NCBI RefSeq assembly: GCF_041260155.1
Contig: NC_091928.1
Coordinates: 34,623,388 to 34,687,387, forward strand
Direction: 5' to 3'
DNA: 64,000 nt
DNA from: Ptychodera flava
Taxonomy: Eukaryota; Hemichordata; Enteropneusta; Ptychoderidae
Part shown: positions 1-64,000 of the stretch, piece after piece
Layout of the letters: each line of letters starts with the position of its first letter
Numbering within the stretch: the first letter of the stretch is position 1
Program-made: the position numbers and the translations under genes
Notes under the pieces: model-generated
Told to the model about the DNA's origin: nothing
The model's input: only the letters and a program-made list of their open reading frames with translations
The model's database searches: none

Positions 1-1159
1 CACAACCCTTGAAGGTTTCGCGTCGGCAACAGGAAACAATTATATGCTTTTAGCACCGTAGGGTTCCACGTGGCAAGCCGACAAATAGTCTTATCATGAT
101 AATGTTTGCCTTTTTAAGTGCTTACATTCAGCTTACATTGACGCAGACAACGATGGTACTGTAATTTTGAAGGGCATTGTCCAATATCGCGAGATTATGC
201 GTGATACCACGAGAGCGTCAACGTGAAACCTATAGCATTGGGCTGCATGCATGAAAACACTACGCTGCCTGTTCATTTTCAAGCACTGCTGGCTCGACCA
301 AGTTCCGCAAACACAGCGTGCGTACACGGAGTCTTAAACCAAACGGTCACGATTCAAGAGGTATTATTTGCTACGATCGCCAGAAGGTGAGTCCGACAAA
401 AACCTAATTGTTCGCAGACATACAGCTTTTTTTACAGCTGTACTGATCTTCTACGCATGTATAATGGATACCATTGAATCACAGCTTAGATATGGTTCTG
501 TTATAAATGTCTTGCTACGTCACTAACGTCATATCGAACTGTTAGACTGTAACTATGGAGGCACATTTTATAGAAGGGAAGATATTGACTGTATTAAAAT
601 GAAAAGTCGTCGATTTTCGCGTTTATCACAGAACCCTTAAAACATTACGACTTTAAAGTTCTGATCCCCCGATGAAGTGACGTAGGAGGTAAAAGCGGCG
701 GACCGCTGTAATCGTGTTTTTATGCGCATCAACGGTAGGCAAAATCCCCAAACCTCTTTGTAAGTGTAGAATTTTCATTCAGCAGTGCTGTTCGTCTACG
801 ATTTTCCCGCCTCTTCCGCGGGTCCTTGATCCGAGGGAGATAACGTATCGGCGTTCTGTATTTTTTGACGAGTAACTTCCGCATTTCCGTGAGTACTACA
901 GCAACCAGTCAACAACAGGTTGACATGAAAGGAGACTCGAAGGAGGGTCGGCGGAAGGACATCGTCCGTTCGTTCGCCTTCGGGGAGATTTTCAAGTGCA
1001 CGCGCCGGTCAGTCAGATCAGATAGACAACTTGAAAACGAAGCTTTCCCACACCTCCAATCAATTGCACATTTTTGGCTTCTCCAAACGCAATTTGCTCA
1101 GGCAAGGGGTTTAGGAAGGGATCTTCCTACTTGGCGCAGGAATCAAACGAAAGTGAAGG
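1..1159. other. Intergenic, nothing recognised
   Basis: No conserved protein motif, RNA gene or repeat structure could be recognised here. Open frames are short and look random. Confidence 0.5.
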
Positions 1160-1327
1160 CACAGTCACCTGTGGTCTATTCCGCTCTGCGTCTGTGCGCC
1201 CCATAGACGTGTGTACATATGCCTGAGAAGAAGAGGCATATGTATACACGTCTACGGGGCGCATAGACGCAGAGCGGAATAGACCACAGCCACCGTGTGT
1301 GAAGGGACGGTGCCACAGGTGACTGTG
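1160..1327. repeat. Hairpin (MITE-like) element, CACAGTCACCTG ends
   Basis: A near-perfect inverted repeat: left arm 1169-1224, 9-base loop 1225-1233, right arm 1234-1289. An outer perfect 12-base inverted pair, CACAGTCACCTG (1160-1171) and its complement (1316-1327), encloses it. The right side carries an extra segment (about 1290-1315) with its own small CACCGT/ACGGTG inverted pair. A relative lies at 7628-7743 with the same CTCTGCG...GCGCCC...TAGACG core. It has the look of a non-autonomous DNA element; no transposase is present. Confidence 0.75.
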
Positions 1328-1333
1328 GTGAAG

Positions 1334-4014
<2,681 letters not shown>

Positions 4015-4350
4015 GTTCGCGCCTTGAAATTGAACGACTTTGATTTTTGCACAAACTTTCCATAAGGAAACTTTAACAAATAATTCCCTTTCAAAACTCA
4101 AGAATAAAAATCAGCGATCACAGTGTAAAATTTTAAACTAGAGAGACAAATTATCCATTCTTTGCCGACACTTGAAATTCAAAAATGGCCGCCATCCAGG
4201 TGTAAAATTAAATTTTCGATTTCAGCTATAAAAGAAGCCGATAAAAGGTTTAGTTAATGTGCGAGCTTCAAAATGAACCCAGCAAGTGGTAGATCAAAGA
4301 AGTGTTGTAAAAATATGAGAGTACTACTTTCTGTCCCCGAGGCGCATTTA
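4015..4350 (+). repeat. GGCCGCCAT-core dispersed repeat, copy 1
   Basis: First of about nine copies in the window. Shared landmarks in order: TTGAAATTCAAAATGGCCGCCAT (here with an extra A) near the middle, a CAAGTGGTAGATCA stretch towards the right, and a right end reading GAGAGT...TCTGTCCCCGAGGCGCAT. The left part shares GAATAAAAATCAG. Boundaries are approximate. Confidence 0.7.
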
Positions 4351-7199
4351 TAATACTAGTAATATGGACTTGTGGGCTCGTCCAACTGCGAGACTCTGCG
4401 CAAACCCAGAGTGGGTCGGAGGCACGGAAAAGCTACGTATAGGGTCTAGGCTAAGTGCGAACAAGCAAAAAAATGTCATAAAGCTTACTCATACATTTAA
4501 GCGAGGTCGTCCATGCTTTCTGCGGGAACAGTCAGACACGGTCGGTTGATGTATTTTTCCAGGGATATTTCTCCCTGTCAGATTTTGAATTTTTGTCATT
4601 TTGAATGATAAGTGGTAGTAATATGATATTCGTTCCTGTTCAGTGTTTTAGTAAAAAAAAGTGTTTGATGACACTGCCATTATTTTGATATTGTTTTCCC
4701 TAACCCATGGTTGAAATACGACTAATCATAGACCCTGGAGCCAGGGTCTATGGACTAATAAGCAATGTGTTATGTGACATTTGCAGCGTTGTTAACGTTG
4801 TTGACAAATAATTTCCAGTCCGGACTGAAATTCAGATATCAAAGACAAAAGGGGTGGACATCACCAAAATAGAGGAAGTTGTCAAGTTAAATACTTAGTA
4901 TTTCTTTTAGGAGTAGACAAATTATCCTAATTTTATAAACAGTATAAAAGTAACCCTAAAGGAGATTTAATCAGCCATGAAGAGTGCCACATCGTCGCAA
5001 TGGGTATTCACACATTCAGTTTACTGACATGTCTGTGAGCCAGGGTGACGTAAACAACCTCTCCTTTACAATGAATGCCCTTATCGATTCACACTGACAC
5101 ACACACAAAGACAAACAAAACAAACAAGTATGCGAATTAAAGAACGATAACATATGAACAGCTACAGCGTTTCCATGGTTCTTTAGATCATTATGCGAAT
5201 GGGGAACGACTTCGAATTCTGTCATCGTTTTGAAATAAATTTCAACTTCCTTCGACAAACTGCTTCAGTTTCTTTGATATATTGTGCACGTACCCCGTGG
5301 GATACGAAATAAAACAAACGCTATAGAAACAAACTTGACGTCCTGACAAATTTATAGAAATCAAATACTTTCATACCAAACGCCGATCCTTCCAAACATT
5401 ATTGATCAAACACATAGTATTATATTGTGACGTCCATTCAAAAATTGAAACAGCGTTATCAACGACGTTAACACTGGTACATTATACAATTCTGTTGCTA
5501 CAACAAATAAAGGAATGCACTGAATGTTGGGTATTTGTGAAACACAGGCGATCAAGCCATGGGAGTGGCGGGTTCAGTCCTTTTTGAATGTAGCATCAAT
5601 CTCCGTAAAATGGTAAGATTAAACCACGTCGCTAGTAGACAAAAACATCGAGAAATCACGTGGATTCACTTAGAAACACGGTCCCTCCGTAGATGGGGGG
5701 GGGGGGGAATTACATTGCATAGTTGAATTTCTATTCTATGATCATTAAATGTCTAACGTTCATAGTTCCTTTATTGCATTTTATTTCACATTTATTATCA
5801 ATATGTGTTGTCGTGGACATATAAGACAGCAAAATTACCGAACAGAAACTGACTTTATACGTCATAGAACTTGCTTTTCCTCATGGACTGTGTGGTAGTC
5901 GACTCGAAAATCGATAATAGACGATAATAGTAATCTATATCAGTCTTATCAGCGCTTTAGTAAGCCTATCCTCCGACCGATAACGCAATGTCAATAAGAT
6001 TCATCATGTTGTGTGTCGATATACATACAATTCTGCTCTATCAGGTGAAACTCCTCGTCCGAACCTGCGCATTTTCTGACCGTGTCAACCCTATACGGCC
6101 TTTACAACAGGTCCGCAAATCCTATTGCAAACAAAGCGGGGCAATTCAGGCTGGCGGGGGGCAGTTTGGGTCTCGTTTCAATAGTGTGAGGGTGGAGTCG
6201 TTATCCGGTCGATATCAGATCGTGACAGCGGATTGTGCAGTATAATTCCACACTTGCTCTATCAAATCCGGCTTGAATTGGTATTGGATGATGGGAGCCA
6301 AGGAGGGGAAATCCCTCGCCGTATTACTTCCTTGTCATTTTGTTTGTAAAATTCACCCCCTTTCGATGTGCTGTGGATTCATTACGGATACCCGCGGAAT
6401 GATACAAACGTTGCCATGGGTGCGGAAACAGCGTATTATATAGCGTCAATAGCTGGTTCTTTTAATGTATTTTCTATCACAGTTTTTTCTGGTTTTGAAA
6501 TGTAAATTATTTTTCTACTCTACGAATAATGTCAAAATAATTCAGAGTGTACTTGTCTGCCTGTATAATTGTCCATAATTGTCAAGTGTAATCTGATGGG
6601 AGAGCGTCACTTTAACGAGATGTTGTTTGTTGTAGATAAACACATCGTGGGTTCAATGCATACAACTTAGTGTACTCCAGAAATGAACTGTGATAATTGT
6701 TGACAACTGGATATTAGTCCGGACTAAAATTCAGGTGTTAATACTAGTGCCGTAACATATTCTGCCAAGTCTGACAAAAATATCGGAGGTGAAAGCTGTA
6801 TATCCGTCCAAAGAATTGGTTGGTGGATAACGTGATCAATAGACGACGGACCTTCCAGATAATCCTACTTCGTATCAATCATTCGCCAAATATATTTGTT
6901 TGTTTTCTCTGAACACGACCAGCTTAGATGTCAAAGTATGCAGACACTGGGTGTACATTTTGTTTCAGGATTTATCATGATTCTAGAGGTTTAGAAGTGC
7001 CAGTTCGCATTACTGTGTCACCCTGTCATAGGTGCAATGTCATAGGTCAAATCACAAATGAGAACGTTAAATTTCATCTTGGTCTGATTTGAAGGTCTTT
7101 CTTTCAGGCTGAGCTGCAATAAACTTTCACCCTTGAAAAATCCCGAAATTCGAGTGTTTCCATATTTTTAGTGTCAGAGACCATGGCGGTTTTGATTAA
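4351..7199. other. Intergenic with small palindromes
   Basis: No gene recognised. Contains a short palindrome, CATAGACCCTGG and complement around 4729-4755, and two occurrences of AGTCCGGACT followed by AAATTCAG (about 4818 and 6717), each preceded by TTGTTGACAA. A poly-G run lies near 5694-5707. Confidence 0.45.
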
Positions 7200-7575
7200 T
7201 GTCACTATATTCTCTGAGAAGTTGCAAGCGTGAGATACAACGCACCTCGGGGACAGATATTCGGACTCTCAAACTTTTGGAATGTTTTTCTGATCTACCA
7301 CTTGCGGGGGTTCATTTTAAAGCTCTTGCCGTAAGAAAACTTTTCATCGGTTTAGTTTTCGAAAATTTTATTTTTTCTCCTTAGAGGTAACAACAGGTAT
7401 GGCGGCCATTTTGAATTTCAAATACCAGTAAAGCTTGGGTTATTTGTTTCTCCGAGTCCAGTACACAAATTTGCACGGTGACCCCCGATTTTTGTTCTCG
7501 ATTTACTAAGAGAACGGCTGAAAGTTTCAATGGAAAGTTTGAACAAAAGTTTAAGTCTTTCACTTTCGAGGTGCA
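7200..7575 (-). repeat. GGCCGCCAT-core dispersed repeat, copy 2
   Basis: Reverse-oriented copy. On the plus strand it reads CACCTCGGGGACAGATATTCGGACTCTC, then TGATCTACCACTTG, then ATGGCGGCCATTTTGAA at about 7398, then TTTAAGTCTTTCACTTTCGAGG at the far end. This copy shows both ends best and suggests imperfect terminal inverted repeats around GCGCCTCG. Confidence 0.72.
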
Positions 7576-7627
7576 AACTACCCTAAATAAATATCAAATA
7601 TTACTCTATACATGATGAGGTTGTAGA

Positions 7628-7743
7628 ACAGTCGCCTATTTTCTAAAATTCTGCTCTGAGCGTACGCGCCCAATAGACGCGTGTATATACGCTCGTCTAG
7701 GGGCGCGTAAGCGCAGAGCGGAATGTTAGAAAACTGGCGACTG
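7628..7743. repeat. Hairpin (MITE-like) element, relative of the one at 1160
   Basis: Terminal inverted pair ACAGTCGCC/GGCGACTGT enclosing an imperfect palindrome with CTCTGAGCG, GCGCCC and TAGACG blocks mirrored on the other side. Same core words as the 1160-1327 element, more diverged. Confidence 0.7.
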
Positions 7744-8111
7744 TGGCTGTAGCGAGACTAACCCCGCGCCGGCTGCCAATGGATATATTTCGTCACGTGA
7801 CGAAAAGTTCACGCAGAGCTCAACTAGATTAAGTCTATATGAACAAAACAAATCGATTCGTGGATCTGATTCAAACAATTTCAACATTGGAAAGGTGAAA
7901 TTATTTAGAAAGAATTTGAAGTCTTCTATTACATGTATTTGTAATGCAGTCACATACGCATATTACTTTAAGGCTTATAGGCCGATTGTACATCCTGCCA
8001 CAGACAAATAGTATAGACTTTCTATGTTTGTCTGTTATCCTGCCGAAATATTACTAGTTTTGTACCTAGTATAAGGGTTAAAAACAACTACTCCCATGTG
8101 CCAAGCCATCT

Positions 8112-8119
<8 letters not shown>
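7744..8119. other. Intergenic, nothing recognised
   Basis: No supported feature; ends in a short poly-C run next to the CT repeat. Confidence 0.4.

Positions 8120-8181
<62 letters not shown>
8120..8181. repeat. (CT)n microsatellite
   Basis: Dinucleotide run of about 62 bases with one interruption near 8144. The Arg/Glu-rich minus-strand frames over it are artefacts. Confidence 0.95.
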
Positions 8182-8184
<3 letters not shown>

Positions 8185-8832
8185 TGGCCCTTGACCAGTA
8201 TATCAGAGTTGTAGTAGTAAATGTCCTCCTCCACCGCCGAAAACACGTCACCATGAACAAGCATACCAGCTGAGACAATAACCAATTAGCGTCATCATTT
8301 GACGTTATTCACCCTGTGACGTAAGTACAACACTTGAAAGGTCTTTCTCCCCAGCGGACATTACTTCATTGAGGACATAGCAACCGTTGCCACAGACGCC
8401 AGTGGTACAGCTCAACACATCCGGGACTTTTACGAAACTGTGTCACTGGTACAGTGGCGCAGACGATATCGAGTCACGATAACATTCAATAATTTACGCC
8501 TATCTTTATTACCTTGAATAATTTATGGTTGAGAAAAACCGAGTACTTTGGTGTCTGGAACCGACAGTTTGTGATTTGAAACGTAATATTCCCAGCAAAA
8601 TGCAGCAACCTCCGTCAGATGAAATACTTCAGATTACTCGTTGACAATATGCAATATTTTTGAAACTATATTGACGACATACAATATCTATTTGGTTAGA
8701 AAATTCGTGACTGATATAAATGGAATACTTGCGTAAATGACTCCTACGCGTTCTTTATTAAAATAACCGGACGCCCAAAAACCCGGACTGGGCTTTGCTT
8801 GTTTGCATTCCATGTCTAGATTATGAATAAAC
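8182..8832. other. Intergenic, nothing recognised
   Basis: No supported feature. Confidence 0.4.
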
Positions 8833-8835
8833 TAA

Positions 8836-9012
8836 GGGACTGGTCAGTTTCTTCGGCCTGGGGGGGGGGCCGGTGGATTATTTTTTGCAGACGTCAAAAA
8901 GTGGCTGACCCCCCCTATTCCAAATTTTGAAAACAGGGTGACCCCCCCTATTCCAAATTTCTAAAACAGGGTGACCCCCCCGGGCGCGACAAAGGTAAAA
9001 CAAAAGATGGAC

Positions 9013-9094
<82 letters not shown>

Positions 9095-10260
9095 ACATTT
9101 TACATATATTTATATTTTAAATAGTCATTCTATGTTTTAGTGAAATTGTTGACATGTCAGTTGTAAGATAGGAATTTCAAAGTGTCAATCTTAAAGTTTA
9201 AATACAGTACATTTTGAATGAGCTGTATTTTGAATGAGCTGTGAATGTATTTCACACTTTCTCTGCTTAACCAGATGTCCTGAACTGTTGTACAGAAATG
9301 GATGTCAATCATTAATATCAAAGAGGAAAAAGCAGTGAATCAAAAACTTTGATGGGTGTTAAGACTTGCCAACCATCCAATTAAATCTACTGAGGAGCCA
9401 TAGAGAGCTTTTTTAGCCAAATCTGATGTGTACAGTGTCTGAGAGGACCTTTTCTTGTGTAACATTGAAACCATAAAAGCACAGCTAATAATGACAAAAA
9501 CTGCCTTTTTTAACTGTTATTTTGTTCATAAAAAAGCATCTTTCTACAGAAAACCTATGAAACAAAGGAAAATAATTGCATCAATGAGAAGGAAAGATAT
9601 CTTGTCATTTTTCTATCTCTAAAATAAGTCACTGTATCAAATATATATTGTGAAATATTTGTGCATGTTGCTTTCTCATACTGAATTCTCACAGAGAGAA
9701 CAGAAAAGTATCAGGAATTTGTCATCCTTTTCATATGAAATGCAGATTTCATAATGGTACACTTTCACTTAGCAAACATCAAGATATCTCTGAAAGTATG
9801 GCGCCCGAAGGGCGCGCCAAAAAATATGAAACATCCTGATATCTCTGATATATATGCCTTGTATATTAAAGTCATGCACCTGAAGGGCATGCTGAAAGAT
9901 GTATGATATATTAAAGTAATGAGCTTGAAGAGCAGGCTGAAAAATATTGAACATACAGATATCTCTGATGTATGTATGCTTGATATGTTAAAGTTGGGCG
10001 TGCTAAAAAATATGACTGATTATTAAAGTTACGCGCCCGAAGGGCGCGCCGAAAAATACAACTGAATGATGAATTTTGTGGCTGACACTAGCATTTTAGG
10101 CAATGATGAGCCTGTGTCAAAATTCAAAAACACACTGACCCCCCCTATTGGGCATTTCAAAAACATGGTGACCCCCCCTATCACCAAAGTCAAAAACAGG
10201 GTGACCCCCCCCATGAATCCACCGGCCCCCCCCCCCAGGCTGAAGAAACTGACCAGTCCC
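8836..10260. mobile_element. TAA-flanked non-autonomous DNA transposon 1 (PIF/Harbinger-like ends)
   Basis: The element is flanked by TAA (8833-8835 and 10261-10263). Its termini are inverted copies of GGGACTGGTCAGTTTCTTC, continuing through a G-tract and CCGGTGGATT for about 48 bases with very few differences. Just inside each end lie about three direct repeats with the motif GGTGACCCCCCCTATT...AAAACA. A (TA)n run sits at 9019-9091, and short repeats with GCGCCCGAAGGGCGCGCC occur at 9799-10050. No transposase frame is present. A 3-base TWA target duplication is typical of PIF/Harbinger elements, so that assignment is inference from the flanks. Confidence 0.85.
9019..9091. repeat. (TA)n microsatellite inside transposon 1
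   Basis: Pure alternating TA over about 73 bases. Confidence 0.97.
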
Positions 10261-10263
10261 TAA

Positions 10264-10679
10264 AGCTGGATAAAATTGGGGAGGTTTACCTACAGATTCA
10301 TCCAAGTGGAAGTTGATAATTTGTAACCAATCTTAGTGACAGATATGCCCTAGGTCCAAACTTGTACTCTTTGATATTAAATCCATGTCGTCTGCACACC
10401 TGCCCGGTGGTCGGCGCCCGCCTTCAGTTCTACTGATGTGCACCTGGCTCGGAAGGTTAAAACTGATTGGTCGTTTGTCACTATTCACAGCAACTTAATT
10501 GCGTATAATTCAATGATAACGGTAATATTCAGCCAACAAATTGGATAACAGCTTCCAAGACGCCGCGCCTTTGCCGAGAACACGCGTGAATTTTTACTGC
10601 GAAGAACTGCAGCTGAAAACGGGAACTTAGTAAAGATTACGTGCGATGTAAGCTTAAGGCACATACTGGGCTTGACGTC
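10264..10679. other. Intergenic, nothing recognised
   Basis: No supported feature. Confidence 0.4.
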
Positions 10680-11010
10680 GAAAAACTGAAATTGTTGCTC
10701 AATCTTGCCGTTAGGAAACTTTAAACCAATCCCTTTCGAAACTACGAATAAAACTCAGGGATGGTAATGCAAAATTTGGGATTAGAGAAACAAGTTACCT
10801 AATATTTACCGACTTTTGAAATTCAAAATGGCCGCCATCCCTGCGTTAATTCTACATTAATTAAATTTCCGATTTTCACAAAAATAAGCCAGTCACAACT
10901 TTACTCAATAAGCTTTAAAGTGACCCCCCGCTACAAGTGGTAGACCAAAATAATTTGTTAAAAGTTTGAGAGTCGGAATATCGTTGCCCGAGAAGCAGTC
11001 TAATGTCGTC
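10680..11010 (+). repeat. GGCCGCCAT-core dispersed repeat, copy 3
   Basis: Forward copy with GAAATTCAAAATGGCCGCCAT at about 10817, CAAGTGGTAGA near 10936 and GAGAGTCGGAATATC at the right end. Confidence 0.72.
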
Positions 11011-11529
11011 GAAAGAAAAACATACCCGCCGTATCGGGTCGCTATGATGAAACTAACCTGAGTCATGACATGAGGAAAGCTACCTAAGAACAACTAAACA
11101 GATAAAATGAAAGTTGCGTCAAATATTTTGCTGAGGTTCCAGTCAACTTTACATAAATTTTAGGTTCATGAAATTGATGGATGTCGACGTTGGAGTTCAA
11201 AATATTTCGTCGGCAACTTCAAAGATAAACGTCATGTTTTTTTTCCGTACAGCAACCCACACACATAGAGAAGTGGCGTGTATATTAACCATTCTACCTT
11301 TTCAAAGAATTTTTTTAATGAGTCAGAACTTTTCTCGTCGTTAATTAACAGTTCATAGGGAACACTGGAATAAAATGACAGTTGGTAACCGAGTTGCTGC
11401 CAAACTACTGGTACTACATTGGACATCTGACGTCACGAACTGCGTGGGCGGCAAATTCGTATTTTAGTCGCACGGTCAATAGCTTGCAATGGCGATATTT
11501 CATCTACGGTTTAATGTAGTTAGCGTCCC
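11011..11529. other. Intergenic, nothing recognised
   Basis: No supported feature. Confidence 0.4.
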
Positions 11530-11815
11530 GTAAGTGAAAGACTCAAACTTATCCCCAAACTTTCCCCCAAGTAAACTTTCAGCCATGATTCTCTTTCAAA
11601 ATAGAGGACAAAAATCAGGGGAAACCTTGCAAATTTTGATACCAGAGATACAAACTGTCGACGCCCCGTTAATTCTAAGGGAAAATTAAATTTTCGATTT
11701 ACGGTCGAAAGTTTCCTTACTCAAAGTTCTTCAAAATGACCCCTCACAAGTGATAGATCAGAAAGACATTGTAATAATTTGAGAGTCCGAATATCTTTCC
11801 TGTGTAAAACATTAC
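11530..11815 (+). repeat. GGCCGCCAT-family repeat, copy 4 (core deleted)
   Basis: Shares the left block (GTGAAAGACTCAAACTT...) and right block (CAAGTGATAGATCAGAAA..., GAGAGTCCGAATATC) of the family. The central stretch with the ATGGCCGCC core is missing, so this copy has an internal deletion. Confidence 0.65.
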
Positions 11816-12661
11816 TGAAATCTGTTTGTGGATATTTTGGACTACCGTTGTCAAGAAAGCGACTTTGGTATATAATTCATAATACAGGCCAAATGTCGGA
11901 CACTAAACGTACATTGGATCCAGATATTTCTGATGATTGAGTCCCAGTCAAATGCTCTCTCGCGTTCTGCATTGCATGCGTTAGGTGCATTCCAAGGTAT
12001 AAATCTTGTCAAAACGACTTCTCCCGGCCAATAGATACATAATCTATAGCCCCCGAGCATGACGGTTCCGTCTGAGATCCGGCTTTCTCTGTATGAAGTT
12101 ACAAAATAGTGAATCTTGTTGATCATAGATCACAGGCGGCACGCCGGGTCATCACGGTTCAGGAGTGAATAAATTCTCTTGAATTCATTTAGAAAGTTCT
12201 TGGTGATTTGAGCATCCAAGAAATTGATTGCTATTTCATCCTGGTCGTGAGGACATTGAACCATCACTTGGATTAATTCAACGGTGTTATCCCTCTCTGT
12301 ACCTAATAAAGTAGAGATATACGAGTCGTAGGTGTAAATGTGGTCGATTTGCGACCGTTAATAGCTAGGGAATGGCTTTGTAAATGTTTATATTTCTCGA
12401 CCTAGGTAACTATACACTCAATAAATTCGCTTTTGGTGCAGCCTACACATCATAAGCTAGAATGCGACGGAGCTGGGGCCCGGTGGTACGGCCATCATTT
12501 CTTAGATGTACTTTACAGTTTCCCTCCTTTTCGGTTTCGGTCATTCAGTGACCCAGAAAGGAGGTCACGCCGTGATCGAACACTGCAATTTATCGGCAAC
12601 AAAAGCAGAGTGAATACCACATGGCGCTTACAAATTACATGACTGAACCACGGAGCCGAGG
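11816..12661. other. Intergenic, nothing recognised
   Basis: No supported feature. Confidence 0.4.
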
Positions 12662-12664
12662 TAA

Positions 12665-14382
12665 GGGGGCGTTCAGTTATTACGGTCGGGGGGGGGTGGG
12701 CCTTCAAAATCGAGGGGTCACCTTAAATTTGAAAACAGCAAATGGGGAGGGGTGTCATGTTTTTTTTTTTCAAACAACACAGAGGAGGGGTCGCTGGATT
12801 TCCATAAGTATCCATCCCTTCAAAAAGCAGTTTAAGTGTTCAAAAATATTCTTGGCAATAAAAATGTTTCTCTGCATGACTTTATTGCCTGAAGCGATTT
12901 CACTGTAAATCTGAATAAAGGTATAATTATCTGTCACATGAACATCTTGCCTTGGCAACTCTATACAGGTTTGTCTTCTTGTAAATTTAGCTCGCTGAGG
13001 GCAATGAACAATTCCTATCAGCCTTTGGCTGAGGTAAGGCAATGATTAGGTGCAAGCTATGTGTAAAACTGAAACCTGGCTTACATTGAAAGGTTCGCCT
13101 TGTGCTGGTACATAGCACTACTGTTGATATCTGACCAATTTTCAGGAAAGATATGTACAAAACTTATCTTGATAAATAAACACAAAGGCTGTAATATAAA
13201 TGAAAAGTTTGAATGACTTTGTTTTTTATGTCAATTAGCAATAAGGAAGAAATACATAAATATACCTTTTTGTATTATAACTCTTAAAATAAATATAAAA
13301 TATCTGTATATTCTAGCACTTTTACCGTACCTCAATTTGCTTCTCCTTACCTATAGAGCCTGTGGGTACCTGTGCCTGTAAATTGGCTAGTTGACCCCTT
13401 CATGACCTTATATCTTGGCATTTTTTGGTGATATGACGAAATTCAGAATGCTGCATTTCCTTCTGAAAAAAATGCATCCATGTGAAAATGCACGATGTCC
13501 CATGGAAGTGAGGCCGGTTGGAATGTGGTTGAATGATACAGAGTTTTCAATCAACCTGGTAGACGTATATCAAGAGAAATACCAGAATATATGGTTCAAG
13601 AATGGATCATGGAAATGGCTATGTATGTTTTGGTTCGATGCCAGTTGAGAAGTACAAGATATGTACAGAGAACTGAACAAACACTAGACTTGCTCCAAGT
13701 CTGTGGGCATATAAATATCAAAACAAAACAGCAGACTGTCACTTTAGAAGTAGGTTGTCGCACATATCGCGGGGGTGAACACGATGGCCCACACCAGCCA
13801 CTAACTTCTGCCAAGAATAGCCACATGACTTGGAGCCAATCTAAACAAATGCTTAATTCATCACAATAACCAAAGGGGACAAAGGAGACAAAATCGAAGC
13901 AGTTACCTGTGATGACCCAGGAGAGAACCGAAAACGTGGAAACTCAGAGAACGATCATAAATTAATTCAAAACTGTTCAAAATACAGATAGTCACGGTGA
14001 CAGTGACGTATCAGACTCAGAGATTTTTGCGGAGAAAGAGAATGATATAATGTAATCTATTGGCAGAAGCACAAGTTATGAAGAATCTTTTGAACCGTAC
14101 GAGACACATTATACAGTGTGGATAAGTTCTGGCGAAAGAGCAGGATCTTGGAAGAATCTCTTTTACACATGATGTTGTCTCGTATCTATGCACCGATAAT
14201 GTCCCGTGTTATCATTCAAAATTCGAAATATTCTTACTCAAGCAATGGGGATGGTGAAATTTTTGTCATCTTTAAAAGGGGGTTACCAATAGGGGGGCAA
14301 TGGGTAGGGGTTCACTTATTTTGTCTGATGCACTGGAAGAGTTTGCCCACCCCCGGCCATAACTCTATAACTGAACGCTCCC
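12665..14382. mobile_element. TAA-flanked non-autonomous DNA transposon 2
   Basis: Termini are inverted copies of GGG(G/A)GCGTTCAGTTAT, followed by a G-tract and GTGGGC. Flanks are TAA (12662-12664) and TAG (14383-14385), read as a TAA target duplication with one mutated base. Subterminal GGGGTCA/GGGGTTCAC words resemble those of the other two TAA-flanked elements. Interior open frames around 13415-13869 (77 and 92 residues, different frames) were not recognised. They may be a decayed captured gene segment or chance. Confidence 0.75.
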
Positions 14383-14385
14383 TAG

Positions 14386-17300
14386 CGTCGCAAGTTAGGA
14401 ACGCTGATTTCAAAAGCTACTTTGGCAGGGCTTATAATAGTTTCCACGAAGGCAACGGTTATGCCCATCGTACACGGCGAATTCACTCCGTCTATTTCAA
14501 GTCAAAACATGATTGGGCCATTTATCCTCTGACAAAATGTTGATCTTTGTATCTCACAATTCACTTCTTCGAATCGCATGGTAATTCCCATATATAGTCG
14601 TCCGGTAAGTTGGAAACATGGATACCCATGGCCTAGTTACGTGCCAAGGTCAAGTTGACCTCTACACACGTTGAAAAGGAAAGTACTTCGAAAATGCCAG
14701 AATATAGTTCTGTGTGGAGCTTACCGGTACGAAGCAAATAATATTCACCGTTTGAGTGACGATGAATAAAATGTTCCTTTGCTTGTCACTGGGGTTTGAT
14801 ATAATTCGTGCGGTATGACTTGATAAATTGAAGAACCTCATTTCTTGCGGAAAACAAACATGTCCTTATGGCGATTATCTCAGTAAGGTGTACACGATTT
14901 TCATAAATGATGAAATCACGTTAAAACCGGGAAACATTCATGGCTTGCCACTACTTTACCCTCATGCCTACGCGAGACAAGTAGAAATGACGGCTTTGAT
15001 ATCAAAAGAAAGAAATGAGTTTCACACCATATTTAGGAAAGTTTGAAACACTACCGTTGTCAAAGAGACACTAAATTTACTCAAGACCCCGGGGTCAAAT
15101 GAAGAAAAAAGAGCATTAGTCATCTTCATGCGAGTAGATGAAATAATTGACAGTGCGCTATGAACCGTCAGAAATGGCAGTGGCCAGAGGAACACGCATC
15201 ATCATACGCACTGTGCAGTTTTGACCACTGAATTTATCGTCGTCTACTCGCTGCGCGCCCAAATTACTGCTTCATTCAAACAGATCTGAGATGCCGTTTA
15301 CAAGTGGAAGTTAGATCTTGTGAGCCAAGAAATACGAAACTCTTGAAAAAGTCGCGTCGCCGACGAAATAATATTTTCTAAAAGGCTTAGCATGAGAAAC
15401 AAAACTAATTTTCGTTGCCCTCGCGAAAAAAAAAACCAAGTACCTGAATTCTCCTCCACAACGGGTTATTCCACTTTGCTCAACAATATTTGCATTGAAT
15501 GCACTTCGAAATTCTAAGTACCCAACTTCTATGAATCTGCGTTGGCGAATGGGACCGCCCATTCCACGAAATTGAATATTCCTAACCAATGGGCTTCCGT
15601 GGTTCTGTCACGTGATTTGCCGCATACGTAAACAATTTGTGTCGGCTGAACAAGTCCGCGTCTCATCTCGACATATGAACGAGTGCACGAGTGTCAGGCT
15701 TATCTCCCCAACCCAAATACTTGGACGACAGTACTCTGTATGCTGCAACTCTCCCTCGAAGGCTAAGGTAATTAACGTCTGTTGCATGTCTATTTTGTGT
15801 ACGACTGCGCATGCTTGTCTGTCCGAGACGCTCACGGGAAACTGTAGAAAGTACCGGCGGCGTAGGTTCCAACAAGGGAAAGATCTACGACACGAGCAGG
15901 CGAACTTCAGAGAGCTGTATGCTGACTAGCAAAATTTAGAAGGATAAAAACGCGTAGCGGGACGGGTTGGAGAGAGGCGATTTAATTTTTTGCGATATTG
16001 GTATAGTCTGTGCGATTTCCATAACCAAAGGGAGCAAGTACAGACTTCACATTCCTGAAATAATCGTTGAATATCCGTGTGAGTCATACGAGAATCGGGC
16101 AATTACCTGCACTTCATGACTAGCAGCAAAGGTTCTCGCGATAGTCCCTGAACCATGTACTGTGCTTTGCACGGTATTGCTGATAGTGGCGGACCGAGCA
16201 AGGGAGAGCAATCAAAAGTCAGGTGGATCGACATAACGTAAGACAGGTAGCCAGACAAACAACCGGACGAAAAGGCACATGTCACGAGTTACGAGTACAT
16301 CGGAGACGGGCGATAATGGACGCAAAACTCGCCGCTCAGAATGACCTATGCAGTCAGACAGCGGCGGCAAGAGGTACATACTAGCCAGTCGGTGGTACAG
16401 AGACAGTTTTAAAGGGCGAAGATAGCGACCTGCCACTATACAAAAGTGAGGCAAATATTAAACTAAGGGTTATCGGACAGACGCGAGAGAGGCCAGCCAT
16501 GCCAGCAGATAGGGAGACACAGAGTGTCTTTGTCGAAGGTTGGACAACGGATATACAGGAACAAGGCGATATAAGCGGGTCCATCATAGCTGCGATTGCT
16601 TTGCGAACTTCCAACCATGGAAAACCATGGACAACCGTGTTCCAACATAATGTGAGCCAGTTCTTGGCAAATCACCGTTCTTGTGCGCAACGCGGGAGTG
16701 GACAGTGCACTTCAGACCATAATCTCATTTTTGAGGATTTCCAACTCATCGACCAAGTTCCAATGGAAAGCACATCGTGGTATATTTTATTCCTCGGAAA
16801 TCACACTCCCCCCTCCATGAGGGGACAAACCCGCCATCACAGAACTGTGATGTATCCGAGACTTCCCCATGAGTGACTGGGTTTAACTGTGACAACATCA
16901 CGTGCAGTATGGAAGTGAGAGATATTCGTCACGTTGATATTTTAAATCACATTTTAGGGATTGTCCCCGGTACTCGTGCTAAAATTAATCAAACTATATG
17001 TGATCTTATTATCAGCGCTATGTGTGCTTCGTCCTATAAACATGTTTATATCTCTTCAGGACACTGAACCCATAAAATAATTAGTCGAACCGCTACTATA
17101 GACAGCGCGTCTTCAAATATAATGGCACAAGAGACCCTGCCCTGGATACCGCGATTGTTCAGCAAAGACGTGTACAATCGCAACGGTATATCCAGCGTTT
17201 CGCTCGGGAGACAAAATCCCCACTTTTATGGGAAATGAAATCGCAAAATTTTTACGTTGTTCCATAAACACTATTAGACGGTGATCCCCCTCCTAATGTC

Positions 17301-19958
17301 AATGGTCATAGGGTGGTTACCCAGACAAAACAGCTTATAAGGAAGGGGTAAATAGCTAAAATGTCCAATATTCCGAGCGAATCGGGTTGAGGAAGTCACG
17401 ACTGCACACACTGCGGACTTTGTACTGCGTTGCGAGCTGTCAACTGTAAACAATGGGTAAGACTTTGTACATTCGTCTCATACGAGACCACACTCTGAAT
17501 TTGTTTCGCGCCATCGCTATTCTACTGACTGAATTGTTGTCTTGTTTCGCGCCATCGCTGTTCGTCTGACAAAAATTTGACCTGTTTATTCTTTTTCGTC
17601 AACTTGATTCAACGGGGTAAGGTTGACCATGTAGGTTTAAAAAGGACCCCTTTTTACCTCCATGGCTTTAATTCCTGACGTGGGTTTGTATATGTAGCTC
17701 GTGGCGTGGAACTGTCAAATTTAAATTACCATTACTACACACTATTAGATTTAAATTTGGTGTTTTTTGATCGAGTGACATTTGAATGATACTCCTCTTA
17801 GCGTTTAATTTTTCCGTTTGCCATTTGTAACTATTCGCGGCGGAATTTCCATGATCAGTCATACACAACTGTGTGGGCTCGTTCCAGGTAATATTTTTCG
17901 ATGAAATTTCGAGATTACGGGAACACCCTTTCTTGAAATCGATAAAATTGGCGCGTAAGTACACATAAACGAACCACGCCAGAATATTCTAGATACTCGA
18001 CGGGTCGACACGAAAGTTTATAATTACTACTAAATTAGGCAGAGCGTTGGATAATTTGTAAACCATGAAGCTACTGCATTTGAGAAGGGCTTCGCAACGA
18101 GACTCGACCATGGGAGAACACTAGTTCTGTGAATGATTTTAGTCACGTGTTCAGAGTATTGTGCAAGAGTAGGCTTAAATGCAACTTTTAAAGTTTTATC
18201 ACCAAGATTCATACGTCAATATCAAGTGTTATCGTGTCAGATACGGCTTACCCGTCGCAAACGATCGCAAACACCTATGCAAAAGAAGAGAGTGCATTAG
18301 ATTTGCACTTGGAAATGTGCTCTGGGTTTACGTCTGGACCTGAGTTCATACTTCTGGCAACACTGGCTTTACATGCTAAGGTATTAAAGATTCCTAAAAG
18401 GCAAGATATTAGCATTCTCGCTAGCCAGAGCAATGATTTCCGCTCCGCTGACCTACGCAAAAGACGGGTAGCGCTGAGCTGTTGCCGTAAAGAGGCGCGT
18501 GGTTTACGACGATGGATATTAGAAGAAGACATGTACAGTTCCTGTTCAGCAAATTTAGTCACCATCCCGTTCCGCAAATGCACAATACCCTGTTACTATT
18601 TTCAAATTATGTTATGTGTGATTTATGTAGCAAATTATCCTATAAACAAATAACCCTATCGAATGGCGAAAGACGGAAGTTAGCATCGAAAATACACACA
18701 ATGTTGTTACACCCTGTTTGTTGTGTACCAATCAGACGTTTTCTACTTGAGTGACCGGGTGATAATATTTAACTTTAACTGTCTGCAAACATTGCCTGAC
18801 CCCGACCAGCATATACAGTGACCTAAAGTGACCCCTCTCTGGCAGGTATTCCTGAGGGAGGAAAAGTGATTTGCAGGTATATGTCTGGTTCAGGGTACAC
18901 AAACTCGATTTGCAACTGTTTCATGATTTAGAAGTGCGGGTTGGTGACTCCCCTTCACCCAGTTCAGGTAAAAAGACTGGGATCGATTTTGGTAGGCGAG
19001 TCTGAGGGCGTCGCAAAGAATGCACTGCGTCTCTTGTGTGCTAAAGTGGGAAAGGAAACAATTAGGCGAGCATAGAACATCTGTTTCGCCACTTTGATGA
19101 ATGAGATAATCCGCAGTGATTATGCACATTGTATTTATTCCGTTTTGGTTTTTTTTTTGACAATTCATACGAATGAACTCTGAGCTGTCATTGCCTGGAC
19201 ACGTTGCACTTATGGTTCAGACTGTGCTTCTTGACAGTTCAATTTCCGGCAAACTTCCTCTAATTTTAATATTGTTTTGGCGCGCGAAGTAAGCTCAACC
19301 GAAACAATGTAGATTTCTGCATGAACGACGCAATTATGTAGTTTCGATAACAAAAGACTGGTCGTGGAGCCGGGGGAAGGAACTTCCATCGTAGGGACAG
19401 TCGGATGACAGCCCGAACCGAGTAACCGAGACTAGCAGTTATGTTGTTGAGTTTATGATGCGCATCATTGCACCACCCACTCAACGTAAATTTTTATTCG
19501 TAACAGTCACGGCTGCAGCACGTGCTATTAGTATAAAAACAACATTCATGTATCGTTTCGTGACGTAGGCATTGCCTTTTCGACCGAAAAGAGAACTCAC
19601 TTAAAGTTTTGCCCGTCATCTTTGCGTTCCGTCGTCGATAGAGACTCGTCGCACGTTGGCTTCAGAAAAATAAACAAATGACGATGTGCTCCTCAAGGCA
19701 GAAAACGTAACCTCAGTGGTATGAGATCAAATGCGCAGTCTCTGTTTTGTTGCCGTCATTTCGGTGGCTGGGCCACGTGATCAAAACAATTAACCCCCCC
19801 CCCCCAATAAAATGAAATAAAAAAAATAAACAGCCGTATTATTTTTCCAAGCAGAGATAGATGTAGTGTTTTTACACATGAAAATACATGCAAGACTTCT
19901 TCTTTTAAAACTATTGTACTATTACAAAGTGTTTTATTTGCTTTTTTCGATTTTTCAG
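14386..19958. other. Long intergenic stretch, no gene recognised
   Basis: Several open frames of 100-140 codons occur (16499-16876 and 18234-18653 on the plus strand), but none shows a recognisable domain or splice structure. A small imperfect hairpin, TGGATACCGCGATTGT and complement, lies at about 17151-17204. A poly-C run is at 19795-19805. Confidence 0.45.
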
Positions 19959-20080
19959 TCATTTGGGATCACGAAGAGCCGAATATTTCCACCACTGCTC
20001 AGGCGCCATCGGCCAGGCCCACCCCACATATGCATTGTTCCGAAGAGCGCCACCTAGTTGCCGCTGGTAACATCGCCGCC

Positions 20081-21138
20081 ATGTTTCCTTATCCAACGTT
20101 ACCGAACACTCCGGTACAGAATAGGTCTATTTTACCAAGAGGTGAGTATGTTTGTTAAGGTCATTCGAATAAGGCTTTTCTTCGAAACTGCGTCAACAAT
20201 TTGTCCAATTACTAACTATTTAAGCGGTGATTGACTTTTTGGCATTGCCCACTTCCTCAGACTTTTCGAAAACAACCATCAACACCCACATGCTGAGAGG
20301 AACCTCAGTCATGGTCCCTTCACCAAGGGACTGTGGCGGAACTTGTCGAACAAAGGGGCAGGGTTTATTTAGCCGACCGCTAGTGTGAGATTTTCCTGCT
20401 ATATCAGAACAATGCAGTGTACTTCAAATGAACGTTGGCTTCAGAAAAGTCCATTTATTCGTCCTACAATTTTGACGTTCGACAGATTTAAGTACATGCG
20501 TTTATCTCTAAACATGATTCAAATGCAAACGATTCAAATATGCAAATCAATTCATTGCTACATTATGGTATATTTATATTCATTTTATTTGAAAATGTTG
20601 TCGGGATGAATGCAATCTCGTTTTTACACAAGGGGGCACAAAAAACCTAGCTGTGGTTTGTCCATTGAACTGCACCGACTCAATTACATTGTGTCAATCA
20701 TAGCTCAAATCTTCACACATTGAAGATCCATTTTGACACAAAATAAAAGGCGACACAGAAGAAAATGAACCAAATTTGAAAAAAAAATTACCAACAACGA
20801 AACTATCATAAACCCTGTGTTCTTGGACAAAGTCCAGCGTATCTCAATATATCGCTTGAGATAGTCTCTTCCATTTACTAATCTTTTTTCTCCTTTCAGA
20901 TCCACGAGAGTGGACTCGGGACCACGTGATAGCTTGGTTGCTACTGGTAACAGAACATTATCAACTTGCACCGGTGGACGTCGAGAAATTTCACATGAAC
21001 GGCCGAGGACTCATGTACTTGAACAAAGATGGCTTCGTTCGCAGGGCGCCATCATGCGGTGAAAAATTATTTGAGGACTTCCGGAGAAGATTTGCCAGAG
21101 CGATAATCGAAGAAAGGAATTCAAAAGGGCAGGCTTGA
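20081..21138 (+). CDS. PNT-domain-only protein (ETS-type SAM), 2 exons
   Basis: Exon 1 is 20081-20141 and ends G|GTGAGT; the intron is 20142-20899 and ends CTCCTTTCAG; exon 2 is 20900-21138, to a TGA. The joined frame gives 99 residues. From about residue 21 the whole product is a PNT domain: PREWTRDHVIAWL, then FHMNGRGLMYLNKDGF, then a C-terminal helix. This pattern is closest, from memory, to ETV6/ETV7 (TEL/Yan group) PNT domains. There is no ETS domain before the stop and no good splice donor near it. In this family PNT domains mediate homo- and hetero-oligomerisation or kinase docking; Drosophila Mae/EDL is a PNT-only antagonist of ETS proteins. A similar role here is inference. The start has a strong context (GCCGCCATG); an in-frame ATG at 20030 would add 17 residues, and a TTTTTCAG at 19951-19958 leaves open an additional upstream exon. 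Confidence 0.85.
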
Positions 21139-21844
21139 GAGGAAAATGGCAGTAGAATATGCAAATTTGAGAGAGAGACACTATAAATGTACTTGAAGAC
21201 TGAAGATAGTGCAACAACTGTAGCACATTTATAGCAATGTTCGTTACCTTCTGTTTGGATGAAGTCTTGCTGCATGCTGCAGTTTTCGTTGTTGTAAAAA
21301 TATTCCGAGTGGACAAGGAACCGCAAAATTTACCTAAACATGCAGTATGTTGCAACTGACGAGGTTTTGAAGAAGAGACTAGTGACTTGTTTAGTTGAGC
21401 TAATGCGGTGTGTGTTTAAATAATGGTGACGCTAAAAGACGTACTGTTTATCTGTCTGTTTGTCTGTCTGTCATGAAGTACATGAAGAACGACCATTTTG
21501 TGACTGGATCGCGATCGTTCACGTTGACACTTTTGTATGAAAATGAGATTATTGTAACCACGATACATTTAGATCTTAATATATTAAATGTCCGTGTCTT
21601 ATAGAACTGAAGAACTGAAGAGTCGTTTTAAAGTACCTTTCATTTACAAGGTGACCGAACTTTCTTTTCCTCAAAACATTTGCGTATGTTTTTCTCAGCC
21701 CAGTTAGAGTGTGCGACACGCCCCCTAAAATTGAGCCTTTGCCAGCCATGTGATGGTGGACAAACAACTCTGAAGAAATACATCATTTTTATTGTCTGGA
21801 GTATATGCTTTACATGCATGTTGTCAGGTAGAATACGCCTAGGT
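21139..21844. other. 3' flank of the PNT-only gene
   Basis: Presumed 3' UTR and intergenic DNA. No AATAAA close to the stop was seen; an ATTAAA occurs at about 21583. A short GTCTGTCTGT run lies near 21452-21471. Confidence 0.4.
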
Positions 21845-22190
21845 GACAGATATTCGAACTCTCGCATTTTTGCAAATTGATTGTTTTTCTCTGTCAGTGG
21901 TGTGCCGGTTGTGGGGACTCATTTAAAGTTCTTGTAAAACAGAAAAAAAAGACCATTAGTGTTTTGGAAATTAATAATTTCATTTTCCACTCGGAGTTAA
22001 TACAAGGGATGGCGGCCATTTTGAATTCCAACCACTGGTAAATCTTGGGGCTTGGGTTATTGTTTCTCTAGTACCAAACTGTGCACGCTGACCCCTGATT
22101 TTTATTCTTGATGTGTTAATGAAATGGTTGAAAGTTCCTGAGGAAAACGAGCAAAAGTTAAAGTTTTAAACTGTCGAGGCCCTAACTACA
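21845..22190 (-). repeat. GGCCGCCAT-core dispersed repeat, copy 5
   Basis: Reverse copy: GACAGATATTCGAACTCTC at the left, GGGATGGCGGCCATTTTGAA at about 22007, GGTTATTGTTTCTCTAGTACC, then AAAGTTTTAAACTGTCGAGGC at the right end. Confidence 0.72.
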
Positions 22191-25100
22191 TTAATTTTGC
22201 ATTATCGATACCATGAATACATATAAATGGCCAGCCACAGTAACTATTGTTGTTTTTTCACCATCTTAGCCACAGTTTCTTATTCTGCTCCGCGAAGCAT
22301 ATCGAGACACCAGCATTCATATTGCGAACTCAGTTGTTTGCATGTGCAGACTACATGTATATTGTAAATTGTTGACGAGGGAATTCTAGTCCGGACGAGG
22401 GAATTCTAGTCAAGAATGTAAACATAAACAATGACAGTGCATTATATAGACTAGCTACATAGTAGGTGTATCACCGTGAATTGGGCGGAGAACAAGAAAC
22501 TGCTGTCGACAATAAAAAAACTAAACTGGTAAAATAATAGCCATAGCTTCATCTAGTGGCCCTTTAACCAGCTGGTTCATGTCACCAAAATTACGTTTAC
22601 AATTGCCCTTGCCCGAAAACAACGCTAAAATCTTGTGTAAATATTAAAATAGTCCCAAGATTGACTAGCAATTAGGTCGAAATGTCCGTCAGAAAAGAGA
22701 AATCGGCAGGACTAAAGATAATTAGGTCCGTGGTCGGCAGTGTGAAAATCTACTATGATCTAAGAGAGAACATGTTTTATTGTCAAATGAAAACCGACCA
22801 ATAGCTAAAAGGATAAGGTGCTGTTCAAGGTCAGGTGTGCCGAGAAATACGAATCCGTCGGAGAGAAGTAAAATGTAACTTGGAAATGTCTTGGCACCAT
22901 TGGTGGTAGAGTGAGCGTTTATTATTTACAGATAAATGTGTTAGAACACCCTTGTTGGTAATTTCTTGCTTGTGTTTATCTCAAATATAAGTTTTGGGGG
23001 TTTTTGGTACCTATTAAAAAACCCCTTTCCAGTTCAAAGATTTAAAATTTTATATAAAATAAAGATCACCTAGCCGACCTCTAGCAATGTAACTTGAACC
23101 ATCGTAAATCTTTCTTTATCCCTCCCTGGCCTTAACCTCTATATATAGAGGTAGCTCTGGCACTAAGCTACCAGAAAGTCAGGTCTGAAAGAATTTTATT
23201 GCCAAACAAAATTTTCATTTTGTTATCTAGTATTTTTAGGACATAACTTTGACCCGCCAGCATGGAGTTAAACTTGAGAAATGTTAAAAACGGGAGAAAG
23301 GAGAAGCCGGGAAGTCGGGTGATTTTTTTAGTTACACTGCATTCTCACCCAATATACGACTCTTGGTTATGCTAAAAGATGAACCTAAGCAGTGTTTTAA
23401 TCTATGGTTAACAAGTCATTGAAAATTGAATAAATCTTCACAAAAGAGTTTATTTTTAAGCACAATACCCTGTGTCATGTCAACGCCATCTTAATCGCTT
23501 CTCTCCTATCTGACTTGTTAGCCGACCTATCTGAGTGACCCACTTAAAATTATTATCATTGACAATTATCTTCCTCGGGGAATCGCCATGCGAGAGGATG
23601 TCGGGATACAGAAACAGCGTAGAGACTTCAAGTTTTCAAAGATAACATTGTTAATTTCTTATACATGGATGTTACACATTGCCAGATAGTTCCTTCTCTC
23701 AAGATGCTGTCCCTTCGTCTGAGCTGGTGTACGTAAAGACACCATCTATATACAATTCAATCCGTACAATCTTTTTTTATATACAAATGATCATGAAATG
23801 CAACGTCTCTCCCTTATAATAACGTATTTGGTGCAAAGGTACCTACATGTATCAATGGCCAACATCATGAACACGAGAACAGTATGTACTTGCTAGATTT
23901 CTCACATAAAATATAACCATCGCATATAATTAACAAAGTCTGAACCTGTCTGAACCTGATAATTAACCTTTATGCAGAATTGACGTCAAAGTCAATGAAC
24001 TCTGTAACAAAATGTATGCTGAAAATTTGCCAATGGCATTGTTAGACAAAGAAGTTCAGATTTGTTTCTGGTCCTTGATATTCAGCAAAACTGATGCGAT
24101 GATGCGATTTTTTTCCTTTTTATTCCTAACAATAATGCTGGTTTAATTTGCCACTATTGATGCAACAGTTATTGTCTTTTATCACTGGCTGCATAATACT
24201 TCTGTTTTCTTTTTAGCATTTTTGGACACGCAAACAGGGATATCAATGATGGCTGTACTTATGAGTTAGTCCGCAGTAAGAACGCTTACACGCGCCTCGA
24301 AGTTACAGGTAACTCGAAAAGAAACTGTCCTCAGCTTATAAGCTCCATTAGCTTTTCATAATCAACATTGAGAATTGGGCGTTATCTTGAAAACGTTCGA
24401 TTAGAGGTACACAAAGTGTAAAAGTTTACTGATGTTTTGATGTTTTGACGAAAACAATGCGCGAAAACTTCCTTTACATGTACCCATAAATGCATCAACA
24501 GCCAGCAGACCAGCGATGTATCGCAGAAATTTGAGAGTCTTAAACACCCGCACCTCATTCTTCCTTAGCATATATTTCTCTGTATTCGGTGCACGTTCGG
24601 TCGCCCCTGCGCGTCAAAAGGAACTAATGACCGTCCTTTGCTGTCTTGAAGTTAGGTACTTTAAAGGGATAACGTCACTCTTTGTTTACACTTTTCATGA
24701 ATTTCATTTGATATGAAAAGTGGTGTATGTTGTTTGACTTCTTAAAATATGCTGTAGTATTGGCCAACTGTGCACAATCTCAACTCTGCTCGACGCCATA
24801 CGAGATTAAACATTCAATGAAACATTTTACGCTCTGTACTACAAAATCAAATTCCATGCACAACCATGCGTGGTTGAACATACACACCGTTACATAAGTT
24901 TGGAAATATCATACAAGTTTTTGTAACGAAATCTGTATTGGCGGTGCCTTACATATAGATAAGGATGGCTGCTTTTATTAACATTTGGTAATATTTATTT
25001 GTCATAGGAAAGCAGGTCGGAAAATGAAAAATCCATTTCGTCCAGAGGTCAGAGACAAGATCATCTGTATGCATTCATCAATGGGGTCATTTTTGACACT

Positions 25101-28100
25101 TTTGCAGTTATGTACCGTCGTCAGTTTATATTCAAGTATTCCAAGTTTTCTTGATTATCACAAAAGGGGGGTATTTAAAAAGGAGCGACTTTGTCCCTTT
25201 AATGGAGATACAAGCAAGACCATGGCTCCATTCAGTTCTCGACCATCCTTACATGTAACACGAAAATGTTATCAAGATCACTATCATGTGTACAGTAGCG
25301 CCATCAGCGTCAACATTTTTATGACGATCTCGGCCGCCTTTGTATCTCTCGCCCCAGGTGTAACAGTGACACCTACTTATTATTCATAATAACAGAAGAT
25401 AGTCTTTCAAGTTATGTACACATATACGTTCAAAACTTTGATCCTGAAATTTACCGATTTGATTCCGCCAGAGACAAGACGCTCGTCAACACACACACAC
25501 ACATGATAGCGGGTAGGTAGTCATTGAAATATTAGTGGGCCGGGAAAATTGCCGAAATTCCCACCAACAAATGAATCGCACCATTGCCGTGAATGGCCAC
25601 GATAATGCCTCTCAGAGCACTCACACATAGGCTGTGAGTTGTGGTCGGAAAACCACGCATGACGGTTATGTCCAAGTTCGGTTACTTGTAAGGTCAACAT
25701 CGCTTTGGTCTATGCGAGATAGATCTGTATGTATGGAGAGGAAAGATCTGTATACATGTATACACTTCACAAAAGTTGCGGTGTGGTGCGCGTGTATTGA
25801 ATGCACCAACTGGAGTAGACAACTGGAGGAAATAATGCCTTCAATTCAAGTTCGATTTAATTGTCGACTGACAACTCAATTGCTCTGAAGTATTTATCAG
25901 GTATAAAACTCGATCCAGCTCGGATGCACCTCGTGATCATTTCAAGACAATTTGGCCATCCGAATGGCAACTTAAAATCTGATTTACAAAAAAAAACAAG
26001 GGCGAGATCGACGGTAAACATGATTTTTACTTCCTTAAGTTATGCAAATATTACTTCAGCAAAAGAGGGCAACGATACTGTATGGCTGAATGAGCGTGAC
26101 CTTATTACGGACTCAGTCGGTTGTTATGCGGAACTAAGATGAATAGAAAATAAAATCCACTCAGGCAAGGTGGTTGTTATTTTATTGGTACATGTGAATG
26201 CTAAGTTTGAAAAAGGGTGTTTCCGTTCGAGGAGAATCGGTTTCCGTTACAATATGTCTTCCGCTTTCTCAACCAGTTTCATTTGATCCATTTGTACTCC
26301 AGGGAGACAAGCTAGACTGAGTGTGATAGGTTCACACTGTTTCAGCTGTTTTGCAGTTTCTACATGTCATCTTCAGTGAAACGTGGCGTGTTGACAGCGA
26401 CGCGTTCCCAAGTCATGCTACCATTACTACTGCATCGGGGACTACCCTTTCATGTCTGTGAATGCCGTTGTTTTGGCATGTAAGAAGCTGGATCGTTCAC
26501 TCAATGCTATGAGAGAATATGACGTCAGTTGAACCGGTTTCGACCGGTAAACAAAGTCTTACAGCGAGGTCTGTAGACTTTGTTCAAGTCGCTGAATTAA
26601 AAATAATATAAAACAAAATCATTTTCAAAAGTTTCTCTTGTGTATCTTCTATTTCATACAAATTTATTTTTGAAATTTGGCAGCCCAGGCCTGATTTACC
26701 TAGCGATCGAACGCGTTACCTTTGATTCTGCGCAGTAGTGGGTCAGTTTCTGCAGGGAGAAACTGCCCGTTATCGAATGCACCCCACTCATCGCGTTCAA
26801 AAATGACCATAGATTCCGTTCTAGATTACGAGGTTTGGTATCCTATTAGCTCCTGTGTAGTTCCCGCGCGCGGGAATTGACATCGCACAGAAATCTCTCA
26901 GTCAGACTGTTCGCACATACTCTGAGTCTATTTGTTTGATACCTCAGAAGAAAAAGTCGATGAATGAAGTATGCAAAACGGAAGTATTTTAGAAACAGTT
27001 TGAAAGAATTACATTAGACTATCAAAAGCAATTTTTTTACCATTGGGCAATCTCTCAGGTCTGACCATATCTGAGTGGGGTGCATGCGATGCAGGGGAGT
27101 TTTGGTGACACATGAACTAACGCTGATAAAAAAGCCTGTAGTGACCTTTTATAGTACTTCTCGTTCTTAAAAGATAAAATTCTATGAAGCAACCATGCAG
27201 GGTCCAAATTCCTTAAAAGTTTTCATGGCCAACATCATTATTTCGCTAACACTTCGGAGACTAGTGTCACTTAAAATTTGCATTGATAAGTGAATCATAA
27301 AACACCATGTTTTGTTATGTGGTCCAATATTGCTGTATGCCCCATTGGCAACTATGTACATTTTTGCATTATTTTCGTACTATAAGTTCCAATTTAAAAC
27401 TTGATATATAAAGACAACATACTTCTTAAAAGCACAGATTCTTTTGATATGATAAGTACTAGCCTGCCGTGCTTTGACAAATTCTTACTCAGCTTTTTGG
27501 ACGGAACAAAATCTCACGAAAGTCTGACATGTCATCAGATAAATGAAAAATAAATGAGTCAGCATGAATTGACTCTTTCCTAATGACGTAATAGTTAGCA
27601 AACATCACACTTAATCGTACGCGTTCTAATAATTTAACATTTCAATGTCGCACGTGTGTTTCGTCTATTTTCTCTCACAATTCTGAGGAAAGGGAAAACA
27701 CAATTACAAACAGTTTGATTCCTAAGATCTACAGGTGGTTTCGTAGCAAGGTTTTCTATCTGTACGTCGATGGCTTATAAAGAACCATTACAGCGATTGC
27801 TGTCTGTTGACCGCATTATCATGTATATGCGTTTGTCTACATGAATAGAATGGATCTCAACAAGAGTTTCACAGAGTGGATCGCAAATAAATATCTCCCT
27901 TGCATGCAGGATTTCTTACCAGACCGAGTATTGTGCTCATGACGCGACGCTTTACCCCCTCCCCCAAATAAACATGACTTTTGGTGACCCAAGCAGAACT
28001 GCTCATAAAAAGACGGAAACACGTGATTGATGGACGCAATTCCTGAATCGGAATAATGCTGTAAGAATTGTAAGAGATTGATGAGAGTTGACGAGAACAG

Positions 28101-28924
28101 ATCTTTGCAAAGTTCATTAAAGTCAATGCATTGACGTTGTAGGAGTGGTTGGTCTACATTCTCTGCTGTACTGTGGTCGACTCGAAAATGTTCGTCGAGT
28201 TTTCTCCAGTTGGACCAGAAATGGCATGGCGACATCGCCGAAAGTCGAATAAAAGTCCACATTACTCAGACAGAGTGAAAAGCTTATTACGTGAAGCATA
28301 AAACTGTTACATGCTGGAGAATACACACATTCATAAAAATTTTACAAAACAGTATTGTATAATGAAACTGTGCACGTCCATCTCAATAGACCTGTCTCGA
28401 TAACCAATGCATGTAGAGTGTAGGATGATATGTCAGAAGTATGGATAATAAGTGACAGTTTTTACCTAAAATGCGTATATTGTTGAACAAACAAGTGTAT
28501 TTAGGTAACTGAAGGAGAATTCATAAAGCCTGAAAATTTACCAATGGACAACTTTCAAAGGTGCATTGACGTCACCTTATAAGGTGAAAGTGAGGCAATG
28601 TGGTTCCGGTTACCCGACCTACCCTAATTTTTACCCGCCTACCCTGAACTTTTTAAGGCTGTCGTAAACGCGGAAGTAAAATAAATAACTGATATCGATA
28701 AAAACACATGAAAATCAGACGAAAACTACAAATCGGTGAGAACTTCAGTGAGATTGGTAACGTTATTTATTGATGCGCGCCACAAATGTCTATGACGTAT
28801 TCCTAATTTCATTCAGCGATTAGATGCAATCGTGGATGGGAAAAAATCTTTGCTTGCTGCTTTTATCAAAAGCCGGTTTTCGAACACATTTTAGAGAAAT
28901 GACACTGACGTTTTAGGAAGTATG
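22191..28924. other. Long intergenic stretch, no gene recognised
   Basis: No recognisable exon. Open frames at 24985-25389 (134 codons) and 27837-28262 (minus strand, 141 codons) show no domain. A perfect 14-base inverted pair ATGCACCCCACTCA (26777-26790; complement 27072-27085) may mark the ends of an old small element. A third AGTCCGGAC motif is at about 22388. Confidence 0.45.
26775..27088. repeat. Possible small inverted-repeat element
   Basis: ATGCACCCCACTCA and its exact complement lie about 280 bases apart. Only this short pair supports the call; no target duplication was identified. Confidence 0.35.
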
Positions 28925-29268
28925 CGCTTCGAAAGTGAAAGAATTAAACTTCTGCTCAAACTTTCCTGAATGAAACGTTCAACCACTCTTTTACCAAATC
29001 AACAGTAAAAATCAGGGGGTCACCGTACAAAACTTGCAACTAGCGAAACATATTACTCAACATTTTGTGATATTTGAAATTCAAAATGGCCGCCATCTCT
29101 GTGTTAACTCTTTGGGGTAAAAATAAAATCTTAGATTTTCGAAAAACATAGACGATGAAAGTTTTTCTTTCCCCAAGGGCTTTACAATTAGCTCCCATAA
29201 GTGGTAGATCAGAAAAGAATTGTAGAAATTTGAGTCCGAGTATCTGTCTCCGAGGCGCGTTCTATAGG
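28925..29268 (+). repeat. GGCCGCCAT-core dispersed repeat, copy 6
   Basis: Forward copy with both ends: CGCTTCGAAAGTGAAAGA at the left, GAAATTCAAAATGGCCGCCAT at about 29078, AAGTGGTAGATCAGAAA, and TTGAGTCCGAGTATCTGTCT plus CCGAGGCGCGTTCTA at the right. Confidence 0.75.
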
Positions 29269-29337
29269 GGCCTACCTATTGTATAGCCCAATCATGTAAT
29301 GAATGTTCCAGGCGTTAAAGCGAGCAGACTCTACATT

Positions 29338-29520
29338 AGCGTCTGTAACCTCCACAAATGTAATAATCTCCACAAATGTAATATCAACCACAATTGTAAT
29401 AAAATTAACCACAAATGTAATAAAATAGTCAACCATTAATGTAACAACCCGCAACCACAAATGTAATAAACAAATTAACCATAAATGTAATAAAACTCAA
29501 CCATAAATGTAATAAACTGG
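29338..29520. repeat. Degenerate minisatellite, unit ~ACCACAAATGTAATAAA
   Basis: About eight copies of a 17-24 base unit with the core CCA(C/T)AAATGTAATAA separated by variable spacers. A single inverted copy lies at 30329-30347. Confidence 0.85.
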
Positions 29521-29643
29521 AACTTGCATATGTGATCATTTGTTTATCAATGCCCTGAGTAAATAATAACTTTAATAAGACTAGTGTAATGTTATTGCAT
29601 ACTTTCCTGAAACTAGGTCTTTCCTTTCCGAAACACAGAATAG

Positions 29644-29793
29644 AATATTTTGAGAACGCTATCAGAAAACGGCGAGGTACTGATCAAACCGTTAGATAAT
29701 GGAAGTGGACCAGCAGTTCTAGACACTGATAATTACATAATAAGGAAGCGTCAATATAACTCGTCAACCAGTGATACCACACAAGGTTTATGA
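29644..29793 (+). pseudogene. Penelope-like reverse transcriptase relic (fragment)
   Basis: A 49-codon open segment contains IKPLDNGSGPAVLDTDNYI. From memory this corresponds to the conserved IKPADKGSxVVVLDxxDYI motif near the N-terminus of the reverse transcriptase of Penelope-like elements. The frame stops at 29791-29793; further downstream the family-like sequence is broken by stops. The fragment sits between inverted copies of CAACCATAAATGTAATAAA (29498-29516 and 30329-30347), which might be element ends. The family name rests on one motif, so confidence is moderate. Confidence 0.5.
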
Positions 29794-30347
29794 CAGATGA
29801 CTCAGAACAAATAACAGAGAAATATAAAACCTTATAACAGAAACTTACGACACAAAACATGTTGACGAGAACATATATTTCAATCTAGTAAAAAACAATA
29901 CGAACACTACCTTGAACACAGTAGAACAAAATTAGACATCCTGGCATCCCTAGTGAACGAACAAACTTGAAGTGGGACAACATAGGAATACAGACAATCT
30001 ATCGATTATTCCACACAATTTATCCACTGAAGATGAATTTGAGGAGATTGATTAAGAAAGTACGGCAATTTTCGAAAAAACGGCGTTAAAGGATCGTAGT
30101 GTAATACAGTCTTCCCCACTCTGGAGTAGAGACTGCACTGACACTCAGATTACAGCTGTGTCTAGCCATGGCCAGTCAGTTCTGTACACAAAACAGGGAA
30201 ACGTAAAATACACTTTCAAAACACACTAAACGCAAACAATTAAGAAATGAATAATGTGTGGAGTTGCTTTCCTTATTACATAGATCAATATTTAAGGGCT
30301 AATTCCTCAATTGCAACGAGAAAATAGATTTATTACATTTATGGTTG

Positions 30348-30764
30348 ACAAGTATAGTTTTGTCACTTTTACGAAACATACCCTAGATGTTAACCTGAGT
30401 TGTGAGCGATTGCAAGAAGTTTAAGAACTGCAAAGGCTTGCAGACGTCGTGAAGGAAACTGCCAAGAAACCGTAAACAAATTTGAAGTTTATGGGCGATC
30501 TGATGTATTTTGCAGTAGCTTTCTACCAAAGGGCTGACAGGACACAGCATTGATTAATACCAAAAAAATTTTGAAGATTTTTCAGTCCAAACTTCAATAG
30601 GGCGAAAAGGTGTTGTTATTTTATTTCAACACGTGATCTAATGATTCATGAAAGACGAATCAGTGAAATAGTGAATTTTTAATGATCCTGTACCTATACA
30701 GTTGGCATGTTTATGGCCACACATTCAGAGGGTTATACAGTTTGCAGAGAATAAAACACAAATT
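30348..30764. other. Intergenic, nothing recognised
   Basis: No supported feature. Confidence 0.35.
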
Positions 30765-31100
30765 CAACGTTGCTGAAAGACTTAAAAATTTTGCTCAAAT
30801 TTTCCGCAAGAAAACATTAAATCACCCATTTCGAAATCAAGAATACAAATTAGGGGTTACCCTACAGAATTCGGTACCAGAGAAACACTGTGAATACCCA
30901 ATATTCAAAATGGCCAACACCCCTGTGTTAATGCTATTGGCAAGAGTAAGCTTTTCAGTTTTCACAAAACGACTCAGGAGAAGGTAAAAACATGTTTTTT
31001 CCTTCTCCATGAGCTTCAAAACAAGCCCTTACAAGATTTAGACAAAACATGTACTGTAACACTGAGAGTCAGAATATCTGTCCTTGAGGTGCATTCTACT
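30765..31100 (+). repeat. GGCCGCCAT-family dispersed repeat, copy 7
   Basis: Forward copy: TTTTGCTCAAATTTTCC at the left, ATTCAAAATGGCCAACACCCCTGTGTTAA in place of the GGCCGCC core (core mutated), and GAGAGTCAGAATATCTGTCC followed by TTGAGGTGCATTCTA at the right, directly before the TTAA site used by the next element. Confidence 0.7.
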
Positions 31101-31104
31101 TTAA

Positions 31105-31324
31105 CCCTTTGAGCGCCAAAGTCAATTTTTGTCACCTATATCAAAATATACGCCAGTCAATTTTTTGCTAATTTTTTGCTAAATTTTGATAAAAATCTGA
31201 AGCCAATAAAATGTGATTTTCATTTGGTCCAAAATTGTCAAAAAAATTACAGAAAAATTCACACAAAGTTGGTAAAATGTCGCACACTATAATTTTGGTG
31301 GGAAAAATTGCAGCGCTCAAAGGG
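31105..31324. mobile_element. piggyBac-like MITE, TTAA target duplication
   Basis: Flanked by TTAA at 31101-31104 and 31325-31328. The ends are inverted: TTAACCCTTTGAGCGC at the left and GCGCTCAAAGGGTTAA at the right. At 220 bases it has no coding capacity. TTAA flanks and CCC-starting ends are characteristic of piggyBac-type elements. Confidence 0.85.
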
Positions 31325-31328
31325 TTAA

Positions 31329-32814
31329 CACCACAACTCCGGTCCGAAAATCAAACGTTTCAAGTACCAGTGAATCTACCTGCCTTCCCTATTTTTGAAA
31401 AAAATCATGTCATCGGAACCACTTCATTTTTTCATTTTGCCTAATTAGGTTACCGTTATTATCCTAGTTCTCACGTTGGTCATGTTGACAAACACAATTA
31501 CGAGATGCCGCCCGATTGTCAGTGACGGCGGAGGGTCAACAGGGTCATGGATCGGCAACTTTGAATGAATGCAAAGACATTAAAGCGGAACAAGGGCACT
31601 CGCAGACGATTCACTGATGCCACGTTGGTTTCGTCCAGATCTCAATAGCTGATGATGTTGCCGTGGAACGCGGAAACACATTTTTGTACGGCTACGAAGT
31701 CCTATTCGAAATGCATACAAAGAAAGGGGGTTACCCTTCGGGTCGTTGCATGTTCACCATCATTTTCAAAGTTTTAACGATATTTCCAGTCAAAATCCAC
31801 CGAGGCCACATAGAAAAATGTATTGTGTTTCCGCTAACCAGGACCTACCCTGGAAAAACCAGGCGACCCGAGTCATATTTTTCGCATTTTTAAAACATTT
31901 TGAGTAAAGTCTCTAAAGTTTACATTATTTCATGGAATTTTGTTTTTGAATCTCGCTCGACCTACCTATCTTAATTTTCGGAGGCAGGTTATTTTTATTA
32001 TTTTGCCTTAATATGAAATAAAAACTAGTATTCTTTTCCCGACCTTTTAACATTAGGTAAGCCATCTCGAAATATTCCTGATAACGGAAGTTGGACCCTT
32101 GGAATGAAAGACAGAACGCCACGTTCAATGTGTCAAGCTCAGGCGAACCTATGTATCTTGAAAGTGATAAAATATACTTAAGGATAAATTGTTCATGGGG
32201 GACAGTCGGTTCTATAGCTCACTTCACGGGGTGATATATTTAGGATTTTCCCCAACCTACACGCTCTTGCCTGTCATTGATGCCGCACTGCGCCTGCCCG
32301 AGCTTTGTATAGACTGGGGGAAATACCCTAACGACGTGTTACAGCCGACGCCCTACGTATAAGCTTTTCCCCATAATGCTAATTTTTTTACCTGTTAAAA
32401 ATTAAGGACATGCACTCTGATTTGTTTTTTCACCCTCAAAACCAAGTAGAGAACGTATCCTGCTCCATTTTCTTATATTGGCGATCCTGAACATTGCTGA
32501 TCTCGTGACTAGGTAGTTGTTGAATTCTACAGGTAAGCGACAAAATGATCATGGTACCACAGTACTGTATCAATCATGCTTTCTTGCACTACACGACACG
32601 TAAAAGGATGAATGTTTTCTTACGTTTCGGAATTAACAGATTTAAAATTGTTTTTCCCACTCAGATTTGTCAGCAACTCAGGATGTAAAAATTACTTTCG
32701 TGACTGATTCACATGCGGGCGGCCATGTAAAACCGTTTCACAAAGATATGGTGGCGTGTACCACTAATAATACCAATAATAACTTTATTGATCTTATTCC
32801 ATTAAGGCTGAACA
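31329..32814. other. Intergenic, nothing recognised
   Basis: No supported feature. Confidence 0.4.
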
Positions 32815-33300
32815 TAGTCAAGAACTAGTACTGCTCCAGGAAACTTTCAGTCATTCATGCTCTTTTAAAATCACGAATAAAAATAGGACTCAGTGCTGTG
32901 GATTCAGGTTATTACCTTAAATTTACCGATATTTAAAATTTCAAAATTCCCAAGAACAAGGAATACCCAAATTTTGTTAAAATCTTTTCCTATAGGAAAC
33001 TTCCGATCGTTCTCTTTCAAAATCAAGGATGAAAATAGAAATCGGTGCAAATTTTGCTACCGGGGGTTCAAATTATTACGTACCATAAATTGGCCGATAT
33101 TTAAAATTTAAAAATTGCAGCCATTCCTGGGTTAACTCTATCGAGAAACCAGTGAATTTTCAGTTATCGCAAAATAAGACAGTGAAAAGTATATTTACTC
33201 CGATAGGGTCAAAATGAGTCCCGCAAGGGGTCCGGTAGATCAAAAAGTATTTTAGTAATTTGAGACTCGGAGTCCTAATATTCTACCCTAAAAGATGATC
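32815..33300 (+). repeat. GGCCGCCAT-family repeat, copies 8 (partial) and 9
   Basis: Two diverged copies in tandem. The first (to about 32960) has only the left half (GGAAACTTTCAGTC, ACGAATAAAAATAGG, ATATTTAAAATTTCAAAAT). The second runs from about 32970, with GATATTTAAAATTTAAAAATTGCAGCCATTCCTG at the core position and TTTGAGACTCGGAGTCCTAATATTC at the right. Confidence 0.6.
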
Positions 33301-34028
33301 TTAGACTCGTAAAATGTTAATGTAGGACTAATGTTTTCGTATATTCTCGGCATATTTCTTTTAAAATTGTCGATAACTTCTTCCAGCACCTCTGGGTTTT
33401 GGGGGGCATTTAATTATGCCTTAAGATATCATTTACTACAGCCTTTTAAAATGTTTTATGAATCTGGCGTAAAATGAGCGATCCCCGTTTTAAATCAAGC
33501 GTTTTGTTACAATCACGTTTTCGACGAATGTTTCGCTAAGAACCGCTAAGTGGAGTAGGCTGTGAAGATTTCAAATCATCTGGCTCTTGCCATATGCTTA
33601 GTACTTCCGTGTATCGCATTTTGCCTGCTTGTGAAAACGTCTTTCACTATTGCTGATGTTTTACAAGTGTTATCGCACTCTACGTGTTTGGTCGAGTTAT
33701 TCTATTCTTAATATCGAATGACATTTTTTACCCTACGAGTCCCGCCGTTTTCCTGAACACGCCGTCCACTAGTCCTCAACATGTACCAGGCTACTTTGAA
33801 TTTTGTTTTTGTTTCTCCCTTTCTGCCCATGCGGAAGAGATGTTATCATGACGTCACTATAATCTTAACCTACACATGCAATTTTCCCATGACGAAGTGG
33901 TGCACCGGATTTTCCATTTTTTAAGTTGTGCCGTCGAAATGACAAACTCAACGCCAGCGAATTTCGGTGTCAATCCAAAACAGCTGGATGAACAAAATAT
34001 TCACAGGTTGCCTAGGTTGCTTATAGTG
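33301..34028. other. Upstream region of the ETS gene, nothing recognised
   Basis: No supported exon or element seen. Confidence 0.35.
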
Positions 34029-34188
<160 letters not shown>

Positions 34189-34528
34189 CTCAGGCACAGG
34201 GGACTGACAGGCATGTAACAGACGACCGTCAAAATGACAGAATCACCCACAGACATCGGCAAACATTAGAGGAAGGAGACAAGAGAAAGCATGAATGCGA
34301 GGAACAGAGAGGGAGAGACTCGGGCAGAAGCATTTAAATTACGTTGAAAAAAAATTATTTTTCTGTCCCTACTTTTGGTACCGTTCGGTAATTTTGTCCA
34401 TTTTCGTCGAACGAAATGCTCAATTTATTATTGGCAATTCGTCACGACATTAACATGTCCTAGAACCAACCATTTCCCCAATTCTTTCACCATGTAACCA
34501 CATTACAATCGACACATTTGTTTGTAGC

Positions 34529-35971
34529 ATGACAGCGCAGTCGAAGAGCTGGGACAACCAGGTGTGGAGATGCAATGAAACAGCGCCCTCTGAGGGTTAT
34601 CAGGTGAGTCTCCACTGATTAAACATTCCGCCATCAACGTGAACCTTAGTCATTGCAGTATATTTCTCACAACACAGGATCTGATAAGCTACTTTAATTT
34701 AGCAAGATACCAACTGTTAGTTATTTTGCTCGTTAGTTTGTAATACGAGAATACAATGCCTCGAAAGAACGGGGAAGACAGCCAACGGTCACTTCGTTTT
34801 CGGAGTTACCGTGGACAGCCGCAAGCGCGAGAAACGTAGAGTATGTGTAATTGAGCACGAGCATAAAATAGCAAGAAGCAGTATGTGCTTTTTGGCATTT
34901 ATCCTACATTAGCCAAACCAACCATTCGCAAGAAATCGTCAGTGCGTCGTGTTTAATCATTGACAATCATTGAACATGGCGTTTAGGCGTTGTAAATAAA
35001 ATTAACATTCGGAGTGGAACGTGTAACATATTGACTGTCCCGGTTACATTATAGTTTGCACAATATCCGTTCCGGCCCGCTCAGTGCGGTGATCCCCTCT
35101 CTACTCTTCCTTGGTAAATTTTACCCATCATCCTCTTTTGCTACATGATTTTTCTCATTTCTACTTGCTATGTGACTCTTACCTCCACCATAGCGTACAA
35201 AATAATACGTTTACAAGTAATTATTTGGACTGAACATCTCACAAACTGCAACCTCATTCCTGTAACCTGAAAAGGAGGTCAAAATTGTCGAATTCCACTC
35301 GTTGCCCGCCCACTTGCCCCCCCCCCCCACCCCGCATTATCATTTTAGATGTAAATCAGTGTCCGCCTTCAGATTTGAGAGAGTTCCCATTCCTCTCTGC
35401 CAAGCGACAGTTTGTGTACACTATTTATCGCGAAACGTTGGTTGTCTCTGATTTTCTTGTTTGCTATCCTTCATAGGACCTCAAAGAATACATTGAGATG
35501 GGGCTTCTTGCAATGGCTGACGACAATATGAAGACTTGGAATATTCCTAGAGGTTCGTTTCACAAGAAATTAAAGCGTACACCACCAACACCGTTATAAC
35601 GATTCTCAGACCCGTCAGTGACACCATGGACATATTGAGATTAGAATATTGTATTAATACTTTCAGTACCGAATGTAAATATACTGACCACAGATCATCT
35701 TCCCTCATTATCAAAACTACTACAAGAATGTGACAAATTATGCCGTGTTTGTATATCCATTGGTCACAAAACGTAAACAGATGTACACATTAAATCATGT
35801 TCCCGATGATCAACTATCTTTCTCTGAGTTCTGTCACAGGATACACATACATGATTCTTATTTGTATCACTATCAATACTATCACCGTTGCTATCATCAG
35901 AGCCGTCGCCACCGACGTCGTCGTCATCTTAATCATTTGATGAGGACCATCATTGTCGTTACCGTCATCAT

Positions 35972-36008
<37 letters not shown>

Positions 36009-37254
36009 GTCGTCATCATCATCATCATCATCATCATCATTATCATCATCATTATCATCATCATCATCATCGTCATGAGTCGATGTCATCGACATCACCA
36101 CTTAATTACTGGCTTCAATAAAAAACAACCTGACTGGAAAGTAAAATACATCTTCATGTCTCTTAAAAACTCTGTTACCGCAAGTTGACTTATGAATTCT
36201 CAAAATGGGTATGGTAATTCTTTAAACGCGAAGTTGTGAGTTGTTTCGTCAAACCTTTAATTTTATTAAACTCTGCCTCAGGAATACCTTCGATCAGTAA
36301 TGTAATAATTTAGGGGTAGACCACTTGATATCCTGGGGGATCTGGAAGATTAATAAGGTAGCATTATATTTTTTTACCTGATCCATTGTACATTATTTTT
36401 TCCCACTCTTCCACCTTTTTTGTCAAGCTTTCTCTGACTGATTGTTTTCATTGACATTTGCTAGGAATCTTTTTTTTTGAAAATCTTCCAGACCCCAAGG
36501 ATATTATATAGTCCACCATTACTAAGTACCGTAAATAGCAGACGTTATAAAATATTTTAACATGCATGTACTTGTTCTGGACACCACGGCATATTTACTT
36601 GTCTTATTAATTTTTTGCGTCTCCCTGAGACATATTACTGTAGCATCATCTTGGAGTAAACTGTGCTAACTCGTCGTTGTCAACGGAACAGTCTGGTTTC
36701 GACACATTTGCAAACCCACTTCAGGAGACGGTAAAGAAATCGAGTGTTAATGTCCGCTTTATCATTTCTTTCTTTTGACAGACCCATATCAATGGTCAAC
36801 TGACGACACGTACAACTGGATTGTCAAGACCATGGAACAGATGGGTCTCGTAAATGACACAAAATACATATTTGCGGAAACGATTAAAAACAAACAAATC
36901 ACAGGATCCATACTGGCCGCCATGAAAGAATGGGAGTTTGCACATACGTTTCCAGGCAACAAACTAGATGCTGACGTCGTGTATAATTGTTTGCAGTGCT
37001 GGATAAAAGGTAAGTATGCTAGATATAATAGTTTCGCTTTGGCGGAAAGTGCTGCATTTGTATGTATGTATGTATGTATGTATGTATGTATGTATGTATG
37101 TATGTATGTATGTATGTATGTATGTATGTATGTATGTATGTATGCATGTATGCATGTATGCATGTGTGTATGTGTGTATGTATGTATGTATGTATGTATG
37201 TATGTATGTATGTATGTATGTATGTATGTATGTATGTATGTATGTATGTATGTA

Positions 37255-37291
<37 letters not shown>

Positions 37292-38208
37292 ATGGATGGA
37301 TGGATGGATGGATGGATGGATGGATGGATGGATGGATGGATGGATAGATGTATTATCACAATGGTGATATCACGATCTTGCTTTTTATTGTATTTTAGAT
37401 GAAAGTACTGCCAATTCGCTTGATTTTTATCCATTAAATCTCTTCTACATCTTAGCATCTGTTTACAGTTCAACAAGATATGACCAACTGAAACCTGATG
37501 CAAGAAGACCAGGACGCACAAATTTGCCAAAGTCAGGGAGAAAACCACGAAGGAAAGGTGATATATTTATTTTACTTCACTTTTATCTTATCCATTTCTC
37601 TTACGTATGGAATCATAAATACAGGATGAGCTTTCCTACACAGTAAAGGAGAGACGATAAGACACGAATAGCCTTTTTCACAAAGGCACAACCCCATTCT
37701 CTCATCGTGCGTACTTTCCAAACCTTTCTGAATTGATAAAATAGATGAGACAAAATTATGAGGGGGATAGACCAAGACAAAAAGTCTTATATTGACTGAG
37801 TTTTAAGGATGGAAATGAACCTGGGATCCGAGCTCTTTACTTTATTTTGCTGTTGAGTTCTTTTTTAGATTATGAACAACATATATAATTGAAACGGTAA
37901 CCCTTCCTTTAATACGGTAATTGCTTTAAGCTCGCCAGTTCTTTGGAAAATGTCAGTCAAACGATGTGTTACGATTGAATAACCATAGAACTAGAAAATA
38001 ACTAAGTAAAAAACAAACTAATTAGCTATCTAGCTGACTTAGTGACTGACTATCTAACTAACTAGCTAATAAGCTAACTGACTAGCTAAGTGACTGACTA
38101 ACTCACCAACTTACTTACTAACTTAAGTACGAAAATTAATAATAATTAACTAGCTAATAAAAAACCCTCTTTTGATATAGCTCTAAGGTGACACTAAACG
38201 AGTACCGG

Positions 38209-38281
<73 letters not shown>

Positions 38282-39002
38282 TGCAAACACTTTTTATTCT
38301 AAACTTGAAAAAACCATGTCAGTCGATTCACACTTTAATGAAAAGAGTCGGAGCTTGTGATGCCTTTCCTTAATAAACATGACCCGATATGGTGTTTGCT
38401 GCAACAAAAGCATGTAACGAAACGTTATGACTTAAACTGCCCTGTTTTGTGGTCTGTATTTTTTAATTATCCAATCTATTCACTTTTTAAAAGACTAACA
38501 CGTTTGCAAGAGATGTATAAATATTGTATCGTTAGAATTACTAATGGTAAATTCTGTATGAAGACCATATTTAACAAAAGTGAACAATTAAACATTCAGA
38601 ATTATAATAAAATAGTTTTGCCATGGCTGCTCGTTTTTTCACCTTTATATGGAAGTTTGAAAAGTTTCCAGGTGAATAAAATATGTTTTATTGGTTTCTG
38701 TTTTTTCAGCTGTAAATCGCCGTCTAAGCTTGAAGAAGTATATAATGGAGTGCCTTGAAGAGCCCGGGAAGGCCTTTTCTGATGAACTGGTTTGGGTGCA
38801 AAGGTCAGAGGGGATATTTAGGTTCTGCGATGGCAAGGAAAGGTTTGCCGAACGATGGGGCAGGATGAAGGGTAACAACGAGACCAAAACGCCATGGTAT
38901 TCCAAAATGGCACGCTCTTTGAGAATCTACCAAAGGAAGGGCGTTATGCAAAATTGCAAAAAACAGCTACACTACAAGTTTGTACTGGCGCCATCCTTTT
39001 AA
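34529..39002 (+). CDS. ETS-family transcription factor (PNT-like + basic + ETS), 5 exons
   Basis: Exons 34529-34603, 35477-35552, 36782-37009, 37399-37557 and 38710-39002 join in one frame (phases 0,1,1,1) to give 276 residues and a TAA. All introns are GT-AG. Residues ~51-126 (exon 3) form a diverged PNT/SAM-like domain starting [14 protein letters not shown]. Residues ~127-180 (exon 4) end in a basic stretch, [17 protein letters not shown], resembling an AT-hook region. Residues ~183-270 (exon 5) are an ETS DNA-binding domain: [20 protein letters not shown] and recognition helix [11 protein letters not shown] keep two of three tryptophans and the two GGA-contacting arginines, while the helix-1 tryptophan is replaced. 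Domain order and the SEGIFR motif suggest the ESE/ELF3-ELF5-EHF group, but divergence is high. A TTTGTAG just before the ATG leaves open that exon 1 is internal. Acts in the nucleus on GGAA/T sites (family knowledge). Confidence 0.88.
35969..36075. repeat. (ATC)n microsatellite in ETS-gene intron 2
   Basis: Trinucleotide run with a few CGTC/TTATC interruptions. The Ile and Asp homopolymer frames over it are artefacts. Confidence 0.95.
37060..37345. repeat. Compound (GTAT)n(GT)n(GGAT)n microsatellite in ETS-gene intron 3
   Basis: GTAT repeats to about 37259 (with GCAT variants near 37143-37163), then GT to about 37287, then GGAT to 37345. Together they fill most of the 389-base intron 3. Confidence 0.97.
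37990..38160. repeat. Degenerate CTAA/CTGA tetranucleotide tract, intron 4
   Basis: Repeated AACTAGCTAA, GTGACTGACT and similar words with no strict period. Looks like a decayed tetranucleotide microsatellite. Confidence 0.7.
38211..38277. repeat. (TA)n microsatellite, intron 4
   Basis: Pure alternating AT for about 67 bases. Confidence 0.97.
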
Positions 39003-39278
39003 AAAAAATAGACGTTTCCCTGTTTGTACTTCTTACAAATGACACTTACCCGTCGACACAGATATCTGGAGAACGACAGATATTTCAGTATGACATTCTT
39101 CATGCGGAGACTAACATAGCCAACGCATTGCTCACAAAACTGACGCCTTTCCTCGAAACGAGCGAAATGTTGTTGGAATGGTTTCAGATTTGAGATATCA
39201 GTGTCTTAGCAGTTTCTAGTGAAGTGCGGTTAATTATATAATTAGTTTTACTCAATTTTTGTACCAGTTCTTTTGTCT

Positions 39279-39374
39279 GGCCCACTGCCCCATTGCTACC
39301 GCTGGCTGCGCTGCTCACGCAAAAAAGTGGCCCTATTTTCGTGAGCAGCACAGCCAGCGGTAGAAATGGTGGGC
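39279..39374. repeat. Hairpin element in the ETS gene 3' flank
   Basis: Arms 39296-39319 and 39340-39363 (CTACCGCTGGCTG...CTCACG and complement) differ by one base around a 20-base centre. Weaker pairing (GCCCAC...GTGGGC) extends to about 39279 and 39374. It lies 280-370 bases after the ETS stop and could be in the 3' UTR. Confidence 0.8.
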
Positions 39375-40856
39375 GAGATATATTCCTATGCTGTACCGCA
39401 CCCATCCCCCTATCTATTCATCCATTCATCCATCCATATAAACATACATACGTACGTACATACGTATATTCATTTACATGCACGAGGATTTACCGGTTTG
39501 TAGATGTAAATTTACATGATCGATTCTCGGTCACGGTTATGCTTTCAATGTGCTAGCCCGTACCTACTCAGAATCAGACCAAGTCATGGCCAATAACATA
39601 CCCATGAATCATTGCAAAATAATCCGAAAAAAGTAATTCGTACCATTTATATATTCACCCTGAAATATTTTCAATTCATCACACTATGTATAGTATACAT
39701 GTATTACAGTTTCTTTGTTCTGGGTCAAGTTGGTCTCTTGTAGGCATTTTAAGTAAAGCCTTGTATTCTTAGAGAGAATAATAGCTAATTTTAGATATAT
39801 TTGTCGTTGACAAATGGATCCGAGCATGAAACAGACTCAACTTCTGACAGGTGTAAATAGACATAGCACCTACATAAAAGTTACCGTAAGGTTTTGAAAA
39901 TTTGGCCAGTAAGCGTTTCGACATATACTTCTAAAGTATGTATGTTTAGTGGCATTTTGAATAATACCATCACTTTTACAGACACTAGGCAAATATTATA
40001 AAGACACCAAAGATTACAGCTAGTCTAGGTGAATTGATTAACTTTGTTTCACGCGACAGCCCACCTTAAGTTGATACAGGACACTTACATTGGATGCCGT
40101 TTGCCATGTCACAGCGTTGCTAGCTGTGGCTAGCAAATTTTAAGTATAGTCTTATAGACTCTATTTTACACGATTAGGAATTCAAAAATATTAAGAAAAG
40201 AGTAGCAAAGTTTATGATTCTGAAGTATGCTACTAATTTAGTGCATGTAGTTACGTCGTTTCAATTTTTGCTTTGGCGAGCAAATATACATTTAAATATC
40301 ATCTCGTAGGCTTTGATCAATGAAATTTAGGTCATTTTTAGCGAATATCGTTTACTGCATGGTAGTATATCACTACCCTTGTGAATGTAGTTTTACTGTT
40401 TTACGGTGTTGCTCTACCGAGCGAATTGTATTCGAGTCCCATGGACTTCAATTAATGTGACGAAAAACTGTCAGTATTATAATCGGCATTACAAGATAAT
40501 GTACGTCACAGTGTAGTGAACGTAGTTTTCGTTGTCATAGTTTTGCTCTGCAAAGCAAATTAGAAGTATAGTCATGTAGACTTTTCATTCATAACTATTG
40601 CACTGTTGTTGTTTTTACAAACTTTTAAGGAATTATTCATCGCAAGGTATTATTTTAAGTGACTGTAGTGTTCAGTAATTTCTTACACGTCGGCTCCGGT
40701 GAACAAAATTGTAATGGATATTGGAATGTGTTGTGTTGTGGGACGGCTGTGGTGTTGACTCAATCACTTAATTCGCTGATACGGACAGCGGATTAGCAAG
40801 TTGGCAATGTTTTCGGAGCAATTACAGTGGTGTATACATATAAGTTGGAGAGGAGA
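39375..40856. other. Intergenic, nothing recognised
   Basis: A few CATA/CGTA words near 39415-39470; otherwise no feature recognised. Confidence 0.4.
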
Positions 40857-42921
40857 TATAGTCCGTGGCTAGAGGGGGTGTACGTGCACCCCCCCCCACA
40901 GGATAACAAACCTATATTTTTCAGAACCCTTGGGATCCCTAGAATACGAAATGGAATTTTAACAGAAAAAATATAGGGACGCAATAGCTGTTATGGTCAT
41001 GTTTTGAAGGGTACCGCAAAATCACGATTTTCCAAGCCAAATGCATTTTCGTCAAATCTGTCTTCTTGTAAGTCATGTGCTGAGCTCATTTTTTAACATA
41101 ACCTCACTTGTTTGGTATCATTAGAAAGGGAATTTATTCCTCTTTAAGATGACATATTGCATTATGCAATATCTCCTACAGTTTTTGTCAAATATAACAA
41201 AAACTTACCCCTTACCCCAAAATTTAACATTACAAATTACAGAAAATCTCAAATTCTACCAATTTTTTAGCTAGGCATGATAAAAAATGCAGTGCTTTGT
41301 GTGAAATCTGTTTTATTTGATACAGGGACATGTCAGAAATATGAAATAGACTTTTAACAGAAAAAATATTGGGAATCTACAGCTGTAACAGTCATATTTT
41401 GAAGGGTACCGCAAAATCATAGTGTTGCAGATTTGCATGCATTTTTGTTAAAACTGTCTTCCTATAAGTTATCTGCTGAGCTTGTTTTTGAATATAACCT
41501 GGCTTGTTAGGTATCATTAGAAAGATAATTTACTAATCTTTAATATGACATATTGTAACATGCAATATCTTCTATACTTTTTATGATATATAACCAAAAC
41601 TTACCCCATACCCCAAAGTTTACATTAAAAATTTCAGTCATAGCTAAAACCAAATTCTACCATTTTTTTAGCTTGACACAAAAAATCTGGCCGTTTTTGC
41701 TATTAAATCTATTTTATTTGTTACAGGGACATGTAAGAATTATGAAATAGACTTTTAACAGAAAAAATATTGGGAATCTACATCTGTAACAGTCATATTT
41801 TGAAGGGTACCGCAAAATAATAGTGTTGCAGATTTGCATGCATTTTTGTTAAAACTGTCTTCCTATTAGTTATCTGCTGAGCTTGTTTTTGAATATAACC
41901 TGGCTTGTTAGGTATCATTAGAAAGATAATTTACTAATCTTTAATATGACATATTGTAACATGCAATATCTTCTATAGTTTACATGATATATAACCAAAA
42001 CTTACCCCATACCCCAAAGTTTACATTGAAAATTTCAGTCATAGCTAAAACCAAATTCTACCATTTTTTAGCTTGACACAAAAAATCTGGCCGTTTTTGC
42101 TATTAAATCTATTTTATTTGTTACAGGGACATGTAAGAATTATGAAATAGACTTTTAACAGAAAAAATATTGGGAATCTACATCTGTAACAGTCATATTT
42201 TGAAGGGTACCGCAAAATCATAGTGTAGCAGATTTGCATGCATTTTTGTTAAATTTGTCTTCTTATAAGTAATCTGCTGATCTTGTTTTTGAATATAACC
42301 TGGCTTGTTAGGTATCATTAGAAAGATAATTTACTAATCTTTAATATGACATATTGTAACATGCAATATCTTCTATAGTTTACATGATATATAACCAAAA
42401 CTTACCCCATACCCCAAAGTTTACATTGAAAATTTCAGTCATAGCTAAAACCAAATTCTACCATTTTTTTAGCTTGACACAAAAAATCTGGCCGTTTTTG
42501 CTATTAAATCTATTTTATTTGTTACAGGGACATGTCAGAATTATGAATAGACTTTTAACAGAAAAAATATTGGGAATCTACATCTGTAACAGTCATATTT
42601 TGAAGGATACTGCAAAATCATAGTGTAGCAGATTTGCATGCATTTTTGTTAAATTTGTCTTCTTATAAGTTATCTGCTGAGCTTGTTTTTGAATATAACC
42701 TGGCTTGTTATGTATCATTAGAAAGATAATTTACTAATCTTTAATATGACATATTGTAACATGCAATATCTTCTATAGTTTACATGATATATAACCAAAA
42801 CTTACCCCATACCCCAAAGTTTACATTGAAAATTTCAGTCATAGCTAAAACCAAATTCTACCATTTTTAGCTCACGTGTGTAAACACGTGGGCTATTGTC
42901 ATAGCGATGTCTGTCTGTCTG

Positions 42922-42924
<3 letters not shown>

Positions 42925-42967
<43 letters not shown>
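42925..42967. repeat. (GT)n microsatellite
   Basis: Dinucleotide run inside the nested insertion. Confidence 0.95.
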
Positions 42968-42969
<2 letters not shown>

Positions 42970-43249
42970 TGTCTGTCTGTTTACACGATAACTCAAAAAC
43001 GCCTGAACGGATTCAAGTCAGATTTGGTACACAGGTACCATGTGCTACTTGCAAGAACTGATTAGATTTTGGTTAGTGTGGCTTGCATATTAATGAAGTT
43101 ATGCAATATCGTTTTTTCCATACAATGGTTTCCCTATGGAGACGGTAATGACAGTGTAGACATATATAAAGAAATACTGCACAAAATTTCATGAAACTTT
43201 TCACAGATGACAATCTAAGAACATTATGATGATACTGTGAGTGTCATGT

Positions 43250-44570
43250 CAATTATCTTCTCATTTGCATATTTAATGAACTTTTGTTATTAGTTAGATA
43301 ACTCTGAAATTCCTGCACCAAACTTGATGATACTTGCAACAAATATTGATCTGATATATATCTAATTATACTTTGAAGCATTAGGCAGTGTCAAGTTAAT
43401 AAATAGCTCATTTGCATATTTTATGAAGGTTTGTAATTAGTCATATAACTCCGATATAACTTCACCAAATGTGATGAAATCTGCTGCAGATACTGATCCG
43501 ACTGATATCTAACTGTAGTGTAAAGCATTTAGTAGTGTTAAATTAATTAAGGGTTCATTTACATATTTAATGAACTTTGTAATTAGGTATATAACTCTGA
43601 AATTACGGCACCCAAGTCAGTGAAATTGGGTACAGATATTGTTTTGATAAATATCTAATTTTACTGAGAAGCATTTGGCAGTGTCAAGTTAACAAATAGG
43701 TCATTTGCATATTTTATGAAGTTTTGTAATTAGTGATATAACTCCAAAATAACTGCACCAAATGTGATGAAATCTGCTGCAGATACTGATCCGACAGATA
43801 TCTAATTGTGGTGTAGAGCATTTAGTTGTGTTAAGTTAATTAAGGGTTCATTTGCATATTTAATGAACTTTGTAATTAGTGATATTACTCCAAAATTAAA
43901 GCATTAATTTGATGAAACTTGCTACAGATGTTGATCTGATAAATATCCAATTGTACTGAGAAGCATTGAGCAGTGTCAAGTTAATAATTAGCTCATTTGC
44001 ATATTCCATGAAGTCTTATAATTAGTCATATAACTCCGAAATAACTGCATCAAATGTGATGAAACTGCTGCACATACTGATACGACAGATATCTAACTGT
44101 GTTGTAAAGCATTTAGTAGTATAAAGTTAATTAAGGGTTCATTTGCATATTTAATAAACTTTGTAATTAGGTATATAACTCTGAAATTTCGGCACTAAAA
44201 TTTTGTGAAACGTGCTACAGATATTGATTTGATAAATATTTAATTGTGCTATGAATCATTGAACAGTGTCAAGTTAATGTAGGGTTTATTTGCATATTTA
44301 ATGAACTTTGTAATAAGTGACATTACTCTAAAATTACAGCATTAAATTAAATAAAACGTGCTACAAATGTTGATCTGATGGATATCTAATTGTCCCATAA
44401 AGCATTGAGCAGTGTTAAGTTAATTAACAGCTCATTTGCATATTAAATAAAGTTTTGTAATTAGTGATTAAACTGTGAGATTACTGTGCGAAGTTTAAAA
44501 AACCTGCTACATATAGTGATAACATATATCTCATTGTTCTGTGAAGTGTACTTCTATTGATGAACATGGG
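43250..44570. repeat. ~146 bp tandem array, nine copies, dimeric pattern
   Basis: The CATTTGCATATT landmark falls at 43262, 43409, 43556, 43702, 43849, 43994, 44140, 44287 and 44433, i.e. spacings of 145-147. Two variants largely alternate (GCTCATTTGCATATTTTATGAAG and GGGTTCATTTGCATATTTAATGAAC types), giving a ~293 base higher-order unit. Eight of nine copies carry the exact octamer ATTTGCAT. Confidence 0.88.
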
Positions 44571-47500
44571 GTAAAACACGTGAGCATATTCAGTTCATAT
44601 CTGGTTTTAGCTTGACACAAAAAATATGGCCGTTTTTGCTATTAAATCTGTTTTATTTGGTACAGGGACATATCAGAAATATGAAATAGACTTTTAACAG
44701 AAAAAATATTGGGAATCTACATCTGTAACAGTCATATTTTGAAGGATACTGCAAAATCATAGTGTAGCAGATTTGCATGCATTTTTGTTAAATTTGTCTT
44801 CTTATAAGTTATCTGCTGAGCTTGTTTTTGAATATAACCTGGTTTGTTAGGTATCATTAGAAAGATAATTTACTAATCTTTAGAATGACATATTGTAACA
44901 TGCAATATCTTCTATACTTTTCATGATATATAACCAAAACTTACCCCATACCCCAAAGTTTACATTGAAAATTTCAGTCATAGCTAAAACCAAATTCTAC
45001 CATTTTTTTACCTAGACATATAAAATCTGGCCGTTTTTGCTATTAAATCTATTTTATTTGGTACAGGAACATGTAAGAAATATGAAATAGACTTTAAACA
45101 GAAAGAATATTGGGATTCTATGGCTGTAACAGGCATATTCTGTGGAGTACTGCAAAATCACAGCAGTGCAAACTCATATGTGTTTTGTTAACTTTGTCCC
45201 ATTGTAGGTCATCTGCTGCGCTTATTTTATCACATAACCATGTTTATTTGATACCATTGAAAAGCTAATTTACTACTTTTTAAAATGACATATTGTTATA
45301 TGCCATATCTTATATAGTTTTCATGACATATGACGAAAACTTACCCCATACCACAAAGTTTATATCGAAAATTACTTTCGTAGCTATCGTCAAATTCTAC
45401 CAATTTTCTAGCTAGACATAACAAATAAGGCAATGCTTTATATGAAATATTTTTATTTGGTATGGGGGAATGTCAGAAATATGAAATAGACTTTTAACAG
45501 AAAATATATTGGGACTCTACAGCTGTAACAGTCATATTTTGAAGGGTCTTGCAAAATCACAGTATTGCCAACTCGCTTGCTTTTTTGTTAAATCTGTCTT
45601 CTTAAAAGTCATCTGCTGAGCTTGATTTTTGACATAACCTGGCTTGTTAGGTATCAATAGAAAGGTAATTTACTAGTCTTTAAAATGACATATTGTAATA
45701 TGCAATGTCTTGTTTAGGTTTTATGAAATAGGACCAAAGCTTACCCCATACCCCAAAGTTTACACAGCAAATTATTGCAAATCTGAAACTCTACCATTTT
45801 TTACAATTTATTAACTTTGAATACCAAAGGCAATGCTTGTATGCAAGCTATGAAATATGTGTTTTTGTTAAAAAGTATGTTAAAAATATGAAATTAACTT
45901 TTAACAGGAACATAATATGATTTTGTAGCCTTTTGGATCATATTTGGAAGGGTACCCAGGTATCAGGGCAAATTTGCCGAAACTCATACATTTGCAATAT
46001 ATGGGTTCCCCCTCCAAAAACGATCCAAATGGCTACTAAATTGTATCATCTTCCCGTTAAAAGTTAATTTTATACTTGTGACATACTTTTGTAACAAATA
46101 AATCAGATTTTAAACAAGAATTGCCTTTTGTATTATGTGCAGCAAAAATGTGTAGAATTTAAGATAAGCTGTAATTTGCGATTTGAACTTTTTGGGTATG
46201 GGGTAAAGTTTGACCATATTCCAGGAAAACTATGAATGACATTGTATATTACAATATGTCATCTTAAAGAAGAATAAATTTTCCTACTAATGATACCTCA
46301 CAAGCCAGGTTGTGTCACAAAATAAGTTCAGCAGATGACTTACAAGAAGAAGAATTTAACAAAAAAGGTGCCAGTTTGCGGTACTGCGATTTTGCATTTC
46401 CCTTCAAAATATGGCTGTTACAACTATACAGTCCAAATATTTTTTCTGTTAAAAGTCTATTTCACATTTCTGACGTGACCCAGTACCATATACGACAGAT
46501 TTAATACCGAAACAGAGCTATTTTTATCATGTCTAGCTAAAAATTCACAGAATTTGATCATGTTATCTATGACAGTACTTTCAATATAAACCTTGGGGTA
46601 TGGGGTACGTTTTGGTCAATTTCCATGAAAAGTATACAAGATATTGCCTGTTACAATATGTCATTGTAAAGACTATTTAATTACCTTTTCAATGATACTA
46701 AACAAACCCGGTTATAATCAATAACAAGCTCATTAGACGACTTATAAGATGACAGATTTAACAAAAACGCATGCAAATCAGGAATACTGATATTTTGCTG
46801 TACCCTTCAAAATATAGCTGTTACAGCAATAGAATCCCAATATTTTTCTGTTTAAAGTTCATTTCATATTTCTGATATGGCGAAGTACAAAATAAAACAG
46901 ATTTCATACAGAAAATTGCCTAATTTTTTATGTCTGCGTAAAAAAAAATTGCTTGAATTTGACATTAGCTATGACAGTAGTTTTCGATGTAAATTTTGGG
47001 GTATGGGGTAAGTTTTGGTCATATTTGATAAAAATCTGTACAAGATATTGCATGTTACAATATGCCTTTTTAAAGACTAGTAAATAATCTTACTAATGAT
47101 ACCTAACAAGCCAGGTTATATTCAAAAACAAGCTCAGCAGATGACTTAAAAGACGATAGATTCAACAAAAATGCACGCAGGTCTGGAATACTGAGATTTT
47201 GCTGTACCCTTCAAAATCTGACTGTTACAACTACAGAATTCCAATCTTTTTTCTGTTAAAAGTCTATTTTATATTTTTGACATGACCCGTTACCGAATGA
47301 AATAGATTTCATACAAATACATGCCGGAATTTATATGTCTAGGTAAAGAAAATGGTAGAATTTGATTTTAGCTATGACTGAAATTTTCAATGTAAACTTT
47401 GGGGTATGGGGTAAGTTTTGGTTATATATCATGAAAAGTATAGAAGATATTGCATGTTACAATATGTCATTCTAAAGATTAGTAAATTATCTTTCTAATG

Positions 47501-48560
47501 ATACATAACAAGCCAGGTTATATTCAAAAACAAGCTCAGCAGATAACTTATAAGAAGACAAATTTAACAAAAATGCATGCATTTTGCTACACTATGATTT
47601 TGCAGTACCCTTTAAAATATGACTGTTACAGATGTAGATTCCCAATATTTTTTCTGTTAAAAGTCTATTTCATAATTCTGACATGTCCCTGTAACAAATA
47701 AAATAGATTTAATAGCAAAAACGGCCAGATTTTTTGTGTCAAGCTAAAAAAATGGTAGAATTTGGTTTTAGCTATGACTGAAATTTTTAATGTAAACTTT
47801 GGGGTATGGGGTAAGTTTTGGTTATATATCATGAAAAGTATAGAAGATATTGCATGTTACAATATGTCATATTAAAGATTAGTAAATTATCTTTCTAATG
47901 ATACATAACAAGCCAGGTTATATTCAAAAACAAGCTCAGCAGATAACTTATAGGAAGACAGTTTTAACAAAAATGCATGCAAATCTGCAACACTATGATT
48001 TTGCGGTACCCTTCAAAATATGACTGTTACAGCTGTAGATTCCCAATATTTTTTCTGTTAAAAGTCTATTTCATATTTCTGACATGTCCCTGTATCAAAT
48101 AAAACAGATTTCAGACAAAGCATTGCATTTTTTATTATGCCTAGCTAAAAAATTGGTAGAATTTGAGATTTTCTGTAATTTGTAATGTTAAATTTTGGGG
48201 TAAGGGGTAAGTTTTTGTTATATTTGACAAAAACTGTAGGAGATATTGCATAATGCAATATGTCATCTTAAAGAGGAATAAATTCCCTTTCTAATGATAC
48301 CAAACAAGTGAGGTTATGTTAAAAAATGAGCTCAGCACATGACTTACAAGAAGACAGATTTGACGAAAATGCATTTGGCTTGGAAAATCGTGATTTTGCG
48401 GTACCCTTCAAAACATGACCATAACAGCTATTGCGTCCCTATATTTTTTCTGTTAAAATTCCATTTCGTATTCTAGGGATCCCAAGGGTTCTGAAAAATA
48501 CAGGTTTGTTATCCTGTGGGGGGGGGGTGCACGTAGACCCCCTCTAGCCCACGGACTATA

Positions 48561-50025
48561 AGGACTTGTCGGTAATAATAAAGCAGTCAGACGATGTAGA
48601 GTTGAACTCTTTATTTGAAATATCACAGTCAAAATAAATAAAATCAAATAAGGTAAACCGTTGCACAAAAAAAACCTCCTCGCCACCCCAGGGGACTTTC
48701 CCCTGTACCCTGTGGTTGAACCAACAATTAATGGATCATTCATCACACAGCCCATCGTCTTTACATTTACTTCATTTGGACCCACTACTGAAAGGCCGAA
48801 TGGAATTTTTCAATCATAAGCTTGAGATTCATTGGCTCAGGTGATAGTGAAATGTAATTTTTAAAATTTTGTTACATATCTGAAAATTAGTATTGTTATT
48901 ATCGAACCCCTGGTGTGCACGGACTCATGCGCACATACTGTATCCATAAACTGACTTCGAAGCATCCATACACTTCAATGAACAGCAGTAAACATATTTC
49001 TTTGCTAACATATGCAGATGAAGTACATGGATTACAAAGAGTTAGGCCTAATCTTAGTGTCTAGCAATTATGTATCATTAGCAGTACTTTTGAACTTTGA
49101 AAGCTCGCCATTTTTATTCCAGTACAACACACATATTTGATAGAAAAACCTTCTAATTAAGTATTGATATTTAATGTGTCTACCTGAAAGACAGTTACAA
49201 TTTTTGTTGTTGTGTAATTGCTCTTGACAATGAGACTGTCTCTAGTATGATATTTATCAGTAGATCCATTCCAACCCTGGAAGCCCACTTACCAACAATT
49301 TGCATTCAGAAAATGAAAGTCGAGGCAATTTTTAATCAAAGGATGATAAAGAATAGGCTATCAATCTCAATTGTCATTTATTGCGCAATTTTTTTATCAT
49401 TTTGCAAAAATTAATCTTTTCAGAATGACTGCGACTACAAATTTAATCATTTTCATTATCTTTTTCATAATGAGCAAGTATTTTCTTCTTCAGCTCGCTC
49501 AGGAGTACGCAAACACATTGTCCGTACAAACATGCGCCGTTATGCAATTGTATAATTTGACAAATGAATTCTGTTATTGATTGAATTTACTTGTCAACAA
49601 AAATATCTGGTATTGTAGGCCAACAAAATTGGCCTTCTTTGTCTTTGTTGCTTTCGTACATACTATTTTGTATTCGCCGTAAAATCACACTTGCGGCTAT
49701 CTGGTATCTTGAAATTACATCGGTATCTAGATTCTCAGGATTCTGCACAGGTCGAGGATTTCGCAGCCTCCTCACGCCCCTTTCGCGTTTCCACCCTTTT
49801 GTCGAATGTCACATGTAGTGAGACTTTTGCGCCCGGTAATCGAAATCAGCTAAGCCCCCTCCCCTGGCCCGGGCCCTGGCCCTAAACACAGAATTCCGTT
49901 TACTGTACGCGTTATCCACGGCCCTTATAAAATGGTTCAAATTTCATGCAGTGTACACTGACATGAACTTTGAACCATTGAATATGAATCACGTGTTTGG
50001 CTAACCACAACACACAGAAACCAAA
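48561..50025. other. Intergenic upstream of TRIM gene A
   Basis: No gene recognised. On the minus strand an AATAAA-like word (AAATAAAGAG) at about 48610-48620 could end a transcript, but no exon can be defended. The TRIM promoter is presumably within the last few hundred bases; no clear TATA element was identified. Confidence 0.35.
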
Positions 50026-51893
50026 ATGGCGGAAGGAAAGGACGAGAGATCATTTCTCGAGAAAATCGATGAGAATTTTCTCATATGCAGCATCTGTTCG
50101 GAGAGGTATAACAAAGCTAAATGTCTTCCTTGTCTACACACCTTCTGTGAGCAATGTCTGAGTCAACTGTTGAAGAAAACTGGAAAGTTGGACTGCCCAA
50201 TATGTCGACGTACATGCGCTGTTCCATCTGGTGGTGTTGGCATGCTACAAAACAATTTCTTTATCAATGATCTGGTCGAGCAGTTCAGATTGCGAGAAGA
50301 CAGTGAAAATGGAGAGTCGACAAAGTGTGGATGGTGTGAAGAAAATGAAGGTGACGAGGTGAGATGCATTGATTGTGATATGAATTTGTGTTCAACTTGT
50401 GCACGTCCCCATAGACGAGTACCAGCAACCCGGAAACATCAACTCATGCCACTCAAAGAGTACAAAGAGGCAAAGGTCGCTGACCCCGCTTCAGTGATTG
50501 CACCTATGCAATGTAGCAAGCATTCAAACCACCCTTTGGCGTACTTCTGTGTGACGTGTGACGAGGTGATATGTCTGGAGTGTACAGTTATCGATCACAG
50601 AGCACCAGAACACAAACACCAATACCTAAAAGAGTCGGCAAAAATCTACGTCAAGGAGTTAGAACAAATGCGCGCGAATTTGGAAGGGAAAGAACGAGAG
50701 TTGAATGAGAGTAAGGAGAAAATAGAAAGGACAAGAGCATCACTTGAGGAAAGATACAATCAAGAAACAAGAAAGTTAAATTTTCACATCGAAGGAATTA
50801 TTCAGCAAGTTCGAGATATAGGGACACAATTCGCAGGGAAGTTAAGATCTAAGTACGAGTCAAGAAAGACAATATTGCAGGGACAGGTGAAGGAACTTCA
50901 GCGTACCGAAGACGATCTGTCAAGTACATGTGAATACATCAAGAACATCTCAGACTTTGGTGGCGCTGCACAGTTAATGATCGCAAAGAAGGGAATAACG
51001 TCCCAGGCACAGCAACTTATGAAGACAGAAACGAAAGTGAAACCAAAGGAGAGTGACTACATGGAATTTAGTAAGGCCGATGAACTTGTTAAGATTGAAG
51101 CTGCTGTAGTTGGAGATGTTCTTTTTAAGGAAATGTATATGGATGTGAAAAAAGTCTCAAAATCAATGGGAAGTACACTCGATTTGGCAATTGTACTGAA
51201 AGCCTGTGATCAGACGCCACTGTTCACTTCCACGGACGAAGTTAGATGTACTATTACCGGATGCGGTGACAGTGAAGTACAAATGCAAGTGAAGTCAGGG
51301 GAGGAGGGCGCTTTACTTCTCCACTCTGGAAACTTGCAACTTGAAAAGGATTGTAAATTATCTCTTTTGTTGTGCGGTACTCAAATGAGATCAGCAAGAA
51401 ACCTGAAGCATATGTCTCTGGAACCCCTTCGATTTCATCATCGTTGCGAAGGGTCAGTGTCGTTTGATAATGAAAATAAGTTTGCTTTTATTTCTTCCGA
51501 TAGAGCTATTATTTTAAGTCACAGAACAGTGAAGTGCAATGAGAAAATATCAGTGAAAGTAAAGTCACGACGGGTACGACGATCACAAAATGACTTTTTT
51601 ACCCAATTTGATCAGTTTTATTTTGGATTTACTTTAGAAAGTCCAGACAAATCCGAGTTTCCATCATATCTAAGGAATTTAAGTTCTTCCTGTTGTCTTA
51701 TAGTAATCATGGGCTAATATCATTAAAGAGGGATAACTGTACTTTTCGATGCTGGGTGACCGAAGATGGGCGAGTGTTATATTCTATAGATGATGGCGAG
51801 ACAACTGTTCACAGTAAAGGCGTCGATACCAGTAAACCACTATGGTTTGTGATTTCGAGCGCTTCCTATACACAGCAAATTGATTTAATGTAA
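50026..51893 (+). CDS. TRIM E3 ligase with C-terminal Neuralized-type (NHR) domain, one frameshift
   Basis: A single-exon frame of 563 residues (50026-51717), continued in another frame to a TAA at 51891-51893. Domains: RING, C3HC4, residues ~21-60 (C21, C24, C36, H38, C41, C44, C57, C60); B-box 1 ~101-138; B-box 2 ~163-198 (C163, H166, C175, C178, C183, C186, H191); coiled coil ~205-310; a possible filamin-like linker ~340-455; then from ~468 a region matching Neuralized repeats: LRFHH, AIILSHRTVKCNEKISVKV, FYFGFTLESPDKSEFPSYL, and after the shift DGRVLYSIDD and VDTSKPLWFVI. The shift lies at about 51691-51693 and looks like loss of one base: a pseudogenising mutation, a null allele or an assembly error. 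Start context is AAAATGG. Ubiquitin ligase activity is family knowledge; the NHR call is from pattern memory. Confidence 0.88.
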
Positions 51894-53185
51894 TTGTTAG
51901 CACAGCCATCAAAGCCTTCGTTTACTCACATGTTACAGTTATTTTAAGCGTAAATGTCGTTCACGACATTCAACAAGAAATGTTGTTCTTGAAATTAATT
52001 TTAAATGAACAAAAAAGTATTTTAACTCAATATATGTCTAGGAAATGTTCTGTTTCTGTAGTGGTTTGCTTGTTCTTGACTGGGAAGAAGTTTAACCACT
52101 AGTCTTTATGAAATTGCGCGGTTTGATTTTTTATTTTAGAAATAGGGGACTAAATAAAACTTTGGCATTCTGTTCCTTACTACATGTATGTGCTTTTCAT
52201 TTGAGATATGATTTTAACATGCATATGAGAAATATCAGAACATCCGACAATAGTGTCGGGCACCTCATTGATAAAACCTGTAATTCATTAAGATCTGATA
52301 ATGTTTGTTTTCTATTAGTGAGTTCCATAAAGATGAATGATTTGACTCTCTTCTATTTCCAATTTTTTTCTGTCATGACAAATGTGACACATTGCAAACA
52401 TTTAAAATATTCGCAAACGTACGGTCATACTCCATGATAAAATGAGTTTTAATTATAAGCGGCGTATTTAGTGCCAATCATCATTTTAATTTTTCATCGT
52501 TCAAATGAAAGCATGTGTTCTGCGTTGCACATTAATAGCAGTGAGGACTATATATATGTGGTTTGTACTTTATTCATTTTATAATAACTGTAAAGTGAGA
52601 AGTGATTAAAGGGCTGTTGTTTTTACTTTTTAAGATATCCTGCTGATGGAGACAATGATTTGTGTTGCCGCCAGGACGCGCCCTTGCGACAATGTCCCCA
52701 AACGGAACCCGTTGTCCCGCATTCTCGCGTCCTGCGGGTCACCTCGGGCGCACTCAGCCTGCCGAACCACTGTGTTAGGTGTCGTCTGCAAGTAATAGAT
52801 ATACTGACGGCGACCTTTGCTTTGCATGTTTCTTTTGGGGCTTTTATTTACGTACTTTCGGAGCTAATTAACGATACACTTAATATTACAATTTGCTTTG
52901 ATTTGTAGTCCGACAGAGCTCTGAGTGGCGGCAGATACGTCATACTGCTACAATTACTTGCGCAAAATTCAATCGCAGTCCGGCCGCTTGACGCTTGTTT
53001 TGTGAAACAAATAAGTTACAAAATGATACAAATTTGATTGACGACTGATGCATTATTTTGTTCGTTAGCGGAAAATTCCATTCTATTGCCATGCATCGAA
53101 AGTTGAACGGCATTTCGGCTGGCAAGTTCAATATGGCAGGACGTCAAAAGCGAATTACATCATTTTCACGAATCCAACTCGGAGT
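51894..53185. other. Intergenic, nothing recognised
   Basis: Contains a locally GC-rich stretch (52665-52775) that does not match anything recognised, and otherwise AT-rich DNA. Confidence 0.4.
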
Positions 53186-53737
53186 TTGTCAACCGATCGC
53201 GATCGCAATGCCGATCAAACACCGTCTGTTGCCCAGAGTGACGACTCGCAGTCGATGCGATCTGATTGTGACACACAGTGCCATCCACCAGAGTCGAAGA
53301 AACAGAAAACCACGGAAAGAAAGTTTCAAGAGAGTTGGAGGAAAAATGAAAAGTATTCTAACTGGTTGCAATACGACAGTATAAAAGAAACATAAGCTTA
53401 TGCATTGAACACGATTGGAACAAATTGGGATAATTAGATCTTCATATTTTTCAAATTTCTCAAAAGTGTTTGGTGCTATATAGCTGAATGTTGCTATATC
53501 ACAAATTACTCGTAAAAAAAGTGTGTAACTTAAAAAGAAAAGCAGATGAGCTTACATTTGCAGGTTAAAGCCCGAGTACGAGGGTTTTTCCGACTTAAAA
53601 ACAATCGCCCCTAACTGATATATTTTCGTTTTCAATGTGTTTACGTCAACCGTCCCCTTTGTCAACGTAACATGTTTAGGATATGAATTAAAACTTTTAT
53701 TTGTGAAATAGCCTTCCAAGTAATGGAACATCCTATA

Positions 53738-53867
53738 AATGCCCTAGGGCACATTATATAAATGCCCTAGGGCACCTCGGGCCTGTGAGTCACCCCCAAA
53801 GACAGACTGTTTCCCGAGGCCGTAGGCCGAGGGAAACAGTCTGTTTTTGGGGGTGACTCACAGACGT
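53738..53867. repeat. Hairpin with preceding TATAAATGCCCTAGGGCAC duplicate
   Basis: Arms 53783-53815 and 53831-53863 (CTGTGAGTCACCCCC...TTTCCC and complement) around a 15-base GC-rich centre GAGGCCGTAGGCCGA. Two direct copies of TATAAATGCCCTAGGGCAC precede it. Confidence 0.8.
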
Positions 53868-53902
53868 ATGCTGTTGCCCTCATGGCCAGTCAATATGTGT
53901 TT

Positions 53903-54340
53903 TGTAACACACCTCATCCGTAGTCATACATAAGAACGTACCATACACAAAAGTTGTCGCATGTAAGCTATATGATGTAATATGTTGGAGTGGTTCAGCA
54001 AGAAAAAGTTTTTGCCGACAGGGTCGCAATACTTCTGCAAAACGTTCAATGCACCTTTGATTATCGTCTTCGTTCGTTTCGAGTCCTTGTTTGAAACCAG
54101 AGCATTCAGTTCTTCTTCAGAAAGTAGGATAAATCGAGAAATTTCTCGACTATCGTTTCGCTCGTCCGCAGACGGCATCTTTGTTTACATTCCAGTTCGC
54201 GCATGCTCCAATGTTTTTTTGACGTCAGCGAGCATCATTTTCGGAACTGATGCCTGGCAGGCAACCAGCACAAAAAGAACGCATCCCACGTGACTGTCAA
54301 TTGCGAATTAGAACACAGACTGCGGATGAGGTGTGTTACA
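53903..54340. mobile_element. 438 bp TIR element carrying a Crypton-like exon
   Basis: Perfect 18-base terminal inverted repeats, TGTAACACACCTCATCCG, with a few further matching bases. The interior minus-strand frame is annotated separately. No transposase. Confidence 0.75.
53924..54178 (-). pseudogene. Crypton/DUF3504-like N-terminal fragment
   Basis: An 84-codon minus-strand frame beginning MPSADERNDSREISRF and containing LSEEELNALVSNKDSKRTKT with IIKGALNVLQKYC. This resembles the N-terminal segment of tyrosine-recombinase (Crypton-derived, DUF3504) proteins: a Leu-rich start, then a K-D-S-K-x-T-K segment and a helix ending in Tyr. No catalytic recombinase part is present, so it is at most an N-terminal fragment or first exon trapped between terminal inverted repeats. 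Identification is from pattern memory. Confidence 0.45.
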
Positions 54341-56110
54341 ACAGATTTTGTGTTGCAGCTGGTTTCCGCTGTGCTACCAAATTTGAATATTAAAACTTAA
54401 GCTTACCAGATGTCTACAGAATATGACATGTTCACTTTTGATTGGACAGTACTTTACTACGGCGCTGTCATTCGTTTCTGGAATTTGGTGACCAAGGCTT
54501 TACGAGTAAATAAAACACCCTGAATTGAGCACTCTGATTGGTCAATCAACAGTAGATAGTTTTTAATTGCAGGTTAAAGCGACCTTACTTCGCCATCCAA
54601 TTATCCCAAATATTAGGTCCAATCGAGTTATTGCAAGATTTGTCGTGAAACTGGCAAGCAAAATACGTTTACTGAACAGTATGGGTGTGAAAATTTCCGT
54701 ACATCAACAGTAGACCGCCATATGCACGGTATTGAACTTGCAAGCAATTGAAGAAGTCGCCTTGCGTAGAAGTTTCGACACCGCCGTCAATCTAGCTCTG
54801 TCAGAAAATGATCAAGGTATTATATCGGCAATGCAGTCGGTTTATTGGTTGGCAAAGGAGGACATTGCCACACGAAAATATATGAAATTCCTGAAATTGC
54901 AAGGCGTTCAAACAGGGGATAAGTTTGGGATCGGACAGAATGCAAGTTACACCTCCCGACAAACTGACGAAGATATGCAGGATGCCATGGGACAAGTGAT
55001 TGCTAATGATATACAAAAGCAACTATAAGAAAGTGAATTTGTTAGTGTGCTATCCGATGACAGCACGGACATTTCCGTATCCAAAAAAGTTGTCATATAC
55101 GCCCGTGTAAACGCGGTAACGCCGAAAACGCGGTACATAGGAAACGTGAAAGTAAACGATGGCACAGCAGAGACCATAGCTACCAAGTTAAAATTAAATA
55201 AACTCGAGAAACACCGCGTCAAACCTAGTCAGCTGATTGATTTCGGTAGTGATCATGTGAGAGCGTCATGAGAGGACGTAAGAATGGTGTATCAGTCGTA
55301 TCCAGCGTGAAGTGAACCCATACCTCATTAGTATTCACTGCATGGCACATCGCTTGGCGTTGTGTACCAGTCAGGCGGCGGACGGCATCCCGTATCTCAA
55401 AAAATACCGACAAACTTGAACGGATATTTACTACTACTTTAAATGATCAGCAGTTCGCACATAGGCGGTGAAGGAAATCCAAGCAATTCTTGATGACCAA
55501 GTCACAAATACAAGGAAGTATACGACCTACGCTGGTTTTCTTTTTACGCCGCGCTTGAGACCATCTGTAGAACGTACGGTTCGCTGGTCACATATTTTCA
55601 CTCAGTCGCTGAGAAAACGCCCGTCGCAAAGGGTCTGGTGAAAACGATGACACAGTTCAAATCTGTTGCTACGACACACCTACTCATGGACGTTATCCCG
55701 ATTCTAACACTCCTGAGTATGGTATTTCAGTGCGCTGATATCGATATCGCGATTGTACAAGCTTTTGTACAAAACAACCGTTAGTCAAGTTCGAGACTTG
55801 GCTACACAAGATGGCAAATTTCTTTCAGATTTCGAAGGAATGCAGACGTCCGGAGGAAAGTTTTCGGTCTGTGGCTATGCTATCAGCGCAACGCCTAATG
55901 GCATTGCACATTTCAGGAATATCCGAAGTGGATTTATAGAGAACATTCATTCTGCAAAACCTGAATGAGAGGTTTCCCCAGGACACTACTGACTTGATTA
56001 ATACCTTTGCTGTCCTGGCTATGCGACCCATGTCTTTCCCTCTGCCGATCAGGTCAGCGAATTTGGGAACAAGGAAATCAGTGTCTTGGTTTCACTTTTC
56101 GGCGATACAA

Positions 56111-57709
56111 AAACTCCTGTAGATGGATCTGTGTATCAAATTAAATAAAAAAGTTAAATAAAAGTAAAATGAACGATTGCGCATTCCTTCCAATGCCAAG
56201 ACGCATGTCTCTTTTTAACGATATCTCTTTCAAAATGTAACATAGATACGATATTTTTCTACGCTGTGTAGCTTTAAACTATTTTATGCACTCATTTTAA
56301 TAGTATCATTTTTTTGATTTTGTTTTGAATATCTGTTAGTGGGTTTTTACCTGTCTTTTAGTATCTTTTTAAACAGTTTTGTACAGCGCACTGAGACGTT
56401 TGTGGAGTGCATTTTTTAAGAATTAAATATTATTATTATTATTAAACCAAAAGTCTATTCCTTAGTTTACTTGTCACGATTCACGACATACCAACAGTTG
56501 AATTATTCCTTGAAATACGTCCATGCGTATTTGATGACTTTTATATGTACGATCAGGCGCCATATTTATATCAGAGGTACAAACAAGTTATTCTACGACA
56601 TTTGACTGGTGTACCAGTGTCACATGACCATTTGAATGACATACCTTCCTTACAAATATTTATTTTTTATCTTTATACAAATAATCCACTCCCATTATGA
56701 TTCTCCCAATATTTTAAATCTAATCTGTTTTTATGCCTCAGTAGCAATTTACGCAAGAAACGCCTTTTAAACCAGACTTGTGTTCTATTAACGGTAGAAA
56801 TTCTCAACGGTGCCAAGATGCACGTCTGTTTTTAACGATATATCTTTCAAAGTTTCTACGCTGTGTAGTTTTAAACTATTTTATGAAGTCATTTTAATAG
56901 TACTGTGTTTTGATTTGTGTGTTTTTTTCCCAAATTTTAATAATGTAAGGTGTTACTTTTTATGGTTGTCTTGAACATTTGCCTCATGATGCTGTGACGT
57001 TTTTGTTTCGCAGATCTGTTAGTGGGTTTGCCCGTTGATGTATGTATCAAATAAAACAAAATAAAAGTAAAATGAACGATTTTGCATTCCTTCCGATGTT
57101 TAGATCTTTGAATTTCGTAAGCACAATAAAATGTTTTTTGTGACTTGTCGCCTTTTGTTTTGGAATGATCAACATAACATATTATAGCAGTGAACAAAAG
57201 TATGCTCGAAATCATTTTAGAAACAAGGCGTAAGGAAATAAACTGTAAATGTCAGACAGAAACCATTCCACGTTTCTAGACGATTGAAGGACGACGTCAC
57301 GAAAAGTAAAGTGTATCATGGCAGCATTTGTGATGTTCCCCGTCTGAAGATGCTAGGACAAGTATTGGACCCTTTCAAACAACGAATTCTCTACAAAGAA
57401 CTGAGGATGTAATCGTAACCAAAGTAAAGAATATAATTTCGGAAAGCTTTGATCTTTGTGAATATTTTTATTTGGTTTTGTAATCGTTTTGCATAAATCA
57501 TATAACCTTCTATTTGACTGACCTCTAACTTTCTATTTACAAACGCAGCAGTATTTCCGATCAATTGACACTTACAATAGACAACACGAATCGAAGTGCC
57601 TGGGATTTCTTTTCTCTGTCCAAGTTTTTTGTTTAGGTTGCAGAACTTAAATATTTGGAACAGGATCAATAATATCAGGTCGAAAATTATCGCGTTATTA
57701 AAGATTATG
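56111..57709. repeat. Partly duplicated 3' region downstream of the hAT pseudogene
   Basis: Blocks recur: AAAAGTAAAATGAACGATT with TGCATTCCTTCC at about 56160 and 57060; TTTTTAACGATATCTCTTTC...CTGTGTAG at 56211-56275 and 56829-56868; GTTAGTGGGTTT at about 56334 and 57016. This suggests a local duplication of transposon 3' sequence. No gene recognised. Confidence 0.6.
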
Positions 57710-57898
57710 ACAGAACCCCATGGCCTTGGAGGGCACTCTGTGAAGTTCTGAAGGTATTTCCCGAGGGATACGGTGTATTCTGCCGCCAGTACTTTTCCGA
57801 GCGAAGCGAGGTAAAGTACTGGCGGCAGAATACACCGTATCCCTCGGGAAATACCTTCAGAACTCCACAGAGTGCCCTCCAAGGCCATGGGGTTCTGT
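57710..57898. repeat. Near-perfect palindrome, 86-base arms
   Basis: Left arm 57710-57795, right arm 57813-57898, and a 17-base centre TCCGAGCGAAGCGAGGT. By eye the arms differ at one position only. The outer ends are ACAGAACCCCATGGCC and complement. Open frames across it in both directions are mirror artefacts. Confidence 0.92.
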
Positions 57899-58756
57899 TA
57901 TTATTACATATGTTCCCCAATTTTGTCGATCGCCGTCGAAAAAAACAGGTAATCACGACACGGCCTGTTTGCATATAGATTATAGTGCGCATTGATATGC
58001 TGTCATTGAACTTTTCATCAGCTGTGAGCTCATTGATTGGCTAAGGGAAACTTTCTACCCTTCATATGCAAATATTCGATGCAGCGTACCGAGTTCACTA
58101 TATCATTGTATTTCCATATCGACTAAGACAACAAAAACATACGAATAACAAATATGTTTTCGGGCAGAAGTCTTAAATATTTTAAATACATGTGAACAAA
58201 ATTGGTATTTAGAGTAACAAGATCAATTGTAATAATAACTCGAATGCCTGAAACTTCAAAATTTATGCAAAATTAGACTAATCAGAGTCCGAGTACGGCT
58301 GTCAGATCTACGGTGAATGAAACACGGTGGTGCACGGACATCTGGCGAAGAAAGACGCTGTTAAGAGTAGTTTTCTGAGGCCGCGATGTTGAATGTGAAG
58401 TTGGAGACTCCTCCGGTGATTTGATAATAGCACGGGTAACTGGTTTTGAACTTGCTGGCTACACCATTGCAAGGATTGCGAAGTACTGATCGCCGCGTTG
58501 TCGCAGGAGCCGATCTATCACATTTGTCTTTGCCATGGCCGACATGGGTATTGCACTATCGCTTGTCGATGTGCTCGGTCACGGCACCTCACGGTCCCTC
58601 TATCCACGGTCCCTCCACAAAACGGTCAAACACGGTCCACCGTGCTCTATCACGGTCCCTCTCTCACGGACCGAGGTCACGGGTTGAATTTGTCATCAAC
58701 CCCACTCAATATTACTCATTTGCCGTTGTTGATCTTCGTATGGGAGTGATTTATTG
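57899..58756. other. Intergenic with a CACGGTCC minisatellite
   Basis: At about 58575-58682 the word CACGGTCCCTC and variants recur roughly six times at irregular spacing. Nothing else recognised. Confidence 0.5.
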
Positions 58757-58759
58757 TAA

Positions 58760-60482
58760 GGGACTGGACATAAATTACAGGGGGGGGGGGTGGGTCGCCA
58801 TTTTTCGCGCAAGCATTTTTGAAGGGTCATAAAATTTTGTGCAAGCCTATGGGGGAGGGTCACCTTTTTTTATGCATCAAAGCTGAAATTGCATGTGCAC
58901 GTATTAAAGAATATGGAATACTGAAAAAAGAAAACATAGCTCCTGGCACTTTCATTTTCTGTCATTTCCATTTTCGGCGCGCCCTTTGGGCGCAAGTTTA
59001 AGGGTATAATAAGTAATGTATTGATCCAAGCAGCCACATTGATTTCAGTTGTCATGATTTCTACTTTATCCAACTCCTCTATTGTACATATAACCTGTCC
59101 CCTATAATGACGCTTAAATAACAATTTGGGAGATCACTTATTTGATATCATTCTCCGATTGACAATACATTGGGTATAGGTCGGTGTCAAATGTTCATGA
59201 AGCTGTATGTACATTTTTCATTTTTGAGGACATTGACAGAATACAAACTATTCAGAATAGTGCAAAATGTCATCAATAACAACTGGAAGCTTCAGGTCGA
59301 ACAACTTTTAAATAACAATTTAGGATCAGATAACCTATGAGTTATTTGTAGTTTCCTCATGGCCTACAATGTATAGTGAATCAACATTTCGGTGAAATTC
59401 CAAAATCAAATTTCTTGCACAACCATGGACTTGAAACCACTCTAGTCTAATCATGAACATTAATACTAATAATTAGGTGTACATAAATGCACAGATTTAC
59501 TAGTTTTGTATTGGAAAAAAATATTCATAGTTTCATCATAGGCTGCCATGCGTAATGAATGGACATTTCAGTGAAATTCCAAAATCAAATTTCTTGCACA
59601 ACCATAGACTTGAAACCACTGTAGTCTAGTCATGAACATTATACTAATAATTAGGTGTACATAAATGCACTGATTTATCTAGTTTTGTATTTAAAAAAAA
59701 ATATTCATAGTTTCATCATAGGCTGCAATTTGCATAGTGAATGGACATTTCAGTGAAATTCCAAAAACAATTTCTTGCACAACCATAGACTTGAACCCAC
59801 TGTAGTCTAGTCATGAACATTAATACTAATAATTAGGTGTACATAAGTGCACAGATTTACTTAGTTTTGTATTTAAAAAAATATTCATAGTTTCATCATA
59901 GGCCTGCCATGCATAGTAAATGGACATTTCAGGGAAATTCCAAAACAAATTTCTTGCACAACCATAGACTTGAAACCACTGTAGTCTAGTCATGAACATT
60001 AATACTAATAATTAGGTGTACATAAATGCACAGATTTACCTAGTTTTGTATTGGGAAAAAAATATTCATAGTTTCATCATAGGCTGCCATGCATAGTGAA
60101 TCGATATTATCTATGAAATCTAAAAATTACATTTTTTGTAAATGCATGGACTTTTTATCTGCCACTTCAAGCAAAGTACATTTACATGAATTATCACACA
60201 CATATGATTTGATATTTTTTGGACAAAGCGTTATATCGGCCGCATTTTGCCTTCCTTTTGGGAGGGGACTTCAAAGGTATAGCAAGTCAGAAGGAGGTCT
60301 TGAACGCATTGCGGGTTTGTTTGGGGGGTATTGAGTAACAGGGGAGGGTCACTTATTTTCATGTACGGATAAGGGGGAGGGTCACTAATTTTTGTGCATG
60401 AACTTTTGAAGGGTCATTATTTTTGACGCAGCGGTGTTTCGAAAAACACCGGCCCACCCCCCTGTAATTTATGTCCAGTCCC
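58760..60482. mobile_element. TAA-flanked non-autonomous DNA transposon 3
   Basis: Flanked by TAA (58757-58759 and 60483-60485). Termini are inverted copies of GGGACTGGACATAAATTACA followed by a G-tract and TGGG. GGGGGAGGGTCAC and GAAGGGTCAT words lie just inside both ends. The first eight bases, GGGACTGG, are identical to those of the element at 8836-10260, but the rest differs. The interior holds a 180-base tandem array and no transposase. Confidence 0.87.
59343..60110. repeat. ~180 bp tandem array inside transposon 3
   Basis: The landmark TTCATAGTTTCATCATAGG recurs at about 59523, 59703, 59883 and 60064 (spacing 180-181), with a diverged first copy from about 59343. Each unit contains TTCTTGCACAACCATAGACT and AATAATTAGGTGTACATAA. 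Confidence 0.9.
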
Positions 60483-60485
60483 TAA

Positions 60486-61194
60486 CTGGATACCGTTCGC
60501 GAATGTAGATCATATTCTTCGTCGTTGTTTCTGTACGGTGGGTGTACGCTGACGTAAACTGGCAAGCTTTACGTCACGGTCGTGGGCCAAGCTCGACTGG
60601 TTTGGAAACTCTCAAGTCTACAAGTTTGCGCTGTTATTGTCCAAAGACAGTGGTTGAAAACAGCAACTTCTTGACGCGTTTTCATAACGGTGTTTCCGTT
60701 TATTTTGTGCAACCTGACGAGAGCTAGAGCTTTGACGTTTTCGGTCGAGACCGCAGCAAATCTTGAAGATGTCAACGGCTTCGCCGGTACACCACTTCCA
60801 TCGTAGTCACAGTATTTTGCTACATCCGTGCCGAGATATTAGTTTCACTTCGATAATAAAATTCTGATTCCAAATTATCGAAATAAATACAGTTCTGCCA
60901 ATCGTAATAATTATTTTCTTTCACAGATATACAACCCCCTTCAGTATTTATTGTTGTTCAGGAGCCGGCAACAATATTTACCAATAGAAAGTAGTACGGC
61001 CCGGGATAATAACTAATTTGCATAATTTAGCGTGAAATAATTTCTTAACCATGGTTTTCTATGTAAACATTATTTAATGGCACGTGACCTGTTCTGAAAT
61101 GCATTGAAGTTGATAAAACACGTGAAATACTTTGCTGAAAGTAAGCAATTAGTAAAAATTTAAAAGCAGCGATAATAAGCTCAATCAAAAGCTA
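60486..61194. other. Intergenic, nothing recognised
   Basis: No supported feature. Confidence 0.4.
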
Positions 61195-61745
61195 AATACT
61201 TAGAAAAGTGTCACAGTTTTTTAGAAAATGTAAAAAATATAAAGGGACTATATTATCTCTGTCTGTGAAAATACCAACTTTATTTCGCTTCCAACACAAA
61301 TTGGTAATCTGTGGTACATATGTAATAATATCTAGAACCTCTAACATAAATTGTAGGCAAGAAATTATGCACGTATCGACCAGGAGTATAAAAAACCGAT
61401 TGGAACTAATTTGGGATAATTGGACGGTGAAGTAACGTCGGTTTATGTGCAATGTAAGTTTATCTGCTTTTCTTTCAAGCTGTAAACTTGTTTTATAATA
61501 ATTCTGTAATATTTCAACATTCGACTATAGAGCACCTAACACTTTTGAGAAATTTAAAAAATATGAAGAGCCAATAATCCTAAATTAGTTCCTATGGTGT
61601 TAATTACAGAGATATTTTTAGAGATTAGTAAAATTCGACTATAGGGCCACTAACACTTTTGAGAAATTTAAGAAATATGAAGAGCCAATAATCCTAAATT
61701 AGTTCCTATGGTATTAATTACAGATATATTTTAGAGATTAGTAAA
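61195..61745 (+). repeat. Dispersed CGATTGGAAC-family repeat with internal duplication
   Basis: ACCGATTGGAACTAATTTGG with GATAATTGGACGG at about 61398 matches the ends of the insertion at 53406-54615. The segment ATTCGACTATAG...TTTTGAGAAATTTAA...CCTAAATTAGTTCCTATGG occurs twice in tandem (about 61520-61600 and 61637-61715) and once in inverse orientation at about 53410-53510. Confidence 0.6.
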
Positions 61746-62268
61746 ATTTACTGTCACATGAAACGTATGTCAACAGCAGTGATAACAAAATACAATCAAA
61801 GCATTTGCACTGTTTAGACTGACCCATTACTGATTGCTTAGCTCTTCCACGGGCGAGCCTTGCAGTCACTTACATGGCAAGTGCGGTAACCTCTCCGTCA
61901 CGCGATAGCCTACTGAAGTATATTCTTTCTATTGAATTTATTGTGTTTTGAACTTCACATAACTGCAGACTTGAGGCAAGTCTAGCGGATATCTATCCCT
62001 TCATAATATATATACCTTGAAGGGGTTACAAGCAAAATTGTTTGCGAATTCATTGTTTCGAAGAGTCCAATATGTGTCCCAGGAACATCATTAAACCAGC
62101 CTTTCTCTGTTTGAATTTACTCTCCACAGCAGAAGCAGCGAGTCTGTATTTTAACAATGATGTCTCTGAACAGATTAAAAGTTCATACACTGTGAATGAA
62201 TTGCATGCAAAATAAAAGCTTACGTATCACGTGAGTGTTCAGATACCCCATGCATACAGACACAAAAA
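61746..62268. other. Upstream flank of TRIM copy B
   Basis: No supported feature; the ACAAAAAATGGCGGAAGGAA start context resembles that of copy A. Confidence 0.35.
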
Positions 62269-63212
62269 ATGGCGGAAGGAAACGACGAGAGATCGTTTCT
62301 GGCGAAAATCGACGAAAATTTCCTCATATGTGGCATCTGCTCGGACAGGTACAGGAGCGCGAAATGCCTTCCTTGTCTGCATACATTCTGTGAGCCATGT
62401 CTGAGTCAACTGCTGAAGAAAGCTGGAAAGCTGTATTGCCCGATATGTCGACGAACGTGCCCTGTTCCAATGGTGGTGTTGCCGCGCTGCAGAATAATTT
62501 CTTCATCAATGATTTGGTTGAACAGTTCAGATTGCGAGACCACGGTAAGAACGAGGAATCAACAAAGTGTGGCGGCTGCGAGGAAAATGAAGGTGACGAG
62601 GCGAGATGCATTGAGTGTGATATGAATTTGTGTTCAACTTGTGCTCGTCCGCACAGGCGAGTACCAGCAACCCGGTCACATCGACTGATGCCACTCAACG
62701 AGTACAAAGAGGCAAAGTCCACCGACCCCACTTCGGTGATTGCACCCATGTATTGTAAGAAGCATTCTAGTCACCCATTGGCGTATTTCTGTGTGACGTG
62801 TGATGAGGTGATATGTTTGGAGTGTACAGTTATCGATCACAAAGCACCAGAACATAAACACCAATACCTTAAAGATTCTGCTAAAATCTACGTCAACGAG
62901 TTAAAACAACTGCGTGCGAATTTGGCAGGAAAAGACCGAGAGGTTCATACGAGCAAACAGAACATAGAAAGGACAATAACATCTCTTGAGAAAAGATACA
63001 ACGAAGAGAGAGGAAAGTTAAACGTCCACATCGAAGGAATTATTCAGCAAGTTCGAGATATAGGCACACAATTCTCAGAGAAGATGAAATCTGAGTACGA
63101 GTCAAGGAAAACAATCTTGCAGGGACAGGTGAAGGAACTTCAGCGTACAGAAGACGATCTGTCAAGTACCAGGAATGGAAGTTTACAAAAAAAGTACAAA
63201 AAGCACGATTAG
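62269..63212 (+). pseudogene. Truncated, frameshifted second TRIM copy (RING, B-boxes, coiled coil only)
   Basis: Closely similar to the TRIM gene at 50026 from its ATG onward. The RING cysteines and histidine sit at the same residue numbers (C21 to C60). A one-base loss near 62468-62474 (CCAATGGTGG where copy A has CCATCTGGTGG) shifts the frame; the rest of the match, both B-boxes and the coiled coil, is in the other frame to 63212. The match to copy A stops abruptly after CTGTCAAGTAC at about 63169, in the codons for residues ~300, followed by 15 unrelated residues and a TAG. The linker and NHR domain are absent. A short transcript could still encode a RING-only peptide ending at 62625; probably a pseudogene. 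Confidence 0.87.
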
Positions 63213-63690
63213 AAGCAGGGGGAAAGCTTAAGTGTGCGCATGCGTGTAAGGGCATCCTCGTACGCGGATGTCATTTCAAAGATGAACGTGCTTCTTGAGA
63301 TACTTGTTTTGTACCTTTAGAAGCACAATCAGTAAATATCAGTAAATATAGGAAAATTGCATGTTAAACTCATTTTTAATGCTGTCAGTTTCTATTAAGT
63401 AAACGTAGAATGCCTACATTTTCTACATAAGAACATCTCTCCCCTCCCTCTATGACATGCTTCTTGAGCGATATATTTTGTATCTTTAGAAGCACTCAAT
63501 CAGAAAATATGGGAATATTGCATGCCAAACTCATTTTTAATGCTGTCAATTTATATTAAGGTAAACGTAAAATGCCTACTTTTAAACATAACAATGTCTC
63601 TCACTCTCTCCACACTATCCCCCACCCCCTTATCTAATTATGATGTGCTTCTTGAGATACATACAGTGTTCTCCCCAGGCCGTTTAACAG
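63213..63690. repeat. Two-copy tandem repeat, ~180 bp unit
   Basis: GTGCTTCTTGAGATA...TTTAGAAGCAC...CTCATTTTTAATGCTGTCA occurs at about 63288-63390 and 63458-63550, with a third partial start at about 63646. Confidence 0.7.
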
Positions 63691-63775
63691 GATCGGCCCC
63701 GATCCTTTATTTTTTTCGCCCGATCCTTTATTTTTTCGCCCGATCCTTTATTTTTCATGCCGATCCTGTTTCATG
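63691..63775. repeat. Minisatellite, unit ~CGATCCTTTATTTTTTCGCC
   Basis: About 3.5 copies of a 20-22 base unit, bounded by GATCGGCCC at the left and CCGATCCTG at the right. Confidence 0.9.
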
Positions 63776-64000
63776 TCCGCTGATTCTCTTTAAATGTGGC
63801 TGAAGACCTATTGTTTCCCGGCGGCGATTTTGTCACTTTTATTTCAGCGAGCGTATCAAGTGTGAAACGGTTCTAATGTGGCGATAACATGACGTGCCAG
63901 ATGATTAGAAGGTTTATTCCATCGCCAAAATGTGTGAAATGGTTAGACTGTTCTCCTTTCATGTCGATGCTTTAGGTGTTTTACACACAATGAGGCAGGG
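63776..64000. other. End of window, nothing recognised
   Basis: No supported feature. Confidence 0.35.

Follow-up and report, generated by a model that had tools for sequence, protein, structure and literature searches.

We have found in a 64-kb stretch of DNA, called the window as a whole, what appears to be an animal-type TRIM gene in which an NHR domain takes the place of NHL, SPRY or other domains as the C-terminal substrate reader. Its RBCC is nearest to those of TRIM3, TRIM2 and TRIM56 among solved structures. We give this reading a probability of about 0.7. As far as the sequence can tell, the fusion of a TRIM RBCC, a linker and an NHR is real at the DNA level, and this order is borne out by Pfam and by PDB alignments. 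However, the NHR is not encoded as one uninterrupted reading frame. The initial annotation had described a TRIM protein ending in an NHR domain: the order in the DNA holds, but no single frame encodes such a protein.

Domain organization of the gene

The gene starts with the following features:

50026..51717, + strand: main ORF, 563 codons and a stop, with ATG at 50026 and the stop codon at 51715-51717
50086..50205, + strand: RING finger, C3HC4, residues 21-60; Pfam zf-RING_UBOX (E 2.7e-8) and zf-C3HC4 (E 5.2e-7)
50326..50442, + strand: B-box 1, residues 101-139; PF22586 ANCHR-like_BBOX (E 3.8e-9), over the cut-off
50506..50625, + strand: B-box 2, residues 161-200; PF00643 zf-B_box (E 5.5e-9), over the cut-off
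50626..51066, + strand: coiled-coil region, about residues 201-347, from the alignment to TRIM3 and TIF1-beta structures
51067..51432, + strand: linker of about 120 residues, about 348-469, with no Pfam or PDB match

The RBCC, the linker and the first half of the NHR lie on the same strand in this single continuous ORF. Its length of 563 codons compares with a mean of 160 codons and a maximum of 248 for the longest stop-free run in 50 order-1 randomised windows. In the RING finger both Pfam matches pass the cut-off and the ligand pattern is matched, with all eight ligand positions present. B-box 1 also fits its ligand pattern. For B-box 2 the pattern gives no match; by eye it is one residue too long, and Pfam finds the box.

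The coiled coil was delimited by alignment: residues 153-347 align with residues 100-294 of TRIM3 (8amr) and residues 20-300 with TIF1-beta (6h3a). The best PDB matches of the RBCC are TRIM3 (1.3e-32), three sequences of TRIM2 (6.4e-27, 5.7e-24 and 9.9e-24) and TRIM56 (8e-20). By the presence of a RING, then B-boxes in order, then a coiled coil, the predicted protein belongs to the TRIM/RBCC family, as had been proposed for its N-terminus.

Neither Pfam nor PDB gives a match to the linker at E 10. Possibly it is a degenerate filamin-type Ig domain, a likeness seen by eye. Pfam lists no NHL or filamin match in the 563-residue protein or in the pieces scanned. For residues 345-563, which take in the linker and the first half of the NHR, AlphaFold gives from the single sequence a model with a mean pLDDT of 35.9, too poor for use. 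NCBIfam adds a single match, to the rad18 RING, far under its cut-off.

The NHR domain is found in two reading frames

The C-terminal part of the gene has these features:

51433..51687, + strand: NHR, N-terminal portion, in frame with the RBCC; match to PF07177 positions 1-81 (E 6.5e-5, 23.3 bits)
51640..51717, + strand: stretch in which the frame most likely breaks, with approximate limits
51732..51893, + strand: NHR, C-terminal portion, in another frame; match to PF07177 positions 96-147 (E 2.7e-6, 27.8 bits)

A comparison of both frames with the NHR profile had been suggested at the outset, and each of them gives a match. This suggestion implies that the break had been noticed, although the initial annotation does not mention it. 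The first piece (translation of 51400-51714), scanned alone, reaches 23.3 bits, which equals the curated cut-off of 23.3; the last piece is the translation of 51663-51890. The two halves are colinear on PF07177. When they are written with ten X between them, the match extends over positions 1-147 of 149 (E 3.2e-13, 50.3 bits versus the cut-off of 23.3). By this profile, the whole domain is apparent only when both frames are joined in this way. In the unmodified 563-residue protein the NHR match is under the Pfam cut-off (18.3 bits, E 0.0022). A reversed control string does not match PF07177; its single match is to another family (E 0.028). All the NHR landmarks named in the initial annotation are present, but the last two, DGRVLYSI and VDTSKPLWFVI, do not share the frame of the others.

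The closest solved structures are those of Drosophila Neuralized. A phmmer search of PDB with the X-joined NHR finds 4kg0 (4.1e-6) and 2yue (8.9e-6), and one more match at E 1.6. Separately, the pieces are far less informative: the tail alone matches the Drosophila Neuralized chains with E 0.28-0.29 and the first half with E 0.54-1.2, in the latter case with an unrelated chain ranking higher (E 0.32).

Between the two matches there are 44 bases (51688-51731) for 14 positions of the profile, which indicates that one base has been lost or two have been gained. The RBCC frame closes at 51715. In the tail frame no stop occurs between about 51612 and the one at 51891-51893. With 50026-51550 as training set, codon scores give a weak signal: among the three frames the tail frame ranks first in the segments that start near 51700 and 51760, but it does not in the one near 51820. 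These scores are not circular, in contrast to a separate set trained on the tail itself.

A second copy of the RBCC

One other copy was found by blastn in the window, with its hit in 62253-63169:

62253..63170, + strand: second copy, RBCC only (residues 1-301), 85% DNA identity

Its frame changes between the RING and B-box 1. The homology ends at the end of the coiled coil, with repeats beyond, and there is no NHR of this copy within the window. Its linker and NHR may be missing or may lie beyond the window. Shortly past the truncated copy, in positions 63286-63770, we have observed repeats at intervals of 160-190 bases and a tandem of 20 bases, which are possibly part of an insertion that cut the copy.

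Over 301 codons the two copies have Ks 0.50, Ka 0.096 and Ka/Ks 0.19 (Nei-Gojobori), values which cover the RBCC only, as the NHR has no second copy in the window. In 100-codon windows Ka/Ks goes from 0.125 on the N-terminal side to 0.304 on the C-terminal side. As judged from these substitutions in the RBCC, both copies have changed in the manner of protein-coding sequences during most of the time since they separated. Such past selection at the protein level argues that both breaks are either recent or artefactual.

Cause of the frame change

The frame change may be due to a mutation, to an indel in the assembly or, less likely, to an intron. These three explanations concern the cause of the break, and all of them are compatible with the TRIM-NHR identity of the gene.

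In the case of a mutation we would have a pseudogene, a TRIM-NHR gene once functional and now decaying, as would also be the copy at 62253-63170. We consider this a serious possibility, at somewhat less than even odds. Each of the two copies has one frame break, the second one ends with the coiled coil and has repeats after it, and the increase of Ka/Ks along the RBCC goes in the same direction. On the other hand, apart from that one break there is no in-frame stop in the aligned region of either copy, and the substitution pattern is overall that of a protein. With such clean frames and a Ka/Ks of 0.19 the decay would have to be recent. Furthermore, an unpolished assembly likewise gives single short indels in frames that are clean elsewhere. 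If the break is a mutation, the product of this copy would be an RBCC-linker protein whose NHR is truncated.

An assembly or sequencing indel, with the gene intact in the animal, is also quite possible, although somewhat short of an even chance. It would agree with the presence of one short indel in each of two constrained and otherwise clean frames, and with the codons flanking the break, which fit one domain at nearly the right spacing. However, no long homopolymer is found at either break.

A short intron in the NHR could join both frames, so that the gene would be intact through splicing. An acceptor-like, pyrimidine-rich site ends at 51703, and there are 45 frame-compatible GT/GC-AG pairs of 31-160 bases. 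Three of the 45 joins were tested, all with the 51703 acceptor, and they score 44.2, 43.6 and 44.2 bits. A higher score, 50.3 bits, is obtained when the sequence is kept and X is placed at the break, although a strict comparison of these scores is not possible. The stretch of frame 1 which would be removed falls within the NHR match, and the donors paired with the 51703 acceptor are weak by eye. An intron is thus disfavoured as the cause of the frame change, and we consider it improbable.

As for the identity of the C-terminal domain, another beta-sandwich such as SPRY is extremely improbable and we have rejected it: the Neuralized repeat and SPRY have a common type of fold (available part of PMC8195603), but SPRY gives no Pfam match at E 10 in the 563-residue protein, the NHR pieces or the X-joined string, of the 24736 families of Pfam PF07177 alone is listed for the pieces of the NHR at E 10, and Neuralized is the best solved relative. 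The initial view of the C-terminus as NHR-like and not SPRY agrees with these matches.

Other features of the window

The window is eukaryotic and animal-like, to judge from its TRIM, SAM/Pointed and Ets domains. The last two are found in exon-like ORFs on the + strand, with matches barely over the cut-off: a SAM/Pointed domain in 36751-37053 (PF02198, E 7.3e-6) and a partial Ets domain in 38733-38885 (PF00178, E 4.6e-6). Both ORFs probably belong to one gene for a PNT-ETS transcription factor. Two long simple-sequence ORFs, 33975-34328 with RE repeats and 36964-37347 with YVCM/IHTY repeats, look like microsatellites and not genes. No Rfam match at the gathering score and no tRNA were found in the window.

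A palindrome and an inverted repeat were also observed. The palindrome, in 49931-49979, has about 49 bases, is 92% self-complementary with 2 gaps, and precedes the start codon of the TRIM gene by 47 bases; a search for similar patterns in the window finds this place only. The inverted repeat is in 53783-53863, with 39-base arms which are 92% complementary and have 3 bases between them. It is perhaps the remnant of a small mobile element.

Possible function and significance

A TRIM gene with an NHR as reader would probably work by the mechanism of a TRIM-SPRY ligase. The RING would recruit E2~ubiquitin, the coiled coil would dimerise in antiparallel fashion, and the NHR domains brought together in this way, with their presumed SPRY-like (concanavalin-type) fold, would bind the substrate. 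We infer that the protein probably has ligase activity, dimerises and binds a substrate. An immune role of the TRIM-NHR protein may be plausible. In the available part of PMC8195603, SPRY, PRY and the Neuralized repeat are described as SPRY-like domains with a concanavalin lectin fold, which are coupled to ubiquitin ligases in immunity.

TRIM proteins owe many of their targets to the C-terminal domain, and in vertebrates the increase in the number of TRIMs came with SPRY (available part of PMC2533329). A TRIM with an NHR, if true, would represent an independent recruitment of a SPRY-like reader, related to SPRY but distinct from it, and would provide a link between the TRIM ligases and those of the Neuralized family. 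The RBCC-NHR combination is not named in the TRIM classifications of PMC2533329 and PMC3503706, as far as their available parts extend. The legend of domains for human TRIMs in the former does not include Neuralized; the word 'neuralized' is absent from the available main text of both papers, and 'NHR' from that of the latter. This agrees with the initial remark that NHR is not among the standard C-terminal domains of TRIM proteins. Among the literature matches listed, no RBCC-NHR protein is found in titles or in the start of abstracts; in the available parts of two other papers, NHR appears in a figure legend (PMC9334734) and Neurl4 has an unrelated mention (PMC7870141). Nevertheless, the architecture may well be already present, unremarked, in animal protein databases. 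Viral and prokaryotic contigs gave 4 and 17 pattern matches respectively, none of them confirmed, and no homologue with the fusion was found in these collections, which is no surprise with a gene of animal type.

A new substrate-recognition class of TRIM ligases had been suggested for this gene. It can be put forward as a hypothesis and not as a result, because the NHR is split here and the second copy shows none in the window. In its strongest form, RBCC-NHR proteins would make up a functional class of TRIM ligases which has expanded in certain invertebrate lineages, with NHR in the place of the SPRY of vertebrate TRIMs, and the copies found here would be members of it, intact in the animal. 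We consider this rather unlikely.

Comparison with known systems

TRIM2 and TRIM3 have at their C-terminus a filamin domain and NHL repeats, whereas the gene described here ends with an NHR. Together with TRIM56 they are the best solved relatives of its RBCC; these three proteins and their relatives (TRIM subfamily C in the available part of PMC3503706) likewise have a RING, two B-boxes and a coiled coil.

The Neuralized/NEURL E3 ligases have in common with this gene the pairing of an NHR (PF07177) with a RING. Neuralized has its NHR repeats ahead of a C-terminal RING and is not known to have a B-box or coiled coil. The gene found here does not have such a layout: its RING is N-terminal and its NHR tail ends at the stop codon.

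In TRIM-SPRY ligases the RBCC is followed by a reader with a SPRY-like concanavalin fold, as we propose here. Examples are TRIM21, TRIM25 and TRIM5. Their reader is B30.2/SPRY, whereas in this gene it belongs to the NHR family and has no SPRY match.

The addition of a new C-terminal domain to an RBCC in one lineage has a parallel in the subfamily C TRIMs of Branchiostoma, although the domain which they gained is MATH and not NHR (available part of PMC3503706). The joining of NHR to another signalling protein is also found in invertebrates, in the NHR-caspases of anthozoans, where the partner is a caspase and not a TRIM (available part of PMC11251625).
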